NCBI RefSeq assembly: GCF_001423245.1
Contig: NZ_LMOH01000026.1
Coordinates: 124,001-188,000, forward strand
Direction of reading: 5' to 3'
From: Aureimonas sp. Leaf324
Lineage (GTDB): Bacteria; Pseudomonadota; Alphaproteobacteria; Rhizobiales; Rhizobiaceae
Length of the DNA: 64,000 bases
Shown: piece after piece, positions 1 to 64,000 of the stretch
Position numbering within the stretch: position 1 is the stretch's first letter
How the letters are laid out: every line of letters starts with the position of its first letter
Position numbers and translations under genes: made by a program
Notes under the pieces: generated by a model
Seen by the model: only the letters and a program-made list of their open reading frames with translations
Told to the model about the DNA's origin: nothing
Databases searched by the model: none

Positions 1-1
1 G

Positions 2-298
2 CTTCTGCGGGAGCTGGATCGTGCCCGGGTCGTCGCCGAGCGGTCCGCAAAGCCAGATGTCGTGCGTATGAACTCGGTCGTTTCGTACAGGCTGGACGAC
101 GGGTCCGAGCGACGCGTCGTGCTGGTCTATCCCGCCGCTGCGGACATCTCGCAGAGCCGTGTCTCTATCATGACGCCGATCGGCACAGCCCTCATCGGGT
201 TGAAGGAGGGGCAGTCCATCACATGGACGAACCGGACGGGCAAGCGCCAGCAACTGACCGTTCTCGCGGTCCAGCCGCCTGCTGCCGACCTGTCGTGA
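2..298 (+). CDS. rnk: Nucleoside diphosphate kinase regulator Rnk (5' end outside window)
   Basis: The reading frame is open from base 2 with no upstream stop, so the gene begins before the window; a GTG at 62 is only an internal codon. The visible 98 residues match the Rnk pattern: a short helical stretch (ELDRAR, residues 5-10), then VVRMNSVVSYR and the GreA/GreB C-terminal fold, with LVYPAAADI, MTPIGTALIGL and GQSITW. Rnk belongs to the GreA/GreB family, binds RNA polymerase and influences NDP kinase levels. Roughly the first 35-40 residues are missing relative to the usual length of about 135. The gene is followed by about 175 bp with no gene before the riboswitch. Confidence 0.85.
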   Translation, partial: LLRELDRARVVAERSAKPDVVRMNSVVSYRLDDGSERRVVLVYPAAADISQSRVSIMTPIGTALIGLKEGQSITWTNRTGKRQQLTVLAVQPPAADLS

Positions 299-474
299 CG
301 GTGGAGCGCAGGACGGGCGTCATGGCGGCATAAAGCCGGACATTCCTTGGAATGCAAGGCAGCGGAACTCCAGTTGGGCGGTCGCCAGCAGGCGCCCCCG
401 GCGGCACGGGTCACACAAAGCTCGCGCCAGTTGTTCGGTCGATTGACTGGAACCCCGCTTCGTCTATCCTCGCG

Positions 475-725
475 CGCGGATGGTCCTGCCCCGCAACTCG
501 CGCGGGCAGGCTAAGAGGGAATGCGAAGGGCCGACTTAAACCAAGGGCCCGTATCGCAGCCGACCCCGCGACTGTAGAACGGCGAGGTGCCTCCGCCGGC
601 AGGGTTCTGCCGGAAACGCCACTGGACGTGATCGTCCGGGAAGGCAGGAGGACGACCGGTGACCCGTGAGCCAGGAGACCTGCCATCCGTTTCGAGGCGG
701 CCATTCCGGCCGCCGTCACGGAGGT
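475..725 (+). promoter_or_regulatory. Cobalamin (B12) riboswitch upstream of cbtB
   Basis: The conserved B12-aptamer landmarks occur in order: AAGAGGGAATGCGA near 511-524, AGCCGACCCCGCGACTGTA near 559-577, GCCACTGG near 618, and the B12 box AGCCAGGAGACCTGCC at 669-684. A G/C hairpin (GGCGGCC-ATTCC-GGCCGCC, 696-714) follows, just upstream of the GGAGG ribosome binding site and the cbtB ATG at 734. There is no T-run, so I infer control of translation rather than termination. The downstream genes are cobalt transport and corrin genes, as expected for feedback by adenosylcobalamin. The 5' boundary is approximate. Confidence 0.93.
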
Positions 726-733
726 TGAACACC

Positions 734-913
734 ATGACGTCGTCCACGACGAGCACCGCTCGAAGCCCCGCCCTGTCCGCGCGCCTGCCGGCCGCGGTTC
801 TCGCCTTTGCCGCCGGTGCGTTCCTCCTCTGGGGGGCCGGGTTTGCCGGCGCCGACGCGCTGCACGATACGGCGCACGACGCGCGCCATGCCATGGGTCT
901 TCCCTGCCACTAG
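734..913 (+). CDS. cbtB: Cobalt transporter subunit CbtB
   Basis: This 59-residue protein has one predicted membrane segment (about residues 19-38) and a histidine-rich C-terminal end (HDTAHDARHAMGLPCH), the hallmark of CbtB. The histidines and terminal Cys-His probably bind cobalt. CbtB works with CbtA as a B12-regulated cobalt importer. The ATG at 734 is preceded by GGAGG at a good distance and lies directly below the riboswitch. The longer frame back to 659 overlaps the riboswitch and is not credible as a start. It is first in the operon, and cbtA follows after about 125 bp. Confidence 0.9.
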   Translation: MTSSTTSTARSPALSARLPAAVLAFAAGAFLLWGAGFAGADALHDTAHDARHAMGLPCH

Positions 914-1037
914 AGGCTCCACGCCTCGATCCGTCGATCGCGTCCGCCCGCCCGACCGGCGGCGGAGACCTCGTTCTATGGCACGGCCGCGCCGCGCGTC
1001 TCTCCAGGCGCGCCCGCCGGCCGGAAGGGGAATTCCC

Positions 1038-1751
1038 ATGCTCGCTCGCTACTTTCTCGCCGCGCTTCTGGCCGGCATCCTCGCCGGCGTCCTCATCACG
1101 CCGATCCAGCACCTCAAGACGACGCCGCTGATCCTGGCTGCCGAAACCTACGAGGACGGCGGCACGGCGCATGACCGCGCGGCCTCGTCGCTCCGCCTCG
1201 TCACGCCGGCTCACGCCCATGGCGGCGCGGCGCACGCGGAGGGCGGAGACGTCGCCCGCCTCGGTGGGACGCTTCTGGCCAACGTCGTCATCGGCGCGGC
1301 CTTCTCGCTCCTGCTTCTCGCGGTCAGCCTCGGCCTCGACCGGCCGGTGACGCTTCGCAACGGCGCCGTTTGGGGTCTGGCCGGGTTTGCGGTCGTCACG
1401 CTCGCCCCGGCGCTCGGCCTGCCGCCCGAGCTTCCCGCCATGCCCGCGGCCGATCTTGCGGCACGTCAGGCGTGGTGGCTCGCGACGGTCGCGCTGACGG
1501 CGGGCGGCCTGTGGCTCCTCGTGTCGCACCGCTCGAGCGCGGCGATCCTCGGCGGGCTGGCGCTGCTTCTCCTGCCGCACGTCGTCGGCGCGCCGCATCC
1601 GGCCGATCTCGCAAGCCCCGTGCCGGCGGCGCTCGCCGCCGAGTTCGCCGTCGCCTCGCTCGGCCTGTCCGCCTTCCTGTGGGCGACCACGGGCGCGCTC
1701 CTCGGCTTCGGGCTCGACCGGGCTCGGCGCGGGGCGGCCGTTCCGGCATGA
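1038..1751 (+). CDS. cbtA: Cobalt transporter subunit CbtA
   Basis: This is an inner-membrane protein of 237 residues with about five hydrophobic segments, beginning MLARYFLAALLAGILAG. It matches the CbtA family, which pairs with the small His-rich CbtB encoded just upstream. A His-containing loop (TPAHAHGGAAHAEGG) lies between the first segments and may contact metal. GGAAGGGG (1023-1030) is a good ribosome binding site for the ATG at 1038. In-frame upstream starts would run through sequence with no CbtA resemblance. The stop overlaps the cobU start by 4 bases (ATGA). Confidence 0.9.
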   Translation: MLARYFLAALLAGILAGVLITPIQHLKTTPLILAAETYEDGGTAHDRAASSLRLVTPAHAHGGAAHAEGGDVARLGGTLLANVVIGAAFSLLLLAVSLGLDRPVTLRNGAVWGLAGFAVVTLAPALGLPPELPAMPAADLAARQAWWLATVALTAGGLWLLVSHRSSAAILGGLALLLLPHVVGAPHPADLASPVPAALAAEFAVASLGLSAFLWATTGALLGFGLDRARRGAAVPA

Positions 1752-2260
1752 GCCTTCACTTCGTCCTCGGCGGGGCGCGCTCGGGCAAGAGCGCGCTGGC
1801 CGAGGACATGGTCCTCGGCAGTGGCCTCCAGCCCCTTTATCTTGCGACGGGCCGTGCCTTCGATACCGAGATGCGGGCGCGGATACACGAGCATCGCGAG
1901 CGTCGCCCGCCTCCGTGGGAGACGATCGAGGAGCCGCTGGCCCTACCCCAGGTCCTCGCCCGCGAGGCGCGAGGCGATCGGGCCATCCTCGTCGACTGCC
2001 TCACCCTCTGGCTCACCAACCTGATGCTGGAGGACGGCGACATTTCCGCTGGATCGGATGCGCTGGCCGACGTCCTGCGCACGCCGCTTCCCGGCCTCGT
2101 CGTGATCGTCTCCAACGAGGTCGGCCTCTCCATCGTCCCGGACAACCGGATGGCGCGCGCGTTCCGCGACCATGCCGGCCGGCTCCACCAACGCGTCGCG
2201 GCCCTCGCCGATGCGGTGACCTTCGTCGCCGCCGGCCTGCCGCTCAAGCTCAAGGGCTGA
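1748..2260 (+). CDS. cobU: Adenosylcobinamide kinase / adenosylcobinamide-phosphate guanylyltransferase
   Basis: This bifunctional nucleotide-loop assembly enzyme of cobalamin synthesis phosphorylates adenosylcobinamide and then transfers GMP to it. It has 170 residues, normal for CobU/CobP. The P-loop GGARSGKS is at residues 8-15. His49 in the HRERRPP stretch matches the family's guanylylated histidine. DCLTLWLTNLML and VSNEVGLSIVP are further family motifs. The start overlaps the cbtA stop (ATGA), which suggests translational coupling within the riboswitch-controlled operon. Confidence 0.95.
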   Translation: MSLHFVLGGARSGKSALAEDMVLGSGLQPLYLATGRAFDTEMRARIHEHRERRPPPWETIEEPLALPQVLAREARGDRAILVDCLTLWLTNLMLEDGDISAGSDALADVLRTPLPGLVVIVSNEVGLSIVPDNRMARAFRDHAGRLHQRVAALADAVTFVAAGLPLKLKG

Positions 2261-2264
2261 TCCC

Positions 2265-3341
2265 ATGCAGAAGATTCCCGCCACCGTGATCACCGGCTTC
2301 CTCGGAGCCGGCAAGACGACGCTGATCCGCAACCTCCTCCAGAACGCCGACGGCCGTCGCATCGCGCTCATCATCAACGAGTTCGGCGATCTCGGCGTCG
2401 ACGGCGACATCCTTAAAGGCTGCGGCGTCGAGACCTGCCGCGAGGAGGACGTCGTCGAACTCACCAACGGCTGCATCTGCTGCACGGTGGCCGACGACTT
2501 CATCCCGACGATGGAAAAGCTTCTGGAACGGGCCGACCGGCTCGACCACATCGTGATCGAGACCTCAGGGTTGGCCCTGCCGCAGCCGCTGGTCGCCGCC
2601 TTCAACTGGCCCGAGGTCAAGGCGCGCGTCACGGTCGACGGCGTCGTCACGGTCATCGACGCCGCGGCCGTCGCCGCCGGGCGCTTTGCCGACGACGAGG
2701 CGAAGGTCCAGGCCGCGCGCGAGGCCGACGAGAGCCTCGACCACGACAATCCGCTGGAGGAACTCTTCGAGGACCAGATCCGCGCCGCCGACCTCCTCGT
2801 CCTGAATAAAGCCGACCTCGTGGATGCCGCGGCGCTGGCCGCCGTCCGCGCCAAGGTCGAGGCCGAGGCCGGCCGCAAGCTCGCCGTCGTGACCGCCGAG
2901 AACGGGCGCCTGCCGGCCGACGTCATCCTCGGCCTCAAGGCCGGCACGGAGGGCCTCATCGCCGACCGCCGCTCGCATCACGAAATCCATCACGCCGACG
3001 GCCACAGCCACGACCACGAGGACTTCGAAAGCTTCGTTGCGGAGGGCGGGGAGTATGCCTCCGTCGAGGCGCTGACGGAGGGTCTGACGAGCGTCATCGC
3101 GCGTCACGACATCCTGCGCCTCAAGGGCTTTGCCGCGATCCGGGGCAAGCCGATGCGCCTCGTCGTCCAGGCCGTCGGCGGGCGCATCGAGACCTATTTC
3201 GACCGGCCCTTCGCGTCCGGCGAGGCGCGCGTCTCGCGCTTCGTCGTGATCGGATTGCACGATGCGATCGAGGACGGCGAGGCGGCGATCCGCGAGGGGA
3301 TCGCGGCGCTGGCCGAGGCGCCCGCGGCGGCGGCCGAGTAG
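2265..3341 (+). CDS. cobW: Cobalamin biosynthesis protein CobW (COG0523 GTPase metallochaperone)
   Basis: A G3E-family GTPase of 358 residues thought to deliver cobalt to the CobNST chelatase. It has a P-loop (GFLGAGKTT, residues 10-18), the metal-binding CICC motif in NGCICCTV, an NKAD guanine-specificity motif, and a histidine-rich loop at about residues 237-251 (HHEIHHADGHSHDHE). The CobW C-terminal domain follows. It starts 4 bases after cobU and ends one base before the cobN start, consistent with its role as metal donor to CobN. Confidence 0.95.
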   Translation: MQKIPATVITGFLGAGKTTLIRNLLQNADGRRIALIINEFGDLGVDGDILKGCGVETCREEDVVELTNGCICCTVADDFIPTMEKLLERADRLDHIVIETSGLALPQPLVAAFNWPEVKARVTVDGVVTVIDAAAVAAGRFADDEAKVQAAREADESLDHDNPLEELFEDQIRAADLLVLNKADLVDAAALAAVRAKVEAEAGRKLAVVTAENGRLPADVILGLKAGTEGLIADRRSHHEIHHADGHSHDHEDFESFVAEGGEYASVEALTEGLTSVIARHDILRLKGFAAIRGKPMRLVVQAVGGRIETYFDRPFASGEARVSRFVVIGLHDAIEDGEAAIREGIAALAEAPAAAAE

Positions 3342-3342
3342 C

Positions 3343-6300
3343 TTGCACCTTCTCAGCCTCCAGCGCGGGACGATCGCCGACGGGCGCGAGGCGGTCGACC
3401 TCGGGCATACGCCGGGGCGCGTCCTCGTCCTGTCGGCGGCCGACACCGAACTTGCCGCGCTGGCGTTTGCCGCCGACCGGCTGGCGATGGACGGGGCGGC
3501 GCTGCGCCTCGCCAACCTCCTGCGCCTCGCGCACCCGATGTCGGTGGACACGCATGTCGGGGCCCTGGCACCGCACGTCCGCCTCGTGGTGATCCGGCTG
3601 CTGGGCGGTGCGGCCTACTGGCGGCACGGCTGCGAGGCTTGGAGCGCGGCGGCGCGGCGCCATGGCTTTGCGCTCTGCGTGCTGCCGGGCGACGACCGCC
3701 CCGACCCCGGCCTCGACGCCTATTCGACATTGGCGGAGCCGAAGCGCGAACGTCTCTGGGCGTACCTGCGCGAAGGCGGCGCGGCCAATGCCGATGCCTT
3801 CCTGCGCGCCTGCCTCGCGCTCGCCGACGGGACCATGCCGGACGATGCGCCGGCTCGCCCGATCCTCAAGGCCGGTCGGCTGGAGCGCCCGCGCGCGCCC
3901 GCGCCGGTCGCCGCGCGGCCGCTCGCCGCCGTCGTCTTCTACCGCGCCCTCGTCCAGAGCGGACAGACGGAGACGGTGGAGACGCTGGCCGAGGCGCTGG
4001 AGGCCCGCGGCTTCGATGTCCTTCCGGCCTATGTCTCCAGCCTCAAGGACCCCGTCAGCGCGGAGACGCTGCGCGCGCTCTTTGCGCCGCGCGCGCCGGA
4101 CGTCGTGATCAATCTCACAGGCTTTGCCACCTCCGCGCCCGGCCGCCCCTTCGCCTCGACCGTGCTCGACGAAGGCGGCGCCGTCGTCCTCCAGGGCGTC
4201 CTCGCCGGCACGACACGCGAGGCCTGGGAGGCGTCGTCGCAGGGGCTTTCGGCGCGCGATCTCGCCATGAACGTCGCCTTGCCGGAGGTCGACGGGCGGG
4301 TGCTCGCGCGCGCCCTCGCCTTCAAATCGGCCGGCGACCGGCACGAGCGGACCGAGAGCGACATCGTCGCCCATCGCCCGGAGCCCGGCCGCATCGCCTT
4401 CACGGCGGCGCTCGCCGCGCGCTGGGCGGCGCTGCGGCGCACGCCGGCGCCCGAGCGGCGGATCGCCATCCTTCTCGCCAACTATCCCAACCGCGACGGG
4501 CGGATCGGCAACGGCGTCGGGCTCGACACGCCGGCCGGCACGATCGAGGTTCTGCGTGCGATGCGGGCGGCAGGCTACCGGACCGGCCCCCTGCCGCACG
4601 ACGGCAACGCGCTGATCGCCCATCTCCAGGCGGGACCGACCAATGCCGGACGCGACGCGCGCGAGATCCGCGAGACGCTGTCGCTCGACGACTACCGCCG
4701 CGCCTTCGACGCGCTGCCGGCCGCGGCCCGCGCGGCGATGACCGAGCGCTGGGGCGCGCCGGAGGACGATCCGTTCTTCCACCCCGCCCACGGCTTCGCC
4801 CTGCCGCTCGCCCGGTTCGGAGAGGTCGTCGTCGGCGTCCAGCCCGCGCGCGGCTACAACATCGACCCGAAGGACACCTACCACGCGCCGGACCTCGCGC
4901 CGCCGCACGGGTATCTCGCCACGTACGCTTACCTCAGCGAGACGTTCGGCGCGCAGGCGATCGTGCACATGGGCAAGCACGGCAATCTCGAATGGCTGCC
5001 CGGCAAGGCGCTAGCGCTCTCGGACGCCTGCTTCCCCGAGGCCGTGCTCGGCCCCCTGCCCCACCTCTATCCGTTCATCGTCAACGACCCCGGCGAGGGG
5101 ACGCAGGCCAAGCGCCGCTCGGCCGCCGTGATCGTCGACCACCTCACCCCGCCGCTGACGCGCGCCGAAAGCCACGGGCCCGCGCGCGACCTCGAACGCC
5201 TCGTCGACGAATATTACGAGGCGGCGCAGGGCGACCCGCGCCGCACCGCGCTCCTCAAGCGGCAGATCGTCGAGATGCTCGGGGAAACCGGGCTCGGGCG
5301 CGACGCCGGCCTCCATGCCGGCGATGTGGACGACGCGGCGCTCGAAAAGCTCGACGCCTGGCTCTGCGACCTGAAGGAGATGCAGATCCGCGACGGGCTG
5401 CACATCTTCGGACGCGCTCCGGACGGCCGGCTCCTCGACGATCTCGCGGTCGCGCTCGCGCGCCTGCCGCGCGGCGACCGGGACGGCGACGCCTCGCTTC
5501 TGCGGGCGCTCGCGCGCGACTGCGGGCTCGACGGGTTCGATCCGCTCAACTGCCCGATGGGCGCGCCGTGGGAGGGCTCGCGCGCCGCCGCCCTCCAGCG
5601 GCAATCCGCCGATCCCTGGCGGACGGCAGGCGATACGGTGGAGCGGCTGGAACTCCTGTCTTCGCGCCTTGTCGCGGGAGCAGAAGTTCCCAAGCCGGGC
5701 TGGGACGCCACCCGCGCCGTTCTCCACGAGATCGCGACGCGCCTGAAGCCGGCGATCGCCGCCTGCGGCGAGGCCGAGATCGCGGGGCTCCTCGCCGGGC
5801 TCGACGGCCGCTTCGTGCCCCCCGGCCCCTCCGGCGCGCCGACACGTGGGCGGCCGGACGTTCTGCCGACGGGCCGCAACTTCTTTTCCGTCGACACCCG
5901 TGCCGTGCCGACGGAAGCGGCCTGGGCGCTCGGGCGCAAGTCGGCCGAGCTTCTCGTCACGCGCCACCTTCAGGACCACGGCGACTGGCTGCGCGCGGCG
6001 GGCCTCACCTGCTGGGGCACCGCCAACATGCGCACGGGCGGCGACGACATCGCGCAAGGCTTCGCCCTGATCGGTGCCAAGCCGACCTGGGACCGTGCGT
6101 CGGGGCGCGTCACCGGCTTCGAGATCCTGCCGCCCGCCGTCCTGGGCCGTCCGCGCGTCGACGTGACGCTGCGCGTCTCCGGTTTCTTCCGCGATGCCTT
6201 TCCCGATCAGATCGCTCTCTTCGACCGGGCCTGCCGCGCGGTGGGCGCGCTGGAGGAGGACGAGGGCGACAACCCGATCGCCGCCCGCATGGGGCGGGAA

Positions 6301-7056
6301 GCGCGCGCGCTGGAGCACGAAGGGCTCGAGCCCGGCGAGGCCCGGCGGCAGGCCGGCTACCGCGTCTTCGGCTCGAAGCCCGGCGCCTACGGCGCGGGCC
6401 TTCAAGCGCTGATCGACGAGGGCGGCTGGCAGACCCGCGGCGACCTCGCCGAGTCCTTCCTCCACTGGGGCGCCTATGCCTATGGCGCGGACACGGAGGG
6501 CGCACCCGAGCGCGCCGCCTTCGAGACGCGGCTTGGGGCTATCGAGGCGGTGATCCAGAACCAGGACAATCGCGAGCACGACCTTCTGGATTCGGACGAC
6601 TACTACCAGTTCGAAGGCGGCATGAGCGCCGCCGTCGAGCACCTGTCGGGGCGCGCGCCGGCGGCCTATCACACCGACCACTCGCGCCCCGAGCGCCCGC
6701 TGATCCGCACCCTCGACGAGGAGATCGCGCGCGTGGTGCGGGCGCGCGCCGTCAATCCGAAGTGGATCGCCGGCGTCATGCGCCACGGCTACAAGGGTGC
6801 CTTCGAGATGGCGGCGACGGTGGACTATCTCTTCGCCTTCGCCGCCACCACGAATGCGGTGGCCGACCGGCATTTCGACCTCGTCCACGCCGCCTATCTC
6901 GAGGACGAGACGGTCGCGGCCTTCCTGGAAGCCAACAATCCGGCGGCGATGGCCGAGATGCGGGCGCGCTTCCGGGAGGCGATCGCGCGCGGCCTCTGGC
7001 GTCCGCGCTCCAACTCGGCACAATTCGCCCTCGCAACGGAGGACCACCATTCATGA
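3343..7056 (+). CDS. cobN: Cobaltochelatase subunit CobN
   Basis: The large subunit of the aerobic ATP-dependent cobalt chelatase, which inserts Co2+ into hydrogenobyrinic acid a,c-diamide with CobS and CobT (not in this window). It has 1237 residues, typical of CobN. Recognisable stretches include HMGKHGNLEWLPGKA (HxGxHG metal/porphyrin region), FIVNDPGEGTQAKRR and DHSRPERPLIRTLDEEIARVVRARAVNPKWI. I place the start at TTG 3343, one base after the cobW stop, because translation from there gives MHLLSLQRGTI, the normal CobN N-terminus. The 81 bases upstream lie inside cobW in another frame. The stop overlaps cobO (ATGA). Confidence 0.95.
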   Translation: MHLLSLQRGTIADGREAVDLGHTPGRVLVLSAADTELAALAFAADRLAMDGAALRLANLLRLAHPMSVDTHVGALAPHVRLVVIRLLGGAAYWRHGCEAWSAAARRHGFALCVLPGDDRPDPGLDAYSTLAEPKRERLWAYLREGGAANADAFLRACLALADGTMPDDAPARPILKAGRLERPRAPAPVAARPLAAVVFYRALVQSGQTETVETLAEALEARGFDVLPAYVSSLKDPVSAETLRALFAPRAPDVVINLTGFATSAPGRPFASTVLDEGGAVVLQGVLAGTTREAWEASSQGLSARDLAMNVALPEVDGRVLARALAFKSAGDRHERTESDIVAHRPEPGRIAFTAALAARWAALRRTPAPERRIAILLANYPNRDGRIGNGVGLDTPAGTIEVLRAMRAAGYRTGPLPHDGNALIAHLQAGPTNAGRDAREIRETLSLDDYRRAFDALPAAARAAMTERWGAPEDDPFFHPAHGFALPLARFGEVVVGVQPARGYNIDPKDTYHAPDLAPPHGYLATYAYLSETFGAQAIVHMGKHGNLEWLPGKALALSDACFPEAVLGPLPHLYPFIVNDPGEGTQAKRRSAAVIVDHLTPPLTRAESHGPARDLERLVDEYYEAAQGDPRRTALLKRQIVEMLGETGLGRDAGLHAGDVDDAALEKLDAWLCDLKEMQIRDGLHIFGRAPDGRLLDDLAVALARLPRGDRDGDASLLRALARDCGLDGFDPLNCPMGAPWEGSRAAALQRQSADPWRTAGDTVERLELLSSRLVAGAEVPKPGWDATRAVLHEIATRLKPAIAACGEAEIAGLLAGLDGRFVPPGPSGAPTRGRPDVLPTGRNFFSVDTRAVPTEAAWALGRKSAELLVTRHLQDHGDWLRAAGLTCWGTANMRTGGDDIAQGFALIGAKPTWDRASGRVTGFEILPPAVLGRPRVDVTLRVSGFFRDAFPDQIALFDRACRAVGALEEDEGDNPIAARMGREARALEHEGLEPGEARRQAGYRVFGSKPGAYGAGLQALIDEGGWQTRGDLAESFLHWGAYAYGADTEGAPERAAFETRLGAIEAVIQNQDNREHDLLDSDDYYQFEGGMSAAVEHLSGRAPAAYHTDHSRPERPLIRTLDEEIARVVRARAVNPKWIAGVMRHGYKGAFEMAATVDYLFAFAATTNAVADRHFDLVHAAYLEDETVAAFLEANNPAAMAEMRARFREAIARGLWRPRSNSAQFALATEDHHS

Positions 7057-7694
7057 GCGAGAAATCCCCGCTCCTCGCCGCGATGACCGAGGAGGAGCTC
7101 GACGCCCGTCACGCCGAGAAGATGAAGAAGAAGAAGGCGGCGCGCGACAAGATCCTTGCGACCAAGACCGAGGTGAAGGGGCTCGTGATCGTCCACACCG
7201 GCAAGGGCAAGGGCAAGTCGACCGCCGCCTTCGGCCTCGTCTTCCGCGCGCTCGGCAACGGCATGAAGGTCGGCATCGTCCAGTTCGTGAAGGGCAGGTG
7301 GGAGACCGGCGAGCGTCAGGCGCTGGAACGCTTCCCCGGCGAGGTGACGATCACCGCGATGGGCGACGGCTTCACCTGGGAGACGCAGGACCGCCAGCGC
7401 GACATCGCCGCGGCGCGCCAGGCCTGGGACCGCGCCAAGGCGATGATCACGGACGAGGAGCACCAGATGGTGGTGCTCGACGAGCTCAACATCGTCCTGC
7501 GCTACGAATACATCCCGGTCGAGGAGGTCGTCGACTTCCTGCGCGACCACAAGCCCGAGATGAAGCACGTCGTCATCACCGGGCGCAACGCGCGCGACGA
7601 ACTCATCGAGTTCGCCGACCTCGTCACCGAGATGGAGATGGTCAAGCACCCGTTCCGCTCCGGCATCAAGGCGCAGCGCGGCATCGAGTTCTGA
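7053..7694 (+). CDS. cobO: Cob(I)yrinic acid a,c-diamide adenosyltransferase
   Basis: A corrinoid adenosyltransferase of the BtuR/CobO/CobA type that adds the 5'-deoxyadenosyl group to reduced corrinoid. It has 213 residues. The P-loop GKGKGKST at 50-57 is the diagnostic motif, followed by FGLVFRALGNG, VQFVKGRW and LDELNIVLRY. A lysine-rich N-terminal helix (KMKKKKAAR) precedes the domain, as in other alphaproteobacterial CobO. It is last in the operon and overlaps the cobN stop by 4 bases. It converges on the NADH dehydrogenase gene with only 4 bases between the stops and no visible terminator. Confidence 0.96.
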   Translation: MSEKSPLLAAMTEEELDARHAEKMKKKKAARDKILATKTEVKGLVIVHTGKGKGKSTAAFGLVFRALGNGMKVGIVQFVKGRWETGERQALERFPGEVTITAMGDGFTWETQDRQRDIAAARQAWDRAKAMITDEEHQMVVLDELNIVLRYEYIPVEEVVDFLRDHKPEMKHVVITGRNARDELIEFADLVTEMEMVKHPFRSGIKAQRGIEF

Positions 7695-7698
7695 CCCG

Positions 7699-8991
7699 TC
7701 AGCCGTGCAGCTTCAGCGCCGGTCCCTTGGCCGGCGACAGCATGTCGGCGAAGATCGCGACGGTGCCGCGCAGGCGCCCCAGCACCTTCCACTGGTGCTG
7801 GCGCTGGAGAGCGTTGTAGGCCGCGGTCGCGAACTGGCCGTGGATCAGGAAGTCGTCGCCGTAGCCGGAGCCGATGCGCCCCACCGTGCCGGCGCGGCCG
7901 AGCTGCACCAGCCGTCCGCGGTCGCGATACTCGAAGGGCTCGACCGGCTGGCCTTTGAGAAGCAGCGGGATGGTCTCGGCGAGGTAGTCGGCCTGCTGCG
8001 AGGCGACCTGGGCCGTCGGCGGCAGTGGTTTCTCGCTGCCCTTCGGCACCATGCTCGCCGCATCGCCCATCACCGTGATCCGCTCGTCCACCGTCGAGCG
8101 CAGGGTGCGGTCGACCCGGATGCGACCCTTGTCGTCCAGTTCGAAGTCGGCGAGCCGCTTCAGGACCGGTTGCCCGGCGAGGCCCGCCGCCCAGACCGCG
8201 ACGTCGGCCGGCCAGCGCTCGCCCGAGATCGAGCGCACGGCCTTCGGCTCGATCGCTGCGACCTTGGCGTCGGTCACCGTCTTCACGTCGAGGTCTTTCA
8301 GGCGCTCCACGAGCTTGGCGCGCAGGGCGTCGTCGATGCCGGGCATGATGACGTCGGCGGATTCGAGGATGGTGATGCCGAGCAGCCGCTCGGCCTTCGC
8401 CTTGCCGCCGCGCAGGAGAAAGCCGGTCTCCGAGTCGCGAAGGTGCGCGGCAAGTTCGGTGCCCGTCGCGCCCGAGCCGACGATCACGACCTCGGCCGGC
8501 ATTCCGCTCGCACGCGCCCGGATCATCACGCCGGCAAAGCGCGTGCGGAAGTCTTCCGCATCCTCGGGCCGGTCGAGGCGCACGGCGTTCTCCGAAACGC
8601 CCTCGATGCCGAAGTCGGGCGTGACGCCGCCGAGCGCCACCACCAGAAGATCGTAGGCGAGGAAGCGCGCGGGCGCGAGTTCGCGCCCCTCCTCGTCGTG
8701 CATCGGCGCGAGCTCGACGCGGCCGCCGGCGCGGTCCACCGCCCGCACCTCGCCCTGTTCGAAATGGAAGCCGCGCATGCGCGCCAGCATGTAGAAGGAA
8801 ATCTCGGCAAGCGTCGAAGACACGGTGCCGGCGGCGAACTCGTGCAGCCGCGGCTTCCAGAGGTGGGTCATCTCGCGATCGACCAGCGTCACCTCGATGC
8901 CGTCCGGGCCCGCCAGTTGCGAGGCGAGTTCCAGCCCGCCCGCGCCGCCGCCGAGGATCAGCACCCGCCGTCCCGTCGCCCGATCCACCAT
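7699..8991 (-). CDS. Type II NADH:quinone oxidoreductase-like FAD/NAD(P)-dependent oxidoreductase
   Basis: A 430-residue two-dinucleotide-fold flavoprotein. The FAD motif GGGAGGLELA lies near residues 14-23 and the NAD(P)H motif VGSGATGTELA near 174-184. TVMGDAASM near 315 is the usual second FAD contact. Length and layout match Ndh (NDH-2), a non-proton-pumping membrane-associated dehydrogenase that feeds electrons from NADH to quinone. The C-terminal part is only weakly hydrophobic, so membrane attachment would be peripheral. A sulfide:quinone-type relative is less likely because the characteristic cysteines are absent. Confidence 0.82.
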   Translation of the reverse strand: MVDRATGRRVLILGGGAGGLELASQLAGPDGIEVTLVDREMTHLWKPRLHEFAAGTVSSTLAEISFYMLARMRGFHFEQGEVRAVDRAGGRVELAPMHDEEGRELAPARFLAYDLLVVALGGVTPDFGIEGVSENAVRLDRPEDAEDFRTRFAGVMIRARASGMPAEVVIVGSGATGTELAAHLRDSETGFLLRGGKAKAERLLGITILESADVIMPGIDDALRAKLVERLKDLDVKTVTDAKVAAIEPKAVRSISGERWPADVAVWAAGLAGQPVLKRLADFELDDKGRIRVDRTLRSTVDERITVMGDAASMVPKGSEKPLPPTAQVASQQADYLAETIPLLLKGQPVEPFEYRDRGRLVQLGRAGTVGRIGSGYGDDFLIHGQFATAAYNALQRQHQWKVLGRLRGTVAIFADMLSPAKGPALKLHG

Positions 8992-9037
8992 GCCCGATCC
9001 TCGTCCCTTGCGTATCGCAACGCGAAGACCTGCGGGG

Positions 9038-9175
9038 CTAGATGGTTCCCATCAGCCCGGTGATACCGATCACGATCAGGTAGATCGCGACGATATAGTT
9101 CAGGAGGCGCGGCATCAGGAGGATCAGAATGCCGGCGATCAACGCCGTGATCGGCTGGATCGTGATGATATCCAT
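9038..9175 (-). CDS. DUF3096 small membrane protein
   Basis: A 45-residue protein that is almost wholly hydrophobic, with two membrane segments (about residues 8-22 and 25-42) joined by a short MPRLLN turn. This matches the DUF3096 family of small inner-membrane proteins of unknown function common in Proteobacteria. It starts at 9175 (minus strand), just after the 3-hydroxybutyrate dehydrogenase gene, and may be co-transcribed with it. No function can be assigned. Confidence 0.75.
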   Translation of the reverse strand: MDIITIQPITALIAGILILLMPRLLNYIVAIYLIVIGITGLMGTI

Positions 9176-9198
9176 GGTCGTCTCCGAAAGCCTGGGGC

Positions 9199-9978
9199 TC
9201 AGCCCATATACCAGCCGTGGCTGGCGGTGATCGACTGGCCGGTGAGCGCAGCCGAACGGAAGCCGGCAAGGAAAACGGCGAGCGCCGCGACGTCTTCCAG
9301 CGTCGTGAACTCGCCGTCCACGGTGCGTCCGAGCATCACGTTCTTGACGACCTCCTCCTCCGAGATGCCGAGGTCGCGGGCCTGCTCGGGAATCTGCTTC
9401 TCGACGAGCGGCGTGCGTACGAAGCCGGGGCAGATGACGTTGGAGCGCACGCCGTGCTTGCCGCCCTCCTTCGCCATGGTACGCGCGAGGCCGAGAATGC
9501 CGTGTTTGGCGGCGACGTAGGCGCTTTTCAGCGCCGAGGCCTCGTGGCTGTGCACCGAGCCCATGTAGATCAACGCGCCGGACTTGCGGGGATACATGTG
9601 CCGCACGGCGGCCTTGGTCAGCAGGAATGATCCGCCAAGATGGATGTCGACCACGCGGCGGAACTCCTCGTAGGGGAACTCCTCGATCGGGTGGACGATC
9701 TGGATGCCCGCATTGGCCACCATCGCGTCGAGACGCCCGAAGCGCTCGGCGATCCGATCGACGCCGGCGTTCACCATCGCCTCGTCGGTGACGTCCATCG
9801 TCACCGCCAGAGCCGTCCCGCCGGCGGCCTCGATCTCGGCGGCGACCTTCTCCGCCCCGTCCGCGGCAATATCGGCGATCCCGACGCTCGCGCCCTCGCG
9901 CGCAAAGGCCAGCGCGATCGCCCGGCCGATGCCCGACCCCGCGCCCGTGACCACCGCGACCTGTCCCTGAAGCTGCAT
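9199..9978 (-). CDS. bdhA: 3-hydroxybutyrate dehydrogenase (SDR family)
   Basis: A short-chain dehydrogenase of 259 residues that would interconvert 3-hydroxybutyrate and acetoacetate with NAD, in polyhydroxybutyrate or ketone body turnover. The cofactor motif TGAGSGIG is near residues 11-18, NAG is in VANAGIQ, and the catalytic Ser-Tyr-Lys are in the [21 protein letters not shown] region. [20 protein letters not shown] is characteristic of BdhA. The start at 9978 gives the standard [13 protein letters not shown]-terminus; the upstream extension to 10059 is not SDR-like. Substrate assignment rests on family resemblance. Confidence 0.85.
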
Positions 9979-10139
9979 GACGCCCGTTCCCTGCCGGCTC
10001 TCGATGCCGCAGATGATAGAAGCCCGGGAGCCGGCGAACAGCCCCGCCGTCCTCGCCAAACGACGCCTCGATACTCGCGCGCACGCCGTTCCCGCTTTAT
10101 AAGCGCCGCAACATGGCGCTCGGACAGGGAACGGTTTCG

Positions 10140-11042
10140 ATGGCAGCGACGAGGATCGACGGCAAGGCGGTGGCCGAGGACGTGCTGGCGACGGTGAAGC
10201 GGGCCGCCGCCGACCTCGAATCGCGCCGGGGCGTCAAGCCGGGGCTTGCCGTGGTGCTGGTCGGCGAGGATCCCGCAAGCCAGGTCTATGTCGGCTCCAA
10301 GGGGCGCATGGCCCGGGAATGCGGCTTCCACTCCGTCACCCACACGCTGCCCGCCGACGTGCCGCAGGCCGACCTCCTCGCCCTGATCGACCGGCTCAAC
10401 GCCGATCCCGCCATCCACGGCATTCTCCAGCAGCTGCCGCTGCCCAAGGGCCTCGACGCCGACGCCGTCGTCGGCCGCATCCATCCGGACAAGGACGTCG
10501 ACGGCCTCACCGTCGTCAATGCCGGGCGGCTCGCGTCGGGCCTCGCAGGCGAAGCCTTCGTGCCCTGCACGCCCGCCGGCTGCATGGTGATGCTGCGCCG
10601 GGTGCTGGGCGACGACCTGTCGGGCCAGCGGGCCGTCGTCGTCGGCCGCTCCAACCTCGTGGGCAAGCCGATGGCGCAGCTCCTCCTTCTCGCCAACGCC
10701 ACCGTCACCGTTGCCCACTCTCGCACGAAGGACCTGCCCGCCCTTTGCCGCGAGGCCGACATCCTCGTCGCCGCGATCGGCCGCCCGCAGGCGCTCGGCC
10801 CCGACTGCATCAAGCCGGGCGCTGTCGTCATCGACGTCGGCATCAATCGGATCGACGCGCCCGAGCGCGGCGAAGGCAAGACCCGTCTCGTCGGCGACGT
10901 CGCCTACGAGCCCGCCAGCCAGATTGCTTCGGCCATCACGCCCGTTCCCGGCGGCGTCGGCCCGATGACCATCGCCATGCTCATGGCCAACACCGTCACC
11001 GCCGCCTACCGCGCGGCCGGCGAGACGCCATCGACGTTCTGA
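10140..11042 (+). CDS. folD: Bifunctional methylenetetrahydrofolate dehydrogenase / methenyl-THF cyclohydrolase
   Basis: FolD interconverts 5,10-methylene-THF and 10-formyl-THF in one-carbon metabolism. It has 300 residues. Family motifs are [14 protein letters not shown] (the lysine is the cyclohydrolase catalytic residue), QLPLPKGLD, the DKDVDGL loop and the C-terminal [14 protein letters not shown] signature. The start at 10140 is preceded by AGGGA nine bases upstream; an in-frame ATG at 10113 would put this site inside the gene. It is followed by a structured intergenic repeat and converges on grpE. Confidence 0.96.
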
Positions 11043-11061
11043 GGGTCGCGGCGAGGATCGG

Positions 11062-11227
11062 CGGGGCTGCCGCCCCGGTCCCCGCTCGGGAAGGAATTCC
11101 CGAGCCCTTCTTTCTCTTTGACATCAAAACGGGGCCGGCGGCCCCCTTTTTGATGTCACCCAAGATGGGGGTCCAGGGGAATCATTCCCCTGGCGGGGTG
11201 CAGGGGCAGCGCCCCTGCTGCACCCCC
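11062..11227. repeat. Multi-hairpin intergenic element, copy 1
   Basis: Read on the plus strand this spacer forms five hairpins: H1 CGGGGC/GCCCCG (11062-11077); H2 CTCGGGAA/TTCCCGAG (11085-11104); H3, a long stem GACATCAAAA...TTTTGATGTC with an inner GGGGCC/GGCCCC (11120-11157); H4 CCAGGGGAA-TCA-TTCCCCTGG (11173-11193); and H5 GCAGGGGC-AGC-GCCCCTGC (11200-11218). A second copy lies at 19512-19698. H1 and H5 are identical between copies, whereas H2-H4 differ but stay paired. It sits between the convergent folD and grpE genes and could act as a two-way terminator. H3 has a T-rich 3' arm. Confidence 0.85.
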
Positions 11228-11237
11228 GGCCGCGCCC

Positions 11238-11978
11238 TCAGGCGTCCTTGGTGCTCTCGTCCGGCACGCCCGGCTTGGTGTCGACGCCGGCGGCGGGCGC
11301 CGCGCCCTTGGGGCCGCCCTTCGACACGCCGACGAGGGCGGGGCGGAGGACGCGCTCGCCGATGGCGTAGCCTTCCTGGACGACCTGCACCACGGTGTTC
11401 GCCGGCAGATCCGGGTTCGGGATTTCGAACATCGCCTGGTGGAAGTTCGGGTCGAAGCGCTGGTTGAGCGGCTCGAGCCTTTTCACGCCGTGGCGCTCCA
11501 TGGCCGAGAGCATGGAGCGGCCGGTCATCTCGACGCCTTCGACAAGGGCGGTGAAGCCGGCGTCGCCGCTCTCGCGCGCGCCGGCCGGCAGGGCCTGGAT
11601 GGCGCGGTCGAGATTGTCCGACACCGAAAGCATGTCGCGGGCGAAGTTTGCGACCGCGAACTGGCGCGCGTCCTTGATCTCGCGCTCGGTGCGACGACGC
11701 AGGTTTTCCATGTCGGCGGCCAGACGCAGAAGGCGGTCCTTGACGTCGGCGTTCTCGACCTCGAGTTCGGCGATCCGGGCGCGATCCGCCTCGGAGGCCT
11801 GATGGCCGCCCCAGGTCGGCACCGTCTCGTCATCGCCCGTCGGCGTCTCGATGTGCGGCGCGTTCATGTCGCCGGCGGTCGCCCCGGCGCTGCCGCCGCC
11901 CTTGAAGAAGGCCTGTCCGCCCGTCGTCGCCGCCTCGCCCTGGCGTTCGCCTGCCGTCTTGTCAGTGTCGCTCGTCAT
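11238..11978 (-). CDS. grpE: Nucleotide exchange factor GrpE
   Basis: The co-chaperone that releases ADP from DnaK. It has 246 residues, longer than E. coli GrpE because of a disordered N-terminal region (about 1-70, Gly/Ala/Asp rich) and a C-terminal tail ([12 protein letters not shown] onward). The long dimerisation helix ([26 protein letters not shown] in outline, about 71-100) and the beta-domain with [11 protein letters not shown] and [23 protein letters not shown] are clear. A ribosome binding site AAGGAG lies just upstream. It follows hrcA on the same strand with about 120 bp between them; that gap holds a 9-bp-stem hairpin at 12022-12046. Confidence 0.95.
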
Positions 11979-12021
11979 CGAAGAGGGCGCTCCTTGATCA
12001 TGGAAAATCGGGCCTGTTCCC

Positions 12022-12046
12022 GCCGTCGACGCGATGGGTCGACGGC
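12022..12046 (-). other. Stem-loop between hrcA and grpE
   Basis: A perfect 9-bp inverted repeat, GCCGTCGAC / GTCGACGGC, with a 7-base loop. There is no T-run on either side, so it is not a classical terminator. In the hrcA-grpE transcript it could be a processing or stability element; that is inference. Confidence 0.4.
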
Positions 12047-12099
12047 CGTCGCGGCCGGGAATGGGTCGGTGCGGGATATCGAATGGGGCGGGCGGAAAA

Positions 12100-13227
12100 T
12101 CAAGGCCGGCGGGGCGGCGCGGTGCCCGAAAGAAGGCGCGAGACGAGCCGAGCGGTGTAGTCCACCATCGGCACGATGCGCCGGTAGTTGAGGCGCGTCG
12201 GGCCGATCACCCCGACGGCGCCGATCACCCGGTCGTCGCCGTCGCTGTAGGGCGCGATCACGAGCGACGAGCCCGACATGGAGAACAGCTTGTTCTCCGA
12301 CCCGATGAAGATGCGCACGCCGTTGCCGGCTTCGGCGAGGTCGATGAGCTCCATGATCGAGCTCTTCGATTCGAGGTCGTCGAAGAGGTGGCGAAGACGT
12401 TCGAGGTCGGGCGCCGCGGTGACGCTGTCGAGAAGGTTGGCGCGACCGCGCACGATGAGGCGGGACGGCGTGCCCGCGCCCTCGCCCGACCACACGGCGA
12501 GCCCCGCCTCGACGAGTTCCTGCGACAGGCGGTCGAGCGCGCGGGCGGTGTCGTCCTTCAGGGCGGCGATGCGCGCGCGCGCCTCGCCGAGCGTGCGCCC
12601 GACGACATGGGCGTTCAGGAAGTTGGCGGCTTCCAAGAGCTGCGAGGCGGTGATGCCGGGCGTCAGCTCGAGGACGCGGTTCTCGACCTCGCCGTTCTCG
12701 CCGACGAGCACCACCAGCGCGCGCGTCGCGTCGAGGCGCACGAACTCGATGTGCTTCAGCCGGATGTCGGCCTTGGAGGCGAGGACGATCCCCGCCCCGC
12801 GCGACAGGCCGGACAGAAGCTGCGAGGCCTCGGTCAGAAGCGCGTCGACGGGGCGGCGCTCGCCTTCGGCCCGCACGCGCTCCTCGATCTCCAGGCGCTC
12901 GCGCTCCGGTAGGTCGCCGGTTTCGAGGAAGGCGTCGACGAAGAAGCGCAGGCCGATCTCGGTCGGCAGGCGTCCGGCCGAGACGTGCGGCGCGTAGATG
13001 AGACCGAGCGCCTCGAGATCCGACATGACGTTGCGGATCGAAGCGGGCGAAAGCTGGTTGGTCAGGAGGCGCGACAGGTTGCGCGAGCCGACCGGCTCGC
13101 CCGATTCGAGATAGCTGTCGACGATCAGCCGGAAGATCTCGCGCGAGCGCTCGTCGAGCGCCTGCCCGAGATCGAGGCGCCGATCCAGGGGATCGCGCGG
13201 GAGGGAATGCGAGGGACCGATCTTCAT
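12100..13227 (-). CDS. hrcA: Heat-inducible transcriptional repressor HrcA
   Basis: HrcA represses groESL-type operons through the CIRCE operator and is itself kept active by GroE. It has 375 residues. The N-terminal winged helix contains [22 protein letters not shown] in outline and [19 protein letters not shown] (about residues 28-77). A GAF-like dimerisation/inserted domain follows, and the C-terminal [13 protein letters not shown] stretch is typical. The start at 13227 gives [10 protein letters not shown]; the frame runs on to 13443 without HrcA-like sequence and through the promoter. An RpoH-like promoter lies directly upstream. No CIRCE element (TTAGCACTC-N9-GAGTGCTAA) was found in this window. 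Confidence 0.95.
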
Positions 13228-13239
13228 GACGGTCCCGAA

Positions 13240-13267
13240 TATATGGATCGGCGCGGGCCCGGCCAAG
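13240..13267 (-). promoter_or_regulatory. Putative RpoH (sigma-32) promoter for hrcA-grpE
   Basis: On the minus strand CTTG (complement of 13264-13267) is followed after 17 bases by CCATAT (ending at 13241), matching the alphaproteobacterial heat-shock sigma consensus CTTG-N17-CyTATnT. The same CTTG-N17-yCATAT arrangement occurs upstream of dnaK at 35923-35950. It lies 13 bases from the hrcA start, so the leader would be very short. Confidence 0.6.
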
Positions 13268-13396
13268 CGCCGCGATGGCGCAGGCACCGGGAAATCGCGG
13301 GACCGGCCCTCGGGACGGGCGGGACCGCGACCGTGGTCCCCGGAGCGATCCGATCTAGCTAGACAGGACCGAAACCCGACAGGACGCGACGCCCCC

Positions 13397-14140
13397 ATGG
13401 AACCCCTCGAACTCCAGCACGGCGACCTGACGCTTCGCGGCACGCGCTATCCTGGCGGCCGTGCCGGTCATGTCCTCCTCGCGCACGGCTTCTCCAACAA
13501 CCGCATGGGCAACAACCGCATGTTCGTCGAACTGGCCCGAGCGCTGGCGGCCAAGGGCTTCGACGTCATGAGCTTCGACCGCGCCGGCCATGGCGAGAGC
13601 GACGGCCGCTTCTTTGACGTGAACGTGCCGGACGAACTGGAGCAGCTGTCGGCCATGTGCGACCTCGCGCCCCGTCCGGTGCATCTCGTCGGCCACTCGC
13701 TGGGCGGAATGGAATCGGCGACGCTGGCCGGCCGCCGGCCCGATCGGATCGCGAGCCTCACCCTCCTCGCCCCGGCCGCGGCGAGCGTCGACGAGGTGGC
13801 GGACGGCAAGATCCTGGGGCGGCCCTACGGGTCGATCCTCGCCGGCGAGCCGTTCGACGTGAACGGCCAGGCGATCGGCCCAGCCTTCGTGCGCGGCATG
13901 AAGGGATACGACGCCTATGCGGGCCTTTCCGGCTATCGCGGCCCCGTCTTCCTCCATCACGGCGAGGCCGACGAGGTGGTGTCGTTCCGCTATGCCGAGC
14001 GCTATCGCGAGGTCTGGCCGCAGGCCCGGCTGACGTCCTATCCCGGCGGCGACCACGGCTGGCAAAGGCTCCCCTTGCGCGAGCGGCTGATCGAGACGTG
14101 CGTGCGCGAGATCGCCGAGGTCGCCGCGCAGGCGAGCTGA
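13397..14140 (+). CDS. Alpha/beta hydrolase (serine hydrolase)
   Basis: A 247-residue single-domain alpha/beta hydrolase. The oxyanion region is [12 protein letters not shown], the nucleophile elbow GHSLGG places the catalytic Ser at residue 101, the acid is probably the Asp in HHGEADEVV, and the catalytic His is in [17 protein letters not shown] is the usual strand-4 motif. It resembles lysophospholipase/esterase-like enzymes, but the substrate cannot be inferred. The ATG at 13397 is preferred to the frame's earlier codons, which overlap the hrcA promoter. It is probably transcribed divergently from hrcA. Confidence 0.8.
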
Positions 14141-14248
14141 CGGGCGCTCGCTCAAGGGCCGGCGGCGCATAATCGGCGCCGCCGCTTCCGGTCGCCGATG
14201 GTATGCGTTAAGGAGACCGCAACACCTTCCAGCCCGAGCGGACACTCC

Positions 14249-14968
14249 ATGCGGCCTTCCAAACGCCAGAACGACGAATTGCGGCCCGTCTCGCTGGAGC
14301 GCGGCGTCTCGCGCCATGCCGAGGGCTCCTGCCTCGTCAAGTTCGGCGATACGCATGTGCTCTGCGCCGCCAGCCTCGAGGAACGCGTCCCCGGCTGGCT
14401 GAAGAACACCGGCAAGGGCTGGGTCACGGCCGAATACGGGATGCTGCCGCGCGCCACGGGCGAGCGCATGCGCCGCGAGGCGGCCGCCGGCAAGCAGTCC
14501 GGCCGCACGCAGGAAATCCAGCGCCTGATCGGCCGCTCGCTTCGCGCCGTGGTCAACCTCCAGGCGCTCGGCGAGCGCCAGATCACCATCGACTGCGACG
14601 TGATCCAGGCCGACGGCGGCACGCGCACGGCCGCCATCACCGGCGCCTTTGTCGCCCTGTCGGACTGCCTCGCCTGGATGGAGACGCGCGGCATGGTGAA
14701 GCGCGACGCGGTCCTGAAGGACCATGTCGCCGCCATCTCCTGCGGCATCCATCAGGGCACGCCGGTGCTCGATCTCGACTATCTCGAGGACTCGGCCGCC
14801 GAGACGGACGCCAACTTCGTGATGACCGGGCGCGGCGGCATCGTCGAGATCCAGGGCACGGCCGAGGGCGAGCCGTTCTCGCGTGCCGAGCTCGACGCGC
14901 TCCTGGGGCTGGCCGACGCCGGCATCCGACAGCTCGTCGAGCATCAGAAGGCGGTGCTCGGCGCCTGA
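14249..14968 (+). CDS. rph: Ribonuclease PH
   Basis: A phosphorolytic 3'-5' exoribonuclease that trims tRNA 3' ends. It has 239 residues, the usual length. The N-terminus [14 protein letters not shown] is standard, and [15 protein letters not shown] and [22 protein letters not shown]-type motifs (here [17 protein letters not shown]) are present. The start at 14249 fits the family; the frame's extension to 14198 does not. In alphaproteobacteria rph is commonly followed by rdgB and hemW, as here. Confidence 0.96.
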
Positions 14969-15000
14969 GCCGGGCCCCTCGAACGGAAGCGGTTTTCGCC

Positions 15001-15654
15001 ATGACGCATGACCTGCCCCTCGACCCGGCCAACGGCCCGCTGCTGGTCGCCAGCCACAACGCCGGCAAGATCGCGGAATTTCGCGAGCTCCTGGCGCCGC
15101 TCGGCTTCGAGGTCGTGTCGGCGGCGGACAAGGGGCTGCCCGAGCCCGAGGAGACCGGCACGACCTTCGAGGAGAACGCCCGGATCAAGGCGCTGGCGGC
15201 CGCCCGCGCCACCGGCCTTCCCGCGCTGTCGGACGATTCGGGGCTGGCGGTCGACGCGCTGGGCGGCGATCCCGGCATCTACTCGGCGCGCTGGGCAGGC
15301 CCCGCCAAGGACTTCACCATGGCCATGCGCCAGATCGAGGAGAAGCTCGAGGCGGCCGGCGCCGCGACGCCCGACCGGCGTACCGGCCGTTTCGTCGCCG
15401 TCCTCAGCCTTGCCTTCCCCGACGGCCAGACGCGCGAATTCCGCGGCGAGATCGAAGGCACGATCGTCTGGCCGCCGCGCGGAAGCCTCGGCTTCGGCTA
15501 CGACCCCTGCTTCCTGCCCGAGAACGAGACGCGCACCTTCGGCGAGATGCCTTCGCACGAGAAGCACGGCTGGGTGCCCGGCCAGGAAACGGCCCTGTCG
15601 CACCGCGCCCGCGCCTTCCGGCTCTTCGCGCGGGAAGCGCTCGGGGTCTCGTGA
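15001..15654 (+). CDS. rdgB: dITP/XTP pyrophosphatase (non-canonical purine NTP pyrophosphatase)
   Basis: It hydrolyses ITP, dITP and XTP to monophosphates, clearing deaminated purines from the nucleotide pool. It has 217 residues. Family motifs include [15 protein letters not shown] near residues 17-31, [35 protein letters not shown] (catalytic Asp pair) and GFGYDPCF. Its last 4 bases (GTGA) overlap the hemW start, so the two are probably coupled. Confidence 0.96.
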
Positions 15655-16850
15655 GCCTCGCCCTGCGCCCCCTGTCGGCGATCCGGCCCTACACGCCGCC
15701 GGCCGGCGATCCCGGCTTCGGGGTCTACGTCCATTGGCCCTTCTGCGCCGCCAAGTGCCCGTATTGCGACTTCAACAGCCACGTCCGCCACGAGCCGGTG
15801 GACCAGGCGCGCTATGTCGCCGCCTTCCGGCGCGAGCTCGCCGAACAGGCGCGACGCACCGGCGGCGAGACCGTGACCTCGATCTTCCTGGGCGGCGGCA
15901 CGCCGAGCCTGATGGAGCCGGCGACGGTGGGCGCGATCCTCGACGAGATCGCCTCGCTCTGGACCGTGGCCGATGGCGCCGAGATCACGCTGGAGGCCAA
16001 CCCCTCGTCGGTCGAGGCGACACGCTTCCGCGGCTACCGGGCGGCCGGCGTCAACCGCGTCTCGCTCGGCGTGCAGGCGCTGAACGACCAGGACCTGCGC
16101 CGCCTCGGGCGACTACACGACGTCGATCAGGCGCTGGGCGCGATCGGCCTCGCGCGCGAGATCTTCCCGCGCCTCTCCTTCGACCTCATCTACGCCCGCC
16201 CCGGCCAGGGCGTTGCGGCCTGGGAGGCCGAGCTCGCACGGGCGATCGGTCTCGCCGCCGACCACCTGTCGCTCTACCAGCTGACCATCGAGGAGGGCAC
16301 CGCCTTCCATGCCCTGCACAAGGCGGGCAAGCTGACGGTGCCGGACGGAGAGCTTTCGGCCGAACTCTACGAGGCGACACAGCAGATCACCCGCGCGCAC
16401 GGCCTGCCGGCCTACGAGATTTCCAACCACGCCGTGCCGGGCGCGGAATCGCGCCACAACCTCACCTACTGGCGCTACGGCCTCTATGCCGGCGTCGGTC
16501 CCGGCGCCCACGCCCGCCTTCCCGGCCCGGACGGCACGCGCCACGCCGTGTCCAACGAGAAGCATCCCGAAACCTGGCTGCGCATGGTCGAGGACTGGGA
16601 CGCCGGCTTCGTCGAGGATGTCCCGCTCGAGCCGCAGGAGCAGGCGGACGAGCTGATGCTGATGGGCCTGCGGCTCGTCGAGGGTATGGATCTCAGGCGC
16701 TGGCGCGAACTGTCCGGGCGCGACCTCGACGCCGAGACGGTCCGCGAGCTCGCCGGCCACGGCATGGTCGAACGTCTCGGGCCCGACCGCATCCGCGCGA
16801 CGCCGACCGGCATGCTGGTGCTCGACGCCGTGGTGGCGGACCTCGCGTGA
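15651..16850 (+). CDS. hemW: Radical SAM heme chaperone HemW
   Basis: A coproporphyrinogen-III-oxidase-like radical SAM protein now known as a heme chaperone. It has 399 residues from a GTG start. The CX3CX2C cluster motif is in [15 protein letters not shown] (about residues 26-40), where the F-for-Y variant CDFN is typical of HemW; GGGTPSLM is the SAM-binding glycine motif. The C-terminal HemN-type domain is complete. Both ends overlap neighbours by 4 bases (rdgB upstream, the YnfA-type gene downstream), so it is part of a coupled run. Confidence 0.93.
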
Positions 16851-17173
16851 CGACGCTCGCCGTCTACGTCATCGCGGCTGTGGCGGAGATCGCCGGCTGC
16901 TTCGCGCTCTGGGCGGTGTTGCGGCTCGACGCCTCGCGCTGGTGGCTGGCTCCCGGCGTCGTTGCGCTCACGCTTTTCGCCTATGCCCTGACGCGCGTCG
17001 ACGCGGAGTTCGCCGGGCGCGCCTATGCCGCCTATGGCGGGGTCTACATCCTCGCCTCGCTCCTGTGGATGTGGGGCGCGGAGGGTGCGCGGCCCGACCG
17101 GTTCGACCTCATCGGCGCTGCGCTCTGCCTCGCGGGTGCGGCCGTCATCCTCTGGGCGCCGAGGGCGGCATGA
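16847..17173 (+). CDS. YnfA family membrane protein (UPF0060)
   Basis: A 108-residue protein with four membrane segments, distantly related to small multidrug resistance transporters. It contains the YnfA signatures [34 protein letters not shown] and [17 protein letters not shown]. The GTG start overlaps the hemW stop (GTGA) and its stop overlaps the rsmI start (ATGA). Transport activity is unproven for most family members. Confidence 0.88.
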
Positions 17174-18093
17174 GCGACGAGCCCGTCGCCGAGCCCACGA
17201 TCGCAACCGGCGAGGAGCGCGGCGGCTTCACGATCCGCGACGCCGCCTTCCCCGCCTACCGCCCCGAGCCGGCGCTCTACCTCGTCGCCACTCCGATCGG
17301 GAACCTTGGCGATATCACGCTGCGGGCGCTGGAGATCATCGCGGGCGCCGACGTCCTCGCCTGCGAGGACACGCGCCAGACCGGCAAGCTCCTGCAGCGC
17401 TACGGCATCCGGCGCCGGGCCTGGTCCTATCACGAGCATTCGGCCGAGAGCGCCGACGAGGCGCTGCTTGGCGAGCTCGCCGCCGGGCGCTCCGTCGCCC
17501 TCGTCTCCGACGCCGGCACGCCGCTCGTCTCCGACCCCGGCTACCGGCTCGGACGCGAAGCGATCGCGCGGGGCCTTCCCGTCGTCCCGGTTCCCGGCGC
17601 CTCCGCGCCGCTCGCCGCGCTTCTCGCCTCGGGCCTGCCGTCCGACGCCTTCTTCTTCGCCGGTTTCCTGCCCGCCAAGGAAAGTGGCCGGCGGGCGCGG
17701 CTGGAGGCGCTCGCCCGCATTCCCGGCACGCTCCTGTTCTTCGAGGCGCCGCACCGGATCGCCGACAGTCTCGCCGACATGGCGGATGTGCTGGGCCCGC
17801 GTCCCGCCGCCGTCTGCCGCGAACTCACCAAGGCCTTCGAGACGATCTACCGCGCGCCCCTGCCGGATCTTGCCGCTGAGTTCGCCGCGATGGAGCGGGT
17901 GCGCGGCGAGATCGTCGTCTGCGTCGGCGGCCCCGCCGACGAGGCGGCGGACGCGCCGGCCGATGTCGACGCCATCCTGCGCGGGCTCCTCGCCGAGATG
18001 AAGCCGGCCAAGGCCGCGCAGGAGGCGGTGAAGCTCACCGGCCTCCCCCGCCGCGACCTCTACCAGCGCGCGCTGGCGCTGAAGTCTCCATGA
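17170..18093 (+). CDS. rsmI: 16S rRNA (cytidine(1402)-2'-O)-methyltransferase
   Basis: RsmI methylates the 2'-OH of C1402 in 16S rRNA. It has 307 residues with the tetrapyrrole-methylase fold. Motifs include [42 protein letters not shown] and [16 protein letters not shown], all diagnostic. The N-terminal 35 residues are a variable extension. It overlaps the yraN-like gene by 4 bases; rsmI-yraN adjacency is common in bacteria. Confidence 0.95.
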
Positions 18094-18467
18094 AAGCAGC
18101 CGACCGCCTCGCCGAGCGCCGCGCGCGCTTCGCCAAGGGTCATCGCAGCGAGTGGCTGGCGGCCTGGGCACTCCGCCTCAAGGGCTACCGCATACTCGCC
18201 ATCCGCCATCGCACGAGGCTCGGCGAGATCGACATCGTCGCCCGGCGCGGCGATACGGTCGCGATCGTCGAGGTGAAGGCGCGCGCGAGCCTCGAGGCGG
18301 CGCTGGACGCGGTCACGCCCGCCGCGCAGGCCCGCATCGCGCGCGCCGCCGACCTCTGGCTCCAGAAGCAGCGCGACCATGCCCGCCTGTCGCTGCGCTT
18401 CGACATCGTCGCCGTCCTGCCCCGCCGCTGGCCGGTCCACATTCCCAACGCCTGGGCCCCCGCCTGA
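18090..18467 (+). CDS. YraN family protein (UPF0102), endonuclease-like fold
   Basis: A 125-residue member of the YraN family with a restriction-endonuclease-like fold. The conserved [21 protein letters not shown] contains the putative nuclease residues Glu/Asp and E-V-K. The biological role is not established. It starts within the rsmI stop (ATGA). Confidence 0.9.
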
Positions 18468-18495
18468 CCTCCCGAACCCGAAGGCTCCTCTCCGT

Positions 18496-19494
18496 ATGGC
18501 CGACTACGACCTCCTGACGATCGGCAACGCCATCGTCGACATCATCTCCCGCACCGACGATGCCTTCCTCGCCGAAGCCGGCATCGAGAAGGGCGCGATG
18601 ACGCTGATCGACGCCGCCCGCGCCGAGGAGCTCTACGGCAGGATGGGCCCCGCCACCGAAATGTCGGGCGGCAGCGCCGGCAACACGGTGGCCGGCCTCG
18701 TCTCGCTCGGCGGCACCGGCGCCTATTTCGGCAAGGTGGCGGACGATCAGCTCGGCCGCATCTTTGCCCACGACATCCGCTCGCTCGGCATCCGCTACGA
18801 GACGGCGCCGCTCGCAGACACGCCGCCGACCGCCCGCTCGATGATCCTCGTCACGCCCGACGGCGAACGGTCGATGAACACCTATCTCGGCGCCTGCGTC
18901 GAGCTGTCGCCCGAGGACGTCGTTGAGGAGATCGTCGCCGCCGCCCGCGTCACCTATTTCGAGGGCTACCTCTGGGATCCGCCGCGCGCCAAGGACGCGA
19001 TCCTCCAGGCCGCCCGGATCGCCCACGCCCACGGGCGCGAGGTCGCGATGACGCTGTCGGACAGTTTCTGCGTCCACCGCTACCGCGCCGAGTTCCTCGA
19101 CCTCATGCGGTCCGGCACCGTCGACATCGTCTTCGCCAACGAGCCCGAGGCGCTGGCCCTCTACCAGACCGAGATCCTCGAGGAAGCGCTCCACCATCTC
19201 GGCCAGGATTCAAGGCGCCTCGCCGTCGTCACCCGCGGTGCCGAAGGCTGCGTGGTGGTCGAGGGCGCCAGCCGGCAGGCCTTCCCCGCGACCGTCGTCC
19301 CCGACGTCGTCGACACGACGGGCGCCGGCGACCTCTTCGCCTCGGGCTTCCTGCGCGGATACACAGCCGGCCTCCCTCACGACCGGTCCGCCCGCCTCGG
19401 CGCCATCGCCGCCGGCCACATCATCGCGCAGATCGGCCCCCGCCCGCAGACACCGCTCGCCGCTCTGCCGGAGGTCCGGGCGATCCTGGGGTAG
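18496..19494 (+). CDS. PfkB-family carbohydrate/nucleoside kinase (adenosine kinase-like)
   Basis: A ribokinase/PfkB family enzyme of 332 residues. The N-terminal signature is GGSAGNTVAGLVSLGG (about residues 55-70), and the C-terminal signature DTTGAGDLFASGFLRGY carries the catalytic Asp and anion hole. Alphaproteobacterial proteins of this length and N-terminus (MADYDLLTIGNAIVDII) are usually annotated adenosine kinase; the substrate is not certain. Its end is followed by copy 2 of the multi-hairpin element and the convergent comM. Confidence 0.85.
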   Translation: MADYDLLTIGNAIVDIISRTDDAFLAEAGIEKGAMTLIDAARAEELYGRMGPATEMSGGSAGNTVAGLVSLGGTGAYFGKVADDQLGRIFAHDIRSLGIRYETAPLADTPPTARSMILVTPDGERSMNTYLGACVELSPEDVVEEIVAAARVTYFEGYLWDPPRAKDAILQAARIAHAHGREVAMTLSDSFCVHRYRAEFLDLMRSGTVDIVFANEPEALALYQTEILEEALHHLGQDSRRLAVVTRGAEGCVVVEGASRQAFPATVVPDVVDTTGAGDLFASGFLRGYTAGLPHDRSARLGAIAAGHIIAQIGPRPQTPLAALPEVRAILG

Positions 19495-19511
19495 GTGCAG
19501 ATGGGACGTTG

Positions 19512-19698
19512 CGGGGCTGCCGCCCCGGTCCCCGCTCGGGGCCTGACGTCCCCGAACCCCTGCTTTCATTTGATAGTTTTCCAGAAGAATGGGGGCCGCT
19601 GGCCCCCATTCTTTTGGACACTCTTCGAAATGGAAGAGGGTCCAGGGACATCATGTCCCTGGCGGGGTGCAGGGGCAGCGCCCCTGCTCACATCCCAC
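19512..19698. repeat. Multi-hairpin intergenic element, copy 2
   Basis: The same architecture as 11062-11227: H1 CGGGGC/GCCCCG (19512-19527, identical); H2 TCGGGG/CCCCGA (19536-19555); H3 AAGAATGGGGGCC-GCT-GGCCCCCATTCTT and flanks (19581-19617); an extra CTCTTC/GAAGAG stem (19621-19638); H4 CCAGGGACA-TCA-TGTCCCTGG (19642-19662); and H5 GCAGGGGC-AGC-GCCCCTGC (19669-19687, identical). In H3 and H4 the bases differ from copy 1 but each change is matched on the opposite arm. It lies between a convergent kinase gene and comM. Confidence 0.85.
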
Positions 19699-19706
19699 CC
19701 CGCGCC

Positions 19707-21239
19707 TTACCCCGCGACCGCCGGGCGCTCGGTGGCGACGCGGTAGCTGATGGCTTCGGCGAGGTGCGGGCGGCCGACGGTCTCGGTGCCGGCGAGGTCG
19801 GCCAGCGTCCGGGCGACCTTGAGGATGCGGTGGTAGGCGCGGGCGGAGAACGCCATGCGCTCGGCGGCCTCGCGCAGGAGCTTCGAGCCGGCGGCATCGG
19901 GGGCGGCGACGCGCTCGACGAGGGCCGCCGAACAGTGGGCATTGAGCGTCGTGGGCGGCAGACCGAGGGCTTCGTAGCGCGCGGCCTGGATGGCACGAGC
20001 GGCCTCGACGCGCGCCCGCACCGTGGCGGACGGCTCGGACGGGGCGACGGTCAGGAGGTCGGCGGCCGAGACGGCGGGCACGTCGATGCGGATGTCGATG
20101 CGGTCGAGCAGCGGCCCGGAAACGCGGGCCTGATAGTCCGAGGCGCATCGTGGCCCACGCGCGCAGCTGTGGCCGGGCTCGCCGGCCATGCCGCAGCGGC
20201 AGGGGTTCATCGCGGCGACGAGCTGGAACCGCGCGGGATAGGTGACGCGGTAGTTGGCGCGTGCGATGACGCTGTCGCCGCTTTCGATCGGCTGGCGGAG
20301 CGAATCGAGGACAGCGGGCGAGAACTCCGGCAGCTCGTCGAGGAAGAGGACGCCGCGATGGGCGAGCGACACCTCGCCGGGGCGCGTGCGATGGCCGCCG
20401 CCGACCATCGCGGCCATCGAGGCGGAGTGGTGCGGCGCGCGGAAGGGTCGCCGGTCCGACAGCCGCCCGTCGGACAATTCGCCCGCGATCGAGGCGATGC
20501 GCGACACGTCGAGGATTTCGGCGGGCACGAGCGGCGGCAGAATCGAGGGCAGGCGTCCGGCGATCATCGACTTGCCGGAGCCCGGCGGCCCGCACATCAG
20601 CATGTTGTGGCCGCCGGCAGCCGCGACCTCGAGGGCCCGGCGGGCGGCCGCCTGGCCGCGAATCTCGGCCATGTCAGGGAGGTCCGAGGCCGACGCGCGC
20701 ACGGCGGGCTCGGGCCGGCCGAGCACCTGCGTGCCGCGGAAGTGGTTGGCGATCTGGATCAGGCTGCGCGCGGCGACGATCGGCATGTCGACGCTCGCCC
20801 AGGCGGCTTCCGGCCCGCCGGCCTCGGGGCAGATCAGGCCGAGCGACAGGTCGTGGGCAGCCATCGCCGCCGGCAGGACGCCCGCGACCGGCGAGACCGT
20901 GCCGCCGAGCGAGAGTTCGCCGAGGACGAGGTAGCCGGCAAGCTTCTCGGCGGGCAGCGCGCCGAGCGCCGCCATCAGGCCGAGGGCGATCGGAAGGTCG
21001 TAGTGCGAGCCCTCCTTCGGCAGGTCGGCGGGCGCGAGGTTCACGGTCACGCGCTTGGGGGGCATCGACAGGCCGGACGCGTGGAGCGCCGCCTGGACGC
21101 GCTCGCGGCTTTCCGCCACCGCCTTGTCGGCGAGGCCGACGATCTGCATCCTCATCTTGCCGGGCGCGACCATCACCTCGACATCGACCGGAATGGCGTC
21201 GACGCCCTGGAAGGCGACGGTCCTGACGCGCGAGATCAT
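19707..21239 (-). CDS. comM: YifB family Mg chelatase-like AAA ATPase (ComM)
   Basis: ComM is a hexameric branch-migration helicase that aids integration of DNA during natural transformation. It has 510 residues. An N-terminal Lon-protease-like S5 domain (about 1-170, with VGLADKAVAESRERV) is followed by an AAA+ domain with Walker A GPPGSGKS, Walker B GVLFLDELPEF, and a cysteine cluster (CRCGMAGEPGHSCARGPRC). The C-terminal Mg-chelatase lid is complete. The start at 21239 gives MISRVRTVAFQG, the family N-terminus. No other competence genes are visible here. Confidence 0.93.
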   Translation of the reverse strand: MISRVRTVAFQGVDAIPVDVEVMVAPGKMRMQIVGLADKAVAESRERVQAALHASGLSMPPKRVTVNLAPADLPKEGSHYDLPIALGLMAALGALPAEKLAGYLVLGELSLGGTVSPVAGVLPAAMAAHDLSLGLICPEAGGPEAAWASVDMPIVAARSLIQIANHFRGTQVLGRPEPAVRASASDLPDMAEIRGQAAARRALEVAAAGGHNMLMCGPPGSGKSMIAGRLPSILPPLVPAEILDVSRIASIAGELSDGRLSDRRPFRAPHHSASMAAMVGGGHRTRPGEVSLAHRGVLFLDELPEFSPAVLDSLRQPIESGDSVIARANYRVTYPARFQLVAAMNPCRCGMAGEPGHSCARGPRCASDYQARVSGPLLDRIDIRIDVPAVSAADLLTVAPSEPSATVRARVEAARAIQAARYEALGLPPTTLNAHCSAALVERVAAPDAAGSKLLREAAERMAFSARAYHRILKVARTLADLAGTETVGRPHLAEAISYRVATERPAVAG

Positions 21240-21507
21240 GCCGGCCCGTTCCCCAACGCCTGTCGTCCCCAATCCTCTGGAGGTTAACGAAGCGCCGCGT
21301 CGGCGACAAGAACGAGGCGGGAACAAACATGCGTCCTCCACAACCTCTGCGAGTTTCCGGACCGCGTTTCGGAAGGGAACAGGCGCCCGTCGGGGCAACA
21401 CGCAAACTTGACCGGACTGAGAGCTTGTCGAGCACAATTCTGCTACTAACCACACCCGGTCGCCGCTACAGGTCGCGCTCCTTTTACCTCCCGGGATTTT
21501 ATCTTTC

Positions 21508-22122
21508 GTGTTCAGACCTGTCGCTGCGGCAGGCCTTGCGCTCCTGCTCGCCGGCTGCGTCCAGCCCATCGTCAAGACCACCGGCCCGCTGGCCATCACG
21601 CGGGTGGACATCAACGCTGCCCCGACGTTGAAGGCGCATACCGATCTCCTGCCGCAGGTGCGCCAGACCGTGCCGGCCCAGCTCGTCGGCGCTCATCCGG
21701 GCAAGCCGGCCGTGCTCGACCTGACGCTGGTCGACGTGCACTACAAGAACCCGGTCGCCTCGCTTCTCGTCGGCGATTCCAACCACCTGACGGCCAAGGG
21801 CGTGCTGCGCGCGGAGGACGGCACCGAGATCACCCGCTTCGACGCGCGCACCTCGGACCAGGGCGCGATCAACGGCATCGCCGGCGCGGTGATTTCCGTC
21901 GCACAGGACCGTGCGCGGGTCGACCGGGCGATGGCGCGCGAACTCGCCAGGAACCTGGAGGGCCGCATCTATGGAAAGGTAACCCGCGAGCCGGCGCAGC
22001 TGGAGCTCGCGCCGAAGATCGGAGCGCCCGTCGCGCCTCCGGCCCCTGCAGCGGCGCCGGCCCCCGCGGCACCCCGCGTCGGCGCGCCGAAGCCGCTTCC
22101 GAAGGGCGCGGCGGGCGTCTGA
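21508..22122 (+). CDS. Predicted lipoprotein of unknown function
   Basis: 204 residues from a GTG start. The signal peptide MFRPVAAAGLALLLAGC ends in a lipobox (LAGC), so the mature protein would be acylated at Cys17 and anchored in the envelope. The middle part (about 20-160) is a folded domain I do not recognise, with ITRVDINAAPTL and VDVHYKNPVASLLVG. The C-terminal 40 residues are Ala/Pro-rich (APPAPAAAPAPAAPRVGAPK), probably disordered. A strong terminator follows. Confidence 0.75.
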   Translation: MFRPVAAAGLALLLAGCVQPIVKTTGPLAITRVDINAAPTLKAHTDLLPQVRQTVPAQLVGAHPGKPAVLDLTLVDVHYKNPVASLLVGDSNHLTAKGVLRAEDGTEITRFDARTSDQGAINGIAGAVISVAQDRARVDRAMARELARNLEGRIYGKVTREPAQLELAPKIGAPVAPPAPAAAPAPAAPRVGAPKPLPKGAAGV

Positions 22123-22144
22123 CGGCTTCGTGCAGAAACGAAGA

Positions 22145-22170
22145 AGGGCGCCCGGAGGCGCCCTTTTTTA
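22145..22170 (+). terminator. Rho-independent terminator after the lipoprotein gene
   Basis: GGGCGCC-CGGA-GGCGCCC followed by six T residues, 23 bases after the stop codon at 22122. Confidence 0.9.
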
Positions 22171-22173
22171 TGG

Positions 22174-22833
22174 TCAGTAATCTCGGTCGTAGCCCTCGGG
22201 ATCGAAGGGGCCGGCATCCGTGCGCTGCCAGCGCGGCGGGCCGCCCTCGTAGCGCTCGCGCCGATCCTCCCAGCGCTGGCGCCGATCCTCGCGGCGCTCT
22301 TCCCAGCGGTCCCGGCGCTCGTCGCGACGCTCCTCCCAGCGGCGGTCGTCGCGGCGGGCATGGGGCGGAGGCGGCGGGCCGTCGCGCCAGTCGCGGCGCG
22401 GCGGACCACCGCGGTCGAAAATGCGCGGGCCGTAGATGCCGTCCCAGCGCTGGCGCTCGCGATAGAAGGGCCGGTCGCGGTAGTAGCGGTCCCAGTAGTC
22501 GCCGAACGAATAGGTGACGACCGGCGCGCCGATGTAGCGCACCGAGCGCTCGCCGGTGTAGCGCACGCCGCCACGCACGAAGGCGAGGTAGTTCGACGAC
22601 ATCCAGCCGCGCTGGCCGTAGAAGTCGACGTCGCACCACGAGCGGTTGGCGAGGCACCCGTAGACGCGCACGTCCTCGCCGCCGCGCACCACGTTGACGG
22701 GCGGATAGGCGGTCGACGGGCCGGCACGCAGGTTGACGTTGGTGGTCGCGATCGCGGTCGCGGCGCTGGCAATGCCCGGCACGAGCAGGGCACTGAAGAG
22801 GAGGGCGGATTTCAGAAGGGTCAGGCGGGGCAT
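22174..22833 (-). CDS. SH3 domain-containing secreted protein with a charged repetitive tail
   Basis: 219 residues from the ATG at 22833; the alternative at 22869 adds 12 residues before the signal peptide. A cleavable signal peptide (about residues 1-24, ending SAATA) is followed by a bacterial SH3 domain (about 27-85) with NVNLRAGPSTAYPPVNVV and GQRGWMSSNYL. A Tyr/Arg-rich linker and then a highly charged tail (about 145-205) of repeated E-R-R-D-R-R-x-x-W-E units follow. SH3b domains often bind peptidoglycan. The tail probably forms a long charged helix. It is convergent with the lipoprotein gene. Confidence 0.75.
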   Translation of the reverse strand: MPRLTLLKSALLFSALLVPGIASAATAIATTNVNLRAGPSTAYPPVNVVRGGEDVRVYGCLANRSWCDVDFYGQRGWMSSNYLAFVRGGVRYTGERSVRYIGAPVVTYSFGDYWDRYYRDRPFYRERQRWDGIYGPRIFDRGGPPRRDWRDGPPPPPHARRDDRRWEERRDERRDRWEERREDRRQRWEDRRERYEGGPPRWQRTDAGPFDPEGYDRDY

Positions 22834-22932
22834 GGGAGCCGTCCGGTCACAAGGCTTCGATGAACGCATTCAAGCACGGCGCGGACGAACGGTTCCCGAA
22901 CGCCGCGTTCATCGGGCGTTCAGGAACGGGCT

Positions 22933-23871
22933 TCAGCGCTTGGCCTCAACGGCGTCCCAGTAGAGGGCAGCGATGTCGGCGCCGCCGAAGCGCTTCACCT
23001 CGCGAATGCCCGTCGGCGAGGTCACGTTGATCTCGGTGAGGTAGTCGCCGATCACGTCGATGCCGACGAACACCTGGCCGCGCTCCTTCAGCGTCGGGCC
23101 GATCCGTGCGCAGATCTCGCGCTCGCGCTCCGTCAGCTCGGTCGCCTCTGCGCGCCCGCCGACATGCATGTTGGAGCGCGCGTCGGTCTCGGACGGCACG
23201 CGGTTGATCGCACCCACCGGCTCGCCGTCGATCAGGATGACGCGCTTGTCGCCCTTGCGCACGTCCTTCAGGTAGCGCTGCACGATGAAGGGCTCGCGGA
23301 AGAGAAGCGCGAAGGTCTCCATGAAGGAGGAGAGGTTGCGGTCCTCCTTCGTCAGATGGAAGACGCCGGCCCCGCCGTTGCCGTAGAGCGGCTTCATCAC
23401 GATCTCGCCGAACTCGGCGCGGAAGTCGGCAACCTCCTGCGGATCCTTGGTGATGATCGTCTCCGGCATCAGGTCGGCGAACTCGGTGACGAAGATCTTC
23501 TCCGGCATGTTGCGCACCCAGGCCGGGTCGTTGACCACCAGCGTCTTCGGGTGGATCCGCTCCAGGATGTGGGTCGAGGTGATGTAGTTCATGTCGAAGG
23601 GCGGGTCCTGGCGCAGCAGCACCACGTCCATGTCGGCGAGGTCCACCTTCTCCTGCGGGCCGAGCACGAAATGCTTCCCCTGCTCCTCGACGAGGTTGAG
23701 CGTCTCGACGCGGGCCGTCGCGCGCCCGTCGCGCAGCGACAGGCGGTCGGGCGTGTAGTGAAAGAGCTGGTGCCCGCGCCGCTCGGCCTCCAGGCACAGG
23801 GCGAAGGTCGAATCGCCCTTGATGGTGATTCCCGACACGTGGTCCATCTGGACCGCGACCTTGAGCGACAT
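22933..23871 (-). CDS. gshB: Glutathione synthase
   Basis: It ligates glycine to gamma-glutamylcysteine with ATP. It has 312 residues, the normal length. [15 protein letters not shown] at the N-terminus, [29 protein letters not shown], the ATP-grasp segment [14 protein letters not shown] and [21 protein letters not shown] are diagnostic. The start at 23871 fits; the frame's upstream extension is unrelated. gshA is not in the window. Confidence 0.96.
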
Positions 23872-24011
23872 GGCGGCTTCCTCGTCTGGAAAGGGCGTCT
23901 TCCCGCGCGAGGTAGCGGGGATGGGCGCGCAAGTCCACTTGGGGCCGGCCATTGCTGGCGGCGCACCGCCGTCCCATCTCCTGTTTCCGGACACACGATG
24001 GAGCCTCCGCG

Positions 24012-24809
24012 ATGATCCTGGCCTCGGCTGGCCGCGCCCTCGGCGACGTCTTCTCGCCGCCCTTCCGGGCCGCGCTCTGGAAATCGCTCGGCCTGACCGC
24101 CGTCGTGCTGGTCGCGCTCTGGTTCGCAGTGCGCTGGCTGTTCGAGGCCGAGGTGATCCCGTTCGTCTCGCAGTTCTCCCCGGACATGCCGGCCTGGGTC
24201 GACAATGCCGGGACCCTTGCCGGCTGGGCGGCGGGCGTCGCGCTCGCCTTCCTCCTCGCCTTCCTGATCGCGCCGGTCTCGGCGGTGATCGCCGGGCTTT
24301 TCCTCGACGACGTGGCGGAGGTGGTGGAGCGGGACGATTATCCCGGCCACGCCGTCGGGCGCGCGCTGCCGCTCGGGCGCTCGATCGTCCTGTCGGTCAA
24401 GTTCTTCGGCGTCGTGATCCTCGGCAATCTCCTCGCCTTCGCGCTCCTCCTGGTGCCGGTGGTCAATTTCGGCGCCTTCTTCGTGATCAACGGCTATCTT
24501 CTCGGCCGCGAGTATTTCGAGTTCGCAGCGCTCCGCTACCGGTCGGAAGAGGAGGTCCGCGCGCTTCGCTCGCGCTACGGCGGCACGGTCTTCGCCGCCG
24601 GCCTGCTGCTGGCGGCCTTCCTGGCGGTCCCGATCCTGAACCTTCTAACGCCGCTCTTTGCCGCCGCCATGATGGTGCATCTCCATCAGCGCGTGTCGCA
24701 GCGGGAGGGCGGGCTGCCCCTCGAAGGCGTGGTGCCCGGCACGATCGAAGGCGCGCCGGGCGTCGCGGCTCAGCCGCCCGGACGCTTCGCACCCGGCGGC
24801 AGGGGCTGA
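24012..24809 (+). CDS. EI24/CysZ-like integral membrane protein
   Basis: A 265-residue inner-membrane protein with about four long hydrophobic segments and the EI24 (PF07264-type) pattern also found in Cys[23 protein letters not shown] and [15 protein letters not shown]. CysZ imports sulfate, but alphaproteobacterial members are not proven transporters. The tail after about residue 235 is Gly/Pro-rich. Its 3' end overlaps the convergent nth gene by 40 bp (24770-24809), so the C-termini of both proteins are encoded on opposite strands of the same DNA. Confidence 0.8.
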
Positions 24810-25609
24810 GGCCCCGGCGGGGCGTCGGGCAGGGCGACGAGCGGCGCCGCGGTGTCGCACCACTTCTCGTCGGCCCGGCAGAGGTCGGCGATGATGCAGA
24901 CCTCGCAGTCCGGCTTCCTTGCCTTGCACACGAAGCGTCCGTGCAGGATCAACCAGTGATGGGCGTGGCGCAGGAACCCGTCCGGGATGATCTTGAGGAA
25001 CCCGTCCTCCACCGCCTCCGGCGTCTTGCCGGGCGCGATCTTGATGCGGTTGCCGATGCGCAGGATATGCGTGTCGACCGCGAGCGTCTCCTCGCCGAAG
25101 GCCGTGTTCAGGATGACGTTGGCGGTCTTGCGCCCGACGCCCGGCAGCGCCTCGAGCGATGCCCGGTCGCGCGGCACCTCGCCCCCGTGCCGGTCGCGCA
25201 GGATTTCCGACAGGCGCTGGACGTTCTTCGCCTTGGTCCGGAAGAAGCCGATCGACTTGATCGCCTCGCGGATCTCGTCCTCGCCGAGCGCCGCCATGGC
25301 TTCGGGCGTCGAGGCACGCGCGAAAAGCGCGCGCGTCGCCCGGTTGACGCCGGCATCCGTCATCTGCGCCGACAGGACCACGGCAACCAGCAGCGTGAAC
25401 GTGTTGACGTGTTCGAGTTCCGAGGTCGGGTGCGGGCGCTGGACCGCGAAGCGGCGGAAGATCTCGGCCACCTCGTCCGGCGCGTAGGGGATCTTCGGCG
25501 CCTTCGCCCGCGCCTTGGCGCGCACGGCCTTGGCCACCGGCGCGGCCTGGCCCGCACACGTCGATGGCGCTTTTCGCGCGCGCTTGGTCGCAGGCGCTTT
25601 TTCCGCCAT
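24770..25609 (-). CDS. nth: Endonuclease III
   Basis: A base-excision DNA glycosylase/AP lyase for oxidised pyrimidines. It has 279 residues with a basic, Ala/Lys-rich N-terminal extension of about 40. The helix-hairpin-helix LEALPGVGRKTANVI carries the catalytic Lys and VDTHILRIGNR the catalytic Asp. The 4Fe-4S cluster Cys pattern C-X6-C-X2-C-X5-C is intact (CKARKPDCEVCIIADLC). The C-terminal 25 residues are Pro-rich and overlap the CysZ-like gene. A second Nth-like gene lies 1.6 kb away. Confidence 0.93.
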   Translation of the reverse strand: MAEKAPATKRARKAPSTCAGQAAPVAKAVRAKARAKAPKIPYAPDEVAEIFRRFAVQRPHPTSELEHVNTFTLLVAVVLSAQMTDAGVNRATRALFARASTPEAMAALGEDEIREAIKSIGFFRTKAKNVQRLSEILRDRHGGEVPRDRASLEALPGVGRKTANVILNTAFGEETLAVDTHILRIGNRIKIAPGKTPEAVEDGFLKIIPDGFLRHAHHWLILHGRFVCKARKPDCEVCIIADLCRADEKWCDTAAPLVALPDAPPGPQPLPPGAKRPGG

Positions 25610-25690
25610 GGTCAGAGCCCTATTATCGCCTCGGCGGCTCGGGGAGCCGCCGCCCATTGGACCGGATCCAGCCTGCGAGGCAAGACGCAG

Positions 25691-26170
25691 ATGACCGACA
25701 GCGCCGATCGCACCGTCTTCCATGCCCTGCTGACGCCCTACCGCTCGCTGGGAAAGCGCGGCTTCAACGTGACCATGGCGCTGTTCGGGGGCTTGAGCCT
25801 CCTGTCCGGCGCGGTGTTCGTCTCGCATGGCGCCTGGCCGGTCGTCGGCTTCTTCGGCCTCGACGTCCTGCTCCTCTGGGTGGCGCTCAGGGCGAGCTTC
25901 CGTTCGGCCCGCGCGTCGGAGGAGGTCCGCGTGTCGCGCACCGAACTGACCATCCGCAAGACCTCGCCGCGCGGCGCGGTGCAGGAGGCCCGCTACAACC
26001 CGTTCTGGACCCGCTTCCTCGTTCGCCGGCACGAACTGGCGGGCGTCACCCACATGGCGGTCGCGGGCGAAGGGCGGCAGACGGAGGTCGGTGCCTTTCT
26101 CAACCCGGAGGACCGCGAGAGCTTCGCGGAAGCCTTCAACCGCGCTCTCAACGAGGCGAAACGCGGCTGA
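25691..26170 (+). CDS. DUF2244 integral membrane protein
   Basis: 159 residues with two membrane segments (about 26-44 and 47-66) and a C-terminal cytoplasmic domain ending in a helix (DRESFAEAFNRALNEAK). It matches the DUF2244 family, which is widespread in alphaproteobacteria and often found near cytochrome oxidase or nth genes; its function is unknown. The ATG at 25691 is preferred. It is divergent from nth and 83 bp upstream of the Ada-like gene. Confidence 0.8.
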   Translation: MTDSADRTVFHALLTPYRSLGKRGFNVTMALFGGLSLLSGAVFVSHGAWPVVGFFGLDVLLLWVALRASFRSARASEEVRVSRTELTIRKTSPRGAVQEARYNPFWTRFLVRRHELAGVTHMAVAGEGRQTEVGAFLNPEDRESFAEAFNRALNEAKRG

Positions 26171-26253
26171 CGCGCCGCGCCTTCGGAAAACGGGTGGCTC
26201 CGGGGTCGGCCATGGTCCATCGTCGCGCCGAAGATGACGCGCGGAGCGATCCG

Positions 26254-27162
26254 ATGACCCACCATACCCCCTCACCCGGCCCGGCCGAGCCGCTGGGCGA
26301 CCTGTCGCCGGTCCCCCCGCCCTCGGACTACCCGTTGGTGCGCGCGGCGATCGAGTTCATCTCGGCGGAATATCGCAGCCAGCCCTCGCTCGACGCCGTG
26401 GCCGAGGCCTGCGGGGTGACGCCCCAGCGGCTGGAGGCCGCCTGCCGGCGTTGGGCCGGCCTCAGCCCCAAGGCGTTCCTGCAGGCCGTCACCATCGATC
26501 ACGCCCGACGCCTTCTCGGCGACGGACTGCCTCTTCTCGACACGGCGATCGAGGTCGGCCTGTCCGGCCCGTCGCGCCTGCACGACCTCTTCGTCAAGCA
26601 CGAGGCGATGAGCCCCGGGCTTCACAAGGCGCGCGGTGAGGGCCTGTCCCTGTCCTACGGGTTCGCCGACACGCCCTTCGGCCGCGCGCTGGCGGTCTGG
26701 ACGGCGCAGGGGCTGGCGGGTCTCGCCTTCTCGGACGAGGAACGCGGCGGCGACGCGCATGCGCTCGCCGATCTTCTCGGCCGCTGGCCGCGGGCCTCCA
26801 GCGTGCGCAGCGACGAGGGTGCGGCCCGGCGCCTCGCGCGCGTCTTCCGGCCGGACGAGTGGGGCGCGGGCGCGCCGCTGCGCATCGTCCTCATCGGCAC
26901 CGACTTCGAGGTGCGGGTCTGGGAGCGGCTCCTCGCCATCCCGTTCGGCGCGGCGCACACCTATTCGGGGATCGCCGCCGAGATGGGCGCGCCGAAGGCT
27001 TCTCGCGCGGTCGGGGCGGCCGTCGGCCGCAATCCGATCTCCTTCGTGGTGCCGTGCCACCGCGTCGTCGGCAAGTCGGGCGCGCTGACCGGCTACCACT
27101 GGGGCCTGACGCGCAAGCGCGCGATGCTCGGCTGGGAGTTCGCGATCGCGGCCGGGGGCTGA
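26254..27162 (+). CDS. Ada-like methylated-DNA-[protein]-cysteine S-methyltransferase with AraC domain
   Basis: 302 residues: an N-terminal AraC-type helix-turn-helix region (about 30-125, SPKAFLQAVTIDHARRLL) followed by an O6-alkylguanine-DNA alkyltransferase domain (about 130-300). The acceptor Cys268 is in VVPCHRVVGKSG, and the minor-groove helix SRAVGAAVGRNPI is present. The Ada N-terminal zinc domain that senses methylphosphotriesters is absent, so self-activation must differ from E. coli Ada. A start at 26212 would add 14 residues. I infer that it repairs alkylated guanine and may regulate genes. Confidence 0.88.
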   Translation: MTHHTPSPGPAEPLGDLSPVPPPSDYPLVRAAIEFISAEYRSQPSLDAVAEACGVTPQRLEAACRRWAGLSPKAFLQAVTIDHARRLLGDGLPLLDTAIEVGLSGPSRLHDLFVKHEAMSPGLHKARGEGLSLSYGFADTPFGRALAVWTAQGLAGLAFSDEERGGDAHALADLLGRWPRASSVRSDEGAARRLARVFRPDEWGAGAPLRIVLIGTDFEVRVWERLLAIPFGAAHTYSGIAAEMGAPKASRAVGAAVGRNPISFVVPCHRVVGKSGALTGYHWGLTRKRAMLGWEFAIAAGG

Positions 27163-27232
27163 TCGCCGCAGCCGGGAACCCGTCGGCAGCCCGCGCGTCC
27201 ACCACCCCGACGACGTGGGAAGGACGACCGGC

Positions 27233-27922
27233 ATGGACGCAGCGGTGGAGAAGGACACGGGGCACGGGGCGCTCAGCGAGGCCGAGCGCGCGGAGGCCTT
27301 TCGCCGGCTGCGCGAGCACATGCCGGGCCGCACCCCGAGCGCCAAGGGTCCGAAGGACCAGCCCGACCCGTTCCGCTCCGTCGTCTCCTGCCTCCTGTCG
27401 GCGCAGAGCCGCGACGTGAACACGGCGGCGGCCGCCAAGGCGCTGTTCGCGCTCGCCAAGACCCCGGACGCGATGCTGAAGCTCTCGGAGGAGGAGATCG
27501 CCCGCGCGATCAAGCCCTGCGGCCTGTACAACATGAAGGCGAAGAGCATCAGACGCCTGTGCGCCGCGCTGATCGAGGAGCACGACCGCGTCGTGCCGCA
27601 GACCCGCGAAGGGCTGATGGCGCTGCCCGGCATCGGGCGCAAATGCGCCGACATCGTCATGAGCTTCACCTTCGACGAGGACGTGATCGCGGTCGACACC
27701 CACGTCTTTCGCGTCTGCAACCGCACCGGCATCACCAATGAGCGCACCGCCGACAAGACCGCCGCGGCGCTGGAGCGTTCGGTGCCGGACTGGGCCCGGC
27801 GCGACGGCCATTTCTGGCTCCTGCAGTTCGGCAAGACGGTGTGCCTGTCGCGCCGGCCGCGCTGCGAGACCTGCTTTCTCAACGACATCTGCCGCTGGTT
27901 CGCCGCCGCGCGCGACGCCTGA
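27233..27922 (+). CDS. Endonuclease III-like DNA glycosylase (second paralogue)
   Basis: 229 residues of the HhH-GPD superfamily. The helix-hairpin-helix LMALPGIGRKCADIV retains the catalytic Lys, VDTHVFRVCNR retains the Asp, and the Fe-S cluster motif is complete (CLSRRPRCETCFLNDIC). It differs clearly from the first nth (for example GRKCAD versus GRKTAN), so it is a diverged paralogue rather than a recent duplicate. The start at 27233 is chosen; the frame also opens at 27215. It lies directly after the Ada-like gene, so both may be co-expressed in alkylation/oxidation repair. Confidence 0.88.
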   Translation: MDAAVEKDTGHGALSEAERAEAFRRLREHMPGRTPSAKGPKDQPDPFRSVVSCLLSAQSRDVNTAAAAKALFALAKTPDAMLKLSEEEIARAIKPCGLYNMKAKSIRRLCAALIEEHDRVVPQTREGLMALPGIGRKCADIVMSFTFDEDVIAVDTHVFRVCNRTGITNERTADKTAAALERSVPDWARRDGHFWLLQFGKTVCLSRRPRCETCFLNDICRWFAAARDA

Positions 27923-27937
27923 CGGCCTGCCCCCGGA

Positions 27938-28285
27938 TCAGCCGAAGGCGCTGGCGTAGGCGTCCGGCTTGAAGCCGACGAGGATGGTCTCGCCCGTTTC
28001 GGCGACCGGCCGCTTGATGAGGCTGGGATGGGCGAGCATCAGGGCGACGGCCTTCGCCTCCGTCAAGTCGGCGCGCTCGGCGTCCGTCAGCTTGCGGAAG
28101 GTCGTGCCGGCGCGGTTGAGAAGCGTCTCCCAGCCGGCCGCCTCGCACCAGCGCCGCAACTCGGCCTCGCCCGGCGCGTCGGTCTTGAAGTCGCGGAAGC
28201 GGTGCTCGACCCCGCGGGTGTCGAGAAAGGCCCGCGCCTTCCTGACCGTATCGCAGTTGCGGATGCCGTGAAGCGTCAGGGACAT
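27938..28285 (-). CDS. ArsC/Spx family protein (YffB type)
   Basis: 115 residues with a thioredoxin-like fold of the ArsC superfamily. The single N-terminal Cys11 lies in GIRNCDTVRKAR, the arrangement of YffB rather than true arsenate reductase or the CXXC of Spx. LIKRPVAE carries the conserved Arg of the family. YffB is thought to be a glutathione-dependent thiol reductase. It is convergent with the second Nth gene. Confidence 0.87.
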   Translation of the reverse strand: MSLTLHGIRNCDTVRKARAFLDTRGVEHRFRDFKTDAPGEAELRRWCEAAGWETLLNRAGTTFRKLTDAERADLTEAKAVALMLAHPSLIKRPVAETGETILVGFKPDAYASAFG

Positions 28286-28360
28286 GGGAACTCTCGATGA
28301 TGCGAGGAGAGGGCGAACCGCGTCGCCCCCTCCGATGCGGATGGACCTTGAGCCGCCCTC

Positions 28361-29332
28361 CTACTCGATCTTGGCGCCGGCCGTCTCGATGACGGGCTTC
28401 CAGCGGGCGATCTCATCCTTGACGTGGACGGCGAGTTCCTCCGGCGTGCCGCCGACCGTCGTCGCGCCGACCTCGGCGAGCCGCGCCTTGACGGTCTCGT
28501 CCTGGATCGCCTCGTTGGCGGCCTTGTTGAGCGTCGCCACCACCTCCGGCGGTAGGCCCTTCGGCCCGAAGAACGCGTTCCAGGTGTTGGTCTCGTAGCC
28601 CGGAACGCCGGCTTCTTCCATCGTCGGGATGTCGGGGAAGTTGGCGGCCCGCTCCTTGGTGGTCACGGCAAGCGCCCGCAGCGCGCCCGAGCGGATGAAC
28701 TCGGTCGAGGACGGCAGGTTGTCGAAGTTGATCGGCACCGCGCCCGACACCGCATCCACCAGCGCCGGGCCCGAGCCCTGGTAGGGCACGTGCACCATGT
28801 CGGTGCCGGTCATCGACTTGAAGAGTTCGCCCGACAGGTGCAGCGGCGTGCCGTTGCCGGACGAGGAATAGACCTCCTCGCCGGGCTTCTCCTTCAGCCG
28901 CGCGATGAGCTCCTGCACCGTCTTGGCGGGATAGTCCTTGTTGACCGTGAGCACGTTCGGAACCGTGACCAGCCAGACGATCGGCGTGAAGTCGGCGATC
29001 GGGTCGAAGGGCGGCTTGGCGTAGAGCGAGGCCGAGAGGGCGTGGGTGGCGATCGTGCCCATCAGGATCGTGTAGCCGTCGGGTTGCGCCTGGGAGACGA
29101 AGGTCGCCCCGAGATTGCCGCCGGCCCCGCCCTTGTTGTCGACGAGCACCTGCTGGCCGAGCGTCTCGCTCATCTTCTGCGCGATGGTGCGCGCGACGAG
29201 ATCGGTCGAGCCGCCGGCCGCAAACGGCACGACCAGCGTGACCGGCTTGTTCGGATAGTCCTGCGCGGCAGCGCCCAGCGTCGTGGCGGCGAGGAGCGCG
29301 AAGGCTCCGGCGATGGCGGTCAAAGTCTTCAT
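28361..29332 (-). CDS. Tripartite tricarboxylate transporter (Bug family) substrate-binding protein
   Basis: A periplasmic solute-binding protein of 323 residues with a clear signal peptide (about 1-23, ALLAATTLGAAAQ). It contains PNKPVTLVVPFAAGGSTDLVARTIA and GGAGGNLGATFV, the Bug/TctC signatures, and LIARLKEKPGEEVYSSSGNGTP. Such proteins bind carboxylates for TctAB permeases. No tctA or tctB gene adjoins it, so it is an orphan binder. Ligand unknown. Confidence 0.9.
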   Translation of the reverse strand: MKTLTAIAGAFALLAATTLGAAAQDYPNKPVTLVVPFAAGGSTDLVARTIAQKMSETLGQQVLVDNKGGAGGNLGATFVSQAQPDGYTILMGTIATHALSASLYAKPPFDPIADFTPIVWLVTVPNVLTVNKDYPAKTVQELIARLKEKPGEEVYSSSGNGTPLHLSGELFKSMTGTDMVHVPYQGSGPALVDAVSGAVPINFDNLPSSTEFIRSGALRALAVTTKERAANFPDIPTMEEAGVPGYETNTWNAFFGPKGLPPEVVATLNKAANEAIQDETVKARLAEVGATTVGGTPEELAVHVKDEIARWKPVIETAGAKIE

Positions 29333-29570
29333 GCAACCTCCCTTGAGCCCGTCGGGGCGCGCGGGAGGATGAACGGCCGGCCGGCCGGCCGCAATCGCGC
29401 CATTCCGTTGATATCGATTGAATCGGGTGTTCACGCGTTTGTGTCATGTGACCCGCAGGCCACGGCGCCCCGGCGAAGTCGCGAGATCCCAAGGGAGACG
29501 ATTGAAACCACTCCCCCGGTGCGAAAGATGTCTGGGCAAAGGCGCCCGTTGCGCCGCCGGAGTTCCCATC

Positions 29571-30401
29571 ATGACGCATCGCCTCCTCGCCGGCCTCCTG
29601 GCCGCCACCGTCCTCTCTGCCGCACCGGCGCTCGCCGCCGACTACGAGACCGTCGACACGAGCGAGGTCGCGATCGCCAACAATGCCGACCTCATCATCG
29701 AGCTCGGCGCCGGCATCTCGACGCAGCCTGCCTACGAGGGCGCCGACGACTACGATATTTCCGGCTATCCGATCGTCTCGCTCCAGTATCTCAACATCCC
29801 CGGCCTCTTCGCGATCGGCTCGCCGGAGGAGAAGCAGGGCGGCCTTCGCATTGGCCCCTCGTTCCGCTTCATCGACAAGCGCAGCGCCGACGACTACCCG
29901 GAGCTGAACGGCACGCTGGCGCTCGACCGCAGCTACCAGCTCGGCCTTCGCGCCGGCTACGAGTTCCCGGTTTACGACACGCTCAACATCGAGGTGTACG
30001 GCGAGGCGCGCTACGCCTTCAACGAGGGCGAGGGCTTCGTCGGCGGCGCCGGCATCGACTTCATCTCGCGCCCGACCGAGCAGTGGGAGTTCAAGCTCGG
30101 GCCGCGCACGACCTTCGCCGACTCAAACTACAACAGCACCTACTTCTCGGTTCGCCCGCTGGAATCGATCGCGTCCGGCGGACGCCTCGCCGCCTATGAT
30201 GCCGGCGGCGGCTTCAAGTCGGTCGGCGCGGCCGCCTCGGCGCGCTACGAATTCCGTCCCGACTGGTTCCTCAACGCCAACGCCGCCTACGAGCGCATGG
30301 TCGGCGACGCCGCCGACTCGCCGATCGTCAAGGTCGGCTCGGAGGACCAGTTCTTCGCCGGGTTCGGCATTTCCAAGCGCTTCTCGATCGACCTGTTCTG
30401 A
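29571..30401 (+). CDS. MipA/OmpV family outer membrane protein
   Basis: 276 residues with a signal peptide (about 1-22, ending APALAA). The rest alternates in a beta-barrel pattern and ends in phenylalanine (FSIDLF), the usual outer-membrane sorting signal. GAGISTQPAYEGADDYDISGYPIVSL and GLRIGPSFRF are typical of MipA/OmpV proteins, which are scaffolds for murein enzymes or porin-like. The penicillin-binding protein gene immediately downstream makes a cell-wall role plausible, but a terminator separates them. Confidence 0.85.
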   Translation: MTHRLLAGLLAATVLSAAPALAADYETVDTSEVAIANNADLIIELGAGISTQPAYEGADDYDISGYPIVSLQYLNIPGLFAIGSPEEKQGGLRIGPSFRFIDKRSADDYPELNGTLALDRSYQLGLRAGYEFPVYDTLNIEVYGEARYAFNEGEGFVGGAGIDFISRPTEQWEFKLGPRTTFADSNYNSTYFSVRPLESIASGGRLAAYDAGGGFKSVGAAASARYEFRPDWFLNANAAYERMVGDAADSPIVKVGSEDQFFAGFGISKRFSIDLF

Positions 30402-30428
30402 TCGCCGAGCCACACCGCGCCCCCTGCA

Positions 30429-30456
30429 ACCCGCCCGGCCGTCCGGGCGGGTTTTT
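30429..30456 (+). terminator. Rho-independent terminator after the MipA-type gene
   Basis: ACCCGCCCGG-CCGT-CCGGGCGGGT with a run of five T residues, 28 bases after the stop at 30401. Confidence 0.92.
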
Positions 30457-30679
30457 CGTGGCCGCGATCGGGGGCGGCCGGCGCCCTTAACGGCTCGTCA
30501 GCCTCGGTTAACGCCCCGTTAAATCGCCGTATTTACTCTGCACGGCCACCCATGGGGACAGGCCGCGCGCACCCGTGCCGGCGGCTTCGACAAATTCAGC
30601 GCGCGTTCAGGCGCTGGGCCCCACGGGTTACAGACAATCGGCCTCGAACGGCGCCGGTCAAGACGAGGGGACAGTCGCG

Positions 30680-33310
30680 ATGGCCGCGAGGCGCAAGGGC
30701 GAGCGAATCGAGCCGAGCTTCGGCGGATCGGGCGGTGGCGAGGACGAGATCCGCATCTCGCCCGACGACCGGGCCGTCGCCAGCACGGGCCGCCCGCCGC
30801 GCGGGCGCCAGATCGACGGCGAAGCCGCGCGGCGCGTCAAGGATCTCGGCTCCGGCGGTCGCGGCGGGCGCCGCGGCGCGGGCGGCGGGTCCGGCGGCGG
30901 CGGCAACGACGAGGGCGGTCGCGGCTTCTTCGGCGGCCGGCCGCGGCGTCGGCGTTCCTTCCTCGGGCACCTTGTCCGCCTCTCCTTCCTGCTCGTCTTC
31001 TGGGGCGGCATCGCCGGCCTCGCGCTCATCGGCTATTTCGCGATCAAGCTGCCGCAGGAGGCCTGGGCGATCCCGGATCGGCCGCCCAACGTCAAGATCG
31101 TCTCGGTCTCGGGCGATCTCCTGGCCGACCGCGGCACCACCGGCGGCGAGGCGGTCGCGCTCGACCGCATCAGCCCCTACGTGCCGCAGGCGGTCATGGC
31201 GATCGAAGACCGGCGCTTCTATTCGCACTGGGGCGTCGACCCGGTCGGCATCCTGCGCGCCTTTTCCGAGAACCTCGCGGCCGGCGACACCGTGCAGGGC
31301 GGCTCGACGCTGACGCAGCAGCTTGCCAAGAACATCTTCCTGACGCCGGACCAGACCCTCCAGCGCAAGATCCAGGAGGCGATCCTCTCGCTCTGGCTGG
31401 AGACCAAATTCTCCAAGGACCAGATCCTGGAGATGTACCTCAACCGCGTCTACTTCGGCTCCGGCGCGACCGGCATCCAGGCGGCCGCGCGGCGCTACTT
31501 CGACAAGAACGCGGACGAGCTCAACCTCATCGAGTCGGCCACGCTCGCCGGGCTCCTGAAGGCGCCTTCGCGCCTGTCGCCGGCGCGCGACCCGGAGGCG
31601 GCGCGCGCCCGCGCAGGGGTGGTGCTGCAGGCCATGCTCGAGGAAGGCAAGATCACCAAGGCCGAGTTCGACGACGCCCTCGCCTCCAAGCCCACCAAGG
31701 CGAAGAGCTTCTGGACCGGCCCCGAGCACTATGCGGCCGACATGGTGATGCGCGACCTGCCGCTTCTCGTCGGCGGCGAGATCAAGGAGGACGTGGTGGT
31801 CGACACCACGATCGACCTCACCTTGGAAAAGGAAGCCCAGAAGGCGATCGCCGGCACGATCGACCGCGCGACGCAGAACGTGACGCAAGGGGCGCTGGTC
31901 TCGATCGACGGCACCGGCGCGATCCGCGCCATCGTCGGCGGGCGCGACTACGCCGCCTCGCAGTTCAACCGTGCGGTGGACGCCAAGCGCCAGCCGGGTT
32001 CTGCCTTCAAGCCCTTCGTCTACGAGACGGCGCTCGAATACGGCGTGCGGCCGGAGACGGTGATGAACGACGGGCCGGTCAAGATCGGCAACTGGTCGCC
32101 GTCGAACTACGACAACCGCTTCCGCGGACCGGTGACGGTGGCGGACGCGCTGATGCGCTCGCTGAACACCATCGCCGCCCAGCTCACCGCTGAGGTCGGC
32201 CCCGCCGCGGTGATCGAGACGGCCAAGCGGATGGGCATCCAGTCGCCGCTCGTCGACAACGCCTCGCTGGCGCTCGGCACGTCGGAAGTCTCGCTCCTCG
32301 AGTTGACCGGCGCCTACGCGACCTTCGCCAACGGCGGCTACCGGGCGACGCCGCACCTCGTGAACAAGGTGACGACGGTGTCCGGCAAGGTGCTCTACCA
32401 GCGCGACGACGCCGTGCCGCCGGTGATCGTCACCTCCGACATCGTCGGCATGATGAACGCGATGATGACGCGAGTCATCAGTTCGGGCACCGGCCGGCGC
32501 GCCGCGCTGAAGGGCTGGCAGGCGGCGGGCAAGAGCGGCACCACGCAGGACTTCAAGGACGCCTGGTTCGTCGGCTTCACCGCCAACCTCACCACCGGCG
32601 TCTGGCTCGGCAACGACAACGGCAAGCCGATGCGCCAGGTGACCGGCGGCTCGTTGCCGGCGGACGCCTGGAAGGCGTTCATGACCGCCGCGCACGAAGG
32701 CCTGCCGGCGATGCCGCTGCCGGGCGACTACCGGATCGGCGAGCCCGGCAACCAGCCGATGGCGTCCGGCTACGGCGACCGCATCATCGGCTACGACACT
32801 GAGGGCAACCCGGTCTACGAGAGCAACGAGCTGCCGGGACCCGGCTTCGAGGGCGGGGCGCCGCAGCAGGCGACGGGCGAACTGCCGCCGGCGGCGGCGC
32901 CCGGCAGCGTCGTGCCGGGCCAGGACGGCTATGCCGAGCGAAGCCCGCGCGGAGAGCCGCGATACGAGCCGCAATACCGCTCGACGCCGGGCTATCGCGA
33001 CCTGCCCGCCGAGCCGGACTATGCGCGCCGGCCGCCGCCGCGGGGCGAGGACCCTTACGGCGACGACGAGTACGGCGGCCCGCCGCCGGAATACGGCTAC
33101 GGCGAGCCGGCCCGCATGCGCCCGCCGGCCGACATCGGCCCGCCGCGCACGGTCGGCCGCAACCAGCTGCCGCCCGATGCCGTGCTCGAAGGACCGGCGA
33201 TCGCGGTCAGCCCCGACCAGCTGCCGCCCGACGCGGTGCTGGAGGGGCCGGCGCCCGGCGGACGGGCGAGCGACCGCTCGCTGTTCCGGGGCCTCTTCGG
33301 CGGAGGATAG
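30680..33310 (+). CDS. Penicillin-binding protein 1A (bifunctional class A PBP)
   Basis: A transglycosylase/transpeptidase of 876 residues for peptidoglycan synthesis. A Gly/Arg-rich cytoplasmic N-terminus is followed by a membrane segment (about 98-120). The GT51 domain has catalytic Glu176 in AIEDRRFYSHWG and GGSTLTQQLAKN. The transpeptidase domain has the SxxK motif at Ser441-Lys444 (GSAFKPF), SLN, and KSGTT. After about residue 700 comes a long Pro/Gly/Tyr/Asp-rich tail that contains a near-exact duplicated unit, QLPPDAVLEGPA, near the C-terminus. The ATG at 30680 has a GAGGGG site upstream. A strong terminator follows. Confidence 0.93.
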   Translation: MAARRKGERIEPSFGGSGGGEDEIRISPDDRAVASTGRPPRGRQIDGEAARRVKDLGSGGRGGRRGAGGGSGGGGNDEGGRGFFGGRPRRRRSFLGHLVRLSFLLVFWGGIAGLALIGYFAIKLPQEAWAIPDRPPNVKIVSVSGDLLADRGTTGGEAVALDRISPYVPQAVMAIEDRRFYSHWGVDPVGILRAFSENLAAGDTVQGGSTLTQQLAKNIFLTPDQTLQRKIQEAILSLWLETKFSKDQILEMYLNRVYFGSGATGIQAAARRYFDKNADELNLIESATLAGLLKAPSRLSPARDPEAARARAGVVLQAMLEEGKITKAEFDDALASKPTKAKSFWTGPEHYAADMVMRDLPLLVGGEIKEDVVVDTTIDLTLEKEAQKAIAGTIDRATQNVTQGALVSIDGTGAIRAIVGGRDYAASQFNRAVDAKRQPGSAFKPFVYETALEYGVRPETVMNDGPVKIGNWSPSNYDNRFRGPVTVADALMRSLNTIAAQLTAEVGPAAVIETAKRMGIQSPLVDNASLALGTSEVSLLELTGAYATFANGGYRATPHLVNKVTTVSGKVLYQRDDAVPPVIVTSDIVGMMNAMMTRVISSGTGRRAALKGWQAAGKSGTTQDFKDAWFVGFTANLTTGVWLGNDNGKPMRQVTGGSLPADAWKAFMTAAHEGLPAMPLPGDYRIGEPGNQPMASGYGDRIIGYDTEGNPVYESNELPGPGFEGGAPQQATGELPPAAAPGSVVPGQDGYAERSPRGEPRYEPQYRSTPGYRDLPAEPDYARRPPPRGEDPYGDDEYGGPPPEYGYGEPARMRPPADIGPPRTVGRNQLPPDAVLEGPAIAVSPDQLPPDAVLEGPAPGGRASDRSLFRGLFGGG

Positions 33311-33313
33311 GAC

Positions 33314-33348
33314 AAGGGCCGCCGGCAGGAGATGCCGGCGGCCCTTTT
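33314..33348 (+). terminator. Rho-independent terminator after the PBP gene
   Basis: GGGCCGCCGGCA-GGAGA-TGCCGGCGGCCC followed by TTTT. It may also terminate the opposing minus-strand operon. Confidence 0.9.
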
Positions 33349-33370
33349 CGTTGTCGCAGGAGCGTCCGCG

Positions 33371-34420
33371 TCAGGCGAGCCCCTCCTTCCGGGCCTCGTC
33401 CTTGGCCGTTCCGAGGGCGGCTTCCGCCACCGACGAGACCTTCTCGGCGATCGTCTCGCCCTCGCCCGTCGGCTTCAAGCCCTTCTCGTCCGCAACGGCG
33501 CTGCCCGCATCGAAGGCCTTGGCCGCCACCGTGCCGGCCTTGTCGAGCACCTCGCGCCCGGAATCGAGCGCCTGGTCGCGCAGCCGGTCGCGGGTTTCGC
33601 CGAGCCACTCGTCCTCGGTCCGGGTGGAGGGCAGCGCGGCGCCGATCGCCGCCCCCACCGCCAGCGCGACCGCGCCGAGCACCAGCGGCTCGTCCTGCAG
33701 CGTATCGAGGAACGTCCGTCGCGCGCGCCGGCCGTAGTAACCCGCGCTGTCGCCGGCCTGCGACAGGCCGCGATAGGACGCCTCGCGCGCCCGGGCCGCA
33801 GCGTCCCGCGCGTCGTGCGACAGGCGCGAAGCGCTGTCGGAGGCGGACGAGGCCGCATGCGAGATCGTGTCGCCCGCCTTGCGGGCGGCATCACCGACGG
33901 CGCCTGCCGCGCTCGAGGCCGCCGAACCGACCGAGGAGGCCGCGCCCGACACTGAGGACCCGATGCCCGAGGACGACGATCCGCCGTGACCGGGATAGGG
34001 GCCGGAGGTCACGCCGCGCGTGCGGTCCGCCTCGTAGCCGCTGCTGGCGCTTTCGAACCGGTTGTCGCGGTCGTCGACCGCCCAGCGGTCCGGGCTCCAG
34101 TCCCGGCCGTCCCGGTCGAACGCGTCGTCGTAGCGGTCGCGCAGGCGGCGGCCGGCGTCGCGCGTCGTATCCTTTGCGCCCTGCCCCAACATCAGCCACG
34201 CGATGCCGGCGCCGACGAGGCCGAGCGCCAGCGGATTGTCGCGCACCTGCCGGTTGAGGTTGCGCGCCATGTCGGCGCCCTGCCCTTCCCGGAGGTAGCC
34301 CATCGCCTCGTCGACGATCTGGCCGGGCGACAGCTTGCCCTTGAGGCTTTCCAGCGTGGCGTCGAGGTTGGAGCGGCGCTCCTCGGCCTCGCGCGCGAGG
34401 CGATCGGTTTCCGTGCTCAT
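33371..34420 (-). CDS. DUF3618 domain-containing membrane protein
   Basis: 349 residues. The N-terminal DUF3618 domain (about 1-50, REAEERRSNLDATLESLKGKLSPGQI) is followed by a short hydrophobic segment (about 66-80). A Ser/Ala/Gly-rich middle (about 140-200) follows, then a second hydrophobic segment (about 248-266), then a helical tail. DUF3618 proteins are membrane-associated and of unknown function, usually encoded beside a DUF1469 holin-like protein, as here. The start overlaps the holin-like stop by 4 bases. It is last in a four-gene operon. Confidence 0.82.
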   Translation of the reverse strand: MSTETDRLAREAEERRSNLDATLESLKGKLSPGQIVDEAMGYLREGQGADMARNLNRQVRDNPLALGLVGAGIAWLMLGQGAKDTTRDAGRRLRDRYDDAFDRDGRDWSPDRWAVDDRDNRFESASSGYEADRTRGVTSGPYPGHGGSSSSGIGSSVSGAASSVGSAASSAAGAVGDAARKAGDTISHAASSASDSASRLSHDARDAAARAREASYRGLSQAGDSAGYYGRRARRTFLDTLQDEPLVLGAVALAVGAAIGAALPSTRTEDEWLGETRDRLRDQALDSGREVLDKAGTVAAKAFDAGSAVADEKGLKPTGEGETIAEKVSSVAEAALGTAKDEARKEGLA

Positions 34421-34812
34421 CGCGTCTGCTCCTTCACGAGTTGGCCGTCCTTCTGCAACTGGCCGAGCGAGCGCTCGGGCGCGAGGTTCACGGCCTCGAG
34501 GTTCTTCTTGCCGGCCGCCAGCAGCACGATGCCGATCACCGCGATCACGACGCCGACGAGAAGCGCCGCCCAGGCCGGGTCCATGATCTTGCCGAGCGCC
34601 ACCACGAGCGCGCCCGACAGGACGATGAGGGATACGAGAAGGCAGATCGCCCCGGCCACCAGCGATCCGCCGGCGAGCTGGATCTGCGTGAGCTTGTCGG
34701 AAATCTCCGCGCGGATCAGCCTGCCTTCCGTGCGAAAGAGCTCGGTGGTCTCCCGCAGGAGATCGCTGAGAAGGTCGGGGACCGAACGGCTTTGATGCGG
34801 ATCGATGCTCAT
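34417..34812 (-). CDS. Phage holin-like / DUF1469 (Actinobacterial holin superfamily) membrane protein
   Basis: 131 residues with an amphipathic N-terminal helix (VPDLLSDLLRETTELFRTEG) and two adjacent membrane segments (about 48-72 and 80-100). It fits the DUF1469/'phage holin family' proteins that are chromosomal, not phage-borne. It overlaps its upstream neighbour by 4 bases and the DUF3618 gene by 4 bases, so the three are translationally coupled. No endolysin gene is present, which argues against a lysis role. Confidence 0.82.
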   Translation of the reverse strand: MSIDPHQSRSVPDLLSDLLRETTELFRTEGRLIRAEISDKLTQIQLAGGSLVAGAICLLVSLIVLSGALVVALGKIMDPAWAALLVGVVIAVIGIVLLAAGKKNLEAVNLAPERSLGQLQKDGQLVKEQTR

Positions 34813-35651
34813 GGACGCTCTCCCGTGCCGGGGTTGGAGGACTTGGCAAGGCCGGCCGTGTTGGTGGAACCGGAGACGCCCGGCTGGCTGAGTGCGGAGG
34901 TCTGCGGCGCCTCCTGCGGCGCCCGGTAGCCGGTCGCGTCGGCCTGCGACGAGGAGGCGGCGGTCGGGGTGGACGTCAGGCCCCCCGTCGCCGTGGAACC
35001 CGATGTACCCGCGCGGTTCAGGGCGGAATCGGACGCCGACCCCATGTCGTGTCGCCCCGAACGGTCGCCGAACGACGACGCTGCGCCGGCCCCGGACGAG
35101 TTGCCCTGGAAGCGAGAGCGGCCGTCGTCATGGCGCCAGTCGTCGCCGGAGCGAGCACCATGGCCGGCGTTCGAGCCGAGAGGGCCGGCATGGTCGCTCG
35201 AAGCGCGCGCGAAGCGGCCGAGCGCGACACCCGCGAGCGCCGCGCCGATCAGGAAGGCGCCGGGCTGGCGCCGCGCGAAGTCGGCGACCGACCGGGTGAT
35301 GTCCTGGACGCTCCGCCCCTCGATCGCCTCGGCGGCCTGTTCAAGCCCGGACGCGGCCTGGCGGGCGAGGCCGGCGGCCATCGACTGGTCGCGCGCTCCG
35401 AGTTCCTCGGAGGCCTTGCGGATCGCGGCGGTGAAGTCGGACAGGCCGGAGGCGGCGGCCGCCTTGCCGTCCTCGACACGGGCGCTCGCGCGCTCGCGCA
35501 CGCTGTCGCCGAGGCTCGCGCCCTCGCGGCGCAGAGTCTCGCCGGCTTGCGCCGCCGTGTCGCGAATGGATTGGCCCTCGCGGCGGGCCGCGTCGGACAG
35601 GGTCTGGCGATCGGTCTCGGCTCGTGAGCCGCTCTGGAATGGATCGGACAT
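34809..35651 (-). CDS. Hypothetical protein with amphipathic repeats (nutrient-deprivation-induced-protein-like)
   Basis: 280 residues. The first half (about 1-120) is rich in Ala/Arg/Glu/Gln and looks like long amphipathic helices resembling LEA or apolipoprotein-type repeats (AARREGQSIRDTAAQAGETL). A short hydrophobic stretch (about 131-146, AFLIGAALAGVALGRFA) could insert in a membrane. The remainder is a Ser/Thr/Gly/Ala-rich, low-complexity tail. Similar rhizobial proteins are annotated as nutrient deprivation-induced; I cannot confirm that here. It lies 10 bases after the 24-residue microprotein gene and overlaps the holin-like gene. Confidence 0.7.
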   Translation of the reverse strand: MSDPFQSGSRAETDRQTLSDAARREGQSIRDTAAQAGETLRREGASLGDSVRERASARVEDGKAAAASGLSDFTAAIRKASEELGARDQSMAAGLARQAASGLEQAAEAIEGRSVQDITRSVADFARRQPGAFLIGAALAGVALGRFARASSDHAGPLGSNAGHGARSGDDWRHDDGRSRFQGNSSGAGAASSFGDRSGRHDMGSASDSALNRAGTSGSTATGGLTSTPTAASSSQADATGYRAPQEAPQTSALSQPGVSGSTNTAGLAKSSNPGTGERP

Positions 35652-35661
35652 GGGGCTCTCC

Positions 35662-35736
35662 CTACCTGAGGCCGAGGAACGACAGGATGGCGAGGACGAC
35701 GACGATCAAGCCGATGAGGTAGATGATGCTGTTCAT
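35662..35736 (-). CDS. 24-residue hydrophobic microprotein
   Basis: A short open frame beginning MNSIIYLIGLIVVVLAILSF and ending in LGLR. It is one membrane helix with a basic C-terminus. An ideal Shine-Dalgarno sequence, AAGGAGG, lies 6 bases upstream (complement of 35743-35749), much better than that of its neighbours. It is the first gene of the operon with the amphipathic, holin-like and DUF3618 proteins. From memory, near-identical short peptides occur widely in Rhizobiales, but I cannot verify this here. Confidence 0.72.
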   Translation of the reverse strand: MNSIIYLIGLIVVVLAILSFLGLR

Positions 35737-36080
35737 GGGCGGCCTCCTTTCGCGACGGCGATGGGGCGGCCGGGCAGGCGTCTGCGCCCCGACCGCTCAG
35801 GAAAGCCAACATTCACCCCGGCTGATGGTTTCTGCGACTTGCGGATTAAACGGCTTAGCCGCCTATGCTCCGTCGGCCCGCCGGGGGTCGGACGAAGCCG
35901 TGCGGTCGAGGTTCGAGACCGTCTTGCGCCCCCCAAAGCCCGTTCATATATAGCCCTCAGCCCGCCGGGGCGGCCGTTTTCGAGAGCCCCTCGGCGAACC
36001 GAAATCCCATCCAAGGTGCGGCCACGCGGAACGCCTCGATCGAGGGTCCGGGCCCCACGCTCAACAAGGAGAGACAGACC
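35737..36080 (+). other. Divergent regulatory region between the microprotein operon and dnaK
   Basis: 344 bp without a convincing gene. It holds the ribosome binding site of the minus-strand microprotein (35743-35749), the putative RpoH promoter of dnaK (35923-35950), and the dnaK leader, which ends with AAGGAGA at 36066-36072. No inverted repeat resembling CIRCE was seen. Confidence 0.6.
35923..35950 (+). promoter_or_regulatory. Putative RpoH (sigma-32) promoter for dnaK
   Basis: CTTG at 35923-35926 is followed after 17 bases by TCATAT, matching the alphaproteobacterial heat-shock form CTTG-N17-CyTATnT and nearly identical in layout to the hrcA promoter at 13240-13267. Transcription would start near 35957, giving a leader of about 125 bases. 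Confidence 0.6.
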
Positions 36081-38009
<1,929 letters not shown>

Positions 38010-38033
38010 TCGACCGCTCGAACGCCCGAAAAG

Positions 38034-38068
38034 AAAGGCCCCGGCGGGACGCACCGCCGGGGCCTTTT
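38034..38068 (+). terminator. Rho-independent terminator after dnaK
   Basis: AAGGCCCCGGCGG-GACGCA-CCGCCGGGGCCTT continuing into TTTT. Confidence 0.92.
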
Positions 38069-38177
38069 CTATGATGCGAGGCGGAACCTTTCGTCGTTTG
38101 GCGCCGCACAACGAATTTTTATCAGTCATCCTCCAGAGTCATTGGAACCGTCTCTGACATCTCGCGCCGAGGATGCC

Positions 38178-40373
38178 ATGAAATCGCTGTCCAGTTCCCT
38201 GTCCGCCAAGCTGATCCTGGCCGCGGGAGGCGCGGTGACGCTGGTCTTGGCCGGCGCCTTCACCCTGATCTCGATGAGTTCGGCGGACCGGATCGAGACG
38301 ATGGCGCTCGACCGGGCGACCGCCGAGGCGCGCATCGTCGCCAACACGATCGGCATCGGCCTCGGCCAGGCGACCGCGGTGGGCAACGCCACGGCAGGCG
38401 CGATCGGCGCGATGCACGAGGCGGGCCTCAGGGACCGCACCGCCTATGTCGCGCTCCTGAAGCCGGCGATCGGCTCCTACCCCAACCTCTTCGGCTCCTG
38501 GATGGCGGAAGCGCCGGGCGGCATCGACGGGACGGGCGATCCCGCGGCCGTCGGCTCCAACAAGGACGGCGCCTTCACGCCCTACTGGACCAAGGGCGCG
38601 AACGGCGGCGCCGACTACAGCACCTTCGCCGCGAAATACGATGCGGACTGGTACAAGGAGCCTGTCGCACGCGGCAAGGGCTACCTCACCGCCCCCTATC
38701 TTTCGGAGACCGGCGTCCTCATGTCGTCGGCCGCCTATCCCGTCATGTCGGGCGGCAAGCTGATCGGCGTCGCGGGCATCGACGTCGGCATGCAGGAACT
38801 CGCCGCCACGGTCTCGGCCCTGCAGCCCTTCGGCACCGGCCGGGTGTTCCTCGTCAGTGGCGACGGCAAGTGGCTGGTCGCGCCCGACGCCGCCATGCGC
38901 ACCAAGCCCTACGAGGATATCGGCGCGGTGGACCTCGCGAAGGCGGCCGCCGACGGACAGCCGCGCATCCTCGGCACGCTGCCGGACGGCGCGACCCGCG
39001 TCGCCCTTCCCTTCCAGGTTCCCGGCTTCGACCTCACCTGGGCGACGCTGGTCGACGTGCCCGCAGCCGTCGTCGCCGGACCCGTGTGGCAGGAGCGCCT
39101 GCTCCTGGCCGGCGGCGGCCTTCTCGTCGTCGCCATCTCGCTCGGCGTCCTCGCCTTCGCCTCGCACCGCGTCGTGCGCCGACCGCTGCAGCGGCTTCTG
39201 GCGGACGTCGAGGCTCTCAGCGCCGGCGACTATACGCGGCCCGTCGAGGGACAGGGCAGCCGGGACGAGGCGGGGGCGCTCGCCACCGCGCTCGAAGGCT
39301 TCCGCCACGAACTCGCCTCCGGCCGCCAGGCCGAGGCCGTCGCCGCGCAGGAGCGCGTGCAGGCCGAAAGCGCGCGGCGCGAAGGCGAAGAGGAGCGCGC
39401 CCGGACGGTGGCCGAACAGGCCGAGGTGGTGGCACTCCTCGGCAGCGGCCTTGCCCGGCTGTCGGCCGGTGACCTGACGTGTCGCCTGTCCGGCCGGATC
39501 GGCGGATCCTATGCCAAGCTCGCCGCCGATTTCGACGCGGCGGTCGGCCAGCTCCAATCCACGATGCGGACCGTTTCGGGCATCGTCACCAGCATCGACG
39601 GCGGCACCGGCGAGATCAGCGCGGCCGCGCAGGAGATGGCCCGCCGGATCGAGGGCCAGGCGGCGAGCCTCGAGGAGACCTCGGCCGCGCTCGCCGACAT
39701 CACGCTGCGCGTCAACGAGAGCGCGGGTCACGCCGTGTCGGCATCGACGACCGTGAAGGGCGCCTGTGCCGCCGCGCAGGCTTCCGACGAGATCGTCGCC
39801 CAGGCGATCGACGCCATGCGCGCCATCGAGGACTCCTCGTCGCGCATCGCCAAGATCATCGGCGTGATCGACGAGATCACCTTCCAGACCAACCTCCTCG
39901 CCCTCAATGCCGGCGTCGAGGCCGCGCGCGCGGGCGAAGCCGGCCGCGGGTTCGCGGTGGTGGCGCAGGAGGTGCGCGGCCTTGCGCAGCGCTCGGCCGA
40001 GGCCGCCAAGGAGATCAAGGATCTCATCGCCCGCGCCTCGCACGAGGTCGACGTCGGCGTGACCTTCGTCGAGCGGGCCGGCGCCTCGCTCCAAGGCATC
40101 GCCGCCAAGGTTCTGGAGATCGACGGCAAGGTCACGGCCATCGCGCAAGGGGCGGCCGAGCAGTCGACCGGCATCCGCGAGATCAACACGGCCGTCTCCC
40201 ACATCGACCAGATCACCCAGCAGAACGCTGCGATGCTGGAAGAGGCGGCGGCCTCCAGCCAGTCGCTGCGGGGCGAGGCGGGGGAACTGCGCGATCTCGT
40301 CGCGCAGTTCGAGATCGGCGAGGAGCGCACCCGCGCCGCCCTTCGTCACGCGCCGGCCCGCCGGGCCGCCTGA
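38178..40373 (+). CDS. Methyl-accepting chemotaxis protein with extracellular Cache sensor
   Basis: 731 residues. The N-terminal membrane segment (about 13-33) is followed by a periplasmic double-Cache-type sensor (about 40-300, with DWYKEPVARGKGYLTAPYL and GVAGIDVGM, typical of amino-acid or carboxylate binding). A second membrane segment (about 310-335) and HAMP region(s) lead to the signalling domain, whose hairpin tip includes EITFQTNLLALNAGVEAARAGEAG. There is no CheR/CheB pentapeptide at the C-terminus (ends APARRAA). The start at 38178 is preferred to the frame start at 38142. It sits between dnaK and dnaJ with no other chemotaxis genes nearby. Confidence 0.92.
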   Translation: MKSLSSSLSAKLILAAGGAVTLVLAGAFTLISMSSADRIETMALDRATAEARIVANTIGIGLGQATAVGNATAGAIGAMHEAGLRDRTAYVALLKPAIGSYPNLFGSWMAEAPGGIDGTGDPAAVGSNKDGAFTPYWTKGANGGADYSTFAAKYDADWYKEPVARGKGYLTAPYLSETGVLMSSAAYPVMSGGKLIGVAGIDVGMQELAATVSALQPFGTGRVFLVSGDGKWLVAPDAAMRTKPYEDIGAVDLAKAAADGQPRILGTLPDGATRVALPFQVPGFDLTWATLVDVPAAVVAGPVWQERLLLAGGGLLVVAISLGVLAFASHRVVRRPLQRLLADVEALSAGDYTRPVEGQGSRDEAGALATALEGFRHELASGRQAEAVAAQERVQAESARREGEEERARTVAEQAEVVALLGSGLARLSAGDLTCRLSGRIGGSYAKLAADFDAAVGQLQSTMRTVSGIVTSIDGGTGEISAAAQEMARRIEGQAASLEETSAALADITLRVNESAGHAVSASTTVKGACAAAQASDEIVAQAIDAMRAIEDSSSRIAKIIGVIDEITFQTNLLALNAGVEAARAGEAGRGFAVVAQEVRGLAQRSAEAAKEIKDLIARASHEVDVGVTFVERAGASLQGIAAKVLEIDGKVTAIAQGAAEQSTGIREINTAVSHIDQITQQNAAMLEEAAASSQSLRGEAGELRDLVAQFEIGEERTRAALRHAPARRAA

Positions 40374-40407
40374 ACCGGCGCCAAGGGGCTTCCACGCGCT
40401 CCTCGGT

Positions 40408-40441
40408 CCGCTCGCCTGCCCCGCTCCATGGCGAGCGGGGC
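40408..40441 (+). terminator. Possible terminator between the chemoreceptor and acyltransferase genes
   Basis: Two competing hairpins share this site: CCGCTCGCC/GGCGAGCGG (40408-40416 with 40430-40438) and GCCCCGCT/AGCGGGGC. The following bases are CCTTGCC rather than a T-run, so termination is uncertain. Confidence 0.4.
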
Positions 40442-40473
40442 CTTGCCGTCGCCCTGCCCAGCGAGACCTGACG

Positions 40474-41562
40474 ATGCACTACCGGATCTTCGACTGCTGG
40501 CGCTTCTCGGCCGCGATCCTGGTGATGACCTATCACTTCATGTTCTTCGCGCCGGGCACGCAGGCCCGGGTCGCGACCGATGCCCTGCACCATCTCCTGC
40601 CGCTTCTCGACGCCTTCTTCATGATCTCCGGCTTCGTGATCGCCGCGCGCTACGCGCCGCGCATGAACACGATGGGCGACTACCGGCGCTTCCTGCGCCG
40701 TCGGCTCGCCCGCCTTTATCCTCTCCACTTCCTGACGCTTCTGTTCTTCGGGTCGATCGGCACGGCCGGCGCGCTCGGCCTCGTCACGCTGCACGACCTG
40801 CCGCGCTGGAACATGGCGGACCTGCCGCTGCATGTCCTGGCGATCCATGCCTGGGGCACGACGGACCGGCTCACCTTCAACTATCCGAGCTGGTCGGTCA
40901 GCGCCGAGTTCTTCTGCTACCTCCTGTTTCCGGCCGTCGTCCTCGTCTGGCGGCGCGCCGGCATCGCCGGCCTCGCGTTCCTCCTGTTCGGCTGGATCGC
41001 GGTGCTCGAGGTCTGGAGCTATGCCGGCGTGTTCCCGAGCGGGCACTGGACAAATGCCGACACGTTCGGCGCCTATCGCGCCTTTGCCGACTTCACGGCG
41101 GGCGCGCTGGCCGCCGCCCTCGTCGCGCGGCGCGCGCTCACCGTCACCTCGCACGCGCCGGGACTGCTTGCGCTCGCCGCCGCGCTCCTGACCATGGCGA
41201 GCGCCTCGCTCGTCCACCTGACGCTCGCGCTCCTCTTCCTGGCCATCCTCCTGATCGGCCTGTCGGAGGGCGCGCGGCCCCGCTCCACCGAACGGTTGGA
41301 ACCGGCGATGCCGCTTCTGCGCCTGTCCTTCGGCATCTACATCCTCCACGCGGCGTGCGAGATCGTGCTCCTGTCCTTCCTCTGGAAGCGGATCCTGGAG
41401 CCGCTGGAGATCATGAGCTTCTACGCCTTCCTGCCGGTCCCGATGCTGGCGACGATCGCACTCGCCTTCCTGTCGGCGCGCTTCGTCGAGGGGCCGCTCG
41501 GACGCCGGCTGGCGGGCGAGCGCGGCGCCAAGCCCCGGCCGCCGACGCTCGCCTCGGCCTGA
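40474..41562 (+). CDS. Acyltransferase family 3 membrane protein
   Basis: 362 residues with about ten membrane segments. The family signature is at the N-terminus: DCWRFSAAILVMTYHF, with the catalytic His of the R-x10-H pattern. FFMISGFVIAARYAP and LRRRLARLYPLH are further acyltransferase-3 motifs, and YPSWSVSAEFFCYLLFP is typical. Such enzymes O-acylate exopolysaccharide, lipid A, peptidoglycan or small molecules; the target cannot be inferred. Confidence 0.9.
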   Translation: MHYRIFDCWRFSAAILVMTYHFMFFAPGTQARVATDALHHLLPLLDAFFMISGFVIAARYAPRMNTMGDYRRFLRRRLARLYPLHFLTLLFFGSIGTAGALGLVTLHDLPRWNMADLPLHVLAIHAWGTTDRLTFNYPSWSVSAEFFCYLLFPAVVLVWRRAGIAGLAFLLFGWIAVLEVWSYAGVFPSGHWTNADTFGAYRAFADFTAGALAAALVARRALTVTSHAPGLLALAAALLTMASASLVHLTLALLFLAILLIGLSEGARPRSTERLEPAMPLLRLSFGIYILHAACEIVLLSFLWKRILEPLEIMSFYAFLPVPMLATIALAFLSARFVEGPLGRRLAGERGAKPRPPTLASA

Positions 41563-41713
41563 TGCGGCGGCGACGGGTCCGCGCAAGCTCCCTCCGCTTT
41601 TGCTCGTCGCTGTCCTATGGTAACGCGGACCCTCCACGCCTACATCGGGCCCGCGACGGAACTTCGCTGGACTTTCCGTCTCCACATCATGACGGCATCG
41701 GACGGCTGGTCCG

Positions 41714-42883
41714 ATGCGCACGAGAACGGTGATACGCTTGTCCGTGAAGGTCGATTACTACGAGATGCTCGGCGTCGCGAAGGGTTGCGACGACAAGACC
41801 CTGAAGGCCGCGTTCCGCAAGCTCGCCATGCAGTTTCACCCGGACAAGAACCCGGGCGACGCGACCGCGGAGCTGAAGTTCAAGGAGATCGGCGAAGCCT
41901 ACGAGGTCCTGAAGGACCCGCAGAAGCGCGCCGCCTACGACCGGTTCGGCCATGCCGCGTTCCAAAACGGCGGCGGCGCGGGCCGGGGCGACTTCGCCTC
42001 CTCGATGGCCGACATCTTCGACGACATCTTCGGCGAGATGATGGGCGGGCGCGGCGGGGCCGGCGGACGACGCCAGGGCGGCCAGTCGGGCCGCGAGCGC
42101 GGCTCCGACCTGCGCTACAACATGGAGATCAGCCTCGAGGAGGCCTTCACCGGCAAGACCGCCGAGATCGGCGTGCCGACCACCATCCAGTGCGACCAGT
42201 GCCACGGCACGGGCGCCAAGACGGGAACGGCGCCGAAAGCCTGCCCGACCTGCGGCGGCGTCGGCCGCGTGCGTGCCGCGCAGGGCTTCTTCTCGATCGA
42301 GCGCACCTGCCCGACTTGCCAGGGTCGCGGCGAGATCATCGCCGACCCCTGCGGCAAGTGCGGCGGCGACGGGCGCCTGCCGGAGGAGCGCAACCTCTCG
42401 GTCAACATCCCGGCCGGCATCGAGGACGGCACGCGCATCCGGCTGGCCGGCGAGGGCGAGGCGGGCCTGCGCGGCGGACCGGCGGGCGACCTCTACATCT
42501 TCCTGTCGGTGAAGCCGCACGAGTTCTTCCAGCGCGACGGGGCCGACCTCTTCTGCAAGGTGCCGATCTCGATGACGACGGCGGCGCTCGGCGGCTCGTT
42601 CGAGGTCACGACGCTCGACGGCGCGAAGTCCCGCGTCAAGGTTCCCGAGGGCACGCAGTACGGCAAGCAGTTCCGCGTCAAGGGCAAGGGCATGCCGGTG
42701 CTTCGCTCGACGCAGACCGGCGATCTCTTCATCCAGATCTCGATCGAGACGCCGCAGAGCCTGTCGCGCCGTCAGCGCGAGCTCCTGCAGGAGTTCGAGG
42801 ACATCTCCTCCTCCGAGAACTCGCCGCAATCGACGGGCTTCTTCTCCCGCATGAAGGAATTCTTCGAGGGTCTCAGCGACTGA
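41714..42883 (+). CDS. dnaJ: DnaJ (Hsp40 co-chaperone)
   Basis: 389 residues from ATG 41714. The family N-terminus ([11 protein letters not shown]) points to TTG 41738 as an equally likely start, giving 381 residues. The J-domain with the HPD motif (FHPDKNPG) is followed by a Gly-rich linker and all four zinc motifs ([32 protein letters not shown]), then the C-terminal substrate-binding domains. It is separated from dnaK by two unrelated genes. Confidence 0.96.
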
Positions 42884-42914
42884 GGCAGCCGGACCAAGCG
42901 GCATCGGGGAGGGT

Positions 42915-43550
42915 GTGGTGGACGGGAACGAGCATCCCTTGCGGCGTCAGGCCGACGCGGCCTTCATCCGCAGCTGGTTGAAGAGCCCCTTGAAGATGGG
43001 GGCGGTCTCGCCCTCCTCGCGCGCGCTCGGCCGGCGGATGGCCGAGGCCGTGCCGGACGAGCCGGCGGACGGGATCGTGGTCGAGCTCGGCCCCGGCACC
43101 GGCGTCGTCACCGCCTGCCTCCTGGAGGCCGGCATCGAACCGGAGCACCTCGTCTGCCTCGAATATTCGCCGGAATTCTGCACGCTCCTGCGCGCCCGCT
43201 TTCCCCGCGTCCATGTCCTGCAGGGCGACGCCTACGAGCCGCCGGCCGCCCTCGCCCGGCTTCTGGTCGAGCGCCCCTTGCGCGCCGTCGTCTCCTCGCT
43301 CCCGCTGATGACGAGGGCCGAGCCCGAGCGGGCGCGGGCGATCGGCCGCTATCTCGACCTCCTGCCGCCGGGCGCGCCCTTCATTCAGTTCTCCTACGCC
43401 TTCGCGCCGCCGGTCCGCGCCGAGCGCATCGACGCCGGCTCGACGGTCTCATCCTGGATCAAGCGCAACCTGCCGCCGGCCCGCGTGATCACCTATCGGC
43501 GAGATCGGAACGCTCGGGCTTTGCCGACCTTCGTCGCAATGCCAAAATGA
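42915..43550 (+). CDS. PmtA-like phospholipid/SAM-dependent methyltransferase, copy A
   Basis: 211 residues from GTG 42915 (or GTG 42918). AFIRSWLKSPLKMGAVSPSSRALGRRMA and the SAM motif VVELGPGTGVVTA match the Sinorhizobium/Rhodobacter-type phosphatidylethanolamine N-methyltransferase family (PmtA), and CLEYSPEFCTLLRARFP is motif II. It would make methylated PE derivatives towards phosphatidylcholine. It is followed 59 bp later by a second family member of the same size. Which of the two, if either, is the true PmtA cannot be decided from sequence alone. Confidence 0.78.
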   Translation: MVDGNEHPLRRQADAAFIRSWLKSPLKMGAVSPSSRALGRRMAEAVPDEPADGIVVELGPGTGVVTACLLEAGIEPEHLVCLEYSPEFCTLLRARFPRVHVLQGDAYEPPAALARLLVERPLRAVVSSLPLMTRAEPERARAIGRYLDLLPPGAPFIQFSYAFAPPVRAERIDAGSTVSSWIKRNLPPARVITYRRDRNARALPTFVAMPK

Positions 43551-43609
43551 CCTGCTAGGCATCGGCATCGAACCGGCCCGGCGGGCCGCGCGCGAGATGG
43601 GAGAGCACG

Positions 43610-44224
43610 ATGGACGCACGCATGGGGCAGGACGCGGCACGCGAACGGCGCCGGGATCTGGCGCGGTTCTTCGGAACCTGGGTCCGCAATCCGATCAAGA
43701 TGGGCGCCGTCGCGCCCTCCTCGGCCCATTACTGCGCGACGATGGTCGCCTCGGCGACGACCGGGCTCGACGGCCCGATCCTCGAACTCGGGCCCGGCCT
43801 CGGCTGCGTCACGCGCGCGCTCCTCGACGCAGGGGTCGATCCCGGCCGCATCACCTCGATCGAATACGACGCAGAGTTCGCGCGCACCCTGAAGGAGCGC
43901 TTCCCGGCCGTGAACGTCATCCGCGGCGACGGATTCGACCTCGATGCGACGCTCGGTGACGGCGGCGCGACGACGTTCGCCGCGATCCTCTTTGCGATCC
44001 CGATCGTGAAGTTCCCGCAGGCCGAGCGGCAGGCGCTGTTCTCGCGCTATTTCGAGCGCCTGCGGCCGGGCGGCAACCTGACCCAGCTCTCCTATCTCTG
44101 GAAGCCGCCGGTGAAGGCGGTGCCCGGCCTCTTCGACGTGTCCTCCTCCGACATCGTCTGGGACAACATCCCGCCGGCGCGAGTCTGGATCTACAGCCAG
44201 GCCGGGGCGCGTCCGCTGCATTGA
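43610..44224 (+). CDS. PmtA-like phospholipid/SAM-dependent methyltransferase, copy B
   Basis: 204 residues. FFGTWVRNPIKMGAVAPSSAHYC and ILELGPGLGCVTRALLDAGV parallel the preceding gene, with SIEYDAEFARTLKERFP. The two share the fold and motif order but are well diverged. The length of 204 is close to characterised Rhodobacter-type PmtA. Its stop overlaps the TTG start of the flavin reductase-like gene (TTGA), suggesting co-translation. Confidence 0.8.
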   Translation: MDARMGQDAARERRRDLARFFGTWVRNPIKMGAVAPSSAHYCATMVASATTGLDGPILELGPGLGCVTRALLDAGVDPGRITSIEYDAEFARTLKERFPAVNVIRGDGFDLDATLGDGGATTFAAILFAIPIVKFPQAERQALFSRYFERLRPGGNLTQLSYLWKPPVKAVPGLFDVSSSDIVWDNIPPARVWIYSQAGARPLH

Positions 44225-44802
44225 TCCCGCGCATCCTGGTTCTCACCGGCGACACCGCGCCGGGCTCCCCCTCGGCCCGCCTCGCGCTGGAAGCGACGCG
44301 GGCCCTGTCCCTGACGGACGTCGCGCTGACGGGCGCGAGCCTTGCCGACTATCCCCTCCCCTTCTTCGAGGGGCCGGGCGGCGGCGAGGCACCGCAGAAC
44401 GCCCGGCTGCTCGCCCAGCGGCTGGCCTTGCAGGACGGGATGCTGATCGCCCTTCCCGAGATCAACGCCGGCCCGCCGGCCGCCCTGAAGAACGCTCTCG
44501 ACTGGATGGCGGCCGCGGCCGCAGCGGACGAGGCGGCGCGCCCGCCCTTCGCCCGCCTCGTCGTGGCGCTGGCCTCGACCGGCGCCGGGCGCGAGGACGG
44601 TCGCTCGGCGCTCGGCCAGGTCCGTGCGACGCTCGCCGCCCTCGGGGCCGAGGTGCTGACCGCCGAGTTCCGGCTGGCGGCCGCCGAGGCCGCGTTCGAC
44701 GCCAGGGGGCATCTTGCCGAGGCCGGCGACCGCGCCCGCCTCGACGACCTCGTCGACCGCCTGCTCGACACATCCCGCGCGCTCAGCCGGCAGGGCGGCT
44801 GA
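44221..44802 (+). CDS. NADPH-dependent FMN reductase-like flavoprotein
   Basis: 193 residues from a TTG start that overlaps the upstream stop. PRILVLTGDTAPGSPSARLALEA takes the place of the usual GSxRxxS phosphate loop, and the LIALPEINAGPPAALKNALDWM segment matches the PEYNxxxPGxLKNAxDW motif of NADPH-dependent FMN/chromate reductases. The consensus Tyr of PEYN is Ile here and the loop is atypical, so activity may differ. Coupling to the PmtA-like gene is of unknown meaning. Confidence 0.78.
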   Translation: MIPRILVLTGDTAPGSPSARLALEATRALSLTDVALTGASLADYPLPFFEGPGGGEAPQNARLLAQRLALQDGMLIALPEINAGPPAALKNALDWMAAAAAADEAARPPFARLVVALASTGAGREDGRSALGQVRATLAALGAEVLTAEFRLAAAEAAFDARGHLAEAGDRARLDDLVDRLLDTSRALSRQGG

Positions 44803-44861
44803 GGGGAACCTTTCCCGGAAGGGAACGTTCGGCGGCTATCCATCGCCGAGGAGTGTTCCGG

Positions 44862-45434
44862 ATGTCGCGTGCAGGCCTAACCCCGACCGGAGACCTCGAG
44901 CGCGACGTCCAGCGCCATCTGCACAGCCACTGGAAGGGCTATACGGTGCAGGCGGTGCTGATGATCGCGGCCGGCGCGCTGGCGATCCTCGTGCCCTTCG
45001 CGGCGACGCTCGCCTCGACCCTGTTCTTCGGCTGGCTCCTGGTGATTCTCGGGATCGTGGGGCTCGTGGCGACGGTCCGTGCCGGCCGCGAGTTCGGCGG
45101 ACGCGGCACCGGGCTCCTCATCGGCGTCGTGACGCTGCTCCTCGGTATCCTGATCCTCGCCGATCCATTCGCGGGGGCCGTCGCGCTCACGACGCTGCTC
45201 GCGGTCTACTTCCTGCTCCTCGGCCTCGCGACCTTCGCGATGGCCAACGCGTTCCGCGTGTCGGGCGGGCAGTTCTGGCTCCTGGCGCTGGCCGGCATCA
45301 TCAATATCGGCCTCGCGCTCTTCCTCGTCATCGGCCTTCCCGGGACCGCGATCTGGGCGATCGGCCTGTTCCTCGGCATCTCGCTGATCAGTTCGGGGAC
45401 GAGCCTCCTCGTCGCGGCGCTGCGCGCCCGCTAG
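44862..45434 (+). CDS. HdeD family (DUF308) membrane protein
   Basis: 190 residues with six hydrophobic segments in three repeated pairs, typical of HdeD/DUF308 proteins. HdeD confers acid resistance in E. coli; the role here is unknown. The ATG at 44862 has GAGGAG nine bases upstream and is preferred to GTG 44853. It converges on the SDR gene 12 bases away. Confidence 0.82.
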   Translation: MSRAGLTPTGDLERDVQRHLHSHWKGYTVQAVLMIAAGALAILVPFAATLASTLFFGWLLVILGIVGLVATVRAGREFGGRGTGLLIGVVTLLLGILILADPFAGAVALTTLLAVYFLLLGLATFAMANAFRVSGGQFWLLALAGIINIGLALFLVIGLPGTAIWAIGLFLGISLISSGTSLLVAALRAR

Positions 45435-45446
45435 GCGCGGCCGGGG

Positions 45447-46208
45447 TCAGACGTGCTGGCCGCCGTTGATGTGGATCTCGGCGCCGTTGACGTAGGACGC
45501 CTGCCCCGAGCACAGGAAGTAGATGATGTCGGCGACCTCGGAGGTCTTTCCGAGGCGGCGCATCGGAATCTGCTCGACGATCTTCTCGGTGCCCGGCGAC
45601 AGGATCGCGGTGTCGATCTCGCCCGGCGCGATGGCGTTGACGCGGATGCCGTCCGGTCCGAAGTCGGCCGCCATCTCGCGCGTCAGCGAGGCGAGCGCGG
45701 CCTTCGACGTCGCATAGGCCGTGCCGGCGAAGGGGTGGACGCGGCTGCCGACGATCGAGGTGACGTTGACGATCGCGCCGTTCGCGCTCGCCAGTTCCTG
45801 GTGCAGGCCGCGCGCCAGCATGATGGGCGCGAAGAAGTTGACCTGGAAGACGTCGCGCCAGACATGCATCGGGGTGCGGATCGAATCCATCCGCGCGCCC
45901 TTGTCGGCCTTCGGGCTGATCGCCGCGTTGTTGACGAGGGCCTGCAGCTTGCCGCCGTTCGCCTGCAGCCGCTGGCGGATCTCGGACACGGCGTAGCCGA
46001 CGTCCTCGGGGTCCGAGAGGTCCACCTTGATGTGGTCCTCGGGGCCGGCCGGCCACGGGCAGTCGGCGGCGAAATCCTGGCGCGAGCAGGTGATGACGCG
46101 CCAGCCCTCGCGCGAGAAGCGCTTCACCGTGGCATGCCCGATGCCCCGCGATGCACCGGTCAGCACCAGCGTCGGGCGGGTGTCGGCGGAGGTGGCGGCA
46201 TCGGACAT
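45447..46208 (-). CDS. SDR family oxidoreductase
   Basis: 253 residues. The cofactor motif TGASRGIG is near residues 17-24, NNAA in VNNAAIS, and the catalytic Ser and Tyr-x3-Lys in VTSIVGSRVHPFAGTAYATSKAAL. IAPGEIDTAILSPGTEKIV and the C-terminal HINGGQHV are typical classical SDR ends. The substrate cannot be told. The start at 46208 is chosen over the long frame start at 46298. Confidence 0.85.
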   Translation of the reverse strand: MSDAATSADTRPTLVLTGASRGIGHATVKRFSREGWRVITCSRQDFAADCPWPAGPEDHIKVDLSDPEDVGYAVSEIRQRLQANGGKLQALVNNAAISPKADKGARMDSIRTPMHVWRDVFQVNFFAPIMLARGLHQELASANGAIVNVTSIVGSRVHPFAGTAYATSKAALASLTREMAADFGPDGIRVNAIAPGEIDTAILSPGTEKIVEQIPMRRLGKTSEVADIIYFLCSGQASYVNGAEIHINGGQHV

Positions 46209-46348
46209 CGTGGCACTCGCGAAGGCTGCGCCGGCCGGAAGCGGACGGCGGATCGGATCATCCTTTAGCCGATCCGCGCCAAGCGTGCGAACCATCATTG
46301 CGCGACATGTGTTTCAACCGGTCTGGCCGAGAGAGGGCAATCCGAGCG

Positions 46349-47026
46349 ATGAGCGACAAACCGGGGTCCCACACCTTCCATCGCGCCTTCATCCGCGGCG
46401 TGCGCGCCCGGCCGCGCCTCCTAATCGCGGCGGGCGTCGCGATCGCGCTCGCGCTTCTCAGCCCCCGCTCGCTCGACCTGTCGACGCGCATCCTGATCGG
46501 CTGGGATGCCGGCGTCCTGTTCTATCTCGGCGTGATCGCCCGGATAATGGTCAAGGCGGCGGATGCCGGCGACCTGCGCCGCCGCGCCCGCCGGCAGGAC
46601 GAGGGGCGGCGCGCGATCCTTTTGCTGACCGGCCTTGCGATCGCCGCGAGCTTCGGCGCCATTGCCGCCGAGCTGCACGGCATCGGCGACCACAACCCCA
46701 ACCCCTGGCGCCTCTCGCTCGCCGGCTTCACCATCCTCCTGTCGTGGGTCGTGACGCAGGTCATGATGGCGCTGCACTATGCCGGCGAGTTCTACGGCCG
46801 GCCGAACGCCGAGGGCGGCCTCGACTTTCCCGGCGGCGACAAGACGCCGGGCTACGGTGACTTCCTGTATTTCGCCTTCACCATGGGCGCCGCCTGCCAG
46901 ACCTCGGATGTCGCGGTGACCACGAAGGGGATGCGAGAGCTCGTGCTCGCCCACACGATCCTCGCCTTCCTGTTCAACACGACCGTGCTGGCGCTCGCCG
47001 TCAATGTCGGCGCCAGCGTGATCTGA
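46349..47026 (+). CDS. DUF1345 integral membrane protein
   Basis: 225 residues with about five membrane segments. It matches DUF1345: FTILLSWVVTQVMMALHYAGEFY and the strongly conserved YGDFLYFAFTMGAACQTSDV. The function is unknown. The ATG at 46349 is preceded by GAGAGGG. Confidence 0.86.
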   Translation: MSDKPGSHTFHRAFIRGVRARPRLLIAAGVAIALALLSPRSLDLSTRILIGWDAGVLFYLGVIARIMVKAADAGDLRRRARRQDEGRRAILLLTGLAIAASFGAIAAELHGIGDHNPNPWRLSLAGFTILLSWVVTQVMMALHYAGEFYGRPNAEGGLDFPGGDKTPGYGDFLYFAFTMGAACQTSDVAVTTKGMRELVLAHTILAFLFNTTVLALAVNVGASVI

Positions 47027-47070
47027 CGCCGCCGCTGGACAAGGCGTCGGCGGCTCGGGCAAGACGGGCC

Positions 47071-49548
47071 ATGCGTGCGAGCCTGCCCCGCCTCCCCGTC
47101 TCCGACGTCCTTCCCGCCTTGAGCCGAGCGCTCGGGGACCATGGTGCCGCCGTGCTCGTGGCGCCGCCCGGCGCGGGCAAGACGACGCTGGTGCCGCTGC
47201 ATCTTCTCGGCGACATCACCGAGGGGCGGATCATCCTCGTCGAGCCCCGGCGTCTGGCCGCCCGCGCCGCCGCCACGCGTATGGCCGATCTTCTCGGCGA
47301 AGCGCCGGGCGCGACGGTCGGCTGGCGCATGCGCCTCGACACCCGCGTCTCGGCCTCGACGCGCATCGAGGTGGTGACCGAGGGGGTCGCGACGCGCATG
47401 ATCCTGTCGGACCCGGAGTTGTCCGGCGTCGCGGCGATCCTCTTCGACGAGTTTCATGAGCGCTCGCTCGACGGCGACTTCGCGTTGGCGCTCGCACTCG
47501 ACGTGCGCGAGGCGCTGCGGCCGGACCTGAAGCTCCTCGTCATGTCGGCGACGCTCGACGGCGCGCGCGTCGCGACGCTTCTGGGCGACGCGCCCGTGAT
47601 CGAGAGCGAGGGCCGCGCCTTCCCGGTAACGATCCGCCACCGCGACCGCGCCCCGAGCGAAGCCGTCGAGGACGCCGTCGCCGCGGCGATCCGCGAGGAA
47701 CTCGGCGCGGGCTCCGGCTCGATCCTCGCCTTCCTGCCCGGCCAGCGCGAGATCGAACGCACGCTGGAGCGGCTGGAGGGCCGGGTGCCCGCCGACGTCG
47801 TCCTCGCTCCGCTCTACGGCCGACTGGAGGGGGCGGCGCAGGACCTTGCCATCCGCCCGGCGCCGGCCGGCCGTCGCAAGGTCGTGCTCGCCACCACGAT
47901 CGCGGAAACCTCGATCACCATCGACGGCGTCACGACGGTGGTCGACAGCGGCCTCAAGCGCGCCCCGGTCTTCGAACCGGCGACGGGGCTGCAGCGCCTC
48001 GAGACCGTGCGCGTGTCGCGCGCCTCGGCCGACCAGCGGGCGGGCCGGGCGGGGCGAACGGCACCCGGCGAGGCGATCCGCCTGTGGCGCGCCGAGCAGA
48101 CCGCGGCGCTCGAAGCCTTCGACCGGCCGGAGATCCTGGTCAGCGACCTCTCGGCGCTGGTGCTCGACGCGCTCGCCTTCGGGGTCTCCGATCCGGCCTC
48201 CCTGCGCTTCCTCGATCCGCCCCCCGGCCCGGCCGTGGCGGAGGCCCGCGCGCTCCTGCGCGATCTCGGCGCGCTGGACGAGACCGGCCGGATGACCGCG
48301 ACCGGCGAGGCGATGCGCGCGCTGCCGCTGGCGCCGCGCCTCGCGCGCATGGTGGCGGGCGCGGCCCCCGGCGAGCCCCGGCGCACCGCGGCGCGCCTCG
48401 CCGTCCTCCTGACCGAACCCGGCCTCGGCGGCGCCTCGGTGGACCTTGCCGAGCGCCTGCGCCTGTGGCGCGCCGACCGCTCGCCCCGCGCCCGCGCGGC
48501 CGATGGGCTCGCCGGCCGGATCGCCGGCATGGCGCCGTCCGATCTCGGCGACCGTCTGGACGACGACGATCCCGGCGCGCTCCTGTCGCTCGCCTATCCC
48601 GACCGCGTGGCGCTGGCGCGCGGCGCGCCCGGCAGCTTCCTCCTGTCGAACGGGCGCGGGGGCACCCTGGAGAAGGAGCACGCCCTGTCGCGCGAGGCGG
48701 CGCTGGTCGTCGCAGACCTCCAGGGCGTTTCGACCGGCTCGGCACAGCGCACCGGCCGCATCCGCAGCGCCGCGGCGATCGATAAGGCGCGCCTCGACGC
48801 TCTCCTCGCGGCCCGGATCGTCGAGGAGGACACGCTGCAGTTCGATCCGGCGAGCCGGTCGGTTCGCGCGCGCCGCGTGCGCCGTCTCGGCCGCGCGGTC
48901 CTTGCCGAAGCGCCACTGCCGACGCCGGCCGGCGAGGAGACGGGCCGGGCGCTGATGGCGGGCCTTCGCGACATCGGCCTTGCGCGCCTGCCCTGGGGCA
49001 AGGACGGCGAGCGGCTTCTGGCGCGGCTGCGCTTCCTTCATCCGGCCTACGGCGCCGAGGCGGGCTGGCCCGCGTTCACGGACGAGGCGCTGCTCGCCGA
49101 TCTCGAAGGCTGGCTCCTGCCCTTCGTGCCGGGGGTCTCGGCCCTGTCGCAAATCGGCGAAGGGGCGTTGCGCGAGGCGCTCCTCGCCCGCCTGCCGCCC
49201 GGCGAGGCGCGCCGTCTCGACGATCTCGCGCCGTCGCACTTCACCGCGCCGACCGGTTCGCATCTGCCGATCCGCTACGAGGCCGAAGGGCCGGTGCTGG
49301 CGGTGCGCGTGCAGGAACTCTTCGGCCTGTCGCGGCATCCGGCGATCGCCGGTGGGCGATTGCCGCTGATCCTCGAGCTCCTGTCACCAGCACACCGGCC
49401 GATCCAGATCACGCGCGACCTGCCGGGCTTCTGGACGGGCTCCTGGGCCGACGTGCGCGCCGATCTGCGCGGTCGCTACCCCCGCCATCCCTGGCCGGAG
49501 GACCCGGTCGCGGCGCCCGCCACCAACCGGGCGAAGCCGCGCGGCTGA
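47071..49548 (+). CDS. hrpB: ATP-dependent helicase HrpB
   Basis: A DExH-box helicase of 825 residues, the normal length. Motif I is APPGAGKTT (about residues 31-39), motif II is DEFH in ILFDEFHERS, and motif III is MSATLDG. ATTIAETSITIDGVTTVVDSG and QRAGRAGRTAPG (motif VI) complete the helicase core, followed by HA2 and the HrpB-specific C-terminal domain. The physiological role in RNA metabolism is poorly defined. Confidence 0.95.
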   Translation: MRASLPRLPVSDVLPALSRALGDHGAAVLVAPPGAGKTTLVPLHLLGDITEGRIILVEPRRLAARAAATRMADLLGEAPGATVGWRMRLDTRVSASTRIEVVTEGVATRMILSDPELSGVAAILFDEFHERSLDGDFALALALDVREALRPDLKLLVMSATLDGARVATLLGDAPVIESEGRAFPVTIRHRDRAPSEAVEDAVAAAIREELGAGSGSILAFLPGQREIERTLERLEGRVPADVVLAPLYGRLEGAAQDLAIRPAPAGRRKVVLATTIAETSITIDGVTTVVDSGLKRAPVFEPATGLQRLETVRVSRASADQRAGRAGRTAPGEAIRLWRAEQTAALEAFDRPEILVSDLSALVLDALAFGVSDPASLRFLDPPPGPAVAEARALLRDLGALDETGRMTATGEAMRALPLAPRLARMVAGAAPGEPRRTAARLAVLLTEPGLGGASVDLAERLRLWRADRSPRARAADGLAGRIAGMAPSDLGDRLDDDDPGALLSLAYPDRVALARGAPGSFLLSNGRGGTLEKEHALSREAALVVADLQGVSTGSAQRTGRIRSAAAIDKARLDALLAARIVEEDTLQFDPASRSVRARRVRRLGRAVLAEAPLPTPAGEETGRALMAGLRDIGLARLPWGKDGERLLARLRFLHPAYGAEAGWPAFTDEALLADLEGWLLPFVPGVSALSQIGEGALREALLARLPPGEARRLDDLAPSHFTAPTGSHLPIRYEAEGPVLAVRVQELFGLSRHPAIAGGRLPLILELLSPAHRPIQITRDLPGFWTGSWADVRADLRGRYPRHPWPEDPVAAPATNRAKPRG

Positions 49549-49613
49549 AACGCGGTGCGTGTGCGGCCGCGTCGCATCTGTGCGGATGCGGGACGGCACC
49601 TAATTCGCTTGTC

Positions 49614-51014
49614 ATGATGACGATCGCCAAAGGCCTCGACCTCGACGCCGACCTGCCGCCGGAACGCCGCCTGTCCCTCGAAGGGCAGCGGGTGCGCCTC
49701 GCCACGCTGACGCGCCTGCGCTGGCTGTCGATCGCCGGCCAGTCGGCGGCCTGCGTCTTCGTCGCCTGGGGCCTGTGGTATCCCTACCCCGTCTGGGGAT
49801 GCTTCGTGCTGATCGGCGTGTCGGTGGCGCTGAACCTGTGGCTGTCCACCCGCTATTCGAAGGCCGAGCGCCTGTCGGAGCGGCGGACCTCGCTGATCCT
49901 CGTCTTCGACGTCGTGCAGCCGACCGGCCTCCTCTTCCTGACCGGCGGCATCCAGAACCCGTTCGCGGTGTTCCTCGTGGTTCCCGCGATGATCGCGGCG
50001 GCGACGCAGCCCGCCCGCGTCGCGGTCGGGATCGGCGTCCTGGCGGTTCTCTGTGCGACCGCGATCGCCTTTCTCCACCACCCCATCCCCTGGCCGGCCG
50101 GCCACAGCCTGCAGCTGCCCTTTCCGTATCTCGGGGGCATGTGGTTCGCGCTGGTCACGACGCTGATCTTCTCGACCTTCTACATCTACCGGGTGGCGGC
50201 CGAGAGCCGGGCGCTGTCGGACGCGCTCGCCGCGACCGAACTGATGCTCCAGCGCGAGCAGCACCTGTCGGCGCTCGACGGGCTGGCGGCCGCCGCGGCC
50301 CACGAACTCGGCACGCCGCTCGCCACGATCGCCCTCGTCGCCAAGGAGATGCGCCGCGCAGCACCCGCCGACGCCACCCTGCGCGAGGACATCGACCTTC
50401 TCGTCAGCCAGTCCGATCGCTGCCGGGCGATCCTCGGGCAGCTCGCGAGCCTGTCGTCGACGTCCGAGGAGCATCTCGCCAAGATGCCCTTGTCGTCGCT
50501 GATCGAGGAGGCCGTCGCCCCGCACCGCGACTTCGGCGTCGACATCCGCGTGCGGGTGCAGGAGGCATTCGGCCCCGAGCCGGTGATGCGGCGCAATGCC
50601 GGCGTGATCTACGGCCTCGGGAACCTCATCGAGAACGCGGTGGATTTCGCGAGCGGCGAGGTCGAGATCGGCCTGTCCTGGAACAGCGGCCGCATCGCGA
50701 TCGAGATCTGCGACGACGGTCCCGGCTACCCGCCCGATGTCCTGAAGCGGATCGGCGATCCCTACATGTCGGTGCGCGACGCCGAGCAGCGCCAGTCGGG
50801 CGGCGGCCTCGGTCTCGGGCTCTTCATCGCCAAGACGCTGATCGAGCGATCCGGCGCGCGCATCCGCTTCGAAAACCGCAGCGAGGCGGAGGGATCGGGC
50901 GCCCGGATCACGGTGTCCTGGCCGGTGGAGAGCTTCGGGCGCCTGACGGTCGAGCGCGTCGGCGAACCCGAGCGCGAAGAAGAGCCGTTCGACCTGCCGC
51001 CACAGTTGGCCTGA
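49614..51014 (+). CDS. regB: Redox-sensing histidine kinase RegB/ActS/PrrB
   Basis: 466 residues. Six N-terminal membrane segments contain the quinone-sensing signature GGIQNPF at residues 111-117. The H-box HELGTPL gives phospho-acceptor His230. Cys270 in QSDRCRAIL is the redox-active cysteine position of the RegB 'redox box'. The catalytic domain has NLIENAVDFA, DDGPGYPPDVL and GGGLGLGLFIAKTL. The cognate regulator regA is 98 bp downstream. Known targets include respiration, nitrogen and carbon fixation under low oxygen. Confidence 0.95.
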   Translation: MMTIAKGLDLDADLPPERRLSLEGQRVRLATLTRLRWLSIAGQSAACVFVAWGLWYPYPVWGCFVLIGVSVALNLWLSTRYSKAERLSERRTSLILVFDVVQPTGLLFLTGGIQNPFAVFLVVPAMIAAATQPARVAVGIGVLAVLCATAIAFLHHPIPWPAGHSLQLPFPYLGGMWFALVTTLIFSTFYIYRVAAESRALSDALAATELMLQREQHLSALDGLAAAAAHELGTPLATIALVAKEMRRAAPADATLREDIDLLVSQSDRCRAILGQLASLSSTSEEHLAKMPLSSLIEEAVAPHRDFGVDIRVRVQEAFGPEPVMRRNAGVIYGLGNLIENAVDFASGEVEIGLSWNSGRIAIEICDDGPGYPPDVLKRIGDPYMSVRDAEQRQSGGGLGLGLFIAKTLIERSGARIRFENRSEAEGSGARITVSWPVESFGRLTVERVGEPEREEEPFDLPPQLA

Positions 51015-51112
51015 CACCCTTTTTGCCAAGATTTGCGCGACCGATCGTCTCGCACGCCAGTTGATAAGCCGCACGGACGACGTATCTTTCTGGCAGAGGA
51101 AGGAACAGTCCC

Positions 51113-51673
51113 ATGCCGACAGATCAGATGGTTGCCCCCCAGGCGGGCGAAGACAAGACCATGCTTCTCGTGGACGACGATCGTCCTTTCGTCGGGCGTC
51201 TGGCGCGCGCGATGGAACAGCGCGGCTTCGAGGTCCGCACCGCGGAAACCGTGTCCGAGGGGCTGGCCGCGCTGAAGACGGGCGCCCCGGCCTATGCCGT
51301 CGTGGACCTGCGTCTCGGGCTCGGCAATGGGCTCGACGTGATCGAGGCGCTGCGCCGCCAGCGACCGGGTGCCCGCGCCGTGGTACTGACCGGCTACGGC
51401 AACATCGCGACGGCGGTGAACGCGGTGAAGCTCGGCGCGATCGATTATCTCGCGAAGCCCGCCGACGCCGACGAGGTGATCGCGGCGCTGACGCGCGATC
51501 CCGAGATCAAGGCCGAGCCGCCCGAGAATCCTATGTCGGCCGACCGGATCCGCTGGGAGCACATCCAGCGCATCTACGAGATGTGCGACCGCAACGTGTC
51601 GGAAACGGCGCGCCGCCTGTCGATGCACCGCCGCACGCTGCAGCGCATCCTCGCCAAGCGCGCGCCGCGCTGA
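51113..51673 (+). CDS. regA: Response regulator RegA/ActR/PrrA
   Basis: 186 residues. The receiver domain has the acidic pocket in LLVDDDRPF, phospho-acceptor Asp65 in VVDLRLG, the conserved Thr in LTGYGNIATAV and Lys in YLAKPADADEV. A Pro-rich linker (EPPENPMSADRIRWEHIQR) joins the C-terminal Fis-type helix-turn-helix (NVSETARRLSMHRRTLQRILAKR), which is almost invariant in RegA orthologues. AGGAAGGA lies just upstream of the ATG. Confidence 0.97.
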   Translation: MPTDQMVAPQAGEDKTMLLVDDDRPFVGRLARAMEQRGFEVRTAETVSEGLAALKTGAPAYAVVDLRLGLGNGLDVIEALRRQRPGARAVVLTGYGNIATAVNAVKLGAIDYLAKPADADEVIAALTRDPEIKAEPPENPMSADRIRWEHIQRIYEMCDRNVSETARRLSMHRRTLQRILAKRAPR

Positions 51674-51680
51674 GGCGCGG

Positions 51681-52178
51681 TCAGTCGGCGACGTCGCCGG
51701 TCATGTAGGGATTGGCGACCCATTCGGCCTGGAGCAGCCGGTCGGAGGCGAGGCGCGCGAAGCGCAGCGTCAGCGCCTTGCGGGTGGCCGGCGCCATGCG
51801 CGTTTCCGGCGCCTCGCGCAGGATCTCGGCGCCGTAGCCGTCCGACAGGATCAGCCCGCAATCCTCCGGGAAGATGTCGACCGGCACGCCCGGATGCGTC
51901 GCAAAATACAGGCGGTCGCAATGCAGCCGGTAGTCCGGCCATTTCCGGTCGACCCGGAAGTCCTCGATCGAGGACTTGATCTCGACGATCGAGAACTCCC
52001 CCTTTTCCGACAGGCAGAGGAGATCGGCACGCCGGCCCGACACGAGCGGGATCTCGGGCAGGACCGACACGCGCATCTGGATCATCAGGCGCTGGACGCC
52101 GCGACGCACCAGCATGGCCCGCTCGGACTGGCGCCCGTCGACGAGGGGATCGCGGCGAAAGGGAGAAACGATCGGCAT
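51681..52178 (-). CDS. MmcB family DNA repair protein
   Basis: 165 residues with a PD-(D/E)xK nuclease-like core: RRADLLCLSEKGEFSIVEIKSSIEDF (Asp, then E-I-K). It matches MmcB, a mitomycin C resistance protein described in Caulobacter. No clear alphaproteobacterial SOS box (GAAC-N7-GAAC) was seen upstream. It converges on regA with 7 bases between. Confidence 0.87.
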   Translation of the reverse strand: MPIVSPFRRDPLVDGRQSERAMLVRRGVQRLMIQMRVSVLPEIPLVSGRRADLLCLSEKGEFSIVEIKSSIEDFRVDRKWPDYRLHCDRLYFATHPGVPVDIFPEDCGLILSDGYGAEILREAPETRMAPATRKALTLRFARLASDRLLQAEWVANPYMTGDVAD

Positions 52179-52265
52179 GGCCTTCCGAGTAGCGGGGAAA
52201 GCGGAGCCGAATCAAGGGGTGCGGCGAAACGAATCGGCAACATCCGCGGAAGGCCGTGTCCGACG

Positions 52266-52670
52266 TCAGAGCGCGGGACGCGCCACGCGGGCTCCCTCGT
52301 TCGGCACCTCGTCGAGGATCGGCCAGCCGCACGGCTCCTCGTTGTCGTCCATCAGGTCGGCGAGCGCCCGGCGGAGGCTGTGGAGCTCCAGGATCTTGCG
52401 GTCGATCTCGATCGCACGCCGCTCAGCCAGCCGGCGCGCCTCGTCGCGCCGGGCGCCCGGCGCGTAGGAGGCGAGGAGCCGGCGCGTTTCCGACACGTCG
52501 AAGCCGAGCGAGAGCGAGCGCTGCAGGAAGCGCAGGATATGCACGTCGCGCTCGCAATAGTCGCGGTAGCCGTTCGGCGCGCGCGCCGGCGACACGAGAC
52601 CGAGGTCCTCGTAGTTGCGGATCGTCTTGGGCGGCAGGCCCGAACGACGTGCAGCTTCGCCGATATTCAT
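52266..52670 (-). CDS. MerR family transcriptional regulator (CueR/HmrR-like, atypical cysteines)
   Basis: 134 residues. The N-terminal winged helix is MNIGEAARRSGLPPKTIRNYEDLGLV; the dimerisation helix ends near residue 108. The position and length match CueR/HmrR copper regulators. Those bind metal with two Cys in a C-x7-C-P-I loop, but here the only C-terminal cysteine is Cys114, shifted in PCGWPILDEV (Cys39 is in the DNA-binding part). Copper sensing is therefore doubtful. No copper transporter adjoins it. The start at 52670 is chosen because it gives a canonical MerR N-terminus. Confidence 0.82.
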   Translation of the reverse strand: MNIGEAARRSGLPPKTIRNYEDLGLVSPARAPNGYRDYCERDVHILRFLQRSLSLGFDVSETRRLLASYAPGARRDEARRLAERRAIEIDRKILELHSLRRALADLMDDNEEPCGWPILDEVPNEGARVARPAL

Positions 52671-52908
52671 CCGAAGTCCCCGGTTTTGCTCGAACTTCGC
52701 CCCGTCAACCCCAAGTGGAACGGGTCTCCTCCGCGTCAACTGTTGTGGTGCGGCAACAAGGACAATCTTAACCATACCAGGGTCTACTGATCGCGTTGCC
52801 AGGCGACTCGCCGCGGCGTACCAGAGGGTGGCCTCCGATGGGGGACTGCCTGTCCTGGGAGCCCGTCATGCCTGGCCGTCATGCCCTCGCAGTCGCACCG
52901 GACGCTCC

Positions 52909-53679
52909 ATGAAGACCCGCTTGAACACCCTCCTTCTCGGCGTCTCGCTCGCCGCCCTGGCCACGCTCGGCGCCTGCACCACGCAGACGCAGCAACGCGC
53001 TTCGCTCAATCCGGCGCCCGTGCCGATGGCGCAGGCCTACGTCGCGCCAGCCGAGGCGATCGTATCGGGCGGTCCGCTGGGTCCGGTCGAACTCACCGCC
53101 TATGGCGCGATGGAAGACGGCGCCTTCAAGCTGCCGGCCATCCCGATCTCGAAGGTCGACGAGAAGTATCGCCGCCAGCGCGTCTTCTACAACGGCGAGG
53201 GCATGGAGCCCGGCACCGTCGTCGTCGATACCGGCAACCATTTCCTCTACGTCGTCGAACCGCAGGGCACCGCGATGCGCTACGGCATCGGCGTCGGCAA
53301 GGCCGGCTTCTCCTGGGCGGGCGAAGCCGACATCAAGGACAAGCAGCACTGGCCGAAGTGGTTTCCGCCGGCCGAGATGATCGCGCGCCGCCCCGAGCTC
53401 AAGCCCTACGGCAACGAGGTCGGCATGGAACCGGGGCTGATGAACCCGCTCGGCGCCCGCGCCCTCTACCTCTACCAGGGCAACAAGGACACGCTCTACC
53501 GCCTGCACGGCACGCCGGAATGGTGGTCGATCGGCAAGTCCGTCTCGTCGGGCTGCATCCGCCTGATGAACCAGGACATCGTCGACCTCTACGACCGGGT
53601 GCCGATGAACGCCCGCGTGATCGTGCTCCAGGGCAAGGAGCGCCTGGCCGAGCACCGCATCAAGGCACCGCAGAGCTGA
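52909..53679 (+). CDS. L,D-transpeptidase (YkuD domain) lipoprotein
   Basis: 256 residues. A signal peptide with a lipobox-like LGAC predicts acylation at about Cys24. The YkuD catalytic domain (about 100-250) includes LYRLHGTPEWW with the conserved His and SSGCIRLMN with nucleophile Cys216. It would cross-link peptidoglycan by 3-3 bonds or attach outer-membrane proteins. The ATG at 52909 is followed by a proper signal peptide; the frame's earlier start lies inside the MerR gene on the other strand. A strong terminator follows. Confidence 0.92.
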   Translation: MKTRLNTLLLGVSLAALATLGACTTQTQQRASLNPAPVPMAQAYVAPAEAIVSGGPLGPVELTAYGAMEDGAFKLPAIPISKVDEKYRRQRVFYNGEGMEPGTVVVDTGNHFLYVVEPQGTAMRYGIGVGKAGFSWAGEADIKDKQHWPKWFPPAEMIARRPELKPYGNEVGMEPGLMNPLGARALYLYQGNKDTLYRLHGTPEWWSIGKSVSSGCIRLMNQDIVDLYDRVPMNARVIVLQGKERLAEHRIKAPQS

Positions 53680-53708
53680 TCTGACGTTTCACGGCGGGGG
53701 ACCGTCGC

Positions 53709-53747
53709 GGCCGGGTGCTTCGGGGGAAGCGCCCGGCCTTTTTTTGG
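53709..53747 (+). terminator. Rho-independent terminator after the L,D-transpeptidase gene
   Basis: GGCCGGGTGCTTC-GGGG-GAAGCGCCCGGCC (one G-T wobble) followed by seven T residues. Confidence 0.92.
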
Positions 53748-53803
53748 GCGGCCGGCTGGATTTGATGCCGTGGCGGTGGGCCGTAGTCCTGCGGGCCAGT
53801 TCG

Positions 53804-54508
53804 TCAAAATCTCTTGGACTCGGCGGGCCGAGGCCCTGCAGGCGCGGTGGGCCGTAGTCCTTCGGATCCGGCGGGATAACGGATCGCGGCGAGAAGGCAG
53901 AGCGTCAGCGTGAGGGCGTTGAGGACGTGCCAGAGGAAATGCGTGCCGAGCGGATGGGCTTCGCAAAGCGGCGCGTCCAGCGTGCGGAAGGTCAGCGACA
54001 GGACGAAGACGGCGGCGGCCGTGAGCAGCCATCGGTCGGCACCGTGACGTCGGCCCAGGAGAACACCGCCGATGCCGCCGAGCGCCAGGAGGGCCGGCAG
54101 GTAGGAGGCGGAGGAGCCGAGGACGGGTCCGGCCAGCCGCTCGACGACCTGCGCCGCGACGGCAAACCCGATCGTGCCGGCAACCGAGAGCGCCGGTCGA
54201 AGACCGACGAACCGGAACAGGGCGAGCGCGAAGAAGCCGTAGATGAAGACGGCGATCGGGATGACGTCGGCCAGAAGTGACCACCCGTTGGCGAACGTGT
54301 GGAACAGGAGCGAGCCGACGCCGATCACCGCGACGAGGAGAATGAAGGCGAACGTGATGCCATCGCGGCGTGGCGCTCGTCGCCACGCCCGCCACGCGAC
54401 CGCTGCGCCGAGGAGGAAGGCGAGATTGGTCACGGCGTTCAGCGGCTCGGCCCAGAAGTCAGGCCCGAGCCGTTCGCAATAGGCGTCGATCGGCGCGAAC
54501 CAGTCCAT
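53804..54508 (-). CDS. Ceramidase-like (CREST superfamily) membrane protein
   Basis: 234 residues with about seven membrane segments. [32 protein letters not shown] at the N-terminus, the SLLFHT motif and the C-terminal pair of histidines in THFLWHVLN match the alkaline ceramidase/CREST family of zinc-dependent membrane hydrolases. The substrate is unknown. The last 20 residues are Pro/Arg-rich. Its 3' end contains one arm of an 18-bp direct repeat, the other arm lying in the spacer. Confidence 0.78.
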
Positions 54509-54572
54509 CTCGCCTCCCCGCGGTCAGGATAGACGAGTTAGCGCCGGGCGGACCCGGCGCCAGGGATCGGCG

Positions 54573-56027
<1,455 letters not shown>

Positions 56028-56247
56028 AATGCCCCTCCGTCCGGGCGGCGGCGCTAATCTTAAGCGCGTGAAGCCACCCCTCATGCGAGCGATCGGACTT
56101 CTGCCGACCGGGCTCGCCTTACACCAATTTCCGCGAGGATAGAACGCGTCCAAACTTCGCGATTGCGAGCCAGGGCCCGCGACCGGGCCACCGGCCTCGT
56201 TAAGAGGGGCGGCCCGACGTGTCGCGGGCTCCGGAAGGCGACGGCCT

Positions 56248-60966
<4,719 letters not shown>

Positions 60967-61322
60967 CGCGTGTCTCCCTGTCTCGTCGTCGCCCGAAGGG
61001 TCGAGGCAACCTGGTTCTTCGGGCAGGACTTCGGCGCCCGGTCCGGCTCCCTGCCGCCGCGCGCCGCGCCTGCCTGTTCGTGGTCGGGGCCGCCCTCTCC
61101 CAGCGCGCCCGGTCGGGCGCCGTCCGGGAACGGCCGCCCCAGATAGGGCAGCAATGCTGACCTATTTGCCGCTTATGCCAGACTTGCGTTTCCGCGGCAA
61201 GAGCGGTTCTAACTTCGTCAAGACTTCCATGCAAAGACGGAGCGCCGCTCGGCGCTTTGACGGGCGCGTCCGGGCGCGATAGTCACTTTGACGGGCGCGT
61301 CCGGGCGCGATAGTCAGCCGCC
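60967..61322. other. Divergent intergenic region between gltB and the threonine aldolase gene
   Basis: 356 bp without a gene. Near gltB the leader carries GGGAGA as ribosome binding site and an 8-bp inverted repeat, GCCCGAAG / CTTCGGGC (60991-60998 with 61017-61024, 18-base loop). Near the other gene are two tandem 31-bp promoter-like units (61256-61317). The middle is GC-rich and holds nothing I recognise. Confidence 0.6.
61256..61317 (+). repeat. Tandem 31-bp promoter-like duplication upstream of the aldolase gene
   Basis: Two head-to-tail 31-bp units (61256-61286 and 61287-61317) differ only at the last base (C versus G). Each unit contains TTGACG and, 15-17 bases further on, GATAGTCA, a plausible -35/-10 pair. 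The second unit ends 5 bases before the ATG at 61323. Confidence 0.75.
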
Positions 61323-62372
61323 ATGATCTTTGCATCCGACAACTGGTCCGGCGCCCATCCCGCCGTCACGCAATCGCTCGAGCGCCACCGCGCGGGCTTT
61401 GCCGCCGCCTACGGGGCGAGCGACATCGACAAGGCCGTCGAGCGGCGCTTCAACGAGATCTTCGAGCGCGAGGTCGCGGTCTACTTCGTGGGCACGGGCA
61501 CGGCGGCGAACTCCCTGTCGTTCGCGGCCGTCAACCGGCCGGGCGGCGTCGTCATGTGCCACCGCGAGGCGCATATCGCGCAGGACGAATGCGGCGCGCC
61601 GGAATTCTTCACCCACGGCGCGCGCATGGTTCCGGTCGAGGGCTCGCTCGGCCGCATGGACCCCGGCCATCTCGTGTCCGAACTCGGCCGGTTCCGGCCG
61701 GGCTTCGTGCATGCCGGCCAGCCGATGGCCGTCTCGCTCAGCCAGGCGACGGAAGCCGGCACGCTCTATTCGGTGGCCGAGATCGCGGCGATCGGCGAGA
61801 TCGCCCACGAGCGCAACCTCGCCTTCCATATGGACGGCGCGCGCTTTGCCAACGCGCTGGCCGCCACCAACGCCTCTCCGGCCGAGATGACGTGGCGCGC
61901 GGGCGTCGACATCCTGTCCTTCGGCGCCACCAAGAACGGCTGCTGGTGCGCCGAGGCGGTGGTCTTCTTCGACCCGAAACAGGCCGAGCAGTTCCCCTAT
62001 ATCCGCAAGCGCGGCGCGCAGCTCTTCTCCAAGACGCGCTTCATGGCCGCCCAGTTCGCCGCCTATCTCGACGGCGGCCTGTGGCTGGAGCTCGCCGCCC
62101 ACGCCAACGCCATGGCGGACGCGCTGCGCGAGGGCATCGGCCGCTCGGCCCATGCGCGGCAGGCCTGGGACACGCGCTCCAACGAGATCTTCGCCGTGAT
62201 CGAGACGGCGACCGCCGAGCGGCTGCGGACTGAAGGCGCCACCTTCTACGACTGGAACGCGCCGCACGACATGCCGGGTCTGGTGCGCGAGGGCGAGGGC
62301 CTCTACCGCCTCGTCACCAGCTGGTCGACCGAGCGCAGCGACGTCACGCGCTTCTGCGATCTCATCGCCTGA
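61323..62372 (+). CDS. Low-specificity L-threonine aldolase / beta-eliminating lyase
   Basis: 349 residues, a fold-type I PLP enzyme. The catalytic lysine is Lys204 in SFGATKNGCW, and the Asp of MDGARFANAL contacts the PLP ring nitrogen. It would cleave threonine or allo-threonine to glycine and acetaldehyde. The ATG at 61323 is only 5 bases after a tandem promoter-like repeat, with no room for a Shine-Dalgarno sequence if transcription starts from the proximal unit. Confidence 0.88.
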   Translation: MIFASDNWSGAHPAVTQSLERHRAGFAAAYGASDIDKAVERRFNEIFEREVAVYFVGTGTAANSLSFAAVNRPGGVVMCHREAHIAQDECGAPEFFTHGARMVPVEGSLGRMDPGHLVSELGRFRPGFVHAGQPMAVSLSQATEAGTLYSVAEIAAIGEIAHERNLAFHMDGARFANALAATNASPAEMTWRAGVDILSFGATKNGCWCAEAVVFFDPKQAEQFPYIRKRGAQLFSKTRFMAAQFAAYLDGGLWLELAAHANAMADALREGIGRSAHARQAWDTRSNEIFAVIETATAERLRTEGATFYDWNAPHDMPGLVREGEGLYRLVTSWSTERSDVTRFCDLIA

Positions 62373-62383
62373 GACGCCCAAAC

Positions 62384-62412
62384 GAAAACGGCGCCCCGCA
62401 GGGCGCCGTCCT
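62384..62412. terminator. Hairpin terminator between convergent aldolase and hsp20 genes
   Basis: ACGGCGCCC-CGCA-GGGCGCCGT with an A-rich 5' flank and a T/C-rich 3' flank. It could terminate in both directions. Confidence 0.65.
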
Positions 62413-62436
62413 CTATCGTATTCAGATGTCCCGCGA

Positions 62437-62901
62437 TCAGGCGGCGGACGCCTCGATCGTCTTGGCCTCGTTGGTGTTGGCCGTCGCGATCTCGATGCGG
62501 CGGGGCTTCAGGGCCTCGGGCACGATGCGGGCGAGGTCGATGTGCAGGAGGCCGTTCTTGAGGCTCGCGCCCTTGACCTCGACATGCTCGGCCAGCTGGA
62601 AGCGGCGCTCGAAGGCGCGGCCCGCGATCCCGCGATACAGGAACTCCGAGGACCCGTTGGTCTCGTCGCCCTTCTCGCCCTTCACGGTCAGCGTGTTCTC
62701 ACGCGACTCGATCGAGAGCTCGGTCTCCGAGAAGCCGGCCACCGCCATGGTGATGCGGTAGGTGGTCTCGCCGGTGCGCTCGATGTTGTAGGGCGGGTAG
62801 CTCTGAGCGTTCTCGGCATTGCCGGCCGCGTCGAGCATCGAGAAGAGCCGGTCGAAACCGACGGTGGAGCGGTAGAGGGGGGCAAAGTCGAACTGACGCA
62901 T
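62437..62901 (-). CDS. Small heat-shock protein Hsp20 (IbpA type)
   Basis: 154 residues with an alpha-crystallin domain (about 38-135). MRQFDFAPLYRSTVGFDRLF is the typical IbpA/HspA N-terminus, and YNIERTGETTYRITMAVAGF, the L-x-V-x-G motif (LTVKGEK), GIAGRAFERRFQLAEHV and the A-x-L-x-NGLL motif (ASLKNGLL) are present. It holds unfolding proteins for DnaK. It is preceded by a ROSE-like thermometer and an RpoH-like promoter. Confidence 0.95.
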   Translation of the reverse strand: MRQFDFAPLYRSTVGFDRLFSMLDAAGNAENAQSYPPYNIERTGETTYRITMAVAGFSETELSIESRENTLTVKGEKGDETNGSSEFLYRGIAGRAFERRFQLAEHVEVKGASLKNGLLHIDLARIVPEALKPRRIEIATANTNEAKTIEASAA

Positions 62902-63017
62902 GGGTGTTCTCCATTGAGCAACGGTTTTGCGTGTGTGGCCGGTCGACTGGGAGGCCCCGCATATCAGGCGGCGGCCGGTCGACCCGAGCCAGCGATCCCG
63001 CTACTGGGCGATCGCAA
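62902..63017 (-). promoter_or_regulatory. ROSE-like RNA thermometer in the hsp20 leader
   Basis: The leader RNA ends in a hairpin (complement of 62906-62922): GUU(G)CUC-AAUG-GAGAAC. The GGAG of the ribosome binding site pairs with UUGCU and one G bulges. This is the signature of ROSE elements in rhizobial small heat-shock genes, where UYGCU pairs with the Shine-Dalgarno sequence around a bulged G. Further GC-rich inverted segments (two GGTCGAC-containing stretches) lie upstream. From the predicted start near 63017 the leader is about 115 bases, the usual ROSE length. Confidence 0.75.
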
Positions 63018-63023
63018 GGCATG

Positions 63024-63052
63024 AGATGGGAAAGGCCGAAAACGGCTTCAAG
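63024..63052 (-). promoter_or_regulatory. Putative RpoH (sigma-32) promoter for hsp20
   Basis: On the minus strand CTTGAA (complement of 63047-63052) is followed by CCCATCT (complement of 63024-63030) after 16 bases. This is close to the sigma-32 consensus and correctly placed for a ROSE leader. Confidence 0.7.
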
Positions 63053-63173
63053 AGCCGCGCCGCGCGTCGACGCCGAATTTTTTCATGCTGCCGGAACAAC
63101 GGCTTAACGCGATCGAGCCCTTGTGAACGCTGGATGAACGCGCGCTTCGGCTGCCGTTCATGTCGGTGGCTCT

Positions 63174-63207
63174 AGAACGGCGCCTTCGTTAGAACGGCGC
63201 CTTCGTT
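63174..63207. repeat. 17-bp tandem repeat (two units)
   Basis: AGAACGGCGCCTTCGTT occurs at 63174-63190 and again at 63191-63207 with no mismatch. Each unit includes GGCGCC. No function is evident. Confidence 0.7.
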
Positions 63208-63438
63208 CGGCCCGTCGAGTTCGCGAGGCCGGTTCGCCCTCCGGTCCGCGAGGGCTCCGCACCGCCCCGACGCGCGGCGGCTGACATCCACCGTTTTCGC
63301 AAACGACCGGCGCGTCCCGTCCCTTCCGCTCCGGTCGCTCGGGGTCGGGGGTCCTCGCGAGAGGATCCCCGATCTCCCGTCTCCCCGTCATTCGCCTTCA
63401 ACCGGCCGCGCGTCTGCGCTAGGACCTGTAGAGCCCTG

Positions 63439-64000
63439 ATGCCCGACGGAGCCGCCGTGCCCGAGACCCAAGACGCCTTCGTTGCCCTCGATGCAAACCC
63501 GGCCCCGCCCGGCCTCGAGACCGGCCATCTCGATCTCGGCCACGGGGTGCGGCTGCGCTACGCGATCGGGCGGGGGCCAGCCGGCATGACCAGCCGCGGA
63601 ACCGTCCTTCTCCTTCAGGGGCGCAACGAGGCCATCGAGAAATATTACGAGACGATCGGCGACCTCAACGCGCGCGGCTTCACGGTCGCGACCTTCGACT
63701 GGCGCGGCCAGGGCGGCTCCGGCCGCGGCACCTTCCTGCCCGGCGTCGGGCATGTGGCGAGCGTCGAGGACTATGCCGACGATCTCGAGCGCGTCCTGCG
63801 CGAGGTGGTGATGGATCGCTGCGCGCCGCCCTATGCGGTGCTCGCCCATTCGATGGGGGGGCTGGTGGCGCTCGCCGCCTCGGCGCGCCTGTCGGCGCAT
63901 GTCGAGCGCATGGCGCTGATCGCGCCGCTGGTCGCCCTGCCCGGCTCGGCCGGGCTTCGCCGCGTCCAGGGCTTCGTCACCGGCGCCCTCCACTGGTGCG
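63439..64000 (+). CDS. Alpha/beta hydrolase (lysophospholipase-like), 3' end outside window
   Basis: The frame opens at ATG 63439 and runs to the window edge (187 residues visible). TVLLLQGRNEAIEKYYETIGDL and FDWRGQGGSGRG match the PldB/monoglyceride-lipase-like hydrolases. The nucleophile elbow AHSMGG gives catalytic Ser138. The Asp and His of the triad would lie beyond the window. The N-terminal 25 residues are variable. It probably hydrolyses lysophospholipids or monoacylglycerols. Confidence 0.85.
   Translation, partial: MPDGAAVPETQDAFVALDANPAPPGLETGHLDLGHGVRLRYAIGRGPAGMTSRGTVLLLQGRNEAIEKYYETIGDLNARGFTVATFDWRGQGGSGRGTFLPGVGHVASVEDYADDLERVLREVVMDRCAPPYAVLAHSMGGLVALAASARLSAHVERMALIAPLVALPGSAGLRRVQGFVTGALHWC

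Follow-up and report, generated by a model that had tools for sequence, protein, structure and literature searches.

The two multi-hairpin elements in the window (the whole 64-kb stretch of Aureimonas sp. Leaf324 DNA that was analysed) belong to a repeat family resident in Aureimonas, whose copies occupy the same intergenic sites across species. Judging from the sequences, the element is probably a nested palindrome that acts at the DNA level, in which pairing and flips would arise from replication template switching and the hairpin H3 would stop transcription from both sides where certain convergent genes end. The constraint on it is very likely symmetric between the strands.

Structure of the two elements

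The fold is a cloverleaf: H1, then a stem (P1) around H2, H3 and H4, then H5. P1 was recovered by RNAalifold from 39 copies, among which the H1 pairs were kept in 99.1% of cells. An outer stem (P0), with a sequence that varies by site, flanks the cloverleaf on both sides. The parts are listed here with the neighbouring genes.

10113..11042, + strand: folD, left neighbour of copy 1 (NF010785, above cut-off)
11040..11060, + strand: P0 left arm, copy 1, site-specific, starting at the folD stop codon (complementarity score 23 against the right flank, mean 13.7 against the flanks of other copies)
11061..11218, + strand: cloverleaf copy 1, H1 to H5
11062..11077, + strand: H1, copy 1 (CGGGGC-TGCC-GCCCCG)
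11080..11083, + strand: P1 5′ strand, copy 1 (CCCC; partner 11195-11198)
11084..11105, + strand: H2, copy 1
11120..11157, + strand: H3, copy 1 (A-tract, G+C stem, T-tract; terminator-like matches on the + and - strands)
11173..11193, + strand: H4, copy 1
11195..11198, + strand: P1 3′ strand, copy 1 (GGGG)
11200..11218, + strand: H5, copy 1
11219..11240, + strand: P0 right arm, copy 1, ending at the grpE stop codon
11238..11978, - strand: grpE, right neighbour of copy 1 (NF010739, above cut-off)
18379..19494, + strand: putative member of the sugar/nucleoside-kinase family, left neighbour of copy 2 (kinase-family matches, all below cut-off)
19488..19510, + strand: P0 left arm, copy 2, a modest case (score 16 against the right flank, mean 11.8)
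19511..19687, + strand: cloverleaf copy 2, H1 to H5
19512..19527, + strand: H1, copy 2
19530..19533, + strand: P1 5′ strand, copy 2 (partner 19664-19667)
19536..19555, + strand: H2, copy 2 (stem shorter, loop longer)
19580..19618, + strand: H3, copy 2 (18-nt arms; inverted repeat 19580-19597 / 19601-19618, 94%)
19642..19662, + strand: H4, copy 2
19664..19667, + strand: P1 3′ strand, copy 2
19669..19687, + strand: H5, copy 2
19688..19710, + strand: P0 right arm, copy 2, extending to the yifB stop codon
19707..21239, - strand: yifB, Mg-chelatase-like AAA ATPase, right neighbour of copy 2 (TIGR00368, above cut-off)

The original prediction had placed two elements here, on the same strand, with five hairpins in the same order. 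Places, strand and all five hairpins were confirmed in both copies, but the hairpins do not form a plain row, because P1 encloses H2 to H4. H1 and H5 are indeed identical between the copies and the H4 arms match those quoted, while the H3 stem has been replaced and the H2 stem changed, as had been reported; H2 of copy 2 folds with 6 bp in its stem and 8 nt in its loop, and H3 of copy 1 is imperfect (16 of 18 pairs). Folding of both copies is far beyond chance: copy 1 with its flanks, folded as RNA, gave a z of -6.35, and copy 2, folded as DNA, a z of -8.05 (0/200 shuffles in each case).

The arms of P0 are complementary across 114 copies (z 12.9, 0/5000 permutations), and remain so when each site is represented by a single copy (z 5.0-5.3); at a distance of 40 bp farther out the value is z 1.5. 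P0 was not found in 14 remote relatives (10.7 versus 10.6 permuted), and is therefore claimed for Aureimonas only.

Distribution and gene context

The Leaf324 genome carries at least 10 copies, the window's two included, and the family is present, among the matches listed, in 14 of 21 Aureimonas genomes. There are about 10 copies per genome, at sites largely common across Aureimonas (14 species). At least 129 element places were collected, one of them a short copy; flanks were fetched for 119 and not for the other 10, and from the 119 copies 114 entered the P0 tests, 115 the H3 parsing, 100 the clean H3 comparison and 111 the site-identity comparison. The element measures 158-186 bp in 39 aligned copies, and 98-220 bases once short forms and those with extra hairpins are included. 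In one genome (G012), none of the eight copies listed is more than 0.79 Mb away from hemE, on a contig of 3.74 Mb.

A blastn search returned no copy in 40 genomes outside Aureimonas, and model searches found similar layouts in a few other Alphaproteobacteria. The wider model R2 and model R1 each matched in 5 of 385 genomes of the class, the genome under study included, with 7 candidates per genome scored (11 in another such search), so that absences there mean little. We recognised no published description of the cloverleaf family in the literature searched, from which subscription journals were mostly outside coverage, so that one may yet exist in print. The available text of PMC2267715 has no alphaproteobacterial family of this kind, that of PMC12306157 does not name Aureimonas, and in that of PMC4741004 the relevant terms occur in the reference list only.

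The 119 copies occupy 32 sites, 24 of them common to several species and 8 found in one genome only. Both window copies lie between convergent genes, as predicted (FolD/GrpE and sugar-kinase-family protein/YifB), but this does not hold for the family, in which, with genes assigned by a codon score of our own making, 36 copies lie between convergent genes, 66 between co-directional and 17 between divergent ones; a rule that the element always lies between convergent genes was rejected on these counts. Element ends are a median of 15 bp from stop codons and 69 bp from starts. The orientation of co-directional copies to transcription is random (30 versus 36), and at 14 of the 24 shared sites both orientations occur, differing between species; 122 of 329 both-flank pairs are inverted.

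Inverted orthologues are slightly more alike (0.778) than other-site copies of the same genomes (0.751; 68/111 pairs, p 3e-5), and non-inverted same-site copies have a likeness of 0.761 versus 0.739 for their control. Same-site likeness is thus barely above control, and it is possible that copies have been replaced by other copies. Copies within a genome are alike at 0.785 versus 0.767 for same-site copies. Among nearest neighbours outside H3 (n = 111), 39 were from the same site, 18 from the same genome (6.9% expected randomly) and 54 from neither. Concerted evolution within genomes is real but weak.

Paired base changes

Base changes that keep a stem paired are the usual proof that an RNA is conserved. 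Of the 115 copies parsed, 86 have an H3 stem of exactly 19 bp, and the set holds 100 different arm sequences. Paired cells amount to 97.9% versus 88.6% after shuffling, and covariation to 0.307 versus 0.127, a value reached by 0/500 shuffles. The same site was compared in 11 pairs between species with flanks at least 95% identical, 5 of them inverted; over 209 pair positions of H3 there were 51 two-sided paired changes, 2 two-sided unpaired and 8 one-sided. These pairwise counts are not independent, one genome entering many pairs. With further copies found and paired changes far exceeding unpaired ones, the view that the elements are dispersed, structured and subject to genuine paired changes is upheld.

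Mismatches pooled over H2-H5 comprise 48 G-U and 44 A-C, from parses that at times took a neighbouring hairpin for H2 or H5. G-U is not favoured in H3 (25 versus 37 A-C); H4 and H5 alone are strand-asymmetric (22 G-U versus 5 A-C), a ratio inflated by shared ancestry. Loops of which the reverse complement is also common number 29 versus 8.4 expected (2/5000).

The original prediction had concluded that structure is maintained rather than sequence. This stands as a description, but the selection on structure that it implied is not forced, since the mainly two-sided H3 changes between near relatives, the absence of a G-U preference there and the inverted orthologues would all be predicted by template switching in DNA. 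That the family keeps rewriting this stem with pairing intact, in elements often inverted between species, suggests that paired changes are no sure sign of a conserved RNA. The fixed 19-bp length of H3 goes beyond what template switching by itself would predict, and suggests selection or recognition.

H3 as a terminator

Read on either strand, H3 of copy 1 is a G+C stem with a T-tract behind it; copy 2 had no match in the terminator scan. A/T tracts accompany H3 in 19 of 36 convergent copies versus 3 of 79 others; by site group the figures fall to 4/8 and 3/19, so that the association rests on few independent sites. Tracts on both strands are found in 22 of the 115 parsed copies. Downstream of grpE, where 21 genomes were examined with a home-made scan of a simple hairpin-plus-T kind, H3 was terminator-like in all six genomes carrying the element there, and a decayed copy in G006 retains an H3-like hairpin with six T residues. 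Among genomes without the element at this site, an unrelated hairpin is present in 7/21 and nothing in 7/21; since the latter have neither element nor scanned terminator, a terminator after grpE appears to be dispensable.

The proposal of bidirectional terminators thus fits H3 at several convergent sites but not beyond them, and for use as a terminator at convergent sites we would put the chances as about even. Like known bidirectional intrinsic terminators, H3 at several such sites has an A-tract, a G+C stem and a T-tract on both strands. It differs in sitting within a larger cloverleaf, in the lack of both-strand tracts in 93 of 115 copies, and in that copies also occur between divergent genes.

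Proposed origin and alternatives

The palindromes are nested, P0 lying around H1, P1 (with H2, H3 and H4) and H5. We surmise that replication stalls at the folded strand and that the nascent strand switches over to the other arm. In such a switch one arm would be overwritten by a copy of its partner, so that paired changes arise with few intermediates, and at times the part between the arms would be inverted: in H3 the 3-nt loop, between the P0 arms the entire element. Template switching may well be the main cause of both the paired changes and the flips. The element could be kept as a shield of gene ends; where H3 carries A/T tracts, at several convergent sites, it would act as a two-way intrinsic terminator, and elsewhere it may do no more than cap the 3′ ends of mRNAs, or simply be tolerated. 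In the available part of PMC8604942, template switching is described as both homogenising arms and inverting spacers, and in that of PMC8794818 as yielding paired changes in stems. The quasipalindrome hotspots of the former share both outcomes with the Aureimonas element, which differs in being nested at several levels within a dispersed family and in that its inversions apparently span some 160-190 bp versus a few bases; its link to such hotspots is presumed.

Ordinary selection on bidirectional terminators, in which one mutation weakens a two-strand hairpin and a second restores it, would need no special mutational mechanism. The A/T tracts at convergent sites, the survival of H3 in the decayed copy, the terminator-like H3 in the six element-bearing genomes after grpE and the closeness of element ends to stop codons rather than starts all favour this account, and the accessible portion of PMC5381666 reports rapid pairs of disrupting and compensating changes in Bacillus cereus terminators. 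It leaves unexplained the inverted orthologues, the loop reverse complements, the site-specific P0 and the 17 divergent copies, which need no terminator, as well as the many H3 stems without tracts on both strands, and we regard it as unlikely. A mobile palindromic repeat of the REP/RIME kind had also been suggested. Such a repeat, or one of the MITE kind, would have entered the same permissive gaps many times over and either way round. It would account for the dispersal, for opposite orientations at one site and for the eight single-genome sites; repeated re-insertion or replacement of copies is possible. Against it are the 24 sites common between species, the inverted orthologues being somewhat more alike than copies elsewhere, and the lack of any Y1_Tnp transposase match in the Leaf324 genome, the only one searched (0 matches; a control search was positive in 5 of 14 known genomes). 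We regard it as rather improbable.

The least probable reading is the structured RNA family of the original prediction, taken here as a 3′ UTR or small RNA made from one strand. The strong RNA fold and the excess of G-U over A-C in H4 and H5 speak for it, but a one-strand RNA is hard to reconcile with orientations that differ at 14 of 24 shared sites and are random among co-directional copies, and a strand-specific RNA was rejected on these grounds. Nor is there a match in Rfam: in the 64-kb window a cobalamin riboswitch alone, away from the elements, reached the gathering level, and at 10 element loci the best match scored 33 bits versus a gathering score of 77.5. Since the element is frequently found inverted in sister species and is placed regardless of transcription direction, its abundant paired changes are better explained at the DNA level. 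With such a family, template switching, arm correction and spacer inversion could be measured in bacterial genomes as they occur in nature, and searches for RNAs by covariation would gain a caution or a negative control.

It is conceivable, though we doubt it, that the cloverleaf is a DNA device: a protein would read the fixed-length 19-bp stem of the folded strand by its conserved ends, the middle being free, nick or resolve the hairpin and invert the element, the copies marking origin-near chromosome sites, as those close to hemE in G012 would suggest. Hairpin telomeres, which flip and flop, offer a comparison for protein-driven inversion in place. Should a protein flip the elements, DNA inversion of such a kind would be new.

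Comparison with known repeats

Like REP/REPIN sequences with RAYT transposases, the elements are extragenic palindromes, many at gene ends; they differ in the missing Y1_Tnp match in Leaf324, in the low copy number (about 10 per genome), in genus-wide sites and in an H3 stem whose sequence is not conserved. The CcrM-associated intergenic repeats (CIR) of Caulobacter, in the available text of PMC2229807 and PMC10969869, are likewise dispersed alphaproteobacterial intergenic repeats that contain long inverted repeats but lack an open frame. As described there, CIR elements are about 110 bp long, with two arms, a linker and a conserved GANTC at the loop, and these descriptions set apart the longer Aureimonas element with its five hairpins and enclosing P1. 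Such a loop site is not conserved in the 39 aligned copies, of which 11 have any GANTC and 9, copy 1 among them, have GAATC in H4.

Copies and relatives

The two intergenic elements of the window are related copies of one repeat:

11061-11218, copy 1, between folD and grpE
19511-19687, copy 2, between a sugar-kinase-family gene and yifB

With copy 1 as the query, blastn recovered more copies from its own genome; among 61 genomes it gave matches in 14, every one of them among the 21 Aureimonas genomes, while the 40 from other genera gave no match. The pattern of hairpins H1 and H2 returned 11 matching stretches among named genomes, every one Aureimonas. Further copies, for which the original prediction had proposed a covariance-model search, were indeed found: a model built from 39 aligned copies (the Aureimonas model) was positive in 14 of the 21 Aureimonas genomes. 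From at least 129 places, 119 copies were parsed with their flanks, 10 of these in the own genome (G000). One copy (L027, G000 contig C4, about 60.3-60.4 kb) is a short form consisting of H1, P1 (the stem around H2, H3 and H4) directly on H4, and H5, without H2 and H3; its site carries a full-length element in five of six other genomes and a 134-base element in G008.

A family-level search, in which 11 candidates were scored per genome, was positive in 5 of 247 genomes, including the own and one further Aureimonas; clear copies occur in a second genus of Rhizobiaceae (G145, G216), with one weaker copy in G235. In four genomes of other families the best E-values under the Aureimonas model were 3e-9 to 3e-6; R2, a wider model built in part from these genomes' own sequences, gave 24, 19, 15 and 3 matches there (both strands counted). 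The layout of their elements is similar to that in Aureimonas; H3 falls short of a perfect hairpin in most of the other-family copies among the matches listed, and complementarity of the outer stem P0 was not detected in the remote relatives. Common descent is plausible.

The element matched no known Rfam RNA family. The window does contain one Rfam feature:

464-701 (+), cobalamin riboswitch (RF00174, 93.8 bits)

No Y1 transposase was found in the own genome. Compared by description, the Aureimonas family lacks the features of CIR elements in so far as a review sets these out (PMC2229807), and we found no account of the Aureimonas cloverleaf in the open-licence literature.

Fold and outer stem

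RNAalifold, applied to the 39 copies, gave the order H1, P1 enclosing H2/H3/H4, and H5. Pairing was kept in 97.9% of cells of this alignment, versus 88.6% after shuffling and no more than 65% in slid versions. Two-sided changes occurred at 20 of the 51 pairs, mostly in H2, H3 and H4; H1 and P1 are nearly invariant and hence carry little information on pairing. The apical stem of H3 is 19 bp long in 86 of 115 copies and shows 100 different arms; a 3-nt loop closes it in 104 of the copies analysed.

The flanks just outside the element, unique to each site, are complementary to each other and form P0 (mean score 17.9 versus 13.5 for permuted partners; 0/5000 permutations). This held in convergent (3/5000), co-directional (0) and divergent (0) contexts, and with one copy per site (0/5000 in all three draws); complementarity was weak 40 bp further out (z 1.5; 416/5000). 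The strength of P0 is uneven, many individual copies not exceeding the permuted mean.

At one site (L025, L155 and L157 in G000, G002 and G012) an extra hairpin, CGGGCGAG...CTCGCCCG, lies within or beside H2. L143, L146 and L168 carry similar GCCCGTCC pieces at their cut ends, and L113 has one adjoining H4. The extra hairpin may represent a second small repeat whose target is the cloverleaf.

Orientation and the possible origin of paired changes

By gene context, 36 of the 119 copies are convergent, 66 co-directional and 17 divergent; the co-directional copies run 30 with and 36 against transcription. The median distance from an element end is 15 bp to a stop codon and 69 bp to a start codon. 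The copies occupy 32 sites defined by both flanks (27 if a single shared flank suffices), 24 of them common to at least two genomes. Of 329 both-flank pairs, 122 are inverted relative to each other, and when only copies with a parsable H3 are counted, both orientations occur at 14 of the 24 shared sites; at the folD-grpE site of G015, for example, the element is inverted relative to the window. Inverted orthologues are somewhat more similar to each other than are copies that those genomes carry at other sites. These orientation data do not fit an RNA read from one strand.

Among 11 same-site pairs with flanks at least 95% identical, 51 of 209 H3 pair positions differed on both sides but remained Watson-Crick paired, 2 differed on both sides without such pairing and 8 on one side; for all 230 same-site pairs the counts were 1322, 45 and 196 of 4370. 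A DNA process that copied the sequence of one arm onto the other, and at times inverted the spacer between them, would jointly explain the paired changes, the inversion of whole elements, some loop inversion and the site-specific P0. Arm copying and spacer inversion of this kind are described for template switching between inverted repeats (PMC8604942; PMC8794818). Selection is still needed in addition, for the fixed 19-bp length of H3 and the persistence of sites.

The two loops of a pair are exact reverse complements of each other in 1 of the 11 close pairs and 19 of all 230; in most other pairs they simply differ, and loop inversion is therefore not the chief cause of loop change. Family-wide, a loop and its own reverse complement are both common in 29 cases versus 8.4 expected (2/5000). 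Mismatches in H2-H5 (4885 positions) comprise 48 G-U, 44 A-C and 52 others; H3 alone has 25 G-U and 37 A-C, whereas H4 and H5 together show the opposite trend (22 G-U and 5 A-C).

Chromosomal position

In G018 the flanks of L030 and L034 read folD-element-kinase and yifB-element-grpE, which fits an inversion, relative to the own genome, of the 8-9 kb or so between the two elements.

hemE is linked to the origin in Rhizobiales. It lies at 0.471 Mb on the 3.74-Mb main contig of G012, where KOPS-like octamers change strand at 0.40-0.57 and 2.49-2.66 Mb (20 sampled windows), in only rough agreement with GC skew. All eight G012 copies among those listed lie within 0.79 Mb of hemE (chance about 0.0009 if independent and uniform, in this one genome). 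Such clustering could result from conservation of gene order around the origin.

Possible terminator role

The proposal of bidirectional terminators is partly supported, for H3 at several convergent sites only. H3 of copy 1 is terminator-like on both strands, and copy 2 gave no terminator match. A/T tracts adjoin the H3 stem in 19 of 36 convergent copies versus 3 of 79 others; counted by site group, the figures are only 4 of 8 versus 3 of 19.

Downstream of grpE, a simple hairpin-plus-T scan of the 21 Aureimonas genomes picked up H3 of the element in the six that carry it there and an unrelated hairpin followed by T in seven; it found no hairpin-plus-T in another seven, including G009 and G020, where the gap is about 18 bp. 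G006 has a decayed copy that retains an H3-like hairpin with six T. At the L192 locus of G001, a tandem 7-base repeat (GTGCTCC) lies about 200 bases 3′ of grpE.
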